Of a stretch of 64,000 nt of DNA, positions 1 to 64,000 are shown piece by piece; the first letter of the stretch is position 1, and every line of letters starts with the position of its first letter. A program made the translations under genes and the position numbers. The stretch is from NCBI GenBank assembly GCA_947473475.1, contig CANJBZ010000006.1:57692-121691 (forward strand), written 5' to 3'. The notes under the pieces are model-generated. The model saw only the letters and a list, made by a program, of their open reading frames with translations, had not been told where the DNA came from and searched no databases. The DNA is from Alphaproteobacteria bacterium. Its GTDB lineage: Bacteria > Pseudomonadota > Alphaproteobacteria > Micropepsales > Micropepsaceae.

Positions 1-296
1 TCGGTCACGTCCGTCGGAATTTTCGCGGACTGTTTGTACCAAGACACCCACAGCCCACCGTTGATCGTCATCGCCGTGCGCGCCGCCGCAAAATGGCGCT
101 CCACGTCGGCCATCATCGGTGCGAACAGATGCACAATGGCGCATTCACCAGGCTTCGCGCGCGTGACGATAGACACGCCCTCCGGCAGCGGTGACAGCCA
201 TTCGCGATAAACCTCCGGCGCTCCGAAGGTGAGAATGCTATCGCCCGGCTTGATGCCAAGCTTCTTTGCCAATGGCGTTGCTGAATAACCGGCCAT
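1..296 (-). CDS. DUF3052-like protein, partial (runs off window start)
   Basis: Reverse-strand reading from ATG at 296 gives MAGYSATPLAKKLGIKPGDSILTFGAPEVYREWLSPLPEGVSIV..., open to window edge; resembles DUF3052 family. Confidence 0.6.
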   Translation of the reverse strand, partial: MAGYSATPLAKKLGIKPGDSILTFGAPEVYREWLSPLPEGVSIVTRAKPGECAIVHLFAPMMADVERHFAAARTAMTINGGLWVSWYKQSAKIPTDVT

Positions 297-404
297 CCCC
301 GCCCTCGTTATATCCGAACCAAGCCAACGGTCTTTGCATGACCGGCAACCGGTTTCGCGCTACTATTCCTGTAGAATTCTAAAAACACTGCTGGGAGGGA
401 CGTC

Positions 405-1691
405 ATGGCGGATACCCGCGACTTAGCGCAAGTTTTCGGTGAGCCGGTGGCCGGCAACGGTCTTCTGCACCGGCGTTTCTTCCTGCAAGGCGCGGCGCTT
501 GCGGGCGCGGCAGCCACCGCTACGGCGGCGCGGGCCGAAACCATCAGCGCGATCTCGCCCCCGACTATGTTGAAGCCGGGCGCTGCGTTCAACGCATACG
601 GCATGCCTTCGCATTGGCGCGAAAACATCAAGCGCGTGCTGATCACCAACGCACCGCCGGGACGCGAGGTCACCGGCTCGTCGCGCACGCCGCTGCAAAT
701 GCTGGAAGGCATGATCACGCCCGCCGGTCTGCATTATGTGCGCAACCACAACGGCACGCCGGACATCGATCCCGACAAGCACGAACTCACCATCTTCGGC
801 ATGGTGAAACAGCCGCTCGTCTTCAGTGTCGATTCGCTGATGCGCTATCCCATGACGTCGGCGATTCACTTCATGGAATGCGCCGGCAATTCGGGGGCCG
901 GGAATGCACCGCAGCCGCCGCAAGCGACCGCCGCCGACATTCACGGTTTGCTTTCCTGTTCGGAATGGACCGGCGTGAAGCTGTCGACACTGCTCGACGA
1001 AGCTGGCCTCGATCCCAAAGCGACATGGATTCTCGCCGAAGGCGCGGACGCCGCCGGTATGAGCCGCAGTTGCCCGGTGTGGAAGGTCATGGATGACGCG
1101 ATGATCGCGCTCTACCAGAACGGCGAGCCGATCCGTCCCGAGCAGGGCTTCCCGATGCGTCTGTTGCTGCCCGGCTTCGAGGGCAACACCAATGTGAAAT
1201 GGGTCCGCAAAATCAAAGTGACGGATACGCCAACCTTCACGCGCGATGAGACGTCCCGCTACACCGAGCTGATGCCGGACGGCAAAGCGCGGCAGTTCAT
1301 GCTGCAGATGGAACCGAAATCGGTGATCCTGAAGCCCTCTTTCGGCATGAACATGCAGGGCCCCGGCTATTATGAAATCTCCGGCCTTGCTTGGTCCGGG
1401 TTGGGCCGCGTGCGCCGCGTGGATGTTTCCGCCGACGGCGGAAAAACCTGGGCGGAAGCCGCTTTGTCCGGCCCTGTGCTGCCGAAAGCCACCACGCGCT
1501 TCCGCCTTCCCTGGATGTGGAACGGCCAGCCGGTCACGCTGATGAGCCGCACGACCGACGAAAAAGGCGTGACGCAGAAGACGCACGCCGAATGGGCCGC
1601 GCAATATGCACCGCGGCAGAACTTCCACTTCAGCGCCATTCAAAGCTGGGCGATCGACGCGTCGGGCAAGGTGAGCAACGTCTATGTCTAA
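405..1691 (+). CDS. soxC: SoxC-like molybdopterin sulfite dehydrogenase (oxidoreductase molybdopterin-binding + Mo-co dimerisation domain)
   Basis: 428 aa, Tat-like N-terminus (RRFFLQGAALAG), HFMECAGNSG motif, VKWVRKIKV; typical SoxC layout. Confidence 0.85.
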   Translation: MADTRDLAQVFGEPVAGNGLLHRRFFLQGAALAGAAATATAARAETISAISPPTMLKPGAAFNAYGMPSHWRENIKRVLITNAPPGREVTGSSRTPLQMLEGMITPAGLHYVRNHNGTPDIDPDKHELTIFGMVKQPLVFSVDSLMRYPMTSAIHFMECAGNSGAGNAPQPPQATAADIHGLLSCSEWTGVKLSTLLDEAGLDPKATWILAEGADAAGMSRSCPVWKVMDDAMIALYQNGEPIRPEQGFPMRLLLPGFEGNTNVKWVRKIKVTDTPTFTRDETSRYTELMPDGKARQFMLQMEPKSVILKPSFGMNMQGPGYYEISGLAWSGLGRVRRVDVSADGGKTWAEAALSGPVLPKATTRFRLPWMWNGQPVTLMSRTTDEKGVTQKTHAEWAAQYAPRQNFHFSAIQSWAIDASGKVSNVYV

Positions 1692-2226
1692 GCACACCGT
1701 ATTTGCCGGATTTGTCCTTGCCGCTCTGGCCAGCGCCTCATTCGCCGCAACGCCGCCTCCGCCCAAATTGGGCAAGCCCGCGACGCCGGAACAAATCTCC
1801 AAAGTCGACATCAGCATTCCGCCGGACGGAAAGAACCTGCCCGCGGGCTCAGGCTCGGTTGCGCAAGGCGCGCAAATTTTCGCGCAGAAGTGCGCCGTCT
1901 GTCACGGCGCCAATGCCGAGGGCACGCCCTCCGGTGACCGGCTAATCGGCGGCATCGGTTCGCTCGCGACGCCCAATCCGCTGAAAACGGTGAATTCCTA
2001 TTGGCCCTACGCGACGACGGTGTTCGATTACATCCGCCGCGCCATGCCGATCACCAATCCGCAATCGCTGCAGAATGACGAAGTGTATTCGCTCGTCGCC
2101 TACATTCTCTCGATGGACAATGTCGTGCCGAAGGATGCGGTGCTGGACGCAAATTCACTGCCCAAAGTGCAGATGCCGAACCGTGCCGGCTTCGTGAACT
2201 GGGAGCCGCGCCTGATTAAGCCATAA
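1684..2226 (+). CDS. c-type cytochrome, SoxD-like partner subunit
   Basis: Signal peptide, CAVCH heme motif, overlaps the soxC stop by 8 nt (coupled). Confidence 0.8.
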   Translation: MSKHTVFAGFVLAALASASFAATPPPPKLGKPATPEQISKVDISIPPDGKNLPAGSGSVAQGAQIFAQKCAVCHGANAEGTPSGDRLIGGIGSLATPNPLKTVNSYWPYATTVFDYIRRAMPITNPQSLQNDEVYSLVAYILSMDNVVPKDAVLDANSLPKVQMPNRAGFVNWEPRLIKP

Positions 2227-2256
2227 CGAGGTGCGCCAAAGGGGGACGCGGTTGCC

Positions 2257-2886
2257 ATGACGTGGAAGACCTCAACCCGATTGCGGACCCTGCTGACACT
2301 GTGCATGTCCTGCGTTGCGGGTCCGCCTGCTTTTGCAGCAACCGAAGTGACGCTGAAGAACGAAGGTCCGGCGCCGGTACAGGTGTCATTCGACAATGGC
2401 TCACCCGTCACTATCGCGCGCCGCGGTTCGCTTCGCGTGACGCTCGGTGATGGTCTGCATGTAACGCAGTGCCGTTACGACGGGTACGATGGCTGCAATC
2501 TCGCAAACGATTTCACCACCACCGCCGACGTGCCGCGCATGACGCTCACATTACTGCCCGTCTACATGTTGGAACATGCTGTTGCGCTCGTGGGGCAGGG
2601 GACCTTGTCCGCGGAAACGCGTCCCGACGGCTGGTCCATCAGCACGCTCGATGTGGCTGGCGCCGCCACCGAGTGTCTTGCGTATGACAGCGGCAAATTA
2701 GCGGCGTTTTCCAAAAGACAAGTGGGCCGTATTTCGCTGCGGGATGCCAAGCTGGCGACGCAGAATCTGTGCGGATCGGAGCATCAGGTGATCGGCGTAA
2801 CTCTTAACGGCGCACCAGCCTATTTCCATCCGCGGTTTGTAGCCTTCAAGGAAAAGAACGGCAAACCTGTGCTGGTGCGGCAGTAG
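2257..2886 (+). CDS. hypothetical secreted protein
   Basis: 209 aa ORF with N-terminal signal peptide. Confidence 0.55.
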   Translation: MTWKTSTRLRTLLTLCMSCVAGPPAFAATEVTLKNEGPAPVQVSFDNGSPVTIARRGSLRVTLGDGLHVTQCRYDGYDGCNLANDFTTTADVPRMTLTLLPVYMLEHAVALVGQGTLSAETRPDGWSISTLDVAGAATECLAYDSGKLAAFSKRQVGRISLRDAKLATQNLCGSEHQVIGVTLNGAPAYFHPRFVAFKEKNGKPVLVRQ

Positions 2887-2898
2887 GCTCTTTGCATC

Positions 2899-3062
2899 GC
2901 CTCCCCCAACGCGGGGATGCCGAAATTGCGAAGCAATTTCGGGTGGGGGGAGCCTATCCGCGACAATCCCCCCACCCGAAATGCGTCGCGGCTATCGCCG
3001 CTTTGCATTTCGATCCCCGATCAAGTCGGGGACAGGCTCTCCCCGCAAGGGGGAGGTGATTA
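2899..3062. repeat. Dispersed palindromic repeat family A, copy 1
   Basis: cctcccccaacgcgggg...cgaaattgcgaagcaatttcgggtgggggg...caatccccccacccgaaatgcg...ccccgcaagggggaggtgatt; same architecture at 18256 and 29911. Confidence 0.85.
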
Positions 3063-3726
3063 AAGTCGAACGAAATTGCATCGCGGCTAGCACGCGTTCG
3101 AGAATGGTGGATTCCACTTTGGGGCGCATCAGCAGGGGCGGTGCTTTCAACGCACGCACACCGCCGGCCATGACAATCGCGTTGCGGTATTTCTTTCCCG
3201 GTCGGTCGAGGATGCGCACGGTCGAAAAACTCGCCGCCATGTGAGCCGCCACGCCATCCGCGGCGTCATCCGCATCGCTCCTGATGTGCAAATTGACGAA
3301 TACCGCGCCGCCCTTGTTCAGCCGCTTCTTGGCTTGCGCGAAGAATTCCTCCGTCAGCAATTCCGACGCAACGTCGCCGCCGCGAAAGGCGTCCAGCACG
3401 ATGGCGTCAAATTTCCGCCGCGTGCTGCGAAGAAAAGCGAAGCCGTCCGCCACGCGGCAGTCCACTGCGTCCGGTAGAAAGAAATGCTGCCGCGCCAGCA
3501 GGAACGCTTGCGGGTTCAGATCGACGGCAACGACAGCGCAGCCCTCGCGCGTCAGCATGGTCGCCAGCGAGCCGCCGGCGCAGCCGATCATCAGAACGGT
3601 TTTGGCTCTCTTCTGCCGGATCAGCCCGAACAGCGCGTGGATGTAATTGAGAAGGCTGACGCCGTTCTTATCGGCGCGGCTTTGATAGTAAACGCCCTGC
3701 CAATAGGAGATCGCGCCGGTGCGCAT
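2992..3726 (-). CDS. spermidine synthase-like class I methyltransferase-fold protein
   Basis: Frame has VLMIGCAGGSLATMLTREGCAVVAVDLNPQAF and DAIVLDAFRGGDV; ATG at 3726, possible non-ATG start further upstream. Confidence 0.7.
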   Translation of the reverse strand: MRTGAISYWQGVYYQSRADKNGVSLLNYIHALFGLIRQKRAKTVLMIGCAGGSLATMLTREGCAVVAVDLNPQAFLLARQHFFLPDAVDCRVADGFAFLRSTRRKFDAIVLDAFRGGDVASELLTEEFFAQAKKRLNKGGAVFVNLHIRSDADDAADGVAAHMAASFSTVRILDRPGKKYRNAIVMAGGVRALKAPPLLMRPKVESTILERVLAAMQFRSTLITSPLRGEPVPDLIGDRNAKRR

Positions 3727-3773
3727 CTCGTGCTCGATGACAATCGGCGGCCCTAACCGCGACAGATGCGCGC

Positions 3774-4619
3774 CTACTCTTGGTCGGCGGCTTCGGGGGC
3801 GATCCACCCCTTCAGATCGCCGGTCGGCGGCATACCGATGATGTTGTAGCCCGCATCGACGAAATGAATCTCGCCGGTCACGCCCGCGGACAGGTCGGAC
3901 AACAGATACAGCGCCGCGCCGCCGACATGATCCAGCTCGATGTTTTTCTTCAGCGGGCTGTGCGCTTTGTTCCATTTGAACACCAGCCGCGCATCGCCTA
4001 CCGCCGAGCCGGCCAGCGTACGCATGGGTCCGGCCGAAATCGCATTCACGCGGACACCCTGCTTGCCGAGATCGGCCGCGAGATAGCGCACGCTGGCTTC
4101 CAGCGCCGCTTTGGCCACGCCCATGACGTTGTAGTTCGGCATCACGCGAGAAGCGCCGCCGTAAGTCAGCGTGATCAGCGAGCCGCCCTTCTGCATCAGC
4201 GGGGCCGCGCGGCGCGCCACATCGGTGAAGGAGTAGCAGGAGATATTCAGCGTGCTGAGGAAGTTCTGGCGGCTGGTTTCGACATAGCGGCCTTTCAGCT
4301 CGTTTTTGTCGGAATAGGCAATCGCATGAACTAGAAAATCGATCTGTCCCCATTCACTGGCCAGACGGGCAAATCCCGCATCCATCTCCTCATCGTTGCC
4401 GACGTCGCATGGAATGATGACCTGCGATCCCAGGCTTTCGGCGAGCGGGCGAACGCGTTTTCCCTGCGCGTCGCCCTGAAACGTGAAGGCAAGCTCCGCG
4501 CCTTCGGCCGCCACCGCGCGCGCGATGCCCCAGGCGATGGAGTGATCGTTCGCCACCCCCATGATGAGGCCGCGTTTGCCCGCCATGAGCGAGCCGGATT
4601 TGGCGCCAGCGCCGGGCAT
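3774..4619 (-). CDS. fabI: enoyl-[acyl-carrier-protein] reductase (NADH)
   Basis: MAGKRGLIMGVANDHSIAWGIARA...; start placed at 4619 (MPGAGAKSGS). Confidence 0.95.
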   Translation of the reverse strand: MPGAGAKSGSLMAGKRGLIMGVANDHSIAWGIARAVAAEGAELAFTFQGDAQGKRVRPLAESLGSQVIIPCDVGNDEEMDAGFARLASEWGQIDFLVHAIAYSDKNELKGRYVETSRQNFLSTLNISCYSFTDVARRAAPLMQKGGSLITLTYGGASRVMPNYNVMGVAKAALEASVRYLAADLGKQGVRVNAISAGPMRTLAGSAVGDARLVFKWNKAHSPLKKNIELDHVGGAALYLLSDLSAGVTGEIHFVDAGYNIIGMPPTGDLKGWIAPEAADQE

Positions 4620-4632
4620 GGTGCGTGTCCTG

Positions 4633-5865
4633 TCAAGCATCGTGGCGCTGGAACACCAGCGAAGCATTGGTGCCGCCGAAGCCGAAGCTGTTCGACATCA
4701 CCGTTTCGAGTTTCGCGTTGTCGATGCGCTTGCGCACGATCGGCGCGTCCGCAACGTCCGGATCGATCTCTTCGATATTTGCCGATTCGGCGATGAAGCC
4801 GTTCTGCATCTGGAGAAGGGAATAGATCGCCTCGTGCACGCCCGCCGCACCTTGGCTATGGCCCGTGAGCGATTTGGTCGAATTTATTGGCGGCATCCGA
4901 TCGCCGAAGACCTGGCGTATCGCCGAGATTTCCGCGACATCGCCGACGGGCGTCGATGTGCCATGCGCGTTGATGTAATCGATGGGCGCTTTGATCCCGG
5001 CAATAGCCTGACGCATGCAGCGTGTGGCGCCCTCTCCCGATGGGGCGACCATGTCGTGGCCATCCGACGCGACGCCGTAGCCAACAAGCTCGGCGTAAAT
5101 TTTCGCGCCCCGCGCCTTGGCGTGTTCCAGTTCTTCGAGCACCACCACGCCGCCGCCGCCGGCGATGACAAAACCGTCGCGGTTTTTGTCATAGGCGCGG
5201 CTGGCGCGTTCCGGCGTATCGTTGTAGCGCGAGGAGAGGGCGCCCATGGCATCGAACAGCACCGTCAGCGACCACTCCAATTCCTCGCCGCCGCCGGCAA
5301 ACATGATGTCCTGCTTGCCCCATTGGATCATTTCAGCCGCATTGCCGATGCAATGGGCGCTGGTCGCGCAGGCAGAGCTGATGGAATAGGAAACGCCTTT
5401 GATCTTGAACCAGGTGGCAAGTCCCGCCGAGCAGGTGGATGACATCGCCTTGGGCACGACGAAGGGACCGACCCGCTTGGGGCCCTTTCCCGGTTCGCTG
5501 CGCGCGGTGTCGGCGGCGTTGACGATGGCCTTCGTAGACGGGCCGCCGGAACCCATGATGAGCCCGGTGCGCTCGTTCGAAATCTCGTTTTCTTCCAGCC
5601 CGCAATCGGCCAAGGCCTGCTGCATGGCGAGGAACGTGTAGGCGGCGCCATCGCCCATGAAGCGGCGTGCACGGCGGTCGACCGAGGCGTCCAGATCGAC
5701 TTTCAGGCTGCCCTCAATCTGGCTGCGAAAGCCCATGCGCTGGTAAACATCCGACCGGGTAATGCCGGAGCGGGCGTCACGCAGAGACGCAGTCACGTCC
5801 TGCGCGCTGTTACCGATAGGGCAAATAATACCAAGGCCGGTGACGGCAACACGCCTCATGGCCAC
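4633..5865 (-). CDS. fabB: beta-ketoacyl-ACP synthase I
   Basis: [22 protein letters not shown]..., [14 protein letters not shown] active site, [11 protein letters not shown]. Confidence 0.95.
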
Positions 5866-5896
5866 AATCCTTCTTCAACGCAAAGTAGCGCGTGCC

Positions 5897-6457
5897 TCAA
5901 GCGGCCGCGGATCCATTGCCTTCTACAAACAGGCCAACGCGCAAATCCTTGGCTTCGTAAATGATTTTGCCGTCGACCTTCATCACGCCGTCGGCGATGC
6001 CCATGACCAGCCTGCGCATCACGACGCGCTTCAAGTCGATGGCGTAGCTCACCACACTGGCGGAGGGAAGGACCATGCCGCTGAATTTCACTTCGCCGAC
6101 ACCCAGCGCGCGCCCTTTGCCGATGCCGCCGAGCCAGCCGAGAAAAAAACCGACCAACTGCCACATGGCATCCAGCCCCAGGCAACCCGGCATCACCGGA
6201 TCGTCCTTGAAGTGGCATTTGAAGAACCACAGCTCGGGATTGATTTCCAGATCGGCATGAATTTCGCCTTTGCCGAAGGAACCGCCGGCGTCGCAAATGC
6301 TTGTGATGCGGTCGAACATCAGCATCGGGGGCAAAGGCAGCTTGGCATTTCCCGGCCCGAACAGTTCGCCCCGCGCGCAGGCCAGCAGTGCCTGCATATC
6401 GAACGAAGCTTTGCGCACTTGTGTATCCACGTTTTCCGCCCGAGCGTGCTTTCGCAT
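5897..6457 (-). CDS. fabA: 3-hydroxydecanoyl-ACP dehydratase
   Basis: [31 protein letters not shown] FabA signature; upstream of fabB. Confidence 0.95.
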
Positions 6458-6493
6458 TTCGCTCGCCCTTATCGTTTAGCTCCGCCGAAGCCT

Positions 6494-6510
6494 CTTAGAA
6501 TCATTCTAAG
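6494..6510. promoter_or_regulatory. Putative Irr-type iron control element (ICE) between fabA and irr
   Basis: 17-bp palindrome CTTAGAATCATTCTAAG in the divergent intergenic region; matches TTAGAA-N3-TTCTAA. Confidence 0.65.
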
Positions 6511-6599
6511 CCTCTGGCCCTTCGGCGCCTCTTCGTTTAGGATGGGACCGGAGCGAGCCGTGCGCAAGGTCCAAGCCTGTTTGCGCGTATTGCCACAGC

Positions 6600-7049
6600 T
6601 TGGAACCTTTTGGCAGCCTTTTGTGGGAGTGCCAGTTGAGTTTTACGCCAAGCCATTACACCGAGAGGCTGCGCATGGCGGGTTTGCGCCCTACGCGGCA
6701 ACGGCTGGCCTTGGCGCAGCTGCTTTTTGCGCAGGGTGACCGGCACGTGACGGCGGAAGCCTTGCATGGCGAGGCCGAAACGCGGGGCGTGCGGGTATCG
6801 CTGGCCACCGTCTACAACACCATGCACCAATTCACGCAGGCAGGGCTCCTGCGGGAACTGACGGTCGATGGCAGCCGCACCTATTTCGATACCAATACCG
6901 GCAATCATCACCATTTTTACTGTGAAGACGACGGCTCGCTGATGGACATTGACGGCGGAAACATCGAAGTGGCGGGCCTACCCCAGCCCCCGCAAGGTTC
7001 CGCCGTCGACCGGGTCGACGTCATCGTGCGTTTGAAACGGCAGTCCTGA
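6600..7049 (+). CDS. irr: Fur-family transcriptional regulator, Irr-like
   Basis: LRMAGLRPTRQRLALAQLLFAQGDRHVTAEALH...VSLATVYNTMHQFTQAGLL; HHHFYCEDDG; non-ATG start, exact start uncertain. Confidence 0.85.
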   Translation: MEPFGSLLWECQLSFTPSHYTERLRMAGLRPTRQRLALAQLLFAQGDRHVTAEALHGEAETRGVRVSLATVYNTMHQFTQAGLLRELTVDGSRTYFDTNTGNHHHFYCEDDGSLMDIDGGNIEVAGLPQPPQGSAVDRVDVIVRLKRQS

Positions 7050-7065
7050 GTAGCAATACCTATAA

Positions 7066-7080
7066 TTAGAATAATTCTAA
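7066..7080. promoter_or_regulatory. Putative Irr-type ICE upstream of rubrerythrin
   Basis: TTAGAATAATTCTAA perfect palindrome next to a TTGACT -35-like element. Confidence 0.65.
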
Positions 7081-7164
7081 ACTATTGACTTGTAGCGTGG
7101 CGCTTGGCAGGTTCAAGCACCAGCTACCCCTAAGCATTGATTTTTCGTGGCAAAGGAGACGGAC

Positions 7165-7587
7165 ATGGCATCCCTGAAAGGCAGCAAGACCGAGAATAAT
7201 TTGAAAGAGGCCTTCGCGGGCGAATCGCAAGCGAACCGCCGCTACCTCTATTTCGCGCAAAAGGCCGACGTTGAAGGCTTCAACGACGTGTCGACGGTGT
7301 TCCGCTCCACCGCGGAAGGCGAAACCGGCCACGCGCACGGCCATTTGGAATATCTGGAAGCTGTTGGCGACCCGGCGACCGGCAAGCCGATCGGCCCGAC
7401 CGACAAAAATCTGCTCTCGGCGATTGCCGGTGAGACGCACGAATACACTGACATGTATCCGGGCATGGCCCGCACCGCGCGCGAAGAAGGCTTCGAGGAA
7501 ATCGCGGATTGGTTCGAGACGCTGGCGAAGGCCGAAAAGAGCCACGCCGGCCGTTTCCAAAAGGCGTTCGATTCGCTCGGAAAATAG
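7165..7587 (+). CDS. rubrerythrin family protein
   Basis: [35 protein letters not shown]...; ExxH-type diiron motifs. Confidence 0.92.
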
Positions 7588-7652
7588 GCGAATGGCGAAT
7601 AGCGAGTAGGGGGTGGCGCAATCTATTCGCCATTCGCTACTCGCTAGTCGCG
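7588..7652. repeat. Inverted repeat of gcgaatggcgaatag type
   Basis: gcgaatggcgaatagcgagtag ... ctattcgccattcgctactcgc; 15-bp matching arms. Confidence 0.75.
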
Positions 7653-7662
7653 AGGATTTTTG

Positions 7663-9018
7663 ATGTCCCGCGAAGGCAGCTTGGAAGCTCCGACCCGCCA
7701 TCCCCTGGGGTGGCAGGATCCGGAGTTCTATGACGAGGCGAAGCTCGACGCCGAAATGCGCCGCGTCTTCGATATTTGTCATGGCTGCCGCCGCTGCTTC
7801 AATTTGTGCGATTCCTTTCCGCGTCTATTCGATCTGATCGACTCCAATCCGACCGAAGACGTCGAAGGCGTGAAATCGGAAGATTTCTCCAAGGTCACCG
7901 AAGCCTGCACGCTGTGCGACATGTGCTTCATGACCAAATGTCCGTATGTGCCGCCGCATCCCTGGCAGGTGGATTTCCCCCATTTGCTGCTGCGTCACCG
8001 CGCTGTCAGCGCGAAGGACGGCAAGAAGAATTTCACCGCGCGTCAGCTCGCCGAAATGGACCGCAACGGCGCCATGGTGCGGCCGATCGCGCCGATTGCG
8101 AACTGGGCGTCGGAAAAAGACAACAAACTCACGCGCCCGCTGATGGAAAAGACGCTCGGCATCGATGCCCATGCGGAGCTACCGAAATTCGTCACGCGGA
8201 CCTTCATGTCCCGCGACAAGAGCGCGCCGCTTTCGGCCAATCCGGACGCGCCGGCATTCGGCAAGCGCAAAGCCGCTCTGTTCGCGACGTGTTTTGTCAA
8301 TTACAACAAACCCGAAACGGGCATGGCCGCCCGCGCCGTGCTCAACCATATCGGCGTCGAGACGCGCGCGGCCTATCCGGGCTGCTGCGGAATGCCGTTT
8401 CTGGAGCAGGCCGAAATCAAGCGCGTAGCCGAGCAGGCGGTGAAAGTGTCGCGCGAATTGTGCGCGCTGATCGACCAGGGCTACGACATCGTCGCGCCGA
8501 CGGCATCCTGCGGGCTTATGCTGAAATTCGAATGGGCGCTGATCCTGCCGGATAATCCCGATGTGAAGCGGGTGTCCAAGGCGACATTCGATATCGCGGA
8601 ATATGTGGTCGATGTCTCCAAGAAACATGGACTTCCGCCGGGACTGAAGCCTTTGCCTGAAGGTGTCAGTGTGCACATGGCCTGCCACGCGCGGGCCCAG
8701 AATATGGGCGCCAAGGCAGCCGAGCTGCTGCGCCTGATCCCGGATACGCCGGTCGATGTGATCGAACGCTGCGCCGGTCATGGCGGCACGTTCGGCGTTT
8801 TGAAAGAAACGCATTCGATCGCGATGAAAGTCGGCCGCCCGGTAATGCGTACGCTGGTGGGGCAGGCGCGCGGGCACATCGTCTCGGATTGTCCGCTGGC
8901 GGGAAAGCATATCGTGCAGGGGGCGCGCGAAATCGCCGAGAGAGACGGAAAAGCGTTACCCGCCAAGTCGGCCGAACATGCCATCGAATTGTTCGCGCGC
9001 GCCTACGGGATTTTTTGA
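7663..9018 (+). CDS. Fe-S oxidoreductase (GlpC/heterodisulfide-reductase-like CCG domains)
   Basis: CHGCRRCFNLCDSFP, CTLCDMCFMTKCPYVPP, YPGCCGMPF, ERCAGHGGTFG cysteine motifs. Confidence 0.85.
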   Translation: MSREGSLEAPTRHPLGWQDPEFYDEAKLDAEMRRVFDICHGCRRCFNLCDSFPRLFDLIDSNPTEDVEGVKSEDFSKVTEACTLCDMCFMTKCPYVPPHPWQVDFPHLLLRHRAVSAKDGKKNFTARQLAEMDRNGAMVRPIAPIANWASEKDNKLTRPLMEKTLGIDAHAELPKFVTRTFMSRDKSAPLSANPDAPAFGKRKAALFATCFVNYNKPETGMAARAVLNHIGVETRAAYPGCCGMPFLEQAEIKRVAEQAVKVSRELCALIDQGYDIVAPTASCGLMLKFEWALILPDNPDVKRVSKATFDIAEYVVDVSKKHGLPPGLKPLPEGVSVHMACHARAQNMGAKAAELLRLIPDTPVDVIERCAGHGGTFGVLKETHSIAMKVGRPVMRTLVGQARGHIVSDCPLAGKHIVQGAREIAERDGKALPAKSAEHAIELFARAYGIF

Positions 9019-9021
9019 TTG

Positions 9022-9068
9022 TCGCGCAATCGGGCGGCGAACCGCGCAACACTTCGCCGGATTGCGCT
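9022..9068. repeat. Dispersed repeat family C, copy 1
   Basis: tgtcgcgcaatcgggcggcgaaccgcgcaacacttcgccggattgcgc; matches 24985-25032. Confidence 0.7.
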
Positions 9069-9083
9069 TGTATGAGGACCGCC

Positions 9084-9677
9084 ATGCCCGCCACAGACCG
9101 CCGCATCACTGCCGCCGACATCGTTGCCCCCGAAATTTATGCGCAGGAGCGCGCCGAACGGCGGCGCGCGCTGATTCCCATCAAGCGCAATCGCCGGGTG
9201 GAAGTGGGCCCCTATGCGACGTTTTATTTCGAGAATTTCGACACGATGCTCGCGCAGGTGCACGAGATGCTGCATGTCGAAAAAGGTGGCCCCGACCAGA
9301 TTCCGGGTGAACTCGAAGCGTACAATCCCCTGATCCCGCAAGGCCGCGAATTGATCGCGACGATGATGATCGAGATCGATGAGGCGCCGCGCCGGGCAGC
9401 GGTTTTGCATAAGCTCGCGGGCGTTGAAAACAGCGTTTACCTGACCATCGGCGCGACGCGGATCAATGCCACGCCGACCGATTATGCCGACCGCACCTCG
9501 GACGATGGAAAAACTTCGTCCGTTCATTGGGTGCGGTTTTCCTTCACGCCGGAACAAATCGCCGCGTTCCGGCATTCAAGCGAGCAAGCGGTGCTGGGTA
9601 TCGCGCATCCGAGCTACGGTCACATGGCCGTGATGTCGCCGGACGTCCGCGCCGAATTGGCGAACGATTTCGCGTAA
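9084..9677 (+). CDS. DUF3501 family protein
   Basis: MPATDRRITAADIVAPEIYAQERAERRRALIPIKRNRRVEVGPYATFYFEN...; typical neighbour of rubrerythrin/Fe-S protein. Confidence 0.8.
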   Translation: MPATDRRITAADIVAPEIYAQERAERRRALIPIKRNRRVEVGPYATFYFENFDTMLAQVHEMLHVEKGGPDQIPGELEAYNPLIPQGRELIATMMIEIDEAPRRAAVLHKLAGVENSVYLTIGATRINATPTDYADRTSDDGKTSSVHWVRFSFTPEQIAAFRHSSEQAVLGIAHPSYGHMAVMSPDVRAELANDFA

Positions 9678-9724
9678 ACGCGCGTCGGATTGGCGGCAGT
9701 TGCCGCTGATGCTAAGCTTTTGTG

Positions 9725-10042
9725 ATGAACGTGAAACTTCGCACCATCGAAATTGATGCCGAGACGGCGACAACGCTGAAGCAACGTGCGGCCGCGAGGG
9801 GGCTGTCCGTCTCTGACTTCTTGGCCGAAATTATAGAGGCTGACGTATCGTTAGACGCTTTGGAACGCTTGCGTAAAGGTGGACAAGGCCCCTGGGCGCC
9901 GGAAATTTTGAGTGAGGACGCCCAGCGGCTTGCGGACTTTGAAAGAACGGGAGACGGCGTACCATGGGAGGAAGTGCTCACCTGGATGCGCAGTTGGGGC
10001 ACGCCCAAAGAGCTTCCGCCGCCCCGGTCCCGTAAATTGTGA
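9725..10042 (+). CDS. ribbon-helix-helix (ParD/CopG-like) antitoxin
   Basis: IEIDAETATTLKQRAAARGLSVSDFLAEIIEA RHH-like N-terminus. Confidence 0.6.
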   Translation: MNVKLRTIEIDAETATTLKQRAAARGLSVSDFLAEIIEADVSLDALERLRKGGQGPWAPEILSEDAQRLADFERTGDGVPWEEVLTWMRSWGTPKELPPPRSRKL

Positions 10043-10132
10043 AGGTTATATGTGCTCCACTATATCCATCGTCTGAAAGCCGAGACAGTTCTGATCCTGC
10101 GCATTTGGCACGGACGTGAGAATAGAAAATAG
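10043..10132 (+). pseudogene. Truncated ParE/RelE-like toxin C-terminal remnant
   Basis: Frame directly after the antitoxin stop reads RLYVLHYIHRLKAETVLILRIWHGRENRK*, matching the ParE C-terminal ILRIWHGRE pattern; no full-length toxin. Confidence 0.6.
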
Positions 10133-10636
10133 TTAGCGATCAAAAAGATCCGGATGTGCGTTTATCTCGCCAAGCCGCTGCTGCGTTTGCGTTTGCCCTT
10201 CCACGTCACCGCTGGGCAGGATGTGAGAAATAGCCACGCCGCGCGCCGCAAGCTCGCGGGAAATCAGGTGGAAGCGGTGGCAGTCGGTGGGATCGCGTTC
10301 CGCGCACATGAGCGCGATGGTGTATGACTTCGCACCCTCCAACACGCGGCCAATTCCGGTGCGGAACGTTTCGGTTTGCGCCATCGCCGCATAGTTCGGT
10401 TTCCCGTTCTCCTGGAGAGCCGCGTCCTTCGGGCGGCCGCCGAGTTCGGCGCCAAGATACACATAGGCAATGTTGGCATCCGCGAGAGCTGCAGTTAGCG
10501 CATCTTTGTTAAACTGCCGCGCCCAGCGCGAATAGGGCGCGGAGCGAACATCGGCTAGCGCGGTAATTTTGTGCCTCCCCAGCAGCGCCAGGAATTCTTC
10601 GATGCTGTGGTTGGAATGGCCGATGGTGAAAATCAT
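10133..10636 (-). CDS. DUF488 domain-containing protein
   Basis: MIFTIGHSNHSIEEFLALL...LADVRSAPYSRW...ALMCAERDPTDCHR. Confidence 0.85.
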   Translation of the reverse strand: MIFTIGHSNHSIEEFLALLGRHKITALADVRSAPYSRWARQFNKDALTAALADANIAYVYLGAELGGRPKDAALQENGKPNYAAMAQTETFRTGIGRVLEGAKSYTIALMCAERDPTDCHRFHLISRELAARGVAISHILPSGDVEGQTQTQQRLGEINAHPDLFDR

Positions 10637-10707
10637 CTCGCAGCGCCCTTCCTCCGTGCGACCCTGCGCGCGTTGCGCCCGATTGCGTCTTTTATCAAAA
10701 TACCCTC

Positions 10708-11067
10708 ATGCGCGTTGCTGCGTTTCTCCTGGCGGTTCTCATCCTCGGCTGCTCCATGCCGGCGCGGCTGGCGCGCGCGCAATCCTGCCAGGATGATTAC
10801 GTCACGATCGAAACCATCCGCGGCGTCATCATCGATATCAAGCCCGCGCCCGAGCCGTTTAAGACGGCGGACATCTATTTTACCGGCCCAACGCCGTGCG
10901 CCCGAATTTGGATGCAGGTGTTCAAGACCGATGCGGCGCAGTGCCGGATCGGCGGCACGATAGAGGTCAAAGGCCTTATCACCTCCGACGTGGAAAACGA
11001 CGCCTGGCAGATAGGATCGGCCAAGAACGAATACATGCTTCTGGGCGACGACTACACCTGCGGCTAA
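10708..11067 (+). CDS. hypothetical secreted protein
   Basis: 119 aa with signal peptide. Confidence 0.5.
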   Translation: MRVAAFLLAVLILGCSMPARLARAQSCQDDYVTIETIRGVIIDIKPAPEPFKTADIYFTGPTPCARIWMQVFKTDAAQCRIGGTIEVKGLITSDVENDAWQIGSAKNEYMLLGDDYTCG

Positions 11068-11154
11068 ACAGTGTACGGATCACTTTTCGTGCACCCGCCT
11101 TGCGTCCAAGGCCGATTGCGCAGAAATTGACGTCCGGTCCGAGGGGATTCGCCG

Positions 11155-11343
11155 ATGCGCACACATTTGATCTTGCTGACCGCTCTAGCCTCGGTGTTGC
11201 TCTCGGCCTGCTCGGTTGTCGGGACCGCGGTCGCCGTCACGGGCACAGTCGTCTCGACGGCCGTGGACGTGACGGGAGACGTGATCAGCGGCGCCGCGCG
11301 CACCGTCACCGGCAGTGGCGACAGCGACAAAAAGTCGAAGTAG
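11155..11343 (+). CDS. small lipoprotein, hypothetical
   Basis: MRTHLILLTALASVLLSACS lipobox, 62 aa. Confidence 0.55.
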   Translation: MRTHLILLTALASVLLSACSVVGTAVAVTGTVVSTAVDVTGDVISGAARTVTGSGDSDKKSK

Positions 11344-11347
11344 TGGC

Positions 11348-12112
11348 TTAGAAGACGTCCTTGCGCCGGCGCGTTTCGGCGAAGACCTCGACATCGCTGG
11401 CCATCTCCATACCCAGCACCTTCCGGATCTCCGGCGATTGCGGCCGCAGGAACGGATTGGTCTTTTTTTCCAGACCGATATTGGATGGCAGCGTGGGAAG
11501 CCCCCTGGCGCGCGTGGCCTTTACGTCCGCCATGCGCAAGTTCAGATCGGCATTGTGCGGTTCAACCGTCAGCGCAAAGCGCCCGTTGGATTCGGTGTAT
11601 TCGTGCGCGCAGTAGACGCGCGTGCCGTCGGGCAGCTTCATCAGCTTGGAGAGGCTGGACCACATGGTCGGCGGATCGCCTTCAAACAGGCGCCCGCACC
11701 CCATCGCGAAGAGCGTGTCGCCGGTGAAGACGGCCGAATCGGCCTCGAACCAGAACGCGATGTGTCCGCGCGTGTGAGCCGGCACTTCAAAGACTTTGGC
11801 GATGTGGCCGCCCACTGCGTAGGTGTCGCCCTCCACCACGCCGATATCCATCCCGGGAATGCGAGCGGCGTCCTTGCCCGGCCCGACGATGGTCAGGCCG
11901 AATTCCTCCTTCAGCGCCAAATTCCCGCCCACATGGTCGGGGTGATGGTGGGTGTTGAGGATGTGGGTCAGCTTTAGGCCGCGCGCCTTCAGCGCCTCCC
12001 GGACGGGCGCCGTCTCGGCGGGGTCCACGATGGCGCAGACGCCCTGGTCCCGGTCGTAAGCCAGCCAGGAATAATTATCGCGAAGGCAGGGAACGGGCTC
12101 GATCTCAAGCAT
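11348..12112 (-). CDS. gloB: hydroxyacylglutathione hydrolase (glyoxalase II)
   Basis: LTHILNTHHHPDHVGGN metallo-beta-lactamase motif, CGRLFEGDP. Confidence 0.93.
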   Translation of the reverse strand: MLEIEPVPCLRDNYSWLAYDRDQGVCAIVDPAETAPVREALKARGLKLTHILNTHHHPDHVGGNLALKEEFGLTIVGPGKDAARIPGMDIGVVEGDTYAVGGHIAKVFEVPAHTRGHIAFWFEADSAVFTGDTLFAMGCGRLFEGDPPTMWSSLSKLMKLPDGTRVYCAHEYTESNGRFALTVEPHNADLNLRMADVKATRARGLPTLPSNIGLEKKTNPFLRPQSPEIRKVLGMEMASDVEVFAETRRRKDVF

Positions 12113-12236
12113 GACGGAAACATCCTTGGTGAAGGCGGGTTTTCTCTATGGTGCGGCACGCCAACGCGAAGGGCAACGGGTGCCGCGACGGAACCGCGTA
12201 ATTGAGCCGCAACCTTCGCAAGGCTAAGAATATGTC

Positions 12237-13010
12237 ATGGCGTTAGACGTTCGCGCGTTGGAAGAATTCTACGAGGGACGGATGGGTCAGGTCGCCCGCC
12301 GCCTCATTCTTCGGCGGATTCGGACGCAATGGCCCGATCTTACCGGGCAGCGGGTGCTTGGCTTTGGCTATGCCGCGCCCTATCTGCGCCCCCTGATCGG
12401 GGAAGCGGAGCGCGTGATAGCCGCGGTTCCGGAATCCCTCGGACCATCGTCCTGGGGCGCGGCAGGGCGCAATCTGACCGCATCCGTGGATGAGCTGGCA
12501 TTGCCCTTCCCGGATTCCTTCTTCGATTGCCTGCTGGTCGTTCATGGCCTGGAAGCCGCCGAGGCGCAGCGGCCCATCCTACGGGAGCTCTGGCGGGTGC
12601 TGACCCCGGCTGGACGGCTGATGGTTGTGGCGCCCAACCGGGCCAGCCTCTGGGCGCAACTCGAAACATCGCCCTTCGGTCACGGCCAGCCCTATTCGCG
12701 AGGCCAGCTACACGGGTTGCTGGAGCAGTCCTTGTTCCGGCCGGAACGCTGGGACTCGGCGCTCTTCATGCCTCCGTTCGGCTGGCACCGGTCGGTTCGG
12801 GGCGGCAACGCCTGGGAGAAGGTAGGCCATCGTCTCTGGCCGCGTCTGGCCGGCGTGCATCTGGTGGAAGCAACCAAGTCGCTTTACGTGCCCGCGCCCA
12901 AAGGAAAGTCGCGCCGGCTGGTTCTGAAGCCCGCGATGGTTAACGGGTTGCAGCATCACGTGCAGCCTGCAGCCTCCCAGGACGTGTCGGAAGTTTCATC
13001 TGAGGCATAG
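12237..13010 (+). CDS. class I SAM-dependent methyltransferase-like protein
   Basis: MALDVRALEEFYEGRMGQVARRLILRRIR...; divergent from gloB; methyltransferase fold. Confidence 0.75.
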   Translation: MALDVRALEEFYEGRMGQVARRLILRRIRTQWPDLTGQRVLGFGYAAPYLRPLIGEAERVIAAVPESLGPSSWGAAGRNLTASVDELALPFPDSFFDCLLVVHGLEAAEAQRPILRELWRVLTPAGRLMVVAPNRASLWAQLETSPFGHGQPYSRGQLHGLLEQSLFRPERWDSALFMPPFGWHRSVRGGNAWEKVGHRLWPRLAGVHLVEATKSLYVPAPKGKSRRLVLKPAMVNGLQHHVQPAASQDVSEVSSEA

Positions 13011-13065
13011 GCGGGCGTAAGGCTCGCGGGAATATAATCGTCCTGCATTTCAGGCAGGGAAGACG

Positions 13066-13317
13066 ATGCGTCGCGCCGGTGTTGTACTCAGTGTATTGAT
13101 ATTGGCCACGGCCATGGGCGGGGATGCTTTCGCCAAAGGCGGCACCAAGATCTCGCCCGAAGAAAAGAAATTGGCGAAGCAGGAGCAGGGGCAACAGCAG
13201 AGCCCGTCCAGCAAGCCCGATCGCAGTCAGGGCGCTCCCTTGATGCGCTTTCACAGCGGCAGTCATTCCAAGCCGGACGCTTCGTGGCTGCACGAGAGGC
13301 GGGGCAAAGGCCCTTAA
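13066..13317 (+). CDS. hypothetical secreted protein
   Basis: 83 aa ORF with N-terminal hydrophobic segment. Confidence 0.4.
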   Translation: MRRAGVVLSVLILATAMGGDAFAKGGTKISPEEKKLAKQEQGQQQSPSSKPDRSQGAPLMRFHSGSHSKPDASWLHERRGKGP

Positions 13318-13323
13318 ATCAGC

Positions 13324-13965
13324 CTATTGCTTGGCGAGCAGGAAAATCGCGCCTTCGGCAAAGATGTTCGGCCCCCAGGAATTGGGGTGCATGACGCGCG
13401 TGCGCTGATTGCCGTCGTCGAGAGTCAGCGCCTTTTCGATCTTCGCGCCCGTTTCCTGCGCCAAGGTTAGAAAGTCCGTGATGGTGCAGAGGTGAATATT
13501 GGGGGTGTCGTGCCAGCTATGGCCGAGCGTCTTGGTCACGGGCATGCGCCCATTGACCAGCAGCGATAGCCGGACTTTCCAGTGCCCGAAATTCGGGAAG
13601 GAGACGATGACGCGCTTGCCGATGCGTAAGAGCTCGCGAAGCACGTAGCTGGGCTTTTCGGTCGCTTGAATGGTTTGCGACAGGATGACGATGTCGAAAA
13701 TGCCGGACGGGTATTCGTTCAGGTCGGCATCGGCATCGCCCTGCACGACCGACAGCCCGCGCGCCACGCACTGATTGACGTTCTGCTGGATCAGCTCCAA
13801 CCCGCGGCCATCCACGCCTTTGGCGCGCACCAGATATTCCAGAAGCGAACCGTCCCCGCAGCCGATATCCAGCACGCGCGCGCCAGGCGGAATCATGTCC
13901 GCGATGGCGGCAAGGTCCGGGCGCAGTTTGGAAGCCGGCTTCGCAGTGAGCAGTTCCCGGCTCAT
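13324..13965 (-). CDS. metW: methionine biosynthesis protein MetW
   Basis: [17 protein letters not shown]...; overlaps metX by 4 nt. Confidence 0.92.
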
Positions 13966-15137
13966 GCGACGCCCTTCACTGCTGCGGCGGCGCCGATAAA
14001 CCCGCGCATGGTGTCGAACAGCTCCGGCTCATCCAGCAGGAAGGCGTCATGGCCGCGATCGCTTTTGATCTCCACGAAGCTGACATTGGCGCCGGCGGCA
14101 TTCAGCGCGTGGGCAATCCGCTTGTTCTCCGAGGTCGGAAACAGCCAGTCGCTGGTGAAGGAGACGAGGCAGAACCGCGCTTTCGTGCCCCGGAACGCTT
14201 CGGCGAGGACCCCGCCGTAATCGGCGGCAAGGTCGAAATAGTCCATGGCACGGGTGATGTAGAGATAGGAATTGGCGTCGAAACGGTCGACGAAGGTCAT
14301 TCCCTGGTGGCGAAGATAGGATTCGATCTGGAAATCCGCATCGAAGCCGAAGGATAGCGCGTCGCGATCCGCTAGCTCGCGGCCGAATTTCCGCTGCAAG
14401 GCGGCTTCCGACAAATAGGTGATGTGGGCGGCCATGCGGGCGACGGCGAGCCCCTTGGCGGGCCGCACGCCGGCCAGAGTGTAATCGCCCCCGCGCCAAT
14501 CGGGATCCGCCATGATGGCCTGCCGCCCAACTTCATGGAACGCGATGTTCTGGGCGGAGTGGCGCGCCGCCGTGGCGAGCGGCATGGCGGAATAGACCCG
14601 CTCCGGGTAGGACGCCGCCCATTGCAGCACCTGCATGCCGCCCATGGAGCCTCCAAGCACGCAGAGAAGCTGGTCGATGCCCAGCGCGTCGATCAACATG
14701 GTTTGGGCCCGGACCATGTCGCGTATGGTGACGATGGGAAAGCCCAGGCCATAGGGCTCGCCCGTGGCCGGATCGATCTCGCCAGGGCCGGTCGTGCCCA
14801 TGCAGCCGCCCACCACATTGGCGCAGATGACGAAGAATCGGTTGGTGTCCAGCGCCTTACCGGGGCCTACCGCATAGCTCCACCAACCAGGCTTGCCGGT
14901 CACCGGATGGGTGCTGGCGACGAATTGGTCGCCGGAAAGGGCATGACAGACCAGCACGGCATTGGACTTGGCGGCGTTCAGTGTGCCGTACGTCATATAG
15001 GCAATGCGGAACGGAGAAAGCTGCTTTCCGGAATCCAGGATTAAAGGCTGGCCCGGGCCGAAATCGAGGGCAAGCCCGCGGTTCTCGTCCGGCGCTTTGA
15101 GAGGCTGCCAAAAATTCGGGTGAACCGTGTCCGACAA
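13962..15137 (-). CDS. metX: homoserine O-acetyltransferase
   Basis: [21 protein letters not shown] nucleophile elbow; paired with metW. Confidence 0.93.
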
Positions 15138-15373
15138 TCCGTTCTCCCTGACGGTCCTAGGGGGGAGCGTGACCTAAGTCTCGCAGGCCCCCATGTCAAC
15201 GCGCTCGATTTGGCCGCCGGCGCGGCACGCGTCTATAGGAACGGTAATGTGCCAGCCAATAGCTTGGCCGGCCGCCCCTCCAGAGCGACCTATCATCGGC
15301 TTGCCCCTGAGATGGAAGCCCGGACAAGCTCGCTGCGTTGACGCAATAGGCACGCGCACTTAGTCTGCGCTGC

Positions 15374-15601
15374 ATGGACTACAGTAGCATCATCACTATT
15401 GAGCCAGGGAAGCGCGGCGGCAAACCCTGCATCCGTGGGTTGCGGATGACCGTCTCCGATGTACTCGGTTATCTCGCCGCGGGAATGTCCGAAGACGATA
15501 TTCTGCGTGATTTTCCCTATCTGACCCGCGAGGATATCCGCGCGTGCCTCGCATTCGCGGCAGATCGCGAGCGGCGCATCGCGCTGGCGGAAGCTGAATG
15601 A
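15374..15601 (+). CDS. DUF433 family antitoxin
   Basis: ITIEPGKRGGKPCIRGLRMTVSDVLGYLAAGMSEDDILRDFPYLTREDIRACLAFAADRE is the DUF433 pattern. Confidence 0.9.
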   Translation: MDYSSIITIEPGKRGGKPCIRGLRMTVSDVLGYLAAGMSEDDILRDFPYLTREDIRACLAFAADRERRIALAEAE

Positions 15602-15933
15602 AGCTTCTATTCGACGCCAACCTTTCGCCAAGGTTGGTGACGTCGTTATCCGATATTTACCCTGATTCAGCCCATGTTTACGGCTATGGCGGCATCGCAT
15701 CGGACGATGCAGCGATCTGGCAAGTGGCGAAGCGTGACGGCTATGCGATTGCGACAAAGGATACAGACTTTCTCGAGCTCAGCCTGTTGCGTGGCGCGCC
15801 CCCTAAGGTCGTACTGCTGCGCATAGGCAACGGAACCACGGCGCAGCTCGAACATTTGCTGCGCCTACGCGCGGACCGGGTCCGGCAATTCGCCGAAGAT
15901 CCAAACGAAGCGGTGCTGATCGTCGATCGTTAA
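15598..15933 (+). CDS. DUF5615 family PIN-like toxin
   Basis: MKLLFDANLSPRLVTSLSDIYPDSAHV...AIATKDTDFLE; ATGA overlap with DUF433 gene. Confidence 0.9.
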   Translation: MKLLFDANLSPRLVTSLSDIYPDSAHVYGYGGIASDDAAIWQVAKRDGYAIATKDTDFLELSLLRGAPPKVVLLRIGNGTTAQLEHLLRLRADRVRQFAEDPNEAVLIVDR

Positions 15934-16013
15934 CCCCGGACGTTCAAAAACCGGACGCGTCACTGGGGCGGACCAAGGGCTCTGCCTTGCCACTTGCCTT
16001 ACCGCTAACTTCG

Positions 16014-16306
16014 CCGCGCGCTCGACCAGCTCGCCGCGGGTGACGTGCTGATGGTGACACGCCTCGATCGCCTGGCTCGATCGACTCAACACCCTCGCCA
16101 CGATCGCCAGCAAGAAGGCTGGCTTCTGCTCCCTTGGCGACACAGGAGCCGATACCACAATGGCACACGGCCGCCTTATGCAGACCGTGCTCGGCGGTCA
16201 GGCCGAGTTCGAGAGCGAGCTGATCCGCGTGCGCACCGGAGGACGCAGAGCCCATGGCGTGACGATGGAACCTAAGCACGGCACGCTTTCACGGCTGATT
16301 GGCTAA
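16014..16306 (+). pseudogene. Serine recombinase/resolvase remnant, frameshifted and truncated
   Basis: RALDQLAAGDVLMVTRLDRLARST in one frame, continuing in another as LNTLATIASKKAGFCSLGDTGADTTMAHGRLMQTVLGGQAEFESELIRVRTGGRRAHGV. Confidence 0.85.
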
Positions 16307-16366
16307 GGCGATGGATACTTTGCAGGGGGAAAGGTAAGCGCATCCATTTATAGCACCTAGCTCGGC

Positions 16367-16720
16367 TTAGAGACCAAAGTCATATGAAGGGTCGAGCTTG
16401 CCAGCGTATTGCGCGCAGGCACCTGCGTTGCCGCTAACATCGAAGTGCCCAATTACGTCCATATCGATGAAAATACGAATCGTACAGCGAAGATTGAGCG
16501 CGTCCCCTCCTACATACGCAGCGTTTGACATTGACCAGATATAAAACTTTTCGCCCGCAATCTCTCCCTCGCTGCTGGGATAACCAAGCTTGTCAAAAGC
16601 TACTTTGACCGATTGACCGTGGAGACTACTAAGTTCTTTTTTTAGAACGGGCCACGGCTCGTTGACGCATGCCGCCAGAGCTACGGCAACAACAGGCAAT
16701 AAAAGAAGGCATTTCGTCAT
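16367..16720 (-). CDS. hypothetical lipoprotein
   Basis: MTKCLLLLPVVAVALAACVN lipobox; start reassigned to 16720. Confidence 0.55.
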   Translation of the reverse strand: MTKCLLLLPVVAVALAACVNEPWPVLKKELSSLHGQSVKVAFDKLGYPSSEGEIAGEKFYIWSMSNAAYVGGDALNLRCTIRIFIDMDVIGHFDVSGNAGACAQYAGKLDPSYDFGL

Positions 16721-16785
16721 AGCCGCCGCCTTTCGTTCGATTTCAATATATCCGGCATTTTCAGTAGTGGCACAGTTTACGGACG

Positions 16786-17244
16786 CTAATGACGAACCCA
16801 ATTGATAAATGGCAGCACCGCGAGGACAAGAGATAATAGGCCAAGCACGAGTGAAACCACCGCAAGTTTTGCTGCCACGCGATAAGCAGTTTCGGACGCA
16901 TTCCACGCCCAATAGACCTCGCCGAAGAAATTAGCCTCCACAATCTCAAAATCCTCTGACTGTTGAAAGCAGACGCCCATAGTGCGGCGGGAGGCATCAT
17001 CCATCAAAATTCGGCCGCGATCTTTTTCATCGTCGCTCCCGCGCAGAATGAAATATGTCGATTTTCCCTGAATGCTGAATTTGTGGACGCGCCCCTGCGT
17101 AAGGCCATTGCGACTATCTTCATGTATGCGAACGATATCTCTGAAAACTTCTTCCTTGCGGCCTTGGTGAACCTCTAACCTTCCCTTAAATTGCCCTCGC
17201 TTCATTTGCCCGCTCCCAGCCCTCAAGAAACGCAACCATATCAA
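16786..17244 (-). CDS. hypothetical protein with C-terminal transmembrane segment
   Basis: 152 aa ORF; hydrophobic VVSLVLGLLSLVLAVLPFINW near the C-terminus. Confidence 0.5.
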   Translation of the reverse strand: MIWLRFLRAGSGQMKRGQFKGRLEVHQGRKEEVFRDIVRIHEDSRNGLTQGRVHKFSIQGKSTYFILRGSDDEKDRGRILMDDASRRTMGVCFQQSEDFEIVEANFFGEVYWAWNASETAYRVAAKLAVVSLVLGLLSLVLAVLPFINWVRH

Positions 17245-17329
17245 CAGTTACCTTTGCGGCCATGCCACATGCACGAAATAGATCGCCATCATGTTCGCGT
17301 AGTTCTATCAGGCGACTCACACCACCCTT

Positions 17330-17487
17330 GCAGACCACTTTTTCGCGAACCGCGCCGAATCAGGGGTGTGTCTTCGACGTTTTGCGAGGGCCTTCAACCG
17401 CTCGAAAAAGACCAATAGTGGCCAAAACGGGCCTTTCGCTGGGAACCGTCGCGACCGCGCTGAAGCGGCTCAAGGTGCGATGCTGAC
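17330..17487 (+). pseudogene. Possible Fic-family C-terminal remnant (winged helix region)
   Basis: LFREPRRIRGVSSTFCEGLQPLEKD followed after a frame change by RPIVAKTGLSLGTVATALKRLKV, resembling the linker and HTH of Fic proteins. Confidence 0.45.
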
Positions 17488-17555
17488 TTTCTGGATATCG
17501 GGCATGAAACCTGTGCCGAGCCTTTCAATCCCGAATGGAGGACTAGAAGCGGGCC

Positions 17556-18227
17556 TTAACTTTGCTCGGCTGGCACCGCAAACAATGCGCCGGTGATGCG
17601 GTAATTGTTGAACAGCCAGTAGAGCTTGCGCATGGAGCGTTTCCAGCCGCCGAAGGCGACGAAGGGGAACGGGAAGCGGAAAACGTGCCGCAGCAAAATC
17701 AGCGGCCGCTGCCGGACCTGCCCGCGATACGACTCGCCGACGTCGATGATCTCCCCTTTGAGCATGGCGGCGGGCGAAAACAACGCGGCCAGTTCGGCCG
17801 GCGAGGGCCGGAACATCGTGTCGATGGGATCGCGGTGGTGCGGGTAGCTATAGGGCACGGTGACGGCGATCAGCCCGCCCGGCCCTACGATCTCACCGCA
17901 CCGGCGGGCCAGGATTTCCGGTGAAACGACATGCTCCAGGATATTGCAGCATAGGATCGACTTGGGCTGGAACGCCCGAATGCGCGGCAAATCGGCGTCG
18001 GAAAGCACGTCGGCGCGAATGTCGATGCCGTCCCCCTCCCGGTTGTCCAAATGAATGATTTGGACCCCCCGTGCCCGCAAGGGCGCGAACAGCCGCTGCT
18101 CGGCCCAGGGCTGCTCCACCTCGCGAAAACGGGCGGTGCTGCTGCCGATATTGAGCAGCGGCGACAGCTCTTCCACAGGTCTGTCCCGCAGCAATTTTTC
18201 CAGCCAGATCGCCTCGGCCTCGAACAT
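17556..18227 (-). CDS. class I SAM-dependent methyltransferase
   Basis: MFEAEAIWLEKLL...LLNIGSST...ILCCNILEHVVSPE; start reassigned to exclude repeat A sequence. Confidence 0.75.
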   Translation of the reverse strand: MFEAEAIWLEKLLRDRPVEELSPLLNIGSSTARFREVEQPWAEQRLFAPLRARGVQIIHLDNREGDGIDIRADVLSDADLPRIRAFQPKSILCCNILEHVVSPEILARRCGEIVGPGGLIAVTVPYSYPHHRDPIDTMFRPSPAELAALFSPAAMLKGEIIDVGESYRGQVRQRPLILLRHVFRFPFPFVAFGGWKRSMRKLYWLFNNYRITGALFAVPAEQS

Positions 18228-18255
18228 CCCCCCGCCTTTCCGGGCTATCGCGTGT

Positions 18256-18404
18256 TCACCTCCCCCAACGCGGGGAGGTCGAAATTGTGAGCGGAGCGAG
18301 CAATTTCGGGTGGGGGGAGCTATCCGCAACAATCCCCCACCCGAAATCCCTCGCGGCTGACGCCGCTTCTGCATTTCGACCTCCCCGCAAGGGGGAGGTG
18401 ATTG
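18256..18404. repeat. Dispersed palindromic repeat family A, copy 2
   Basis: cacctcccccaacgcggggaggtcgaaattgtgagcggagcgagcaatttcgggtggggggag...ccccgcaagggggaggtgatt. Confidence 0.9.
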
Positions 18405-18573
18405 AAGATGCGATATCCTCGCTATGTCTTTCGCGCGGCACAGTGCGGCAAAGGCTGCTGCCTCGCAACGCTTTGATTTTGCGCGGCTCCGCCCCTATCA
18501 ATAGGCGGCTGCCAGGGGAGCGCGGGCTTACGGCGCGCTTACAGAGCAGCAGGGAATTTGGGGTCTGGCGGTT

Positions 18574-19459
18574 TATGAACAGTGAGAAGAGTACGCTCGA
18601 AACGCTGCGGGAGGAGATCGACAGGATCGACAACACCCTGCACGACCTGCTGATGCACCGGGCGGAAGTGAGCGGCCAGATCGCGAAGGCCAAACAGCCG
18701 GCTGCCAGCATCAATGGCGTGCCTGTGCCCGCTTTGCGGCCGGCGCGCGAAGCCGCCATCCTGCGGCGGCTGTTGGCGCGGCATCAGGGCGAAATGCCCG
18801 CCCGCGTACTGGTTCGCATTTGGCGCGAGATCATCGCGGCCTCGTTACGGGTGCAAAACAAGTTTCACCTGCATGTCTACGCGGCGGACAATCAGTCCGC
18901 CTTTGCCGACATCGCCCACGACCATTTCGGCTCGTTCACCCCCCTCCGGCTGCACACACGGCCCTCGCTGGTGGTCCATGCCTGCGCGGAGGAACCTTAT
19001 TCGCTGGGTATCGTGCCGCTCCCGGAGATCGAGGAGCCGGGCCCATCCTGGTGGGCGCAACTGGCGCCGGCGGGCGAAAGAGGCCCGCGCGTGGTGGCCA
19101 AGCTTCCCTTTGTTCAGGATGGGGACGACGTCCAGTCGGCCTATGCCATCGGCACGGTAGAACACGAGCCGTCCGGCGACGATACGACGCTGCTGCTGAT
19201 GGAAATTGCGCCGGGCATCTCGCGGGGGACGCTTCAGAATCTGCTTAAAAGCTCGGGGTTGGAAGCCAAGCTGGTGGCGGCGGGCCGTCTGCTGGAGAAG
19301 AAGACGCCCGACGAAATCCTTTTGGAGGTGAAGGGCTTTGTCGGGAAGGACGACCCGCGGCTCAAGGCGCTGGCCGAAGCGGCGGGCGATTCCGTCACCC
19401 GCACCGCCCCCATCGGTGGCTATGCCAACCCGGTTATGCTACCCGCGCGGGCCAGTTGA
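18574..19459 (+). CDS. chorismate mutase (AroQ) with long C-terminal extension
   Basis: MNSEKSTLETLREEIDRIDNTLHDLLMHRAEVSGQIAKAK; upstream of hisC and tyrA; ORF start in track lies in repeat A. Confidence 0.85.
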
Positions 19460-19465
19460 CGGATT

Positions 19466-20563
19466 ATGGCCATGCAGCTTTCCCCCAAACCCGGCGTAAT
19501 GGATATCGAGGCCTATGTGCCCGGCCGCTCCGAGGCCAAGGGTGCGGCCCGAATCTTCAAGCTGTCTTCGAACGAGTCGCCCTTCGGGCCGAGCCCGAAC
19601 GCGGTCACGGCGTATGAGACGGCGGAATCGACGCTCGGCATTTATCCCGAAGGCACCGCGCGAATCCTGCGCGAGGCGATTGCCGCCCATTACGGGCTGG
19701 CCGCAGACCGCATCGTTTGCGGCAATGGGTCGGACGAAATTCTGACACTGCTCGCCAATGCCTATGTGAATCCCGGCGATGAGGTGCTGTTCAGCGCACA
19801 TGCGTTTTCGCTTTATAAAATCGCGACGCTTGCCAATAGCGGCGTGCCCATCGAAGTCCCGACACCGGATTTGACGCTGCACATCGACGACATGATTGCG
19901 CGCGTTACCGAAAAAACGCGGCTCGTCTATGTTGCCAATCCCAACAATCCGACGGCGAGCTATGTCCCGGTTTCCGAAATGCGCCGGCTGCACCGCGCGC
20001 TGCCGCAAAGCGCTATTCTGGTGATCGACGCCGCCTATGCCGAATATGTGCAGAAGAACGATTACGAAGCCGGCATCGAACTGGTCAGCACCACCAGCAA
20101 CGTGGTGATGACGCGCACGTTCTCGAAAGTGTACGGCCTTGCCGGCATTCGCGTGGGCTGGGCCTATTGCCCCAAGGCCATCGCCGACGTGCTGCATCGC
20201 ATACGCGCGCCGTTCAACGTCAACATTGCGGCCCAACGCGCTGCGGTCGCCGCGCTTGCCGACACAGGACACACAGAGCGCGCGATCAAGCACAATGACA
20301 CCTGGCGCGCCTGGCTGATCGAGCATATCCGTGCGCTCGGTTTGCGGGTAGACGACAGCGCCGCCAATTTCATTTTGATACACTTCCCGGACGCGCAAGG
20401 GCGCCGCGCGACAGACGCGGACCGTTTCCTGATGGCGCGCGGAATCATCATGCGCGCCTGCACGTCCTATGAATTGCCGAATTGTCTGCGTCTGACGGTG
20501 GGCAGCGAAGAGGCGAACCGCGTGGCGTTTGCCGCGTTGCAGGAATTCCTGGCGGCGGCATGA
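19466..20563 (+). CDS. hisC: histidinol-phosphate aminotransferase
   Basis: FKLSSNESPFGPSP, VYVANPNNPTASYV, TFSKVYGLAGIRVGWAY. Confidence 0.95.
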   Translation: MAMQLSPKPGVMDIEAYVPGRSEAKGAARIFKLSSNESPFGPSPNAVTAYETAESTLGIYPEGTARILREAIAAHYGLAADRIVCGNGSDEILTLLANAYVNPGDEVLFSAHAFSLYKIATLANSGVPIEVPTPDLTLHIDDMIARVTEKTRLVYVANPNNPTASYVPVSEMRRLHRALPQSAILVIDAAYAEYVQKNDYEAGIELVSTTSNVVMTRTFSKVYGLAGIRVGWAYCPKAIADVLHRIRAPFNVNIAAQRAAVAALADTGHTERAIKHNDTWRAWLIEHIRALGLRVDDSAANFILIHFPDAQGRRATDADRFLMARGIIMRACTSYELPNCLRLTVGSEEANRVAFAALQEFLAAA

Positions 20564-21498
20564 GCGAAACGGCTCCTATCTTCGGCAAGCTTACCCTTAT
20601 CGGCGCGGGACTGATCGGATCGTCGATCGCCCATGCCGCGCGCCGCGCAAATCTGGTGGGCCACATCGCGGCCTACATTCCGCGGCCCGAAACCCGGGCG
20701 CGCGCCGAAAAGGCGGGCTTTGCCAATTCGCTGCATGCCGATTTGGAGCCCGCCGTTACGGACGCGGATTGCGTGGTGCTGGCGACGCCCATCGGTACAT
20801 ACAAATCGCTCGCCGAAAACATTGCGCCCTATTTGAAGCCCGGCGCCATCCTGACCGATGTGGGCTCGGTTAAAGGCGTTGTGGTCAACGAGGTTGGGCC
20901 GCACGTCCCCCCCGGCGTGAATTTCATTCCGGGCCATCCGGTGGCCGGCACGGAGCATTCGGGACCGGAAGCCGGGTTTGCCGAATTGTTCGATGGGCGG
21001 TGGTGCATTTTGACTCCGGTGCCGGGCACCGATTCGCAAGCCTTGGAACGGCTGAAGACGTTCTGGCAACGCTGCGGCAGCAGTGTGGAAATCATGGAAG
21101 CCAAGCACCACGATCTGGTTCTGGCGATTACCAGCCATGTGCCGCATTTGATCGCCTACAACATTGTGGGCACAGCGGCCGATCTCGAGACCGTGACGCA
21201 GAGCGAAGTCATCAAATATTCCGCCAGCGGCTTTCGCGACTTCACGCGCATCGCGGCGTCCGATCCGACGATGTGGCGCGATATTTTCCTCAACAACCGC
21301 GAGGCGGTTCTGGAAATGCTGGGCCGCTTCAATGAGGATCTGGCGGCCCTTCAGCGCGCGGTACGTTGGGGCGACGGCGATGCGCTGTTCAACCTGTTCA
21401 CGCGGACCCGCGCTATTCGCCGCTCCATCATCGAAGCGGGACAGGATACGCCGGCGCCGAATTTCGGGCGCTCAGGGACTTCCAGCCCGCGCCGGTAA
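20560..21498 (+). CDS. tyrA: prephenate/arogenate (cyclohexadienyl) dehydrogenase
   Basis: KLTLIGAGLIGSSIAHAAR, PGHPVAGTEHSGPEAGFAELF; ATGA overlap with hisC. Confidence 0.9.
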   Translation: MSETAPIFGKLTLIGAGLIGSSIAHAARRANLVGHIAAYIPRPETRARAEKAGFANSLHADLEPAVTDADCVVLATPIGTYKSLAENIAPYLKPGAILTDVGSVKGVVVNEVGPHVPPGVNFIPGHPVAGTEHSGPEAGFAELFDGRWCILTPVPGTDSQALERLKTFWQRCGSSVEIMEAKHHDLVLAITSHVPHLIAYNIVGTAADLETVTQSEVIKYSASGFRDFTRIAASDPTMWRDIFLNNREAVLEMLGRFNEDLAALQRAVRWGDGDALFNLFTRTRAIRRSIIEAGQDTPAPNFGRSGTSSPRR

Positions 21499-22419
21499 GG
21501 CTAGTTTTATTCCGCCCTTGGCAAAGACGAGCCCAAAGGGAATCCGCGCGTCTCCCGTTCCGATTTGCTCGCCCGTCAGGGTGCCGGAAGGCCGGTTCTG
21601 ATCGTCGAGAACAAGATCGCCCTTCAGATCGCCGTGGGCACTGCCCCAGTTCACCGCCAGATCGCTGACGCTGAGAGCGCCACCGGCTTTGCGCCACGCC
21701 AACACCGCGTCGGCAATACTGATCTGAGCGGTTCGGAGCGGCTCCAGGGTCTGGCGTTGTGTCAGTTTGCCGGTTAAGCGGCTTCCCGGCAAAAGCAGTT
21801 CGCCGCCGCCGGTCCAGCCGGCGCCGATCTTTGCGTTATTAACCTCGGCGATGACGTCCGCTCTGTTGTCCGGCCGCGCCAGCACATGAAGCTGCATCCG
21901 ATCGGCGCTGAACGTGTCCTGCGGCTTGGCGCTGGCATCGGCTTCTTTCGCCTGCACGCCGTATAGATCGGCATCGAAGCGGGTGAGTTTGCCTTCGACG
22001 AAAATGGCGCTGGCTCGCGCGACGGCCGGGGTGACATAGGTGACGCGTGGAACGCCGCCCATACGCAACGGCGGACGCGCGAAGGACTGCAAGCCCGACG
22101 CCTCGAAAATGAACCGGTCGCGCTCATAGGAAAGCGCGTGTACGGCCAGCTTCTCGCTGCGCCACGCCGTCTCGCCTTCCGGAGCCCGGTGCGAAAAGGT
22201 TACCCCCGACAGCACGACGTCCAGCCGGAACGGATAACCGCCGACCGATTTCTCCGCGAAGGCAAAGACGACGCCGGGAAGGACTTCCCCGCCATTGGCG
22301 CGGTCCAGACGCGCGGCCAGCGTATCGGCCTGCACGCGCCAGAAGACGGAATAGAGAATGACGAGCAGGACCAGCAGCCCGACAGGGCCGTAGAAGAAGA
22401 TTCGATTGGAATAAGACAT
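21472..22419 (-). CDS. DUF2125 domain-containing protein
   Basis: Single TM N-terminus, GGYPFRLDVVLSGVTF motif; convergent 27-nt overlap with tyrA. Confidence 0.75.
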   Translation of the reverse strand: MSYSNRIFFYGPVGLLVLLVILYSVFWRVQADTLAARLDRANGGEVLPGVVFAFAEKSVGGYPFRLDVVLSGVTFSHRAPEGETAWRSEKLAVHALSYERDRFIFEASGLQSFARPPLRMGGVPRVTYVTPAVARASAIFVEGKLTRFDADLYGVQAKEADASAKPQDTFSADRMQLHVLARPDNRADVIAEVNNAKIGAGWTGGGELLLPGSRLTGKLTQRQTLEPLRTAQISIADAVLAWRKAGGALSVSDLAVNWGSAHGDLKGDLVLDDQNRPSGTLTGEQIGTGDARIPFGLVFAKGGIKLALPARAGSP

Positions 22420-22463
22420 CAGCGAACGACAGGGGACAGATCAGCGGGCGACAGTCTGGCAGG

Positions 22464-24842
22464 TCAGCCGCATTTGGAATAGCCGCAGGAGATGCAGGTG
22501 TCGCAGCCTTCCAGCTTCACCAGCCCCACGGCGCTGCAGCGAGGGCAGCGCCGCACAGGGGCTCCTTCGGCGTTCGCCTCCGCGGCTGCGGTCCGTTGCG
22601 CATCGGTCTCGTCTCGCCGACCTTTGTTCATGAAACCGATCGCGTTGAGGTGGCGCTCGATTACCTCGCCGATGGCCGCCAGCAGCGAGGGAACGTAGCG
22701 GTTGCCCATCCATTGTCCGCCGCGCGGGTCGAACACGGCCTTAAGCTCTTCAACCACGAAGCTGACATCGCCGCCCCGGCGGAACACCGCGCTGATCATC
22801 CGCGTGAGGGCAACCGTCCAGGCATAATGTTCCATGTTCTTGGAATTTATGAAGATTTCAAAGGGACGGCGGCGGCCGCCTTCCTCGATATCGTTGATGG
22901 TAATGTAGAAGGCGTGGTCGAGATCGGGCCAGCGAACCTTATAGGTGTGGCCCGGTAGATCGCCCGGCCGGTCCAGCGGCTTGGTCATATAGACGACGTC
23001 GGCATCGGCGCGCTCAAGTGGCCGGGGAGCCAGCGCCACGGCAGCGACGGGGAGCGCAGTTGGAACCGATGAGGGCATTGGCGCCAGCACAGGCCGATCC
23101 GCGGCAACGCGCGCGCGCGACTCCGTTTCTTCGGATGCTTGGCGCGGCTCGTCGAGCGTTTGCAGCACGGCGCCCGTCACCGCGTTCGGACGGAATGTTG
23201 TGCAGCCCTTGCAGCCCTCGCGATAGGCCGTGCGGTAAACGTCCTTGAACGCGTCGAAGGAAATCGAGGGCGGGCAGTTGATCGTCTTGGAAATGGAGCT
23301 GTCGATATATTTCTGCGCCGCCGCCTGCACGGCCAGATGATCGGACGGCGCCAATTCCTGCGCCGTCACGAAATAATCGGGCAGCGCGGTTTCTTCGCCG
23401 AATGTTTCGCGGAACATCCGGTACGCGTAATCGGACACCATTTCCTGACGCCGCGATCCGTCGGGCATCAGCACTTTGCGCCTGTAGCTATGCGCAAACA
23501 CCGGCTCGATGCCGCCGGAAACATTGTCCGCAAACAGCGAGATGGTGCCGGTGGGTGCAATGGACGTGAGCAGCCCATTGCGGATTCCGTGCAGCGCAAT
23601 GGCGTCGCGAATATCCTGTGGCAGCGCGGCGATGTTCGGCCGCGACAGATACGCTTCGCGGTCGAACAGCGGAAAGGCGCCTTTCTCCGCCGCCAATTCG
23701 GCTGACGCGGCGTAGGCGTTGTCGCGCAGGATTGTCAGCCAGCGTTCGATGAGCGCGAGACTTTCCTTAGAGCCGTAACGCGTGCGGCAGAAGATCAGCG
23801 CATCGGCAAGGCCGGTAACGCCCAGGCCGATACGGCGTTTCTCTCTGGCTTCTGTTTCCTGCGCGGGCAGCGGAAAGCGCGAAATATCGATGACATTGTC
23901 GAGGAAGCGAATGGCCGTGTGCGTGAGACGCGCAAGCTCGGCTTCATCAAGAACCGCATCGTCCGCAAACGGACGTTCGACAAGCTTGGCAAGATTGATC
24001 GAACCCAGCAGGCACGCGCCATAGGGCGGCAAGGGCTGTTCGCCGCATGGATTGGTGGCGTAGATTTCTTCGCAATAGGACAGATTGTTGAGCGCATTCA
24101 CGCGGTCGATAAAGATCACGCCCGGCTCGGCGGCTTCATAGGTACAGACCATTATTTTGTCCCACAGCGCGCGGGCGGAAATGGTGCGGTACACCGTTCC
24201 GTCGAAAACCAGGTCCCACGGACGGTCGTTTTCCACCGCCGCCATGAAAGCATCCGTCACGAGCACGGACAGATTGAAATTGCGCAGCCGTTCTCCGCTA
24301 CGCTTGGCCTCCACGAATTCTTCGATATCCGGGTGGGAGCAGATCAGCGTTCCCATCATGGCGCCGCGCCGTGCGCCCGCGGACATGATGGTCCGGCACA
24401 TGGAATCCCATACGTCCATGAACGACACAGGCCCGGACGCATCCGCGCCGACGCCTTTCACCGCCGCGCCTTTCGGACGCAGCGTGGAGAAGTCGTAGCC
24501 GATGCCGCCGCCCTGCTGCATGGTGAGAGCGGCTTCGCGCAAATGGCCGAAAATGCTCGACAGGGTATCGCCGATCCGCCCCATGACGAAGCAGTTGAAC
24601 AGCGTGACGGTCCGGCCCGTGCCTGCGCCCGCAAGGATGCGGCCGGCGGGAAGAAATCGGTGATCGGCGAGGGCTTCCCCAAAGGACAGCGCCCAAGCCT
24701 GCCGCTTTTCAGGGGCTTCCGCTGCCGCCGCAGCCAGCGCAACACGGGCCCATGTTGCCGTGACCGTTTGATCGATCGGCGTACCGTCCGGCGCTTTCAG
24801 CCGGTACTTCATGTCCCAAATCTGATGCGAGATCGTGTCCAC
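22464..24842 (-). CDS. nrdJ: vitamin B12-dependent ribonucleotide reductase (class II)
   Basis: 792 aa, [30 protein letters not shown]-terminal [27 protein letters not shown]. Confidence 0.93.
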
Positions 24843-24931
24843 GGGCGTCCGTCTTTCTCAGACACCCAATGTTTGCTCTGAAAGGCCCGGAGTCAACTAT
24901 TGTTCGTGGTTCGTTCCCGATGCGCGTGCCT

Positions 24932-24971
24932 TGAGCATGATCCGATCAGGTTGAATCGGATCATGCTCAAG
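24932..24971. repeat. Palindromic repeat family B, copy 1
   Basis: ttgagcatgatccgatcaggttgaatcggatcatgctcaa; 16-bp arms. Confidence 0.85.
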
Positions 24972-24984
24972 ATTCTTAGTTTGC

Positions 24985-25032
24985 CGCGCAATCTAACGGC
25001 GAACCGGCATCCACTTCGCCGGATTGCGCTCT
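24985..25032. repeat. Dispersed repeat family C, copy 2
   Basis: cgcgcaatctaacggcgaaccggcatccacttcgccggattgcgct; matches 9022-9068. Confidence 0.7.
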
Positions 25033-25504
25033 AGCCGGCAAAGGTTGCCCGCACCCGGCGCGATTGTTCCAGGTACACCAGCCATGCGCCGGAAATCAGG
25101 ATTTGGGTTATCGCCTGAAACGTCGCCGGTCCGCGGACCATGCTGGCGATTGCCGGATCGGAAACGGACACGACCGCGCCCAAGACCACCATGCCCAATT
25201 CCAGGACGCCCAAGGTCAGCATCACAATGAAGAAAATCTTGCCAATGGAAGCTGCGCCTGGACGCAGCCGCATGAGGCCAATACCTGCATAGAGTGAGAA
25301 GAGGGCGATGCCCGTTTGCACCACCGCGCCCACCATCAGCACGTTCTGCACCGCTGCCGAGCCTTGGCCCAGCGAAAGCGCCATGAGAACCGGAACGGCC
25401 CGCAGCGGTTCAAACAGCAAAAGATAAGCAACCAGAACCAGCAGCCAGCCGCCAATCCCTTGCCGCCCCGATTCGCCTGATCGTGTGGCTTGCTCTGCGC
25501 TCAC
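25031..25504 (-). CDS. DUF2569-like membrane protein
   Basis: 157 aa, four hydrophobic segments, GIGGWLLVLVAYLLLFEPLRA N-terminus. Confidence 0.6.
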   Translation of the reverse strand: MSAEQATRSGESGRQGIGGWLLVLVAYLLLFEPLRAVPVLMALSLGQGSAAVQNVLMVGAVVQTGIALFSLYAGIGLMRLRPGAASIGKIFFIVMLTLGVLELGMVVLGAVVSVSDPAIASMVRGPATFQAITQILISGAWLVYLEQSRRVRATFAG

Positions 25505-26268
25505 GTCGTGCCCCCTTGCTGCGGCTGTTTACAATCCATGCCGCCATCGCTCCTAAACTCTCGGGATGTCCGTGCCTCGTCAAGAACGTGCCGGGTGCCC
25601 TCTTCGAGACGTGCCTCCAGCATTGCCATGAATTGCTGGCGCGGGAGACCCGGTTGGATTGGCTCCATAAGATGCACCACAATCGTGCCGGGGCGCTTGA
25701 GAAAGCCTGTCCAGAACAGCCCGGAATTGTGCGCCACCGGAACGCACGGGACCTTCAATTGCGAGTACAGCGCCGCGACACCCGGTTTGTAATCGGGCGG
25801 ATCGCCGGGCTGCTTGCGCGTGCCTTCCGGAAAAATAATGATCGGCCTGTTCTGTGTCAGAACCCGCTTCGCATCGGCCGCCATGCTGCGGATCGCACTC
25901 GCACCGGCGGCGCGGTCGATCGCGATCATCCTCATTTTGCGGCAATACCAGCCGTAGAGCGGAACGCGAAGCAGCGATCGCTTCATCACAATGGCCGGGC
26001 GGGGAAGGATCGCCATGAACGCCGCCGTCTCCCACATGCTGAAATGTTTGGAAGCGATCAGCACGCGGTTGCCCGGAAGATTTCCGCGGATCTCCAGCCC
26101 AACACCGGCGATGTATTTCAGGCCGAACAGCATCGCGCGGCTCCACAGAGCGGCGACCCGGAACGTCAGATCGGCAGGCAGCAGCAGCAGCGGCAGCGCC
26201 AGGACGTTTATCACCACCGAGACGACGGCAAACCAGAGGAAGAACAGCGTCGAGCGGAGCGCCAGCAT
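25501..26268 (-). CDS. plsC: 1-acyl-sn-glycerol-3-phosphate acyltransferase
   Basis: ASKHFSMWETAAF (HX4D-like region), IFPEGTRKQPG. Confidence 0.88.
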   Translation of the reverse strand: MLALRSTLFFLWFAVVSVVINVLALPLLLLPADLTFRVAALWSRAMLFGLKYIAGVGLEIRGNLPGNRVLIASKHFSMWETAAFMAILPRPAIVMKRSLLRVPLYGWYCRKMRMIAIDRAAGASAIRSMAADAKRVLTQNRPIIIFPEGTRKQPGDPPDYKPGVAALYSQLKVPCVPVAHNSGLFWTGFLKRPGTIVVHLMEPIQPGLPRQQFMAMLEARLEEGTRHVLDEARTSREFRSDGGMDCKQPQQGGTT

Positions 26269-26900
26269 CAGGCGCCACGCGCGAAAATTGCGTCCGCAAC
26301 GAAGACTCTGACCAGGCTGGCGACGTATTTCAGATATTCGCCGTTCAGGCGTCTCATGCCTCCCCAGGACAGCGGCTTGGAATCCGCCGCGACCGCATAG
26401 GGCTGCAGCTTTACGCCTGGCATTTGTGCGCCGAATTCAACCAGACTGCGCGGCATGTGGTAATCCGCCGTAACGACGATCAGGCTCGTGTAGCGATGTT
26501 CACGGACCCAGCGTGCGGTTTCCTGGGCGTTCCCCCTGGTGTCCAGCGCGGCAAAACCCAGATCGACACAGCAATCGAAAGCCACACCGCCGTGGAGAAC
26601 GGCTTTCAACTCCCGTTTGGAGGTAAGGCGGTTCACGCCGGTGATCAGCAGCCTTTGGCCGGTGCCTCGTTCCAACAGGCTTACGGCCGGGGCCAGCCGT
26701 CCGCCTTGCCCGGTCAGAGCCACAATGGCGTCCGCTTGTGCCGAATTTACGGCCGGATGCGGCAGGCCGGACAGGAAAACGGAAAATCCGATCCCATAGG
26801 CCAGCATCGCCGTCACGGCCCCGGCGAGGAACGCGCGCCTATAGGGAACGCCTGTTCTGGCGCCGCCGGTCAGGATTTGGCTCTGCTGTTGTGAGACCAT
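26268..26900 (-). CDS. YdcF/ElyC/SanA family (DUF218) protein
   Basis: ADAIVALTGQGGRLAPAVSLLERGTGQRLLITGV...VVTADYHMPRS. Confidence 0.85.
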   Translation of the reverse strand: MVSQQQSQILTGGARTGVPYRRAFLAGAVTAMLAYGIGFSVFLSGLPHPAVNSAQADAIVALTGQGGRLAPAVSLLERGTGQRLLITGVNRLTSKRELKAVLHGGVAFDCCVDLGFAALDTRGNAQETARWVREHRYTSLIVVTADYHMPRSLVEFGAQMPGVKLQPYAVAADSKPLSWGGMRRLNGEYLKYVASLVRVFVADAIFARGA

Positions 26901-26918
26901 GCGACGATGTTAGCGCGC

Positions 26919-27833
26919 TCAATAGAATTCGTGCAGCGCCGCGATCACCGAAGCCCGGGCGGTCCCCCAGGCGATCACAGCAGCTGCGGTGGGAATGACG
27001 GCAAGCCAGGGAAGTTCCGCCAAGTCCAAGCCGAGCGGCGGCAAAAATGAAATCGTCGCGACGCCCAATTGGTCCAGGCTGCCGGCGGCGAAAAAGATCA
27101 CCCCCCCGGCAGTGGCTCCGCACGCCGCCGCGATCAGGGCGGCGATGAAATAGTGCCATTCGAAAGCGCGGGCGATGAAGCGGTCCTGGGCGCCCATGAG
27201 ATGCAGCAATTGCACAATCTCCCGATGCGCCGCGAGGCCGGCGCGGGTGGCGAACGCAACGGTGGCTGCCGTCGCGACGGCAATCAGCGCCAGCACGGCA
27301 AAGGCGCTCAGCACCACACTGTTGGCCGTGGTTTTCAGCCGGCCGATCCAGCGGCCATGATCGTCCAGAACCGCATGGGGCGCGGCACGCTTCAGCCTTT
27401 GTTGCAATCCGGCGATATCGGGGGTGGCGCCCGGCGAAAGCTGCACATCGATGAGCAGGGGGAACGGCAGGGCTGCCACCACGGCATCGCGCCCGAGCCA
27501 CGGTTCGACCAGCGCAACATTGTCGCTGTCGGACAAGGCGTTGGCGTAAAGCACGCCGGGCGTTGCGCGCAGAATCGCGATTGCCTGGTTCACTTCCTGG
27601 ATCGGGACCGTCTCACCCTCGGGCAGGACCTGCACTGTCAAGCGGCCGGCAAGCCCGGCCTGCCAGGTTTCCGAAAAGCGATTGGCAATGAGCACGCCGC
27701 CCAGTGCGAGTGAGGCCAGAAAGGCCATCACCGCGATGACCAGATCCAGAGACGCGGCGCCTTCCTCGCGCGGCAGAATGCGCCCCTTTGGCCGTTCCTT
27801 GGCAACGATGCGAGCGGGCGCAGCGGTATTCAT
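26919..27833 (-). CDS. ftsX: cell division protein FtsX-like permease
   Basis: 304 aa, 4 TM; start overlaps ftsE stop. Confidence 0.85.
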   Translation of the reverse strand: MNTAAPARIVAKERPKGRILPREEGAASLDLVIAVMAFLASLALGGVLIANRFSETWQAGLAGRLTVQVLPEGETVPIQEVNQAIAILRATPGVLYANALSDSDNVALVEPWLGRDAVVAALPFPLLIDVQLSPGATPDIAGLQQRLKRAAPHAVLDDHGRWIGRLKTTANSVVLSAFAVLALIAVATAATVAFATRAGLAAHREIVQLLHLMGAQDRFIARAFEWHYFIAALIAAACGATAGGVIFFAAGSLDQLGVATISFLPPLGLDLAELPWLAVIPTAAAVIAWGTARASVIAALHEFY

Positions 27834-28495
27834 CAGGATCGCATCTCGATCAATCGGCCGTCGATCAGACGCATTTCCCGGGCGGGCGTCGCCTCGATCA
27901 AGGCGCGGTCGTGGGTAGCGATCATCACGGTGGTGCCAAACCGGTTGAGTTCGACGAGCAGCCGAATCAGGCGTTCGCCCATGTCCGGATCGACGTTGCC
28001 CGTGGGCTCGTCCGCAAGCAACAGGTCGGGTTTGGCCACCACAGCCCTGGCAATGGCGACCCGCTGCTGCTCGCCCCCCGAAAGGGTTGGCGGTTTGGCA
28101 TGCAGCCGCGCGCCCAGCCCGACCCAGGACAGAAGCTCCTCGACGTCGCGCCGGTATTCGGCGGGATGGCTCCCGGCCAAACGCAGGGGCAGCGCCACAT
28201 TGTCGAACGCCGACAGATGATCCAGCAGACGGAATTCCTGGAAAACAACGCCGATACGGCGGCGCAGCGGCGGCAATTCAGCCCGTTTGACACGGGCAAG
28301 ATCGCGGTCGAACAGCGTGATCAAGCCGCGCGAGGGCCGCTGGGCCAGAAACACCAGTTTGAGCAAGCTGCTCTTTCCGGCGCCGGAGGGGCCGGTCAGA
28401 AAGGTGAAGGAGCCCGGTTCGAGCGTAAAACTGACGTCGCGCAGGACCTCTGGTCCGGCGGCGTAGCGCATCCCGACATTCTCAAATCGAACCAT
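27833..28495 (-). CDS. ftsE: cell division ATP-binding protein FtsE
   Basis: GPSGAGKSSLLKL Walker A, LSGGEQQRVAIARAV signature, LLADEPTGNVD. Confidence 0.93.
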   Translation of the reverse strand: MVRFENVGMRYAAGPEVLRDVSFTLEPGSFTFLTGPSGAGKSSLLKLVFLAQRPSRGLITLFDRDLARVKRAELPPLRRRIGVVFQEFRLLDHLSAFDNVALPLRLAGSHPAEYRRDVEELLSWVGLGARLHAKPPTLSGGEQQRVAIARAVVAKPDLLLADEPTGNVDPDMGERLIRLLVELNRFGTTVMIATHDRALIEATPAREMRLIDGRLIEMRS

Positions 28496-28644
28496 ATCCT
28501 ACTCGAAAAAACGCGCCTGCCACGGGCGCGCGACTCTCAGCGGCGATTCAACCACAGCCAATCTGCGGGCGCACTCACGATGTGTCTTGTCACAGAAGAC
28601 TCGATGCGCCAATTTCGAATCATCCCGGGGCATATATTCACGCC

Positions 28645-29355
28645 ATGATTCTAACCTGCCCATCGTGCGGAACGCGCTACCAAACGGTCGAGGCGCAATT
28701 CAAAGCGCCCGGGCGCAATGTGCGCTGCGCCAAATGCCGCCATGTCTGGTTTGAGGCGGCTCCGGAAATCGACATGCCGGGCGAATCAGAGCCGGTGATG
28801 CCCCCTGCTGCTGTGGAGACCGTGGCGCCGGGATCGCTGCCGTTCGGCGTAGCGCCGCGTAAGGACGAACCGGCAGCCGATGCCGTGCGCGCGCCCAAAC
28901 GTTGGCGCGGGGCGGCGGTGGCGCAAGCCGTAGGCTGGCTGGCCCTGATCCTGTTGCTGGGCGCCATAGGGTGGGCGGTGGTCGCGTATCGCGAGACGAT
29001 TGCCAGCGTTTGGCCGCCATCGGCCTCGCTCTACACCATGATGGGAATGCCGGTGAATGTGCGCGGCGTGGAGCTGACCAACATCACCTACAAGCAGGAA
29101 TATGACTCCGGCCAGCCGGTGCTTTCGGTTACCGGTAAGGTCCGCAATGTGAGTGACCGCGAGCAGCCGGTGCCGCAAATTCGCGTCGTCCTGATGGATG
29201 ACGTCCGGCGTGAGCTCTACCACTGGACCTTCGACGCGGGCGTTCCAAAGCTTAAGCCGGGGGCGGAAACGCCCTTCACAACCCGGCTGAACAGCCCGCC
29301 GGCGGATGCGCGCAATCTCAACGTCCGCTTTGCGGAAGCGGGCGATTCACGTTAG
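28645..29355 (+). CDS. zinc-ribbon (MJ0042-type) domain protein
   Basis: MILTCPSCGTRYQTVEAQFKAPGRNVRCAKCRHVWFE, one TM segment. Confidence 0.85.
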   Translation: MILTCPSCGTRYQTVEAQFKAPGRNVRCAKCRHVWFEAAPEIDMPGESEPVMPPAAVETVAPGSLPFGVAPRKDEPAADAVRAPKRWRGAAVAQAVGWLALILLLGAIGWAVVAYRETIASVWPPSASLYTMMGMPVNVRGVELTNITYKQEYDSGQPVLSVTGKVRNVSDREQPVPQIRVVLMDDVRRELYHWTFDAGVPKLKPGAETPFTTRLNSPPADARNLNVRFAEAGDSR

Positions 29356-29364
29356 CCGTTGCGT

Positions 29365-29895
29365 ATGAGTAGCGGCGAACGCGAGCGCATCCTTTTTTCG
29401 GAATCCCAACTTGCTGGGCGCGTGCAGGACGTCGCGCGCCAGATTGCGGAAGGGCCGTTGCGGCCTGAAGTGGCCGTGCCGATCCTCGCCGGGGCGTTCG
29501 TGTTTGCCGCCGATCTGCTGCGTGCCCTGGTTCACCACGGTCTCGATCTGGAGATGGAGTTCATCTGGCTGCGCTCCTACGGCCAGTCGGAGAAGCCGGG
29601 CGATTTGATGGTGTTGAAGGCGCCGACCGATTTGGTTCGAGGACGGACGGTTCTGCTGATCGACGGCGTTCTGGACCGTGGCATGACACTCATCCGCGCC
29701 AAGCAGTTGCTGGAAGAAGCGGGCGCGGCGGCGATTGTTTCCGCCGTTGCGGTGTCGAAGACCTATCCCGGCCGCACGATCGAAGCCGACCACGCGCTGT
29801 TCCGAGCGGGAACGGAATTTCTCTACGGCTACGGCATGGACCGCTCAGGCCACAGCCGCGGGCTGACCGACATCCGCGCGCGGGAAGCGGGGTAG
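29365..29895 (+). CDS. hpt: hypoxanthine-guanine phosphoribosyltransferase
   Basis: RTVLLIDGVLDRGMTL PRPP-binding motif. Confidence 0.85.
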   Translation: MSSGERERILFSESQLAGRVQDVARQIAEGPLRPEVAVPILAGAFVFAADLLRALVHHGLDLEMEFIWLRSYGQSEKPGDLMVLKAPTDLVRGRTVLLIDGVLDRGMTLIRAKQLLEEAGAAAIVSAVAVSKTYPGRTIEADHALFRAGTEFLYGYGMDRSGHSRGLTDIRAREAG

Positions 29896-29910
29896 CGAGC
29901 GCAGAGGAAT

Positions 29911-30048
29911 CGCCTCCCCCTTGCGGGGAGGCCGAAATTGGGAGCGCAGCGAGCAATTTCGGGTGGGAGGAGATCTCCGCAACAATCCCCCAGCCGAAAT
30001 GCTTCGCGTCTGACGCTGCTCTCACCTCCCCGCATGGGGGAGGTGATG
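29911..30048. repeat. Dispersed palindromic repeat family A, copy 3
   Basis: cgcctcccccttgcggggaggccgaaattgggagcgcagcgagcaatttcgggtgggaggag...cacctccccgcatgggggaggtgat. Confidence 0.9.
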
Positions 30049-30109
30049 ACCGAGCTTACACCTCGCCGGTCAATAGCTGCCAACGGAGCTGCTGCAGGAT
30101 TTTCCCAAA

Positions 30110-30150
30110 ATCACTACCCCAACGCGGATCCGCAAGGGGGAGGTGACTAA
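30110..30150. repeat. Internally deleted fragment of repeat family A
   Basis: atcactaccccaacgcggatccgcaagggggaggtgacta joins the two outer ends of the element. Confidence 0.65.
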
Positions 30151-30241
30151 TGACGTGTTGGTTGCCGTTAGCGAGTAGCGCGGGCGGATAGACCGCCCCC
30201 TCACCCTAACCCCCTCCCCCGCGGGGGGAGAGGGAATCTGA

Positions 30242-32923
30242 TCAGAACTGTTTCAGCAGGCGTTCGATGTAGTCGAGTTCTTGCGGCAAACGCCCGGCTT
30301 CGCCTGCGCGTTTGCGCAGTTCTTCGAGGATTTCTCGCGCCCGGGCCAGATCGGATTGGTCCGGAATCTTGAGCGACCCGCCTGCCATGGAGCCCGCTTG
30401 ATCCAGCGGCCGGCCTAACGGATCGGTGCGCTGGGCGTTCTGCTGGTCGCCGCCCTGGCCGGGCTGCTGCCCGTTGGCGGTGATGATATTCTTTGCCAGC
30501 TCCTGGGCGCTGCTGCGGAGCTGGTCCAGCGCACGCTGTTGCGCGTCTCCCGCCCCCCTAAGCTGGTTGCCCTGCAGGTTGTTCTGCGACTGGCCCATTT
30601 CGCGGCTGGCTTGATCCAGGGCGCCCGGCGTCTGCACGCCGTTCTGAGCTAAGCCCTGAATGATCTTATCCAACTGGCTGCGCAGGCCCTGCTGGTCCTG
30701 GGCAAGCGCATTGGGGTCGGTCCCGCCGGGCATCTGTCCGCCCGGTTGTCCCTGTCCTGGCATCGGCTGGCCGTTCTGACCAAACTGGCCTTGCCCCGGC
30801 CGCTGACCGCCCTGGCCACCCTGGCCGCCCTGGCCCATTTGACCTTGGCCCTGTTGGCCCTGGCCTTGCTGGCCCTGCCCCTGCTGGCCCTGGCCTTGTT
30901 GACCTTGTCCCTGCTGCCCTTGCTGACCGCGCTGGCCCTGCTGACCCTGCTGGGCGCGGAAGGTGCGGTCCATCAATTGGCGCTGCTGGCCCATCAGATT
31001 GCCGAGGCCCTGGAGCGCGTTGTTCATCGCGTTCTCCTGGGGCGTGCCCTGCTGCTGGCCCTGTTGGCCTTGCTGCCCCTGTTGTCCGGGCTGGCCGCGG
31101 CCTGCGACCATCTTCATATTTTCCATCATCTGCATCAGCTGCGCCAGCATTTGACGGGCCAGATCGCGGTTACCGGTCCGGGCCAGATCTTCGATGGCTT
31201 TGAGCAGGTCCTGCAGATCGCGCTGATTCATGGCGCGCGCGTTGGGCGGCATTTGCCCCATCTGCTGCTTGCCCTGCTGCGCGTTGCGCGCAAGCTGCTG
31301 CATATAGCGGTTCATCGCCTCACGCAGCTTGTCCATCAGCGCGCGGATTTCCTCATCCGGGGCGCCGCGCTCAAGCGCGTCCTGAAGCTGCTCCTGAATC
31401 TTCCGCAATTCCTCGGCAGCGTTGGCCAGATCGCCGTCTTCAATGGCGAGCGCCATATCCCACATGAAGTTCTGCGAGGTCTTGAAACCTGGGTCGTTCT
31501 TGGGCGCGGACAGCCGGTAGTTCAGCGCGCGCAGCGCGAGATAATTGCTGTAATCGTCTTTGTAGAATTGCTGCGGACCCATGGCCAAGGCATCTAGCGC
31601 GGTCTGCACGCGTTCGCGCGAGGGCTCGCCGTCAACCGCCAGCGTCTTGCGCTGTTCGATGAGCGATTGCGCCAGCGGCTCGGTGAACACGCGCTGCGGC
31701 AGCTTGATGGTCAGCGGCGCCGACGATCCCTTATTGCCGGCGGCATCGGTCGCTTGCAGCGTAATATGGACGTTGGAACCGGCATAAGCATGCGCGGTCA
31801 GGTCGCGATAGACGGTGTCGGCGACGGTCTTGCCCGAGCCCGGAACCGGCAGTTCGACGACAAAGTTCTCGGCCGTCTTGATCTCTTGGCCTTTATCGTC
31901 CAGCGGACGAACCAGTGCCGCGGCTTTGACGACGCCATAATCGTCGGCGCCCTTGTAAGCCAGCTTGAGCGAGCCATTCTGCTGCGCGGCGGGCGTCTCG
32001 GAGAACGCAATCGTCGGCGCCTTATCGGGGATGATGGCGAAGCGATAATCGCCGTAAGCATGCGAGCCCAGCCGGATCGAGACATGCGATGCGGTGGTGA
32101 TGGTGAGCTTGGCTTCGTAGCCCGCGTCGCCTTTAACGAATTTCGGCTGGCCGCCCTTCGGCACCGGGCGCGCATCGATCGCCGGCCGGCTGCTGGTGCC
32201 GCGCAGACGCATCACCAGTGTGCTGTTGACCGGCGCCTGGATAACGCCATCCGACGTCAATACCGTTGTGTCGGTGAGCGAGCGCGGCGGCAGGCCGGTG
32301 TACGCAGGCGGGGAAACCCAGGCGACAAAGACGGAATTATCGACCGGATCGGCAAAGACCGGCAGCAGGCCCGAAATCAAACGATTGCCCGATTGCGGGC
32401 CGGCAATGATGAAGCCGACCGCAACGCCCAGCAGCACCGCGAAACGTAAGCCCCGCGGGTCGCGCTTGCTCATGCCCGGCGAAGGCAGGGCCAATCTCAA
32501 ATTCGAGGCGGAAGCGAGCAGGCGAACGACATGGGCGCGCCATAGACGTTCGGCGAGCGGATCGCCTTTACCGGCTGCGACAGTGTCCGTGCCTTCGGTG
32601 ATCGGTCGGTTCGGAAGCTTGCTGTCGCGTTCGACGCGGCGCGCGCCGTCTTCCCAGCGCGGGCTGCGGAACTTCGAGAAAGACCGCCAAAACACGTAGA
32701 GAAGGGCGGAGAAAAACGCGAGCAGCAGAACGGCATGAACGGCGCCCGGAACGATTCCGAAAAAGCCGACCAGCGCGAGAATCATCCCGATGCCGACAAT
32801 GCCCAAACCCGGCCACATAGCGGGCCAGATGCGTTCCCAAAGGACGATCAGCCGTGCAGTGGCGATAAAGCGTTCGGCCTTTTGGCGGCGCGCTTCCCGT
32901 TCGGTTTTGCTCTCAGTGCTCAA
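30242..32923 (-). CDS. TIGR02302/DUF4175 family membrane protein with Gln/Gly-rich region
   Basis: 893 aa; N-terminal TMs, long GQQGQQGQGQ region, C-terminal ILEELRKRAGEAGRLPQELDYIERLL. Confidence 0.88.
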   Translation of the reverse strand: MSTESKTEREARRQKAERFIATARLIVLWERIWPAMWPGLGIVGIGMILALVGFFGIVPGAVHAVLLLAFFSALLYVFWRSFSKFRSPRWEDGARRVERDSKLPNRPITEGTDTVAAGKGDPLAERLWRAHVVRLLASASNLRLALPSPGMSKRDPRGLRFAVLLGVAVGFIIAGPQSGNRLISGLLPVFADPVDNSVFVAWVSPPAYTGLPPRSLTDTTVLTSDGVIQAPVNSTLVMRLRGTSSRPAIDARPVPKGGQPKFVKGDAGYEAKLTITTASHVSIRLGSHAYGDYRFAIIPDKAPTIAFSETPAAQQNGSLKLAYKGADDYGVVKAAALVRPLDDKGQEIKTAENFVVELPVPGSGKTVADTVYRDLTAHAYAGSNVHITLQATDAAGNKGSSAPLTIKLPQRVFTEPLAQSLIEQRKTLAVDGEPSRERVQTALDALAMGPQQFYKDDYSNYLALRALNYRLSAPKNDPGFKTSQNFMWDMALAIEDGDLANAAEELRKIQEQLQDALERGAPDEEIRALMDKLREAMNRYMQQLARNAQQGKQQMGQMPPNARAMNQRDLQDLLKAIEDLARTGNRDLARQMLAQLMQMMENMKMVAGRGQPGQQGQQGQQGQQQGTPQENAMNNALQGLGNLMGQQRQLMDRTFRAQQGQQGQRGQQGQQGQGQQGQGQQGQGQQGQGQQGQGQMGQGGQGGQGGQRPGQGQFGQNGQPMPGQGQPGGQMPGGTDPNALAQDQQGLRSQLDKIIQGLAQNGVQTPGALDQASREMGQSQNNLQGNQLRGAGDAQQRALDQLRSSAQELAKNIITANGQQPGQGGDQQNAQRTDPLGRPLDQAGSMAGGSLKIPDQSDLARAREILEELRKRAGEAGRLPQELDYIERLLKQF

Positions 32924-34182
32924 GCCAGCCCGGAACCCGTTCCAGCGCGATAAGCGCCTCTAGCGTCAGCCGCGGTTTGACAACGAACCATTCCCGGCCG
33001 TTCACCAGGACCTCCGGTGCGGGTGGCCGAGCATTGTATGCGGACGCCATAACCGCGCCATAAGCGCCCGCCGTCATGATGGCTATCAGATCATCCCCCC
33101 GCATTTCCGGCAAGTCTCGATCTTTGCCAAAACAGTCCGCGGTTTCGCAGACCGGGCCGACGACGTCATAACGCCGGACCGGGGTTTCAGGGTGCGGTTC
33201 CACCACCGGCAGAATGTCGTGATGGGCGTCGTAGAGCGCGGGCCGGATGAGATCGTTCATGCCCGCATCCACGACCAGAAACGTCTTGGAATCGCCCGGT
33301 TTTGGATAGATCACGCGCGTCACCAGGATGCCCGCATTGGCGGCAATCAGGCGGCCCGGCTCCAGGATAAGCTGCACGTCCAGACCGCGTGTCGCGGCGG
33401 CAATCACGTCGCCATAAGCGTCCGGATCGGGCGGTGGCGTGTTGTCGAGCCGGTACGGCACGCCCAAACCGCCACCAAGATCGGCGCGCAAAATATTGTG
33501 ACCATCGCTCCGAAGTTCAGCGATCAGCGCCGCCACGCGGGCAAACGCCGCACGGAAGGGCGCCAGATCGGTGATCTGGCTGCCGATGTGGACGTCCACG
33601 CCGACGATCTCGATTCCCGGCAGCTTCGCCGCGCGGGCATAGGTTTGGCGGGCGCGCGACCAGGGAATGCCGAATTTGGATTCATAGGTGCCGGTGGTAA
33701 TTTTGGCGTGCGTCTTGGCGTCGACATCGGGATTGACGCGAATGGTCACCGGCGCGCGCATGTTCATGCTGACGGCGACTTCGCTGAGCGCTTCGAGTTC
33801 GGGTTCGCCTTCGACATTGAATTGATGAATGCCCGCTTCGAGCGCGAGGCGCATTTCCTCGCGGGTCTTTCCCACGCCCGAAAACACGATGCGCTTGGCT
33901 GGGATTCCGGCGGCGCGCGCCTTCATCAACTCGCCGCCGGAAACGACATCGGCACCGGCGCCGAGATTGCCCAGCGTTTTGAGCACCGCGATGTTGCCGT
34001 TGGCTTTGACGGAGAAGGCGACCAGCGAGCCTTTCGGCAGGGCCGCTGCAAAGACCTTGTAATGGCGGGTCAGGGTTGCCGTAGAGTAGCAGTAAAACGG
34101 GGTACCGACGGCTTCGGCCAGTTCCGGCAAAGAGACATCTTCGGCGGAAAGAATTCCGTTTTTGTATTGGAAATGATTCATG
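32913..34182 (-). CDS. lysA: diaminopimelate decarboxylase
   Basis: [33 protein letters not shown]...; start reassigned to 34182. Confidence 0.95.
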
Positions 34183-34378
34183 GACCTATGGTGTATGGGG
34201 ACGTTCTGCCGCCCGGCGAGCCCAAGGGCGTCGGCGGGCTGGATGGATCTTTCCGCGGATTGACCAGTGTTTGTTGCTGCGGCTGGATCATCTGCCCCAT
34301 GGGACGATCCAGACCGGTTTTCACGCCGCAAGCCGTAAGCGTCAGCACCGCGAGTGCCGCAGCGAGTTGGCGCATCAT
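34178..34378 (-). CDS. small LptM/YifL-like lipoprotein
   Basis: [23 protein letters not shown] lipobox; between argH and lysA. Confidence 0.65.
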
Positions 34379-35757
34379 CCGAGGCGCTCCTTCCAAAATC
34401 CGATTTGGTCCTTCACGCATTTGGGCGCTGTTCCCCCGAAGCTTCGCCGCGCATTCACGGAGGCTTCAAGCGACAGCACTTTATAGACATCCTCGCCGAT
34501 TTGGGGTTCGATTTTCTTCAATTCGTCGAGGGGCAGTTTATCCAGCGCAACGCCCAATTCTTCGGCGCGGCCAACGGCCTTTGCCGCGATGTGGTGCGCT
34601 TCGCGAAACGGCTTCTTCAGGTTGGAGACGACCCAGTCGGCGAGGTCCGTGGCTGTGGGATAGCCCTTCTCCGCCGCGCGGCGCATGGCGTCCTTGTTGA
34701 CGTGCAGTTCGGCAACCATCCCGGCCATCGCCGCGAAGGAAAGCTCCAGGGCGTCCGAGGCGGCAAACACCGGCTCTTTATCTTCCTGCAGGTCCTTGGC
34801 GTAGGCGAGACTAAGGCCCTTTACCACCGTGATTAGTCCGGTGAACGCGCCAAGCACGCGGCCCACCTTGGCGCGCACCAGTTCGGCGGCGTCGGGGTTG
34901 CGCTTCTGCGGCATGATGGATGAGCCGGTCGAGAAGGCGTCCGGCAAGCGGATGAAGCCGTACGCGGGGGAAGCCCACAGCACGATCTCTTCGGCCAGCC
35001 GCGACATATGGACGGCGGCGATCGAGGCGGCGGCGAGAAACTCCAGCGCGAAATCGCGGGCGGAGACGGCGTCCAGCGAATTGCGCATGGGTCCGTCGAA
35101 GCCCAGTCTCTTGGCCGTCATCTTGCGGTCGATCGGATAGGGCGTCCCGGCCAGGGCGGCGGCCCCAAGTGGCGACTCGTTCAGCCGCTTGGCGCAATCC
35201 AGAAAGCGGCCCCGGTCGCGCGCGGCCATTTCCACATAGGCGAGGCAATGATGTCCAAACGTAACCGGCTGCGCCGGCTGCATATGGGTGAAGCCGGGCA
35301 TGATCGTGTCGGAATGCCGTTCGGCCTGTGAGAGCAGCGCCTGCTGCAGGGCGTCCAGCCCCTCGTCGGCCTGGGCGCAGGCTTCGCGCACCCACAGGCG
35401 GAAATCGGTGGCCACCTGATCGTTGCGCGAGCGGGCGGTATGCAAGCGTCCGGCGGCGGCGCCGATCAGTTCGGCAAGCCGGGCCTCCACATTCATGTGG
35501 ATGTCCTCGAACTCGCGGCGGAAGGGGAATTTTCCGTCGGCGATTTCCTCGCGGATCGTGGCCAAACCTTTGCGGATTGTATCGGCGTCGCTTTTTTCGA
35601 TAATGCCGGTGGCGCCCAGCATGGCGGCATGGGCCTCCGAGCCGGCAAGATCTTGCGCGGCAAGACGCTTGTCGAAGTCGATGGAGGTGTTGATGTCCTC
35701 CATGATACTGGCGGGGCCACTCTCGAAGCGTCCGCCCCACATTTTGTTGGTGGTCAT
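34375..35757 (-). CDS. argH: argininosuccinate lyase
   Basis: [35 protein letters not shown] signature; start reassigned. Confidence 0.95.
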
Positions 35758-35774
35758 ATTAGGAGCCTTGGACG

Positions 35775-36359
35775 ATGAACTCTCGCACGCGGGCAATCGC
35801 GATTTTGGCTGCAGGCCTTGGCGCCGCCGCTGTTGGGGCCGTCCTATACGGGATGATGGGCGGCAATGTCCACGCAAACGGGACGCCACCCGCGGTGCTG
35901 GACAAGATGAAACTGAGCGCAGGGAGTCCCGCCGCGCCCCCCATCGCCTTCAAGGATGCCGCGGGCAAAGAACTCAAGCTCGCCGATTTTCACGGCCGCT
36001 ACATGCTGGTCAATCTGTGGGCGACATGGTGCGGGCCCTGCATCAACGAGCTGCCCGAGCTTGCGAAGCTGCAAAGTCAGTTGCCGCAGGACCGCGTGAC
36101 GGTGGTGCCGGTCGATGTGCTGGAGCGGCTGGATGCGGAAAAACTCGGCGAGTTTCTGAAAATGCACGACGCCGCGGGCTTGCCGGTCTTCATCGACGCG
36201 GAACGCGCAACCCAGCGCGGATTCGTCGCCAACGAGCTACCGCTGACCGTGCTGATCGACGCCGACGGCCACGAAGTGGCCCGCGCCGCCGGTGGCCAGA
36301 AGTGGGCCGACCCAGCGGTGGTGGCGTATCTCAAGGCGATTTCCGCGCCGGCAAATTAA
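35775..36359 (+). CDS. tlpA: TlpA-like thiol:disulfide interchange protein
   Basis: [21 protein letters not shown] thioredoxin motif, N-terminal TM. Confidence 0.88.
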
Positions 36360-36362
36360 CAC

Positions 36363-36479
36363 TCACCATGGCCGGGCTTGACCCGGCCACCCCGCAGGCG
36401 AGCGTCCGCGAGCCAATGAATTTTTTGCGCCCGCAGACGCGTGCGCGCTGGGTGGCCGCCTCAAGGGCGGCCATGGTGA
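36363..36479. repeat. Imperfect inverted repeat of caccatggccg type
   Basis: caccatggccgggcttgacccggcc ... ggtggccgcctcaagggcggccatggtg. Confidence 0.65.
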
Positions 36480-36501
36480 TGGATGGGTGCGCTGTTGCGC
36501 T

Positions 36502-37377
36502 TCAGCGTGTTGGGACGGGTTTTTCGCCGCGGTAGTCGTAGAAGCCGCGGCCGGATTTGCGGCCCAGCCAGCCGGCTTCCACATATTTCACCAGCAGCGG
36601 GCAGGGGCGGTATTTGGAGTCCGCCAGACCTTCGTAGAGCACCTGCATCACGGACAGACAGGTGTCGAGGCCGATGAAGTCCGCCAGTTGCAGCGGGCCC
36701 ATTGGATGATTGGCGCCCAGCTTCATCGCGGTGTCGATCGCTTCCACGTTCCCGACGCCTTCATACAGCGTGTAGACGGCTTCATTGATCATCGGCAGCA
36801 GGATGCGATTGACGATAAAGGCGGGGAAGTCTTCGGCCTGCGCGGCCGTCTTGCCGGCGTGCCGCACCAGTTCAATGGCGGCGGAATAGGTCTCATCTTC
36901 CGTGGCGATGCCGCGAATGACTTCAACAAGCTGCATCACCGGGGCCGGGTTCATGAAGTGCAGGCCGATGAAGCGTTCGGGCCGGTCGGTTGAGGCGGCA
37001 AGCCGCGTGATCGAAATGGACGAGGTGTTGGTGGCCAGCATTGTCTTGGGGCCAAGCCGCGGACAGAGGTCCTGAAATACCTTGCGCTTGACCTGCTCGT
37101 TTTCGGTGGCGGCCTCGATGACAAGGTCGCGGTCCTTCATCGCATTGAGGTCCGCGGCCAGCGTGATGCGGTTAAGCGCCGAATCGGCGTCCGCTTGCGT
37201 GATGTGGCCGCGCGTCGCCTGCCGGTTCAGGTTGCGCTCGATCATGGATTTGGCCTTCGAAAGCGCATCGCTGTTGATGTCTTCCATCACAACGTCATAG
37301 CCGGCCAGGGCGCACACATGCGCGATACCGCTACCCATTTGCCCTGCGCCGATGATGCCAACTTTTTCGATCTTCAT
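36502..37377 (-). CDS. 3-hydroxybutyryl-CoA dehydrogenase
   Basis: KVGIIGAGQMGSGIAHVCALAGYDVV; RFIGLHFMNPAPVMQLVEVI. Confidence 0.92.
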   Translation of the reverse strand: MKIEKVGIIGAGQMGSGIAHVCALAGYDVVMEDINSDALSKAKSMIERNLNRQATRGHITQADADSALNRITLAADLNAMKDRDLVIEAATENEQVKRKVFQDLCPRLGPKTMLATNTSSISITRLAASTDRPERFIGLHFMNPAPVMQLVEVIRGIATEDETYSAAIELVRHAGKTAAQAEDFPAFIVNRILLPMINEAVYTLYEGVGNVEAIDTAMKLGANHPMGPLQLADFIGLDTCLSVMQVLYEGLADSKYRPCPLLVKYVEAGWLGRKSGRGFYDYRGEKPVPTR

Positions 37378-37421
37378 TTCATCCTACCGATGGTCTGGAC
37401 GCGGGATTACGCCCGTCGCCT

Positions 37422-38357
37422 TCACTTCTGGTCCAACGCTTTTTCAAGTTCGGGCAACGCCTCGAACAAATCGGCGACCAACCCGTAATCGGCGACACCG
37501 AAAATCGGCGCGCTTTCGTCCTTGTTGATGGCGACGATGACTTTGGAATCTTTCATCCCGGCCAGATGCTGGATCGCGCCGGAAATCCCAACGGCGATGT
37601 AAAGCTCGGGCGCGACGATCTTGCCGGTCTGTCCCACCTGACGGTCGTTGGGCACGAAGCCCGCATCGACCGCGGCACGCGAAGCGCCCACGGCCGCGCC
37701 GAGCTTGTCGGCGATGCGCTCGATCAGCACGAAATTGTCTTTGGATTGCAGTCCGCGTCCGCCTGAAACGATGATCTTGGCGCCCTGAAGTTCGGGGCGT
37801 TCGGAGCGGGAGAGATTCTCGCTGACAAATTGCGAGATGCCCGGATCGGCAGCGGCCGCGACCGGCTCAATGGCGGCATTCCCATCTTTCGCAACGGCCG
37901 TGAAGGCGGCAACCCGGACCGTGATGACTTTCTTGAAGCCCTTGGCTTCAACCGTCTGGATGGCGTTGCCGGCATAGATCGGACGGCGGAAAATGTCTGG
38001 CGATTCCACCGAAAGGATTTCGGAAATCTGTGGCACGTCGAGTTTGGCGGCGACGCGGGGCATGACGCCTTTGCCGTTAGCGGTCGCTGCCGCGAGAAGG
38101 GCGTCATAACCGGCGGCCAAGGACAGCACCAATTCCGCGACCGGTTCGGCGAGGAAGTGCGCGTAACGCGCGTCGTCGGCGACCAGAACCTTTTCCACGC
38201 CGCCGAGCTTTGCGGCTTGTTCGGCTACGGCGCCGCACGCTTGTCCGGCGACGAGGATATGGACCGGCTGCGAAATCTGCGCCGCGGCGGCAACGGTTTT
38301 GGCGGTGCCTTCGTCGAGCGCCAGGCCGTTGTGTTCTGCGATAACGAGGGAGGCCAT
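37422..38357 (-). CDS. etfA: electron transfer flavoprotein alpha subunit
   Basis: [45 protein letters not shown]. Confidence 0.95.
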
Positions 38358-39103
38358 CAGATTACCCCCCGCTCGCGCAGCTTGCTCACCAATTCGGCCG
38401 CGGAGGCGACTTTGCCGCCGGCTTTGCGTTTTTCCGGCTCGCGCACTTCCAGAACCTTCAGGCGCGGCGTGGGATCGACGCCGTAATCGGCGACGGATTT
38501 CTCGGCGATCGGTTTTTTACGGGCCTTCATGATGTTGGGAAGGGAAGCATAGCGCGGCTCATTCAGCCGCAAATCCGTGGTGACGATCGCGGGGAGCGAC
38601 AGAGAAACCGACTGCAAACCGCCATCGACTTCACGGGTTACCGCGATGCGCCCGCCTTCAATGTCGATTTTGGCGGCGAACGTTCCCTGTGGCCAGCCCA
38701 GCAGGGCGGCCAGCATTTGCCCGGTTTGGTTGCAATCGTCGTCGATGGCCTGTTTGCCCAGGATAACCAGCTCCGGCTTCTCTTCGGCGCAGACACCCCT
38801 CAGGATTTTCGCCACCGTCAGCGGCTCCAACTCGCCGTCATGCTTCACCAGAATGGCCCGGTCCGCGCCCATCGCCAACGCGGTGCGCAGCGTTTCGCTC
38901 GCGCCCTGCGGGCCCACGGAGACGGCCACCACTTCCGTAGCAATGCCCTTTTCCTTGAGGCGCACGGCTTCTTCGACCGCGATCTCACAGAACGGGTTGA
39001 TGGACATTTTGACATTCGCCAGATCAACGCCCGTGCGATCCGCTTTGACCCGCACGGCGACGTTGAAATCGATCACCCGTTTGACGGGGACGAGAACTTT
39101 CAT
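38357..39103 (-). CDS. etfB: electron transfer flavoprotein beta subunit
   Basis: [47 protein letters not shown]; start reassigned to 39103. Confidence 0.95.
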
Positions 39104-39451
39104 CGTCTGAAGATGCCTTATGTTGGCAGGGCTTACGGCCCCCCGGCCGTGCGCGCCCGTCAAATTTGTGCGGCGCAATAACTAAGGGCGGGCGTGGGTC
39201 CTGTCAACGCAAGCAGCCGACTTGGCGCGGGCTTTCCCGAGCTGTTGTTGGCTGGTTTGGCGAATGCCAACCCGGCAGCGGCGTTCGGCTGGGAACCCGG
39301 AAGTCCCTGCACGTTAAGGAAACTTTCCCGCCAAATCGGCCCGGCAGCTTGCGCATAAGTGGCGGTTGAGGAGGCTGGCCCAGCCATTCCAACGGCGGTT
39401 TGCCGGCCGGATTGCGCCTTATAGTCGCTGGCCCGGTGGGGGGCGGGCGGC

Positions 39452-40348
39452 CTAAAAGTCCGGCCGCTCAGTGCTTGGGATAGCTGTCATGTGGCCCGAG
39501 TAAAACTCGAACGCGTTTTCGGCACAGACTTGTTCAACCCACTCGCCGCGAATCCGGCGGTAGGTCGCGGCCGCTGTCAGAGGGGCGGTCAGGACTTTGG
39601 GGTCTTCGATGGTGAAGGTTACCTGCAGGCCTTTGCCCATGTAGGTGGGATCGACGGTGACGTTGCCGCCTTGGCCGGCAACGCCATCCTGCTTCTGATG
39701 GCGCTCGGCGGCTTCCTTCGCCGTCTTGTAATCGACCAGCCGGTAGCGTTCCACTAGGTGGAGCGCATCGCTCCGGGGTGTTCCGTATCTGTCCATCACC
39801 GGCACGCGTTTTGTCTGCACCCCTACCGTATCGATGACCAGCGTGTCGCCTTCGTACTGGCCGATGGAATCGCCCCAGGCGCTCGGCATCACTTTGGGGG
39901 GATGCGACCCATTCAGCCGCACGCGCCGCACCTGATCGTCCTGATTGTAGAGCATGGTCAGGTGGTCCTTGGTTTGGAAAATCTCCACACCAAGCTGCAT
40001 GGCCAGATGGAAAGGCGGCGCGTAGGTCGCGCATTGATTGGACGGATCGGGAAAGTTTTCTCCCTTGGCGGAGATTTCGCCCGCGCGTTTAACCGCCGCT
40101 GCGGCTTCGAGTTTCAGGATCGGGTTGTTGTAATCGCCGACAAGGGCATTGGGATCGCCGATGCCGTTGGGTAAGCGGCGCGTATTGGTGATGGGCTGCA
40201 GGCCGCCCGGCACCGGCTCGAAGTTGAAGGCGTTGCGCCCCCAGCGGCCGGAAAAATCCGGAATGTTCTCAGCCGACACCGCAGGCCACGCGAATGCCGT
40301 GGCCGAAAGCGCCGCCCCCAAAATCAATTGCCGATATCCCAATGTCAT
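39452..40348 (-). CDS. secreted protein of unknown function
   Basis: 298 aa, signal peptide, PDFSGRWGR motif. Confidence 0.6.
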   Translation of the reverse strand: MTLGYRQLILGAALSATAFAWPAVSAENIPDFSGRWGRNAFNFEPVPGGLQPITNTRRLPNGIGDPNALVGDYNNPILKLEAAAAVKRAGEISAKGENFPDPSNQCATYAPPFHLAMQLGVEIFQTKDHLTMLYNQDDQVRRVRLNGSHPPKVMPSAWGDSIGQYEGDTLVIDTVGVQTKRVPVMDRYGTPRSDALHLVERYRLVDYKTAKEAAERHQKQDGVAGQGGNVTVDPTYMGKGLQVTFTIEDPKVLTAPLTAAATYRRIRGEWVEQVCAENAFEFYSGHMTAIPSTERPDF

Positions 40349-40689
40349 TGCGCGCGTCCTTTGCGGGCGGCGGAATCACGTATCGCAGATTCCGCCTCGA
40401 GCGTGATCGTATAAGCGACCTCATCGTCCACGGCGATCTGCTCTTGTTTACGCACCGCGGCTTTGAGCGGCAGAAGATACAAGCCGCTTTTATCGGGGAA
40501 GATTGAGGTCTTCCATTCGGTCTTCCCCAATTTCACGGTGACGGGAATCGAGCCCCAGCCGCGCCGCAAGCTGCCCATTTGCGTTGCTTTAAGCGCATGC
40601 GAGTTCTCTTCATCGACACTGATAAAATGCCACCCAGCCTTGCCGGGATACAGCCACACTTTCGACTTGAGCTTAAACGTCGTCTTCAT
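40345..40689 (-). CDS. DUF1905 domain-containing protein
   Basis: SKVWLYPGKAGWHFISVDEE...GWGSIPVTVKLGKTEWKTSIFPDKSGLYLLPLKAAVRK. Confidence 0.8.
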   Translation of the reverse strand: MKTTFKLKSKVWLYPGKAGWHFISVDEENSHALKATQMGSLRRGWGSIPVTVKLGKTEWKTSIFPDKSGLYLLPLKAAVRKQEQIAVDDEVAYTITLEAESAIRDSAARKGRAQ

Positions 40690-40716
40690 AGGCAGCCGAA
40701 CGCGCCATTCGCTCCG

Positions 40717-41487
40717 TCAGTGGCTAACCGGATCGAGTCCCGCTTCGACCATGATGTGGCGGGCGTCGGCGTTTTGCATCGCTTTGAGCAGGGCGCGGGC
40801 GATGTCGGGGTTGGCGCTGTTGGCGCCGACCGCGCCGTCATAGCTCGACGGATTTTGCACGGCTGCCGGAAGCGGACCCACGACTTTGGCGCCCTTGATG
40901 GGTTTGATTTCGCTGATGAAGGAGATCGCCATGTCGGCTTCGCCTGCCGCCATCTTCTGCACCGCTTCGGCGCCCGTCTTGCCGTATACGGACTTTTTCA
41001 TGACCTCGTCAGTGATGCCCATTTTCTGCAACAGGCTGGTGATCGCCTGACCGGCCTGACCGCCCACCTTCGGATCGATCCAGGCGACCGACTTGGCCGC
41101 GACCAGCCGCGCCTTCAGCGCATCGACCGTCGAGATATCGATCATCGGCGCGCCATCGCGGACCGCCACGCCGATATTGGCGCGGGCAAGCTCCACACGC
41201 GTACCGGGGACAACCAGCTTTTCCTTCTCCAGCGCGGTCATGCCGACGGACGTAACCTCAACCACATCCGCTTTCTCGCCCGCGCGCACTTTGTCCTGAA
41301 TGACGCCGGTGGTGCCGACCACGAAATCCAGCGTGTGACCGTTCTTCTTGGCGAAATCCTTCGACACTTCTTCCAACGCGTGCGCCATCGCGCCGCTGAC
41401 CATGACTTTAATCTGCGCGGCGTTGGCGGTGCTTGCGAGCACAAGCGGAAGGACGGCCGCAAAGGCGGCAATACGATATTTCAACAT
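40717..41487 (-). CDS. ModA-like extracellular substrate-binding protein (orphan)
   Basis: Signal peptide, IKVMVSGAMAHALEEVSKDFAKKNGHTLDFVVGTTG; no adjacent permease or ATPase. Confidence 0.8.
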   Translation of the reverse strand: MLKYRIAAFAAVLPLVLASTANAAQIKVMVSGAMAHALEEVSKDFAKKNGHTLDFVVGTTGVIQDKVRAGEKADVVEVTSVGMTALEKEKLVVPGTRVELARANIGVAVRDGAPMIDISTVDALKARLVAAKSVAWIDPKVGGQAGQAITSLLQKMGITDEVMKKSVYGKTGAEAVQKMAAGEADMAISFISEIKPIKGAKVVGPLPAAVQNPSSYDGAVGANSANPDIARALLKAMQNADARHIMVEAGLDPVSH

Positions 41488-41506
41488 GCTTCTCCCCAAA
41501 TGAAAC

Positions 41507-43228
41507 TTAGCGGACCTGGATTTTCACCAGCTTGGATGGCGGGCGATAGGCCGGCACCCACACGGTCGGACGCGGCGCGCCCACTTCCACCTTCAGATCG
41601 CGAACTTCGTAATTCGACGGTGTCATATATTCGATCGATTTGCCCGTCTTCATGTCCATGCGATAGAGGCGGCTGCTGCTGAAATCATGCGTCCAGACGA
41701 TCTGGTTCTTGTCGTCGGCGCTGGCGGAATACGGCTCCGCATACGGCGCGGTGTATGGCTTGGCGCCTTCGATCAGCGGGTATTCCTTCAGCTCTTTCTT
41801 GTCGGGGTCGAACATCAGGATTTGCCCGGAATAGAATTCCGCCGCCCACAGACGATTCTGCCCGTCGATCTGGCCGCGGCGCGGACCCGACATCGGCGTC
41901 GGCACCTTGTATTCGGCGTAGGACACGTCTTTCGGATCGAAGATGCCGATCTTGCCTTCGCGCCAGATGTACAAATCGGTACGGCCCTTCGCGTCCGTGT
42001 CGATGTCGTAAATACCCATGTTCTTGGGGATGGGGTACAGCGTACGCTTCAGCGTCTCGCTGCTGGTATCGATCTTGGTGAGCTGGCCGTTGTCGGAGAG
42101 GTGCCAGACATTGTTGTCCGGGTCCAAACCGAACATGGCATCACCATTGGCCCACGGTGTGAATTTGCCGGTCCTGGGCTCGTATTTCACGGTCCCATGA
42201 TCCATGCCGACGATGACATTGTTCTTTTTGTCGAATTGCAACTCGTGCGCCCCGCCGCCGGGCTGACCGGGACGGCCATCGCCCGCGCCCATGGCTTCAC
42301 GGCCGGCGCCCGCCGGAACCGGGAAGGGCATCTCCTTGGCTTCGCCTGTTTTCAGGTCGATGCGGCCGAGCATGTAAGAGAAGTGGTCGGTGTAGTAGGC
42401 GAACTCCTTGTCCATGATGACGTCGTGCGGCCACACATATTGGCGGTCGCCGCGCAGCATAAAGCTGTCACGCTCGCCGCCGCGCGGAAGGTCGTATTCG
42501 GTGACGACGAGGTTTGTGGACGCTTCGTCGACGGGGCGCGGACGCTGTTTGAAGACAATCTTGTCGGATGAGCCGGGGCCGCGAATTTGCGTCAGATAAT
42601 CCGCAAGCGGCTCGATCATGTTTTTCTGGCTGAAGGCATAGGTGCCCGGCGTGTCGGCTTCCGCCGCGCGGCCCGCCATCATCTTGACGACCTTGACCCA
42701 GCCGTCATGCGTGCGGGGAACTTGCAACGCCCATTGCAGCGTGTGGCAATTGCTGCATTGGGAGAACAGCACCTTCTGCTTGTCGGTGCCGGGCAGCGCG
42801 GCAATGATTTCCGACGCGGTGGCATCGTCATAGGCCAGCGGTTTGGCCTTCAGCGTGAAATCGATTTTCGCGGTCTTGCCTGCCGCAATCGCGACGCTGT
42901 CTTTGTTGACGTGCGCGAAGTCCGGAAGATCGACCTTCACGGTGTAGGAGCCGGGGCGCACGTCCGACCAGCTCGGGAAGGAATAAGCGCCGGTCTTGTC
43001 CGAATAGACCGCCACCGTCATCGTGCTGTTCTTCATCTGCGCTTTGACGGGGATGCCCGCGAGTGGCTGGCCGTCCGGCGAGGTCACGCGCCCGGCAAGC
43101 GGTGACACAGGCTCGGCGGATTGGGATGCACTCGGCGCCAACACGCCGTAACTGGCTGCCAGAACGGCGGCAGACAACGCAACACCTGCAAGATGACGTG
43201 TCTTAAGCGTGGCGACGTGCATGGCCAT
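41507..43228 (-). CDS. Three-module secreted protein: carboxypeptidase-regulatory-like domain + c-type cytochrome + Vgb-like beta-propeller
   Basis: AGRVTSPDGQPLAGIPVKAQ...; CSNCH heme motif; repeated WFxP-type propeller blades. Confidence 0.8.
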   Translation of the reverse strand: MAMHVATLKTRHLAGVALSAAVLAASYGVLAPSASQSAEPVSPLAGRVTSPDGQPLAGIPVKAQMKNSTMTVAVYSDKTGAYSFPSWSDVRPGSYTVKVDLPDFAHVNKDSVAIAAGKTAKIDFTLKAKPLAYDDATASEIIAALPGTDKQKVLFSQCSNCHTLQWALQVPRTHDGWVKVVKMMAGRAAEADTPGTYAFSQKNMIEPLADYLTQIRGPGSSDKIVFKQRPRPVDEASTNLVVTEYDLPRGGERDSFMLRGDRQYVWPHDVIMDKEFAYYTDHFSYMLGRIDLKTGEAKEMPFPVPAGAGREAMGAGDGRPGQPGGGAHELQFDKKNNVIVGMDHGTVKYEPRTGKFTPWANGDAMFGLDPDNNVWHLSDNGQLTKIDTSSETLKRTLYPIPKNMGIYDIDTDAKGRTDLYIWREGKIGIFDPKDVSYAEYKVPTPMSGPRRGQIDGQNRLWAAEFYSGQILMFDPDKKELKEYPLIEGAKPYTAPYAEPYSASADDKNQIVWTHDFSSSRLYRMDMKTGKSIEYMTPSNYEVRDLKVEVGAPRPTVWVPAYRPPSKLVKIQVR

Positions 43229-43307
43229 GTCGGTTCCTCCCAGCTTGTTTTGCCGCGATGATACGCCGCACAGCCGGGGGGCTCAACGCCCCTGCGCACG
43301 CTATTCG

Positions 43308-43784
43308 CTATTGCATGCCTTTGGCGGTTTCGATGGCGCGGCGAAAGCCGATGGGATCGGCGATGGTCGGAATCACGATGGCATCCACGCCGGTTCCCTC
43401 GATCTTCAGGTGCCCATAGCCCCACATGCGCCCCCACAGGCTTTGATGGACTTCGACCCCTTCAATGTTCGGCAGGGCGATTTCATCGGTGTGAAGGGAA
43501 AGAAACCCGGTCTTTTTCACAAAGCGGTGGGAGGTGATCCCGATTTCCGTGCTCCATTTGCGGATCATCAGGCGCAGGAAAATGAAGGCGCCAATCACCA
43601 GCAGCACAAGCGCCGCTGAGACTGCGCTCCGGCGCGTGTCTGGATCGCTGAGATTGTCCGCGGCGATCACCAGGGCGAGCGGGACAACGACGGCAAGCCA
43701 AGCATTCACCGAGTACCACCAGTGAAAGTGGGCCAGGCCGACGATACGCTCGCCGTCGCCTAACGATCTGACGATATACGCCAT
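43308..43784 (-). CDS. PH domain-containing membrane protein
   Basis: Two TM segments then TEIGITSHRFVKKTGFLSLHTDEIALPNIEGVEVHQSLWGRMWGYGHLKI. Confidence 0.75.
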   Translation of the reverse strand: MAYIVRSLGDGERIVGLAHFHWWYSVNAWLAVVVPLALVIAADNLSDPDTRRSAVSAALVLLVIGAFIFLRLMIRKWSTEIGITSHRFVKKTGFLSLHTDEIALPNIEGVEVHQSLWGRMWGYGHLKIEGTGVDAIVIPTIADPIGFRRAIETAKGMQ

Positions 43785-43825
43785 GAGGACCGAACTCCGA
43801 GGGGAAGGCGATCCTACGAGCTCAA

Positions 43826-43858
43826 AAAAAGAAATCCCATTCGGAAGAATGGGATTTC
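43826..43858 (-). terminator. Rho-independent terminator (minus strand)
   Basis: gaaatcccattcggaagaatgggatttc hairpin with A-tract on the plus strand, so U-tract on minus transcript. Confidence 0.85.
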
Positions 43859-43891
43859 AGTGCTTAAGGGGGTGTTCGGGGTATTTCAGGC

Positions 43892-44386
43892 TTACACAAA
43901 CCCGATGAAGCGGCCGCAGATCACCACGCTGACCCAGAAGGCCATGGACATGGCGCCGGCGAAACGGGCGCTGAAGGGCGGGATGGAATCGCTGTTCCAC
44001 AGGCTCACGTTACGGAACGTCACGAGTTGGAAGAACACCATGTTCAGGCCGGCCAGCGCCATCAGCACCATCTTCACATCAAAGAACGCCATGCCCAGAT
44101 AAGCGATCGGCTTGGACGACCAGAGCAGCACGCCGAAGATGGTCGCCACGATGAAGGCGGTCCAGGTGTAGGGAAGCATCTGATCGGAAAGTTCCGTCAC
44201 CGAGCGATGGCGCTCAACAAGGCCCATCAGGCGCAGATCCAGCCGGGTGATCGAGCCCACCACGAAGACAATGGACAGAACGTGGATGCATTCCATAGTG
44301 GGGAACAGCCAGAGAGATTCACGGACGTTTTCCGCGAAAGTCGTGTTGTCGATCCACGCAAGCAGACCGTTGATTGCGTCAAACAT
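43892..44386 (-). CDS. DUF6644-like integral membrane protein
   Basis: 164 aa multi-TM; LFPTMECIHVLSIVFVVGSITRLDLRLMG. Confidence 0.65.
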   Translation of the reverse strand: MFDAINGLLAWIDNTTFAENVRESLWLFPTMECIHVLSIVFVVGSITRLDLRLMGLVERHRSVTELSDQMLPYTWTAFIVATIFGVLLWSSKPIAYLGMAFFDVKMVLMALAGLNMVFFQLVTFRNVSLWNSDSIPPFSARFAGAMSMAFWVSVVICGRFIGFV

Positions 44387-44441
44387 TGGATTTCACCTTC
44401 CGTATAAGTTCGTAGGATTGCGAGTGTTTGGACGGACGATT

Positions 44442-44945
44442 CTACGTGGCGTAGGCGACCAGACGGCCCGCCACGGCAATCCCGAACCAGAGGGTAAGCG
44501 AGGCGACCGCGAGCAAACTCACCGTGCTCTGCCGTTGTGCCGTACGCTCCCAGTAGTTTTCATCGCCCTTCGTGGTGTTTTGAACCACCGCCGCAATCGC
44601 AACCGAGATCAGCACGAGCGTCATCTTGGTGAGGAAGGTTGTGCTGCCGAGTTCGCGTGTGGGTTCCGCGATGGTCTGAACGATGCCGGTGGCCAGCAGC
44701 ACCGTAAGGGCGCCCCAGGTCCATGGCATCACGTTTGAAGCGACTTTGCCCAATGTTTCGCGCGTGCCGGCAATGCGAAGGGCCCGCAGGTTCAACAGCC
44801 CAGCACAGATCATCAGAACCGACACCGCCAGGATGTGGATAGTCTGCGACATCGGCACGATGAGCCACGTGGACATCTTCGTCGTGTCGGAGAAAAAAGT
44901 GTGGAGCGGCGTTTGTACGAGCCAATCACCTAAAGCTGTAAACAT
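44442..44945 (-). CDS. DUF6644-like integral membrane protein (paralog)
   Basis: 167 aa multi-TM; LIVPMSQTIHILAVSVLMICAGLLNLRALRIAG aligns with neighbour. Confidence 0.65.
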   Translation of the reverse strand: MFTALGDWLVQTPLHTFFSDTTKMSTWLIVPMSQTIHILAVSVLMICAGLLNLRALRIAGTRETLGKVASNVMPWTWGALTVLLATGIVQTIAEPTRELGSTTFLTKMTLVLISVAIAAVVQNTTKGDENYWERTAQRQSTVSLLAVASLTLWFGIAVAGRLVAYAT

Positions 44946-45006
44946 TTTAACCCCCGGGGTCTGGTTTCCGTAGGTTGAAAGTTAGTGCGCGGCCGGACCG
45001 TTTGGT

Positions 45007-45020
45007 TTGATACAGGTCAA
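45007..45020. promoter_or_regulatory. Putative FNR/FixK-type binding site
   Basis: TTGATACAGGTCAA, near-consensus TTGAT-N4-RTCAA, 62-75 bp upstream of the 44945 start. Confidence 0.6.
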
Positions 45021-45168
45021 GCCGCCGCAAACTCCCCGGCGCGCAAAACGCTTCGCGTATGCAGCAACGCCAGGAGTCGCGCGGTGTTTACCGGCGCGTG
45101 TTTTCGAAGTTTGGGACGCGTGCGGCGTTGCGGCGCAGGGCGTTTACCGCTTCGCCCGCGCGTGACGG

Positions 45169-47568
45169 TTACTCGTGGCCTTCAGGCAGCAGTATCTCGC
45201 GTTTGCCCTGGTGGTTCGGCTTGCTGATCATGCCGTCTTCTTCCATCCGCTCGATCAGACGCGCGGCGCGGTTGTAACCGATCTGTAGGCGACGCTGGAT
45301 GTAGGAGGTGGAGACTTTGCGCTCGCGCGCCACGATGGCGACCGCTTTGTCGAAAAGATCGTCGCCGCCTTCTCCGCCAGCCGCCAAACCGTAGGGATCG
45401 TCCGCGTCGCCATCGGGCTCTTCGGTGACCGCTTCGAGATATTCGGGGTGACCTTGCGTCTTCAAAAAACGGACGACGTCCTCCACCTCGGTATCGGTGA
45501 CAAAGGGGCCGTGGACGCGGCGGATGCGTCCGCCGGCCATCATATAGAGCATGTCGCCCTGGCCCAGGAGCTGCTCGGCCCCCTGTTCGCCGAGAATGGT
45601 GCGCGAGTCGATTTTCGAGGTGACCTGGAAGCTGATGCGGGTCGGGAAGTTCGCCTTGATCGTGCCGGTGATGACGTCGACGGATGGACGCTGCGTTGCC
45701 GCAATCAGGTGAATACCGGCAGCGCGCGCCATTTGCGCGAGACGCTGCACCGCGCCTTCGATTTCCTTGCCTGAGATCATCATCAGGTCGGCCATTTCGT
45801 CGACCACGACGACGATGAACGGCATGGGTTCGAGTTCGAGCACTTCATCTTCGTAGATCGGCTGGCCGGTCTCGCGATTGAAGCCGGTCTGAACGGTACG
45901 CTTGAGGACCTCGCCCTTTTCCTTCGCGTTGCGGACGCGCTCGTTGAAGGCTTCGACGCCGCGCACGCCCACCTTGGCCATTTTGCTGTAGCGGTTTTCC
46001 ATCTCCTTCACCGCCCATTTCAGGGCGACGACGGCCTTCTTGGGATCGATGACGACGGGCGACAGCAGATGCGGAATTCCATCGTACACGGATAATTCCA
46101 GCATCTTCGGGTCGATCATGATGATGCGGCAATGCTCCGGCGGCATGCGGTACAGCAGCGACAGGATCATCGTGTTCAGCGCGACGGATTTGCCTGAGCC
46201 GGTTGTGCCCGCGATCAGGAGATGGGGCATTTTGGCCAGATCGGCCATGACGGCCTCGCCGCCGATGGTCTTGCCCAGAGCCAGCGTCAAAGGCGCGCGC
46301 GACTTTTCATATTCGGGCGCGGCGAACAGCTCCCGCAAATAAACGGTTTCGCGCTTCAGGTTCGGCAGCTCGATGCCGATGACGTTGCGGCCCGGAATGA
46401 CGGCCACGCGCGCGGCAACGGCGCTCATGGAGCGGGCGATATCGTCGGACAGCGAAATAACGCGCGAGGACTTTACGCCCGCGGCAGGCTCCAATTCGTA
46501 CAGCGTGACGACGGGGCCGGGCCGCACTGCGGTGATACGCCCGCGCACGCCGAAATCGCCGAGCACCGCTTCGAGCAGACGCGCATTTTCTTCCAGCGCA
46601 TCGTCCGAATAGGCGGGCGCCGCGGAGTCCGTGGGCGGTTCGGTCAGAAGCCCCAGAGGCGGGAGTTGGTATTCGCCTTCCGCAAGATTGAGCGCAGGCT
46701 GGAGGCCGGACTTGCCTTTGGACTTGCCGCGGCGTGTCTCCTCGCGTTGTACGCGCTTGCCGGATGGCTCAATGGGTTCCCCGGAAATCAGGACGTCGAT
46801 CTCCGCGTCATCGAAGTCGTCTTCGAACGCGGGCTCGTCATCATCGTCGCGGTCGAGCGCGTCTTCGCGTTCCGCGCGATCACGCCGGCGGAAGGCCAGC
46901 CGTCCGAGCGACAGGGTCCCACTCCAGGCGGACACGCCCGTTGAGGCGATGGCATGCCAGAGGCTGGCCGTCTTGATGCCTGTCGCCAGGAACACCAGCA
47001 CCGCGCCCAGCATCGCGAACAGAATTGGAATGATCGTAAGAAGCCATGGCGCGGTGAATTCTGCCGCAACCTTGCCGGTAAAAAACATGGCCATGCGGCC
47101 GGGAATGCCGCCGCTGCCGGCTGGCAGCGCGGTCAACTCGGGTAGCGCGCCGAAGGATGCGGCGAGCAGGAATGCGCCCAAGAAAAGCGCCAGGATGCGC
47201 AGCGCCAGTTGGCTGACCCGACCGCCTCTCGCGATCTGCCAGCCCCACGCCGCAAGGGTGAGGCCAAACGCCAGGGCGGCGCCGCCGAAGAGCTGGAACA
47301 GGGAATCGGCCGTATAGGCGCCCGCGCCCCCAAGCCAGTTCGTGGGCTCGCGCCCCGTCGCGACATTGAGACTGGGATCGGCGGAGTCGTAGCTGAGCAA
47401 ACTGACGAAGAGGGTGAATGCGAGGACCAGAAGGGCAATGCCGAGCGTCCGCCAGAGCGTCTCGGCCAGCAAATCGACGAACCAGCCGCGAAAGGCGTTC
47501 AGCGCATCCGCGATCTGTCCCTTGCGGGAGCGCGGTTGATAGACCCCGGCACTGCGATTGGCGGCCAT
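45169..47568 (-). CDS. ftsK: DNA translocase FtsK
   Basis: 4 TM N-terminus, AGTTGSGKSVALNTMILSLLYR, C-terminal gamma winged helix STSYIQRRLQIGYNRAARLIERME; start reassigned. Confidence 0.95.
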   Translation of the reverse strand: MAANRSAGVYQPRSRKGQIADALNAFRGWFVDLLAETLWRTLGIALLVLAFTLFVSLLSYDSADPSLNVATGREPTNWLGGAGAYTADSLFQLFGGAALAFGLTLAAWGWQIARGGRVSQLALRILALFLGAFLLAASFGALPELTALPAGSGGIPGRMAMFFTGKVAAEFTAPWLLTIIPILFAMLGAVLVFLATGIKTASLWHAIASTGVSAWSGTLSLGRLAFRRRDRAEREDALDRDDDDEPAFEDDFDDAEIDVLISGEPIEPSGKRVQREETRRGKSKGKSGLQPALNLAEGEYQLPPLGLLTEPPTDSAAPAYSDDALEENARLLEAVLGDFGVRGRITAVRPGPVVTLYELEPAAGVKSSRVISLSDDIARSMSAVAARVAVIPGRNVIGIELPNLKRETVYLRELFAAPEYEKSRAPLTLALGKTIGGEAVMADLAKMPHLLIAGTTGSGKSVALNTMILSLLYRMPPEHCRIIMIDPKMLELSVYDGIPHLLSPVVIDPKKAVVALKWAVKEMENRYSKMAKVGVRGVEAFNERVRNAKEKGEVLKRTVQTGFNRETGQPIYEDEVLELEPMPFIVVVVDEMADLMMISGKEIEGAVQRLAQMARAAGIHLIAATQRPSVDVITGTIKANFPTRISFQVTSKIDSRTILGEQGAEQLLGQGDMLYMMAGGRIRRVHGPFVTDTEVEDVVRFLKTQGHPEYLEAVTEEPDGDADDPYGLAAGGEGGDDLFDKAVAIVARERKVSTSYIQRRLQIGYNRAARLIERMEEDGMISKPNHQGKREILLPEGHE

Positions 47569-47570
47569 TC

Positions 47571-48794
47571 TCAGTTCGCCTCCTGCAAGAAGTCCGCAAT
47601 GCGACCGAGTGCGGCTTCGATGGTGAGAGAATCGTGAACCAGCGCAACGCGAACGTAGCGGTGTCCGGGATTGCTCGTGGGATCGCCTGGAATTTGCTCG
47701 ACGCCCATATAGGCGCCGGGCATGACGCGAACCCCATATTTGCGCCACAGCGACTTGGCGAACGCCGCGCCGTCACCCACGTCGAGCCAGAGATAGAAAC
47801 TTCCCGGCGGAACGCGGAAGCCTGTGTGATTGCCGAGCAGCCGGCGCGCGATGGCAAAGCGCTCTTGATACAAAGCCCGGTTCTTTTCGACATGGGCTTC
47901 ATCGTTCCAGGCGGCGGCCGATGCCTCCAGCACGGGAATGGGCACCTGCGGCGCGGAGGTGTTGCGGAACCGCGTCATGGGCGCGATCAGACTGTCCGGG
48001 CCGAACACAAATCCCGACCGTAAGCCCGGTGCGCTCGACCGTTTGGACAGGGAATGGAACGCCAGCAGCCGTTCGAAGCCGCCGGTCATGGCATAGCGCA
48101 CTTCCAGCGCGCCGACGGGCGGGGCTCCGTCATAAATCTCGCAATAGCATTCGTCCGCCAGCACCACGAAATCGTAGCGGTCGGCCAGATCGAACAGACG
48201 CCGCCAGTCCGAAGCGGTGGCGCAGGCCCCTTCCGGATTGGAAGGCGAGCAGAAGAAGGCCGCGACGGTCCGTTCCAGAACGTCTTTGGGGACGCTCGCG
48301 AAATCGGGCAGGAAGCCGGTCTCCTCGCGAGACGGGACATAATACGCCTCCGCGCCTGCTGCCAGCACAGCAGCGGGATAGGTCACGTAAAACGGGTTGG
48401 GGATCAGGACGACGGGACGGCCGCCGTTTTTTGTCTCGGGCGTCAACGGGGGAATGGCGAAGAACAGCCCCTCGCGCGAGCCATTGAGTGGAATGATCTG
48501 CTTGTCCGCATCAATGGAACTGGCCGGAAGGTTGAACCTTCGGCACAGCCATCTGGCCGCGGCGGTACGAAAGGAAGGCGTGCCGGCAATCGGCGGATAG
48601 CGGCCGAAGTCGCGGGCGTGCTTGGCGATGGTTTCCGCGATCAGCGCGGGCGGTTCGTCCTGCGGCTCGCCCACGGTGAGCACAATCGGTCCGCTCTTGC
48701 CCGGCGGGAAGCTCTCAGGGAGAACCCCGTCAAGCAACTGAGCCAGGCGCTGGAACGAAGACGAAGGAGCATGCGCCATGCGACCGGAAAGCAA
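47571..48794 (-). CDS. PLP-dependent aminotransferase class I/II
   Basis: PGKSGPIVLTVGEPQDEPP, FCSPSNPEGACA, HSLSKRSSAPGLRSGF. Confidence 0.88.
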   Translation of the reverse strand: MLSGRMAHAPSSSFQRLAQLLDGVLPESFPPGKSGPIVLTVGEPQDEPPALIAETIAKHARDFGRYPPIAGTPSFRTAAARWLCRRFNLPASSIDADKQIIPLNGSREGLFFAIPPLTPETKNGGRPVVLIPNPFYVTYPAAVLAAGAEAYYVPSREETGFLPDFASVPKDVLERTVAAFFCSPSNPEGACATASDWRRLFDLADRYDFVVLADECYCEIYDGAPPVGALEVRYAMTGGFERLLAFHSLSKRSSAPGLRSGFVFGPDSLIAPMTRFRNTSAPQVPIPVLEASAAAWNDEAHVEKNRALYQERFAIARRLLGNHTGFRVPPGSFYLWLDVGDGAAFAKSLWRKYGVRVMPGAYMGVEQIPGDPTSNPGHRYVRVALVHDSLTIEAALGRIADFLQEAN

Positions 48795-48919
48795 CGGGAA
48801 TACCTCGACGAATCAGGACTTAAGGACCGTGCCAAAATAGCTGGGGATTAGCCGGGTGTCATCCGGTGCTGAGATGGGCCTCCATCGGCTGACCCGCGTT
48901 GGAAGACGCGCAAGCCTTT

Positions 48920-48957
48920 CCCCAAAAGAAAAGGGCGCCCGGAGGCGCCCTTAAGTT
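48920..48957 (-). terminator. Rho-independent terminator of amtB (minus strand)
   Basis: aaaagaaaagggcgcccggaggcgccctt hairpin. Confidence 0.8.
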
Positions 48958-48974
48958 GGGGAGATTGCAGAAAA

Positions 48975-50438
48975 TCAGGCGTGAACGGTTTCACCGTGAA
49001 GATTGATGTCGAGGCCCTCGACTTCGACATCGCGCTTCACGCGCAGGCCGATCGTGGCATCGATGATCTTCAGGATGATGAGGGTGGCAATGGCGCAGTA
49101 CACGAAGACCGCGACAATGCTGTAGATCTGGATGAGGATCTGGCCGTAATTGCCGTCGAAGATCGCGCCCTTGCCCAGCGAGTTGATGGCGCTGGAAGCG
49201 AACACGCCCGTCAGAACGGCGCCAAGCGCACCGCCCACGCCATGCACGCCGAAGGCGTCCAGGGCGTCGTCATAGCCGAAGATGCGCTTCAGATGGACGG
49301 CGGAGAAGTAACACACCACGCCGGCCATCAGGCCGATGATGAGCGCGCTTGAAGGGGTTACGAAGCCGCTGGCCGGCGTAATCGCAACCAGACCCGCCAC
49401 TGCGCCGGAGATCATGCCGAGGACAGAAGGCTTCTTGGCAATCATCCACTCCACGAACATCCATGCGAGCGAAGCGCCTGCGGTAGCGATCTGCGTGGCC
49501 GCTGCTGCCATGCCGGCGTTAACGTTGGAGGTCACGGCGGAACCGGCGTTGAAGCCGAACCAGCCGACCCACAGGAGCGAAGCGCCGATGACGCTGAGCA
49601 CCAGATTATGCGGCGCCATGTTTTCGGTGCCGTACCCAACGCGCTTGCCCAGAACGATACAGGTGATAAGGCCCGCGGTACCGGCATTCAGGTGAACCAC
49701 GGTGCCGCCGGCGTAGTCGAGAGCGCCCAAGCTGCCGAGCCAGCCGCCGCCCCAGACCCAATGCGCGATCGGGCAGTAGACCAGGATCAGCCACAGCGAC
49801 ATGAACCACATGAAGGCCGAGAATTTCATACGATCCGCCAGCGCGCCTGCGATGAGCGCGGGCGTGATGATGGCGAAGGTCATCTGGAAGAACATGTAGA
49901 CCGATTCAGGAATGGTCGCGGCCAGCGGATTGACCGAGTTCAAACCCATGGGTCCAAGCAGCAGATAATTGAAGCTGCCTATGAACTGCTGCATGCCCGC
50001 ATTGGGGTTGGGCGTGAAGGCAATCGAATAGCCGATGACCATCCACAGGACTGTGATGACGCAGGTGGCGCCGAAGCTCTGCGCCAGCGTCGCCAGCACG
50101 TTCTTTTTGCGCACCATGCCGCCGTAAAACAGCGCCAGGCCGGGAATGGTCATCATCAATACGAGCAAGCTGGAGGTCAGCATCCAGGCGGTATCGCCGG
50201 TGTCGATCTTCGGCGGCGCCGGCGCCTCTGCGGCAGGAGCGGCGTCTGCAGGGGCCGCTGCCGCTGCTTCGGCTGCCGGAGGGGCTGCGTCGGCTGGGGC
50301 TGGGGCTGCTTCGGTGGCAGCGGGAGCGGCCGGCGGGGCCGCGGCGTCCTGGGCATGCACGGTCGCGCCGCCCAAAATCATAAAGGCCGCGGCGCCTGCC
50401 ACCACGGTCCGGCTGAACCATTTCATCATCGTGTTCAT
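48975..50438 (-). CDS. amtB: ammonium transporter
   Basis: 487 aa, 11 TM, Ala/Pro-rich leader, GGTVVHLNAGTAGLI. Confidence 0.95.
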   Translation of the reverse strand: MNTMMKWFSRTVVAGAAAFMILGGATVHAQDAAAPPAAPAATEAAPAPADAAPPAAEAAAAAPADAAPAAEAPAPPKIDTGDTAWMLTSSLLVLMMTIPGLALFYGGMVRKKNVLATLAQSFGATCVITVLWMVIGYSIAFTPNPNAGMQQFIGSFNYLLLGPMGLNSVNPLAATIPESVYMFFQMTFAIITPALIAGALADRMKFSAFMWFMSLWLILVYCPIAHWVWGGGWLGSLGALDYAGGTVVHLNAGTAGLITCIVLGKRVGYGTENMAPHNLVLSVIGASLLWVGWFGFNAGSAVTSNVNAGMAAAATQIATAGASLAWMFVEWMIAKKPSVLGMISGAVAGLVAITPASGFVTPSSALIIGLMAGVVCYFSAVHLKRIFGYDDALDAFGVHGVGGALGAVLTGVFASSAINSLGKGAIFDGNYGQILIQIYSIVAVFVYCAIATLIILKIIDATIGLRVKRDVEVEGLDINLHGETVHA

Positions 50439-50464
50439 CGTCTTTTTCCTTAAATGTCTATTGC

Positions 50465-50854
<390 letters not shown>

Positions 50855-50864
50855 TCAAAAGGGA

Positions 50865-50881
50865 ATCAAGAACCGTGCCGG
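50865..50881 (-). promoter_or_regulatory. Possible sigma-54 promoter of glnK-amtB
   Basis: Reverse complement ccGGCACggttcTTGat resembles TGGCACG-N4-TTGC, about 60 bp upstream of glnK; -12 element imperfect. Confidence 0.4.
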
Positions 50882-51124
50882 TTTTGCGCAAATGCGGTAA
50901 ATCATTGGAATCGTTCAGTCTCTTTCGTGTGACGGGCGAATCCCCGCCGTTCCCCTGGAGGTCGCAGCCCAATTTTTAGGCAAAATTTCTAAAATGCACA
51001 GTATTTAGGCGCATGCCTGAAAGTTGGCCACTTTGCCTCGGGAGTGGGCACGAATTGGCGGTTTCCCTCTGGCCCGGCACAGGTAAGATGCCGATGCATT
51101 TCCGGTGTCGAGCTGTCCCACGTA

Positions 51125-52303
51125 ATGAGTGAAATCGCTCCTGCGGCGCCTCGCGCTTCCGCCGCCACAGCTTTGCCCCGCCCCACATGGCAAGCCATCA
51201 AGCATGTCATCAGGACGGTTCATCTCTGGCTCGGCATTGCGCTGTGCGTGCCCATGATCCTGATTGGGCTCTCCGGCAGTGCGCTGCTGGTCCAGCGCGA
51301 GATTCTCTGGCTGTCCGCGCCGCCGGTTGGGGCGGCCGGCGCCGCCCACCCCTGGAGTGAGGTCGTGGCGGCGGCCGAGGCAACAATGCCTTCGGTGAAA
51401 GCCAACTGGCTGGAGCTCCCGCGTGACGCCTCGCGGCCGGCCGCGGTTCAGTTCATCGTGGCCAATCGCCCGCAACGGACGGTCGAGGTGCTGGTCGATC
51501 CGAAGAGTCTCAAAGTGCTTGGCTCCTTGGAAATCGTTCGGCGTGGGCCGGTGATGTTGGTCATGACCAACATCCATGAATTCCTGATGATGCCGACGGG
51601 CATTGGGCTGCGGTCAGTCGGTTGGACGGCGGTCGCCATGACCGTCATGGGGCTGGGCGGTCTTGTTTTGTGGTGGCCGGGCAAAGGGCGCTGGCGCTCG
51701 TCCATGACGGTGAAGCGTGGCGCCCGGGGTTTGCGCCTTCATCTGGACCTCCATCATGCCGTGGGCTTCTGGGGCTTGCTGTTGTTCCTGCTTTTGGCGG
51801 TGAGCGGCATCTATCTTGCCTTCCCGCAAACGGTCAGCGGCATATCGCGGTTCACCTTTACGCGCGGTGCGACCGACGTGCCCGCCTTGCCGCCGGGGTT
51901 CCCGGCAATTTGGCCGTCCGACGCGAACGCGGCCATCGCGGTGGCCCAGCAAGCGGTGCCGGACGCTCATCCGGTCGCTATGAAGCTGCCGCGGTCGGCG
52001 GACGATCTGATGATGGTGCAAATGGAGACCAACGGCCTGGCGCCCTCCATTCCGCCGATCACGGTGACGTTCGATGCGCGGGACCGCAAAGTGCTGATTG
52101 ACGATCCGCGGCATTATCCCTCCTCGGACCGTTTTTTGAATCTTCTCTATGCTCTGCATTTTGCCGTCGGTACGGGACCGTTCTGGACGTTCCTGGTGTT
52201 TCTGTCCGGTCTGTTGCCGTTGTTTCTGACCGTGACCGGTGTGACGATCTGGTGGAAGAAGCGTCAGGCGCGCCGGCGCATGACGGCTTTACGGGTGACA
52301 TAA
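51125..52303 (+). CDS. PepSY domain membrane protein
   Basis: HVIRTVHLWLGIALCVPMILIGLSGSALLVQ, LHLDLHHAVGFWGLLLFLLLAVSG. Confidence 0.88.
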   Translation: MSEIAPAAPRASAATALPRPTWQAIKHVIRTVHLWLGIALCVPMILIGLSGSALLVQREILWLSAPPVGAAGAAHPWSEVVAAAEATMPSVKANWLELPRDASRPAAVQFIVANRPQRTVEVLVDPKSLKVLGSLEIVRRGPVMLVMTNIHEFLMMPTGIGLRSVGWTAVAMTVMGLGGLVLWWPGKGRWRSSMTVKRGARGLRLHLDLHHAVGFWGLLLFLLLAVSGIYLAFPQTVSGISRFTFTRGATDVPALPPGFPAIWPSDANAAIAVAQQAVPDAHPVAMKLPRSADDLMMVQMETNGLAPSIPPITVTFDARDRKVLIDDPRHYPSSDRFLNLLYALHFAVGTGPFWTFLVFLSGLLPLFLTVTGVTIWWKKRQARRRMTALRVT

Positions 52304-52308
52304 GCGCC

Positions 52309-53535
52309 ATGAGCGAAATCAAAGCCGATATCGCAATTGCCGGCGGCGGCATGGTGGGGGCGACGCTGGCGCTGGCGCTGGCGCAGGGCGGGCTCGACGT
52401 GGCCGTGGCCGATCCCTTGACCCGCGCGCAGATGGAGGACGAGCGGTTCGACGGCCGCGTGGTGGCGCTGGCCTTCGCAACCGTCCGTATGCTGAAGACA
52501 CTCGGCGTCTGGGAGCGCCTGGCGCCAAACGCGCAGGCGATCGACGACATTATCGTCAATGAGACGGAACTGGGCCGCGGTCCCTTTCCCTTCTCCATTC
52601 ATTTCGATCACCGGGAGATTGGCGAGCCTCTCGGGCATATCGTCGAAAACCGGTATATCCGGCAGGCCCTTCTAGCCTGCATGGAAAGCGAGAAGCGGAT
52701 TCGTTTCCTGCCCGGCACGGCGGCCAGCGATCTCGCCGTCGGCGAAAGCCGTGCCGTGCTGACGCTTTCCGATGGGACGCGCATCGAAGCGCCATTGGTC
52801 ATCGCCGCGGAAGGGCGCGACTCGCCGCTGCGCGAAGCGCAAGGCATCCAGACAGCCGGATGGAGTTACGGTCAAAGCGGCATCGTCGTCACGGTTGCAC
52901 ACGAGCGCCCGCACAATGGCGTGGCGTGGGAGCAGTTTCTTGCCACCGGACCTTTTGCCATCCTTCCGATGACCGGAAATCGCGCCTCTCTGGTGTGGAC
53001 GGAAACCGACCGTGAAGCCCGCCGCATTATGGCTCTGCCGGACGTTCCGTTTACGGAAGAGTTGCGCAAGCGCTTCGGCCAGCATTTGGGCGACGTGCGC
53101 CCTGTCTCCCAGCGTTGGAGTTATCCTCTCAAGCTTCATCTGGCGCGGTCCTACGTCAAACCGCGTTTCGCGCTCGCCGGCGATGCGGCCCATACGATTC
53201 ACCCGCTCGCGGGCCAGGGCCTGAATCTGGGCCTCAAGGATGTCGCGGCATTGGCGGAGACTGTTCTGGATGCGGCCCGGCTTGGGCTCGATTACGGGCG
53301 AGTCGACGTCCTGCAACGCTATGAACGCTGGCGCCGCTTCGACAGCTTCACGCTGGCGGTGGTGACCGATGGGCTCAACCGGCTCTTTTCCAACGATTTT
53401 CTGCCTTTGCGTCTGGTGCGGGACGTAGGGATGGCGGTGGTGGATCAGATACCGCCGCTCAGGCGCCTCTTCATGCGCCATGCCGGTGGCGAACTTGGTA
53501 CTTTACCGCGCTTGTTGAAGGGCTTGCCTGCGTAG
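52309..53535 (+). CDS. UbiH/UbiF-family FAD-dependent ubiquinone hydroxylase
   Basis: ADIAIAGGGMVGATLALALAQGG, FALAGDAAHTIHPLAGQGLNLGLKDVAAL. Confidence 0.9.
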   Translation: MSEIKADIAIAGGGMVGATLALALAQGGLDVAVADPLTRAQMEDERFDGRVVALAFATVRMLKTLGVWERLAPNAQAIDDIIVNETELGRGPFPFSIHFDHREIGEPLGHIVENRYIRQALLACMESEKRIRFLPGTAASDLAVGESRAVLTLSDGTRIEAPLVIAAEGRDSPLREAQGIQTAGWSYGQSGIVVTVAHERPHNGVAWEQFLATGPFAILPMTGNRASLVWTETDREARRIMALPDVPFTEELRKRFGQHLGDVRPVSQRWSYPLKLHLARSYVKPRFALAGDAAHTIHPLAGQGLNLGLKDVAALAETVLDAARLGLDYGRVDVLQRYERWRRFDSFTLAVVTDGLNRLFSNDFLPLRLVRDVGMAVVDQIPPLRRLFMRHAGGELGTLPRLLKGLPA

Positions 53536-53710
53536 GCTCTTGGAAATCCGTGCCGCACCTCGCGCAAATGTGTTACTAATTGTTCAGGTGCTGCGGCTTG
53601 CGTGGGCTTATCGCGGCCGCTTTCCAGTTTTTCGTCTGTGTCTGATTGGGGCTTGTTTGGGAACGTCATCTTGCGGGGCCAACCGCACGATGAGCAAAGG
53701 AGGAAAACAC

Positions 53711-55399
53711 ATGGCTTTACGGGACATCACCCGCACGCTCGCGTTAGGCGTTGCAGCGGGCGCCATTATGCTCTCAGCCGCACCGGCTCTTGCGCTCGAC
53801 AATGCAGGTTCGCTCGAAGGTGTGGTGAAGAATGCGGCCGGCCAGCCGGTGCCGGGCGCCTTTGTGCGTCTGAAGAACAGCGCCGCGCGTCCTGCGCTGA
53901 CGTTCATGGTGGTCAGCCAGGCTAATGGCGGCTTCTCCGCGAAAGACCTGCCGCCGGGCAGCTATACGGTGCAGGCAATAGGGACGGCGAACCAGAGCGC
54001 CATTTCGCCGGCCGTTGCGGTCGAGTCGAACAAGGCAGCCAAGCTGGATGTGTCTCTGACCAATCCGCGCGGTCCCATGCTGACGCCGGCCTGGCCGGGC
54101 CGCGTGCCCGAAGCCCTGGTCGACAAGACGTCCAAGGACGCCAAAGACCTTCCGGCCGGGCAGCACAAGCAGCTGGTCGCTGAAAAATGCACCGTCTGCC
54201 ACGACGTGCAGCGCATTCTCTCCAAGCGCTCGCCGGTCGACGATTGGACGTTCACGGTCCGCCGTATGCGGACGAATATGGCCGTTTCCTCGCTTCCCGA
54301 TATGTCCGACCAGGACGCGGGCAACATCGTCGGCTATCTGTCGGCCAACTTCAAACCGCTGCCGGGCGGCGATGATCCCAACGGCCGTCTGCCGAATTAC
54401 GCCATGACCGGGCAGAGCACGAAATACCGGGTGGTGACGCTGGACCTTCCCAAGCGCTTCTCCGAGCCGCATGACATCGCCTCCGATCCGAAGGGCATTG
54501 CCTGGGCGGCGGAACGCGCGGGCGCTTTGATCCGCTTCGATCCCAAGACCTATGACTTCACGGAAGTCCGAGTCCCGGCGGGACCGGCGCCGGCGAACCG
54601 TCAGCGTCTCGGCAATCCGCAGATCAACGCGCAGGGCATTCTGTGGACCGCGGATGGCCCGAACAATCGCTGGCTCAGCTACGACACCAACGCCTTCAAC
54701 AAGCAGAACCCCGGTGTCGCCTTCCACATCTATCCGTGGACGGCGAAGGGCCATGGCGGCGCGGGCGGCAACTCCTTCGCGCTGCATCCCGACGGCACAA
54801 TCTGGGGCACCGGCCAAGGCAAGGAAGTCCGCATGCTGAATCCCCAGACGGCGGAATTCAGCTTCTATGAAGCCCCAAGCTTCAAGCAGACCAAGGAAAA
54901 CCCGGGCGCTTACGGACTTGCGGTCGCCGGCGACGGCTCTGTGTGGTGGGCGGAAGACGAGGCCGACATGATGGCGCGTCTCGATCCCAAGACCGGCAAA
55001 GTGGAAGAATTCAAGCTTCCGCCAACCGGTGGCCATGCCCTCCCGCGCCGGATGAACACCGACTGGGACGGCAATCTGTGGGTCGGTATCTGGGAAGCCG
55101 GCAAACTGATGAAGATCGACTACAAGACCAAAGAGATGACCCTTTACACGCCGAAGACGCCGGCGTTGGGCATGTACTCGATCGTTGCCGACAAGAAGAA
55201 CAAGCTGATCTGGGCCAGCGCGCAACAGGTGGACAAGATTTTCCGGTTCAATCCTGCGACTCAGGAGTTCACCGAATTCCCGCTCCCCTATGCGCAACAG
55301 GATCCGCGCCGTATCGACATCGATCCGACCAATCCGAACCGCATCTTCTTCAGCGGCAATACGGCTGACCGCATCGGCTTTATCGAGCTGACGCCGTAA
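53711..55399 (+). CDS. Three-module secreted protein: carboxypeptidase-regulatory-like domain + c-type cytochrome + Vgb-like beta-propeller (paralog)
   Basis: SLEGVVKNAAGQPVPGAFVRLKN..., CTVCHDVQRIL heme motif, propeller repeats; same order as 41507-43228. Confidence 0.8.
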   Translation: MALRDITRTLALGVAAGAIMLSAAPALALDNAGSLEGVVKNAAGQPVPGAFVRLKNSAARPALTFMVVSQANGGFSAKDLPPGSYTVQAIGTANQSAISPAVAVESNKAAKLDVSLTNPRGPMLTPAWPGRVPEALVDKTSKDAKDLPAGQHKQLVAEKCTVCHDVQRILSKRSPVDDWTFTVRRMRTNMAVSSLPDMSDQDAGNIVGYLSANFKPLPGGDDPNGRLPNYAMTGQSTKYRVVTLDLPKRFSEPHDIASDPKGIAWAAERAGALIRFDPKTYDFTEVRVPAGPAPANRQRLGNPQINAQGILWTADGPNNRWLSYDTNAFNKQNPGVAFHIYPWTAKGHGGAGGNSFALHPDGTIWGTGQGKEVRMLNPQTAEFSFYEAPSFKQTKENPGAYGLAVAGDGSVWWAEDEADMMARLDPKTGKVEEFKLPPTGGHALPRRMNTDWDGNLWVGIWEAGKLMKIDYKTKEMTLYTPKTPALGMYSIVADKKNKLIWASAQQVDKIFRFNPATQEFTEFPLPYAQQDPRRIDIDPTNPNRIFFSGNTADRIGFIELTP

Positions 55400-55420
55400 G
55401 CCTGTTTATCTGGGTGTTAC

Positions 55421-55458
55421 GAAGGGCTGGGCCGGCAATGGCCCGGCCCTTTGTTTTT
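55421..55458 (+). terminator. Rho-independent terminator
   Basis: agggctgggccggcaatggcccggccctttgtttttt. Confidence 0.88.
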
Positions 55459-55893
55459 TCACTTGGGGTTATCGGGTTTGGGTAGGGCGGGACCTGCGGC
55501 CATCGGCGGTTCATAACGCCGCCGGCCCGAGAGATAGATCCTGTCCAAGTCCTTATAAAATTCGCGCGCCTTCTCGACGATGAGCGCGTAACGCGCAGCT
55601 TCCGCTTCTTTGCGTGTCGCGAATTGCTCGCCCAAAAAAAGATAACGCGTCACGGGCTGCCCGGTGCGTTCATCCGGAACCGTAAGCTTGGCCACTGCCT
55701 CGATTTGTTCTTCCGCAAACTGAACCGTCTGCCGGTAGTGGGCCTCCCGATCGAAAAGGGATTGCGCTTCTTCGGCGCGCCGGCGCGCATTATTTGCATC
55801 AAAACGCCGCAAAGCAGCCAGAATACGATAGCGGAACGCAGCCACCAGCAGCACGGCAGACAAAATCAAAACGGCGTTGAAAAGGTCTGACAT
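55459..55893 (-). CDS. hypothetical protein with N-terminal TM
   Basis: 144 aa ORF, convergent behind terminator. Confidence 0.5.
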   Translation of the reverse strand: MSDLFNAVLILSAVLLVAAFRYRILAALRRFDANNARRRAEEAQSLFDREAHYRQTVQFAEEQIEAVAKLTVPDERTGQPVTRYLFLGEQFATRKEAEAARYALIVEKAREFYKDLDRIYLSGRRRYEPPMAAGPALPKPDNPK

Positions 55894-56030
55894 TCCTAAC
55901 CGGCCTCATATCCGTGATCGGCGTAAAAAGCTTTTCCTTTGACTTGCCGTAAACCATGGGACAGAGTTTTGAGCGAATAATAATTCGTAGCGGCTCAGTG
56001 CGGCCCATAAGACGCGAAACTCGAAACGTC

Positions 56031-56273
56031 ATGGTAGGCAAGATGCCCCCTCGAAATATAGTGCTCTTCAGCGTAGCGGCAATCCTCGCCGGGTGTGCGA
56101 CAGCCCCCGCTCCTGCCAGCAATCAAACGGCTGCGGCCCAAAGCGCGATTTATGTTGTGAAAGATCCGTCCGCGGCGGATGCATTGCAAACTGCGGATGG
56201 CGCGCAAGATGGAGGCACGGTTCCCGGCGTCTCCAAGGTTATGCGCATCTACTGGTTCCTCGGCGGCCGCTAA
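56031..56273 (+). CDS. small lipoprotein, hypothetical
   Basis: PPRNIVLFSVAAILAGCATAPAPA lipobox. Confidence 0.5.
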   Translation: MVGKMPPRNIVLFSVAAILAGCATAPAPASNQTAAAQSAIYVVKDPSAADALQTADGAQDGGTVPGVSKVMRIYWFLGGR

Positions 56274-56291
56274 AAAGGGCAACGTCGGAGA

Positions 56292-57455
56292 TCAGCCTGC
56301 GGCTGCGATTTCGCGCGGTATTCGTTCCGCACCCAGATAGTCTGCGCTCTGCATTTCCATGAGCCGCGAAGCGGCGCGCTTGAAGGCCTCGGCATTGTCT
56401 CCGTCGGCGTAAAGCTCCGTTGGCGCCGCCGCGGCCGAGCAGACAAGTTTCACCTTTTCGTCGTACAGCGTGTCGATCAGCAGAACGAAGCGGCGTGCTT
56501 CATTGGCTTCGTGCGGGCCAAGGCGCGGAATTGCGTCGATCATGAGCGTGTGAAAATTGCCGGCCAGCGCCAAATAATCGGCAGCGCCCAGCGGTTCGCG
56601 GCAGAGCGCGTCGAACGAGAACCGCGCCACGCCATGCGCCGCTTCCGGCACGATCAGTTTGCGCTGCAAGACGTCGAGCGCTGCCGCTTCGCCCTGTGCG
56701 GCGCCGGTCAACCGGCGCCAGGTTGCGTCCATGGCCGCATCGGCGCCCGCGCCCAGCGGCGTGATGTAGACGTTCAGACCGCTTATCCGGTCGAGCCGGT
56801 AATCGCGCGGTCCGTTCAGCTCCACGACGGAGAGCCGGTCCTTGATCATCACGATGAAAGGCAGAAACAGCGCGCGATTGAGCCCGCCTTCGTAGAGGCG
56901 GCCGGGTTCGACATTGGATGTCAGCACGATGACCGCGCCATAGGCGAACAGCTTTTCGAACAAACGTCCGAGGATCATCGCGTCCGCCACGTCGGTGACT
57001 TGGAATTCGTCCAGGCACAGAAGCAGGGCTTCGGACGAAATCCGCTTGGCAATAGGCGCTATCGGGTCGTCACCCGCCTCGCGGACGAACTCCGCGCGCT
57101 GCGTCCGTTCGCGTTGGGAAAGATTGCGCCATTCGTGAATGCGCGCGTGGGTCTCGGCCATGAAAGCGTTGAAATGGACGCGGCGCTTGTGCGGCACGGG
57201 CGCGCTCGCAAAGAACAGATCCATCAACGCCGATTTGCCGCGTCCGACATCGCCGTGGATGTACAACCCGTTCGGCGTTTCCTGGGTTCGCCGGAAGCCC
57301 AAAAGCGCAAGCAGGCCGTATGGCTTCGGGCGGTAAGTATTCAACGCTTGGTAGAGCGCATCCAAGGCCGCGGCGGCCCGCGCCTGCTCCGCATCCGGCT
57401 TGAGGTTGCCGGTTTGAAGCAGTGCGCGATAACGCTGAAGGGGCGATTGGGGCAT
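56292..57455 (-). CDS. zapE: cell division protein ZapE (AFG1-like ATPase)
   Basis: NGLYIHGDVGRGKSALMDLFF Walker A, LCLDEFQVTDVADAMIL. Confidence 0.93.
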   Translation of the reverse strand: MPQSPLQRYRALLQTGNLKPDAEQARAAAALDALYQALNTYRPKPYGLLALLGFRRTQETPNGLYIHGDVGRGKSALMDLFFASAPVPHKRRVHFNAFMAETHARIHEWRNLSQRERTQRAEFVREAGDDPIAPIAKRISSEALLLCLDEFQVTDVADAMILGRLFEKLFAYGAVIVLTSNVEPGRLYEGGLNRALFLPFIVMIKDRLSVVELNGPRDYRLDRISGLNVYITPLGAGADAAMDATWRRLTGAAQGEAAALDVLQRKLIVPEAAHGVARFSFDALCREPLGAADYLALAGNFHTLMIDAIPRLGPHEANEARRFVLLIDTLYDEKVKLVCSAAAAPTELYADGDNAEAFKRAASRLMEMQSADYLGAERIPREIAAAG

Positions 57456-57474
57456 CAGGCCTGCGAGGAGCTGC

Positions 57475-58500
57475 TCAGGCTGCCCGCTTGAGCAGCTTGC
57501 GATTGATCAGCGTCTCGGCGATCTGCACCGCGTTGAGCGCCGCGCCCTTGCGCAGATTGTCCGCCACCACCCACAGGCATAGGCCGTACTCGACGGTCGG
57601 ATCCTTGCGGATGCGGCTGACATAGGTCGCATCTTCGCCCGCGCACTCGATGGGGGTGACGTAACCTCCGTCTTCGCGCTTATCGACGACCAGAACGCCG
57701 GGGGCCGAGCGCAGGATGCCGCGCGCTTTTTCCGCCGTGATCGGCTTCTCGAATTCCACATTGATGGACTCGGCATGACCGATGAACACCGGCACGCGCA
57801 CGCACGTGGCGGTCACCTGAATGTCCGGATCGAGAATTTTCTGCGTCTCCACCATCATCTTCCATTCTTCCTTGGTGAAGCCGGAATCCAGAAAGACGTC
57901 GATGTGCGGAATGACGTTGAAGGCGATCTGCTTGGTGAATTTCTTTCTCTCGATCGGATCGGCGACAAATACCGCGCGCGTCTGGCGGAACAATTCGTCC
58001 ATCGCGTCCTTGCCGGCGCCAGAGACCGATTGATAGGTCGAAACGACGACCCGCTTGATCGTGGCCGCGTCATGCAACGGCTTCAACGCGACGACCATCT
58101 GCGCCGTCGAGCAATTCGGGTTGGCGATGATGCCCTTCTTGATGTCGGTGTCGAGCACATGGGCGTTGACCTCAGGCACCACGAGCGGAACCTCGCGGTC
58201 CATGCGCCAATGGGAGGAGTTGTCGATCACGATGCAGCCCTTGGCGGCGATCTTGGGGGACCATTCCTTCGCCACGGCAGACCCGGCGGACATCAGGCAG
58301 ATATCGACGTCCGAAAAATCGTAATAGTCGAGCGCCTTCACCTTCAGGATGGCGTCGCCGAAGGAAACCTCCGTGCCGACAGAACGCGTCGATGCGAGGG
58401 CTACGACTTCGCTTGCGGGGAACTGACGTTCGGACAGCACGCTCAGCATTTCCCGGCCGACATTGCCGGTAGCGCCTACGACGGCGACTTTATAGGCCAT
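57475..58500 (-). CDS. asd: aspartate-semialdehyde dehydrogenase
   Basis: KVAVVGATGNVGREMLSVL, IANPNCSTAQMVVALKPLHDAA. Confidence 0.95.
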   Translation of the reverse strand: MAYKVAVVGATGNVGREMLSVLSERQFPASEVVALASTRSVGTEVSFGDAILKVKALDYYDFSDVDICLMSAGSAVAKEWSPKIAAKGCIVIDNSSHWRMDREVPLVVPEVNAHVLDTDIKKGIIANPNCSTAQMVVALKPLHDAATIKRVVVSTYQSVSGAGKDAMDELFRQTRAVFVADPIERKKFTKQIAFNVIPHIDVFLDSGFTKEEWKMMVETQKILDPDIQVTATCVRVPVFIGHAESINVEFEKPITAEKARGILRSAPGVLVVDKREDGGYVTPIECAGEDATYVSRIRKDPTVEYGLCLWVVADNLRKGAALNAVQIAETLINRKLLKRAA

Positions 58501-58759
58501 GACGCGACTCCTTATTCCGGCGCCGGGCTATATGCCCCGGGCGGGCGGCGACACATATAGCAACGGCCACACCACGAAAAGGGGCGGCTGCTCCCCTTGC
58601 CGATAGGCCCGAGGATACGTCAGGCGCGGTAGCGGTTCGTTAAAGAAGCGTCAATTTGCTCTGGGTTAGAATAGTTTACGATGGTACAGTGGTGTTCGGT
58701 CCGAAAGGCGGCACTCCTGTCTTTGGAAGCGCGGACGCTTCCATCTTTTGCGGGGTTCG

Positions 58760-59344
58760 ATGCGGAAATCTCTTAAAACCGGCGTTGCGGCTCTGATGCT
58801 CACCTGCATGGCGGGCAATGCCTGGGCGGCGGGTGCGGCAGGCTGCGCCCGGCCGGCCGATCTGACCGCCATCAAGGCGGCTGCGGTTCAGCAAAAGCTG
58901 ATGGTCGCGGCTCTCTCCTGCGATGCGATCCAGCTCTACAACAGCTTTGTGACCTCCTATCAGAAGGAGCTGCAGGCTTCGGACCGTTCGCTGCAGAATT
59001 TCTTCCGCCGGCTGAACGGCAGGACCGGAACGGAAGATTACCACGCCTTCAAGACCCGGCTTGCCAACGGGTCCTCAATGCAAAGCATCGGGAACATCAC
59101 GGACTACTGTTCCAGCGCCAAGCAGGTCTTCGCGCAGGCCTTGGACGGACCCAAAGCAACGCTCGCAGTCTTCGTCTCAGGGCAGACCACGTCTGCGGAC
59201 AACACGTTTGCGCCGTGCCAATTCCGCACCGCGGACGCGGACGATTCGGACTCCCTGCCGCCGGACATCGCACCGTTGCCGCACTTTAAGCCCGGCACGA
59301 TCGTGATGTGGGTGCGCACGGCCACCGTCGTCTGGCCCAAGTAA
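58760..59344 (+). CDS. hypothetical secreted protein
   Basis: Signal peptide MRKSLKTGVAALMLTCMAGNAWA. Confidence 0.6.
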   Translation: MRKSLKTGVAALMLTCMAGNAWAAGAAGCARPADLTAIKAAAVQQKLMVAALSCDAIQLYNSFVTSYQKELQASDRSLQNFFRRLNGRTGTEDYHAFKTRLANGSSMQSIGNITDYCSSAKQVFAQALDGPKATLAVFVSGQTTSADNTFAPCQFRTADADDSDSLPPDIAPLPHFKPGTIVMWVRTATVVWPK

Positions 59345-59448
59345 CCCGGTAAGCCGTCTCCGTCAGCAAATCTGTTTGATGTGCAGGCCAGGACTATCCG
59401 TCTGGGCACCCACCCCTTTGCGCTCAATCCACGCCCGTTTGGTCAAAA

Positions 59449-59481
59449 GAAAAGGGCGGGCTGTGAAGCCCGCCCTTTGTA
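59449..59481 (-). terminator. Rho-independent terminator of the OmpA-family gene (minus strand)
   Basis: aaaagaaaagggcgggctgtgaagcccgcccttt hairpin. Confidence 0.85.
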
Positions 59482-59497
59482 GTTCAACCGAACCGTT

Positions 59498-60643
59498 TTA
59501 CCGGCCGAGGTCGATAACGGCGCGCCGGTTTTGCGGCTCGCGCACGCCCGGACCCGTCGGAACCAGCGGGTCCGAGAAGTTCCGGCCCACGGTCATGATG
59601 TCGCCCATGTTCAAGCCTTCGCGGACCATTTCGTCCTTGACGGCCTGTGCTCTGCGCTCTGACAGGCGCTGGTTGTACGCCATCGAACCCACCGTATCGG
59701 TGTGTCCGGTCACGACAACCCGCACGTTGCCGCTGGTCCTTGCCGTCTGCACGGCTTGCTGCACGACCTGCATGGCCTCGTTCGTCAGGTTCGACTTATC
59801 GAAGTCGAAGAAGACAATGAACGTCCGTACAGCCGGCGGCGGAGGAGGCGGCGGCGGTGGCGGCGGTGGAGGCGGCGGCGGCGGCGGCGGCGGAGGAGGC
59901 GGGGGAGGCGGGGGAGGCGGCGGTGGCGGCGGCGGCGCGGGTGCCGGCGGCGGCGGCGGCGGCGGCGGCGCCTGGAAGAAGTAGCGAATATTCAGCATGA
60001 CGCTATGCGAATTCGCGTTGTCGTAGGCGATCGTCCCAGCCGTCGTCCCGACCGGCGAGTTGTAGACGTGGTCCGTTTTGCCAACCCCGATGTACCGGTA
60101 GTCGAGCTGCAGATCGAGTTGTGGTCCCAAGGAGTAGATGACACCCGCGATCAGCTGATACGCGAAGGCCGTCTCGCCTTTGCGGTTGGTTTCCGCCGAA
60201 TCGGAATAGGCGGCAGTGACACGGCCCGCGCCTGCACCTGCGCCCAACGTGAAAGACCATTCCGGCGTAAGCGGAATATCGTATGCGGCAACGCCCATCA
60301 GCGTGCCGACAGACACGTGCCCGTCTGCGCTCGGAATATTGCTGCCGCCCACGCCGGCGGCGCTCTTGACGCCGTATTGTGCGTAGCCGGTTTCCAGTTC
60401 GAGCCGAACGCCGTTGGGCATTTTGTAACCGGCCGCGATGTCGAAACGGGCCGTGCTATCGAAATCCACGTTCCCACCGGTCCCACCGATGGCGCCGTTC
60501 AGGAATGTGATTCGTGTATCGAGCTTTTGCAGGGTGCTCCAGCCTGCGCCGAGACCGAGATAATAGCCGTCGCCGGCAGCAAGCGCCGGTGACGCGAGAG
60601 CGAGAAGTGACACGCCCGTCAGGGCAATGGTTCTGAGTTTCAT
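59498..60643 (-). CDS. OmpA-family outer membrane protein with polyproline linker
   Basis: N-terminal beta-barrel, ~34-residue uninterrupted Pro run, C-terminal OmpA domain VVTGHTDTVGSMAYNQRLSERRAQAVKDEMV. Confidence 0.92.
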   Translation of the reverse strand: MKLRTIALTGVSLLALASPALAAGDGYYLGLGAGWSTLQKLDTRITFLNGAIGGTGGNVDFDSTARFDIAAGYKMPNGVRLELETGYAQYGVKSAAGVGGSNIPSADGHVSVGTLMGVAAYDIPLTPEWSFTLGAGAGAGRVTAAYSDSAETNRKGETAFAYQLIAGVIYSLGPQLDLQLDYRYIGVGKTDHVYNSPVGTTAGTIAYDNANSHSVMLNIRYFFQAPPPPPPPPAPAPPPPPPPPPPPPPPPPPPPPPPPPPPPPPPPPPPAVRTFIVFFDFDKSNLTNEAMQVVQQAVQTARTSGNVRVVVTGHTDTVGSMAYNQRLSERRAQAVKDEMVREGLNMGDIMTVGRNFSDPLVPTGPGVREPQNRRAVIDLGR

Positions 60644-60855
60644 TCAATTATCCCCATCCTAAAATTAGCGATGACCAGCGCAAATCGGCCTGGCAATCGC
60701 CCAGCTCTTCTCCAGACCGGAGAAGGAACCTGGGCTAAACGATACCAAGGGGGGCAAGTTCCTCCGGGAACAGAGCTATATTGTGGCGGCCTAGCTTTTT
60801 TTAGGGAGTGATGCACCGCGGCAACAAAGATGAACGGCGGTGTAAAGCGGGAAAA

Positions 60856-61545
60856 TCAGCCCGGAAGCTGCGAAATTGCAGCCGGTTTTGCTTTCATAAC
60901 AAAGGCATAGCGGCCCGGCCAGATACGAAAACTGCGCTGCTCACGCGCCTGCGTGCCGGATTCGAGCCAGCTCAGGAGCTCTTCGCGCGGCGCAACGTGG
61001 AAAAGCCGCAGCCATGCGCGCAGGGCCTTGCTGGCAAGTGCGGGCAGGGAGCGAAAATCGCCGAAGTCGACGACATGGACGAAGCCGCCGGCGCGAACAT
61101 TTTGCGCCCCGCACCGCAAGGCGCCGCGCCAGTCCGGAATCATGGACAGGCTGTAGGGAAAGATCACATGGTCGAACGGCCGATCCAAACCGAACAAACC
61201 CGGCGACAGTTCATCGGCCAAAGCGTGCTTCAGCACGATGCGCTCGGAAAATCCCGCCCGCGCAATGGCCTCTTTCGCCGTCTGAAGCATTTCGGCCGAT
61301 GCGTCGAGCCCGAACAGCTTGGCGTTTGGGTAGGTTTCGGCGATGCGGATGAGGTTGCGCGCCGTGCCGCAGCCAATTTCCACGACCGTTTCGCCGGGTT
61401 TGGCGTCGAGATCCTGAATCAGCCGGTCGCGGCCGAGCAGGTAATACTTTCGCGTCAGATCGTAGATGTGCCGCTGACGGCGGTACACCTTGTCCATCAG
61501 CGCGGCATGTTCCGCGCTTTGTTTGGGCTGCGCTGAGTCGTTCAA
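60856..61545 (-). CDS. btaB: BtaB-like SAM-dependent methyltransferase (betaine lipid synthesis)
   Basis: MDKVYRRQRHIYDLTRKYYLLGRDRLIQDLDAKPGETVVEIGCGTARNLI; possible TTG start overlapping btaA stop. Confidence 0.85.
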   Translation of the reverse strand: MNDSAQPKQSAEHAALMDKVYRRQRHIYDLTRKYYLLGRDRLIQDLDAKPGETVVEIGCGTARNLIRIAETYPNAKLFGLDASAEMLQTAKEAIARAGFSERIVLKHALADELSPGLFGLDRPFDHVIFPYSLSMIPDWRGALRCGAQNVRAGGFVHVVDFGDFRSLPALASKALRAWLRLFHVAPREELLSWLESGTQAREQRSFRIWPGRYAFVMKAKPAAISQLPG

Positions 61546-62828
61546 GAAGCGTTTTGTCTCGCGTAGACGTGAAACCCGCCATAGATGGAAGAGCGGTCGC
61601 GGGCGTGAAATTGCTTGCTCTGTTCTTCGAGATAGGTCCAACCGGCCAATAAGGCTTCCGGAAGTTTCTGGGGCAGCGGCGATTCGGCGCCTGCCGTCCG
61701 GAAGATGACCCGGGCATCGGTTTCGTTCGCGGTACGATCGATCTGCGTCCAAAGGGCGGTCATCTGTTCCGCCGTCATCCAGTCCTGCGCGTCCAGCAGA
61801 ACATAGCGATGCAGCGAGCGCGCAGGCTGTTCGGCCAGGAAATCCGTCATGGAGGCGTGATGCACCTCGACGGATTTGGCGCGGCCCTTGATCGCTTCGT
61901 AGTTCTCTTCCCGCAAATAGGGCGGAACGGCGGTGCGGCCTTCGATGTCGTAGCCCCGGCTGAAGGCTTGCCAGGCAAAGTAATTATCCGCAATCGGAAA
62001 GTCGCAGGCCAGACGTTTGACACGCTCGCGCAATGTCGTCACGGGATTGCCGTCATGGGCGGAGGCGACCAGCTCGTCATATTGCGCCGGCGGAATGCCC
62101 AGCCCGTAATAGGACACGGGCATCCGCGAGAGAAAGCGCACCAGGCGGTTGTCGAACAACGGCGCGATAGTGCGCTCGAAAACCACGCGTTGTTCCTCGA
62201 TGTTGCGCGCGGCCAGGATGTCGGGAAGGTGCTTGCCATGGAGCTTCGCCACCGTATGCAGCACGCCGATAAAGCGGCCAAGCAAGCCGTAGCGATAGAG
62301 GTTGCGCGCAAACATATTGATGCGGCGGCCGCGCAGCGGAATGCGGCGCTCCCAATAGCGGCGCGTTTCCTGGTCCAGGCGCTGGGCGAGGAAATTGTCG
62401 AACGCGCGGCTGTTCGCTTTGTCCTTGGCGACGCCGAAGAAACGGAAGAACGAATCGTAATCGGGCAGATGCTCCAGCGCCTGCAATTTGAGCTTGGTCA
62501 GCGCGATATGGTTCGGGTTGAGATCGACCGCGATGATGCGGCTTGGATTGGCCGTCAGATAGTTCAATACGTTGCAGCCGCCCGACGCGATGGTGATAAG
62601 GCGGTGTTCGGGGCCGAGTATGAGGGCCTCAATGTCGACCGCCGGATCTTCCCAGATCTGGTTGTAGACGAACCCCCTGAACATCAGGGTGAAAAGACGC
62701 TCCAGCGCGCCCCGTTTGGTGGTAGCAGGCCGCTGGTGTGCGGCGCGTTCGAGAAGGACGTTACCCATTACGGTGTTTTCCAGTCCGAGCGTCCCGGAGG
62801 CAAGGGAAATCTGTCGCAGGAGAGACAC
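61542..62828 (-). CDS. btaA: BtaA-like (DUF3419) S-adenosylmethionine:diacylglycerol 3-amino-3-carboxypropyl transferase
   Basis: FTLMFRGFVYNQIWEDPAVDIEALILGPEHRLITIASGGCNVLNYL; directly upstream of btaB. Confidence 0.88.
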   Translation of the reverse strand: MSLLRQISLASGTLGLENTVMGNVLLERAAHQRPATTKRGALERLFTLMFRGFVYNQIWEDPAVDIEALILGPEHRLITIASGGCNVLNYLTANPSRIIAVDLNPNHIALTKLKLQALEHLPDYDSFFRFFGVAKDKANSRAFDNFLAQRLDQETRRYWERRIPLRGRRINMFARNLYRYGLLGRFIGVLHTVAKLHGKHLPDILAARNIEEQRVVFERTIAPLFDNRLVRFLSRMPVSYYGLGIPPAQYDELVASAHDGNPVTTLRERVKRLACDFPIADNYFAWQAFSRGYDIEGRTAVPPYLREENYEAIKGRAKSVEVHHASMTDFLAEQPARSLHRYVLLDAQDWMTAEQMTALWTQIDRTANETDARVIFRTAGAESPLPQKLPEALLAGWTYLEEQSKQFHARDRSSIYGGFHVYARQNAS

Positions 62829-62909
62829 AAAGGGGCGCCCCCTTCAGCCCCCTTAAAGATAAGCTGTTGTTTTTGCTAATTACTTTTTCATAAGACAGGA
62901 TTGGAGCGC

Positions 62910-63821
62910 ATGAGCGAGCAAAACGACCCACCGCCGCAATCCAGTGAAAGCGAGGGCGAACAAGCCCTGGCTTCGCTGCTTACCCTGCTCGATCTGGAAA
63001 CCATGGAAACCAACATCTACCGGGGCGTCTCGCCCAAGGATCGCTGGCAGCGGGTCTTTGGGGGGCAGGTTCTGGGGCAGGCCTTGGTGGCGGCCACGCG
63101 AACGGTGGAGGACCGGAACTGCCATTCGCTGCACGCTTACTTCCTGCGTCCAGGCGATCCGAAGACACCCATCGTCTACGAAGTCGACCGAAGCCGCGAT
63201 GGGCACTCCTTCAGCGCGCGCCGGGTTGTGGCCATTCAGAACGGCGTTCCGATATTCACGATGTCGGCCTCCTTCGACCGGGCGGAGGCGGGTTTGGAAC
63301 ACCAGTCCGCTATGCCGGACGTCCCGGCGCCGGAATCGCTGAAAACTGAACAGCAATGGCGCAGTGAAATCGTGACGCAGCTTCCCGAGCCGGTGCGAAC
63401 CTGGTTCATGCGCGTGCGGCCGATCGAGATCCGGCCCGTCGATCCGGCGAACCGCTTCGAAAAGGGCCGCCACCCTCCAAGGCAGGTGGTTTGGTTCCGC
63501 GCCACCGGGCCCATGCCCGATGCGCCCGCGCTGCACCAATGCGTGCTGGCTTATGCCTCCGACATGACGCTGCTCGACACCTCGCTGCTGCCGCACGGCT
63601 ACACGCTGTTCAGCAACGCGCTGCAGCTGGCGAGTCTCGATCACGCGATGTGGTTTCACCGGCCATTCCGGGCCGACGAATGGATGCTTTACGTGCAGGA
63701 AAGCCCGTCGGCATCGGGATCGCGCGGCTTCAACCGGGGCGAGGTTTTCCGCCGCGACGGCGCTCTTGTCGCGTCTGTCGCGCAGGAGGGATTGGTTCGT
63801 CTCCGGCCGAACAAAGCCTAG
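62910..63821 (+). CDS. tesB: acyl-CoA thioesterase II
   Basis: LLTLLDLETMETNIYRGVSPKDRWQRVFGGQVLGQALVAA, HSLHAYFLRPGDP. Confidence 0.93.
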   Translation: MSEQNDPPPQSSESEGEQALASLLTLLDLETMETNIYRGVSPKDRWQRVFGGQVLGQALVAATRTVEDRNCHSLHAYFLRPGDPKTPIVYEVDRSRDGHSFSARRVVAIQNGVPIFTMSASFDRAEAGLEHQSAMPDVPAPESLKTEQQWRSEIVTQLPEPVRTWFMRVRPIEIRPVDPANRFEKGRHPPRQVVWFRATGPMPDAPALHQCVLAYASDMTLLDTSLLPHGYTLFSNALQLASLDHAMWFHRPFRADEWMLYVQESPSASGSRGFNRGEVFRRDGALVASVAQEGLVRLRPNKA

Positions 63822-63858
63822 AGCATGATCCGATCAAAAAGAATCGGATCATGCTCTA
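63819..63858. repeat. Palindromic repeat family B, copy 2
   Basis: tagagcatgatccgatcaaaaagaatcggatcatgctcta; begins at the tesB stop codon. Confidence 0.85.
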
Positions 63859-64000
63859 GGGCGTGTCGTCATTTAAGGGATTCGTAAATCAGTAAAAGTG
63901 TGATTCATAGGGAGCTTCCTGAAGGAGGCTTGCGATGGAACGCCATGCGTTGCGCGACGATCAATTCGCCCGGATTGAAAAATTCCTTCCGGGTCGCCCC
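63859..64000 (+). mobile_element. IS5-family-like element, left end (continues past window)
   Basis: Candidate terminal sequence gggcgtgtcgtcatttaa followed by MERHALRDDQFARIEKFLPGRP from 63935, typical IS5/DUF4096 transposase N-terminus. Confidence 0.7.

Follow-up and report, generated by a model that had tools for sequence, protein, structure and literature searches.

An orphan ModA-like binding protein beside an exported cytochrome/propeller protein: a gene junction known from a single alphaproteobacterial genome

The locus and its genes

The window, which is the whole stretch of 64,000 nucleotides that was analysed, carries on its minus strand a gene for an exported cytochrome/propeller protein, here called CYT, and directly behind it a gene for a ModA-like periplasmic binding protein. 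Read along the minus strand, the order is a gene at 45169-47748 that we take from its sequence to be a probable ftsK homologue, genes for two DUF6644 proteins and a PH-domain protein, CYT, the binding protein, a DUF1905 protein, a member of the family that we call H298, etfB, and etfA. The features from CYT onward are as follows.

41507 to 43228, minus strand: CYT, 573 amino acids, an exported protein with a CarboxypepD_reg domain, a single-CXXCH cytochrome part and a Vgb-like beta-propeller (domain matches; orthologues at loci L070-L075 and L213-L216)
41488 to 41506, minus strand: intergenic gap of 19 nt between CYT and the binding protein, holding the GGGGAG ribosome-binding site of the latter (sequence)
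40717 to 41487, minus strand: ModA-like (SBP_bac_11) orphan periplasmic binding protein, 256 amino acids, with a Sec signal peptide (open reading frame; Pfam and NCBIfam matches)
40345 to 40689, minus strand: DUF1905 protein, 114 amino acids, in the inserted block (Pfam; absent from the syntenic locus L214)
39452 to 40348, minus strand: H298 secreted protein, last gene of the inserted block (a family without a Pfam or NCBIfam model)
39106 to 41507, no strand assigned: inserted stretch with the H298, DUF1905, and binding-protein genes, corresponding to 238 bp in congener G002 (L214:1236-1473)
38357 to 39178, minus strand: etfB as called, conserved downstream flank, the aligned part ending at 39105
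37422 to 38357, minus strand: etfA, conserved downstream flank (Pfam ETF domains)

The best start of the binding protein is the ATG at 41487, which lies a few nucleotides behind GGGGAG and opens a signal peptide, MLKYRIAAFAAVLPLVLASTANA, ahead of AQ. It is 19 nt from the CYT stop codon; a listed alternative TTG start at 41499 would leave 7 nt. From this short gap and the binding protein's own ribosome-binding site, we infer that the two genes are probably carried on one transcript. The original prediction had described a ModA-like protein about 20 nt directly downstream of a Vgb/cytochrome gene on the same strand, without an ABC permease or ATPase nearby, and both statements are borne out. The open reading frames agree, the contig of the window gave no BPD-type importer permease (the 13 hits of the ModB model all fall elsewhere in the genome), and a single ABC ATPase, at 27833-28495, was noted within the window, 13 kb from the pair; it looks like FtsE.

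CYT has a signal peptide, an N-terminal CarboxypepD_reg domain (54 bits), one CXXCH motif, and a Vgb/SGL-like propeller that scores 23-24 bits, below the family cut-offs. Its closest solved structures are Vgb lyases, and its propeller part resembles the Virginiamycin B lyase family (PF24684; PDB 2Z2N), whose Pfam cut-off some CYT paralogues exceed. The window protein itself, however, reaches 23.3 bits against a gathering cut-off of 50 and additionally carries the haem motif and the CarboxypepD_reg domain, which sets it apart from that family. A second protein of the CYT architecture is encoded at 53540-55399 on the plus strand of the window, with a Vgb-like propeller above the Vgb_lyase cut-off; roughly 14 genes in the genome combine CarboxypepD_reg, one CXXCH, and a Vgb-like propeller.

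Conservation of the junction

Relatives of CYT were sought in a contig collection, which yielded six orthologues (four from MAGs of Acidobacteria gp5, two from alphaproteobacterial MAGs; 51-74% identity), and by a profile search of relatives, which added four from congeners, all with high scores (789-934 bits). A binding-protein gene adjoins CYT at none of these 10 loci outside the present genome. Although some of these contigs are short, sequence runs past CYT on the relevant side in all 10 cases. Two of the ten loci share flanking genes with the window. Congener G002 (L214) keeps the order etfA-etfB-CYT-PH-ftsK, with etfA and etfB homologues that are 72 and 81% identical to the window genes, and 238 bp stand there for 2.40 kb of the window (39106-41507). 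In congener G005 (L213), CYT adjoins ftsK, and a different gene, in our reading polA, lies downstream in place of the block.

Since the junction is missing at all ten orthologues and L214 lacks the block altogether, the junction is known from this genome alone. The 0/10 count and the 238-bp interval rule out a conserved operon of CYT and the binding protein. Thus, the proposal that the binding protein is a dedicated partner of CYT is not supported, and the conserved neighbourhood that was to be looked for across alphaproteobacteria and Acidobacteria was not found at these ten loci, an outcome that had been named beforehand as refuting the proposal. The simplest reading of the junction is gain of a block in this lineage, in which the binding-protein, DUF1905, and H298 genes would have come to lie between the CYT gene and etfBA. 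No foreign composition was seen in the block, the GC content of which resembles that of its neighbours; only the DUF1905 gene is somewhat richer in AT. The binding-protein family is also present in each of the six other genomes that the CYT search found, with 3-17 matches per genome. Such co-presence fits a shared gene complement and does not imply a physical partnership.

Family and ligand site of the binding protein

The binding protein matched Pfam SBP_bac_11 with 136 bits and the NCBIfam ModA model TIGR01256 with 77.7 bits, above the cut-off of 62.5; all 18 aligned family members matched this model in a family-wide NCBIfam scan, and the family profile matched solved ModAs in the PDB at 1e-28. 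It is thus like ModA (PDB 1AMF, 3R26, 7T4Z) in fold family, length, export, and model score. It differs from ModA in lacking the molybdate contacts, in belonging to a separate clade, in having no adjoining ABC genes, and in occurring in many copies. In E. coli ModA, molybdate is contacted by Ser12, Ser39, Ala125, Val152, and Tyr170 (PMC8895017); at the corresponding sites, the window protein carries Ala, Thr, Ala, Gly, and Phe. The trio of Ser/Thr12, Ser/Thr39, and Tyr170 is kept in 0 of 63 non-canonical family members, and Ser, Ser, Val, and Tyr at sites 12, 39, 152, and 170 are present in 19 of 19 canonical ModAs. Behind the lost tyrosine, the non-canonical clade shows an S-E motif (43 and 48 of 63) in place of the canonical T-D. 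In a maximum-likelihood tree, the 63 non-canonical proteins stand apart from canonical ModA on a long branch with support of 100/100. Given the lost contact residues, the name "molybdate" is unsafe for this family. AlphaFold, run on the single sequence, gave a model of this protein that was too poor to use (pLDDT 35). In the literature, we did not find ModA-like orphans of this kind described, nor DUF6152 or DUF6644.

The score above the modA cut-off raises the question of whether this is an ordinary binding protein for molybdate or another oxyanion, working in trans with the ModBC system of contig C17. A true ModB is encoded on that contig, and only there, without an adjoining ModA gene, which agrees with such use; the window gene itself has neither ModB nor ModC beside it. 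However, the contact residues are lost, a fully canonical ModA with the motifs FAAAS, FSFAGS, VPAG, and GIVY is encoded at C15:49.8k, not on the contig of ModB, and a dozen paralogues face one permease. We therefore consider this reading improbable, and a true ModA function with ModBC is disfavoured by the lost contacts together with the canonical ModA elsewhere.

A second comparison is with XoxJ, MxaJ, and ExaJ of the quinoprotein dehydrogenases (PMC7391723), with which the window protein shares the arrangement of an orphan periplasmic binding protein beside a cytochrome gene. Unlike these proteins, it has no MoxJ-type match, no quinoprotein dehydrogenase is recognised beside the pair, and the pairing is unconserved; the window flanks consist of etfBA, PH-domain, and ftsK homologue genes. 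Pfam and NCBIfam scans of the binding protein returned SBP_bac_11/1/8 and modA only, and the family-wide NCBIfam scan returned only ModA, tungstate, and aminoethylphosphonate binding-protein models, with no MoxJ-type match in either. Membership of XoxJ, to which an analogy with XoxG/XoxJ had pointed, is ruled out by sequence family. What survives of that analogy is a loose idea, that of an orphan binding protein that may serve a periplasmic oxidase, and paralogues located beside exported propellers and haem proteins are in keeping with it.

Paralogues, their neighbours, and the H298 family

This genome has 13 matches to the binding protein, one of them the canonical ModA and 12, counting the window copy, non-canonical. 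Each of six congeners has 3-8, and most other genomes of the same sample have at most one weak ModA match. At E<=1e-30 the family profile matched 24 of 385 genomes of the class, a patchy distribution that is wider than the genus; six candidates per genome were scored in this class-wide search, so that copy numbers there are lower bounds. The neighbours of the paralogues are diverse, and a TonB receptor gene is also found among them.

L049 (72 bp), L051 (91 bp), L190 (38 bp): NHL propellers beside a paralogue
L113 (162 bp), L175 (169 bp; acidobacterial genome): CYT-type protein beside a paralogue
L122, L065: GSDH-family (glucose/sorbosone) dehydrogenase beside a paralogue
L050, L115: molybdenum hydroxylase beside a paralogue
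L052: SoxC-type enzyme and cytochrome beside a paralogue
L108: GMC oxidoreductase near a paralogue
L053, L112: Rieske oxygenase near a paralogue
L059: acetamidase/formamidase beside a paralogue
L047, L061: HlyD/MacB export genes beside tandem paralogues

The tandem arrangement at L047 (G000:C4) and L061 (G001:C20), with two or three binding-protein copies and HlyD and MacB-like export genes, is common to congeners. The window itself carries, at 405-2226 on the plus strand, a SoxC-type molybdopterin oxidoreductase gene followed by a c-type cytochrome gene; a similar pair on contig C11 (L052:4260-6905) has a paralogue of the binding protein immediately behind it. Apparent CYT-type neighbours at L169 and L172 matched weakly, at 25-30 bits; we read them as TonB/Oar-type proteins sharing CarboxypepD_reg and did not count them.

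Exported beta-propellers lie directly beside paralogues at eight of roughly 80 loci (the window, L049, L051, L190, L113, L175, L122, and L065). This raises the possibility that the family comprises MxaJ/XoxJ/ExaJ-like helpers or feeders of exported propeller and haem oxidoreductases, the partners of which would have been swapped by recombination. Of the 20 slots next to paralogues in this genome, propellers fill 3 against about 0.2 expected, a rough count based on 18 NHL and about 14 CYT-type genes, and the presence of the family in all six other genomes found by CYT would also agree with such a role. Against it, the window pair is absent at every other CYT orthologue, the majority of paralogues lack a propeller neighbour, and those that have one are scattered over the tree; moreover, only 2 slots are left when the pair in the window, from which the question arose, is set aside, and the background omits GSDH and PQQ propellers. 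We regard this role as unlikely, although propeller neighbours commoner than the rough chance estimate leave room for a real enzyme link.

A weaker candidate role is that of a sensor-type binding protein, which would show its ligand to a histidine kinase or a membrane receptor. One paralogue (L049) lies near a CHASE4 histidine kinase (Pfam), and those at L053 and L112 lie near genes read as a response regulator and a kinase, but no kinase or receptor is found near the window copy and a two-component neighbourhood is true of few paralogues, which leaves this role very improbable. At L053 (G000:C48) and L112 (G002:C258), the paralogue stands between genes read as greA/carB and those read as the response regulator and sensor kinase.

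A precedent for numerous orphans comes from the tripartite tricarboxylate transporters. One Rhodoplanes has 434 binding proteins of this type, mostly orphan, for which interchangeable use has been proposed (PMC5994714). The likeness to these Bug/TctC proteins lies in many orphans, some in tandem, within one soil alphaproteobacterial genome, far more than there are permeases; the difference is that the window family is ModA-type in sequence and numbers about a dozen, not hundreds. On the grounds of the 0/10 conserved pairs, the congener without the block, the paralogue expansion, the separate clade, the lost contacts, the diverse neighbours, and this precedent, we consider it likely that the binding protein is an interchangeable orphan of a ModA-derived family without a molybdate site, brought behind CYT by block gain, and not an obligate CYT subunit. 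Such a protein may bind, in the periplasm, a small anion or carboxylate that the many exported oxidative enzymes of these soil bacteria release or use, and it might pass this ligand to a shared carrier or concentrate it for the enzymes; its use would be exchangeable, as for the orphan Bug/TctC proteins. A point against this explanation is the ModB permease of contig C17, which has no ModA gene next to it and might in principle work with any of the paralogues.

H298, which closes the block, is a member of a secreted family marked by the motif PDFSGxW...GDTLVIDT... and two invariant cysteines. Its profile had 91 matches in this 3.87-Mb genome (contigs C7, C22, C24, and others) and 21-118 in congeners, and none in six other sampled genera of the same family. 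Outside that bacterial family, the four Acidobacteria MAGs had at least 83-146 and one Hyphomicrobiales MAG had 111; 150 candidates were scored, so that most of these outside counts are lower bounds. None of 22 H298 members matched Pfam or NCBIfam, a sequence search of the PDB gave no match, and a search of viral contigs found no relative. The structure predicted for H298, of low confidence (pLDDT 53), contains many beta strands. Foldseek matched it weakly (best E 0.009) and almost always to barrels that bind fatty acids or retinoids, which gives no more than a hint of a barrel-type fold.

H298 genes lie within 1.5 kb of binding-protein genes at 4 of 10 loci against 0.7 expected, a modest enrichment (p 0.004, this distance being one of four tried, with p 0.004-0.07), which, like the propeller count, fits a shared gene complement and does not show a physical partnership. 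At canonical ModA loci (L048, which is G000:C15:49.7k in this genome, L121, and L126), three congeners have an H298 gene no more than about 300 bp from the ModA gene. More than 12 copies, mostly head to tail, occupy C7:49.8-66.3 kb (L077, G000:C7:50000-69500); this run adjoins a TonB-dependent receptor gene, and a tannase/feruloyl esterase gene is near its other end. These neighbours suggest a role in the uptake or breakdown of plant polyphenols. In Acidobacteria and in this genus, H298-type domains are fused or adjacent to DUF6152 (PF19649; L071:4689-5750, L121:3707-4894, L081:3472-4613), a gene-fusion link that joins two families of unknown function.

It is conceivable, but in our view quite unlikely, that all this belongs to a modular periplasmic toolkit of large soil bacteria from two phyla (Alphaproteobacteria and Acidobacteria gp5), in which a ModA derivative would have taken on a new role as an exchangeable partner that delivers ligands to, or helps to assemble, many exported oxidoreductases of the beta-propeller, haem, and molybdenum kinds, accompanied by a secreted family present in about 90-150 copies in each genome.

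Our analysis removes a tempting but wrong pairing of CYT with the binding protein and indicates that automatic "molybdate transporter" labels should not be trusted for a binding-protein family whose binding site is gone. The H298 family deserves attention in its own right, given that few bacterial gene families reach such copy numbers and that no Pfam or NCBIfam model covers it. The ligands of the orphan ModA-like proteins and the role of the neighbouring H298 family thereby become testable questions.
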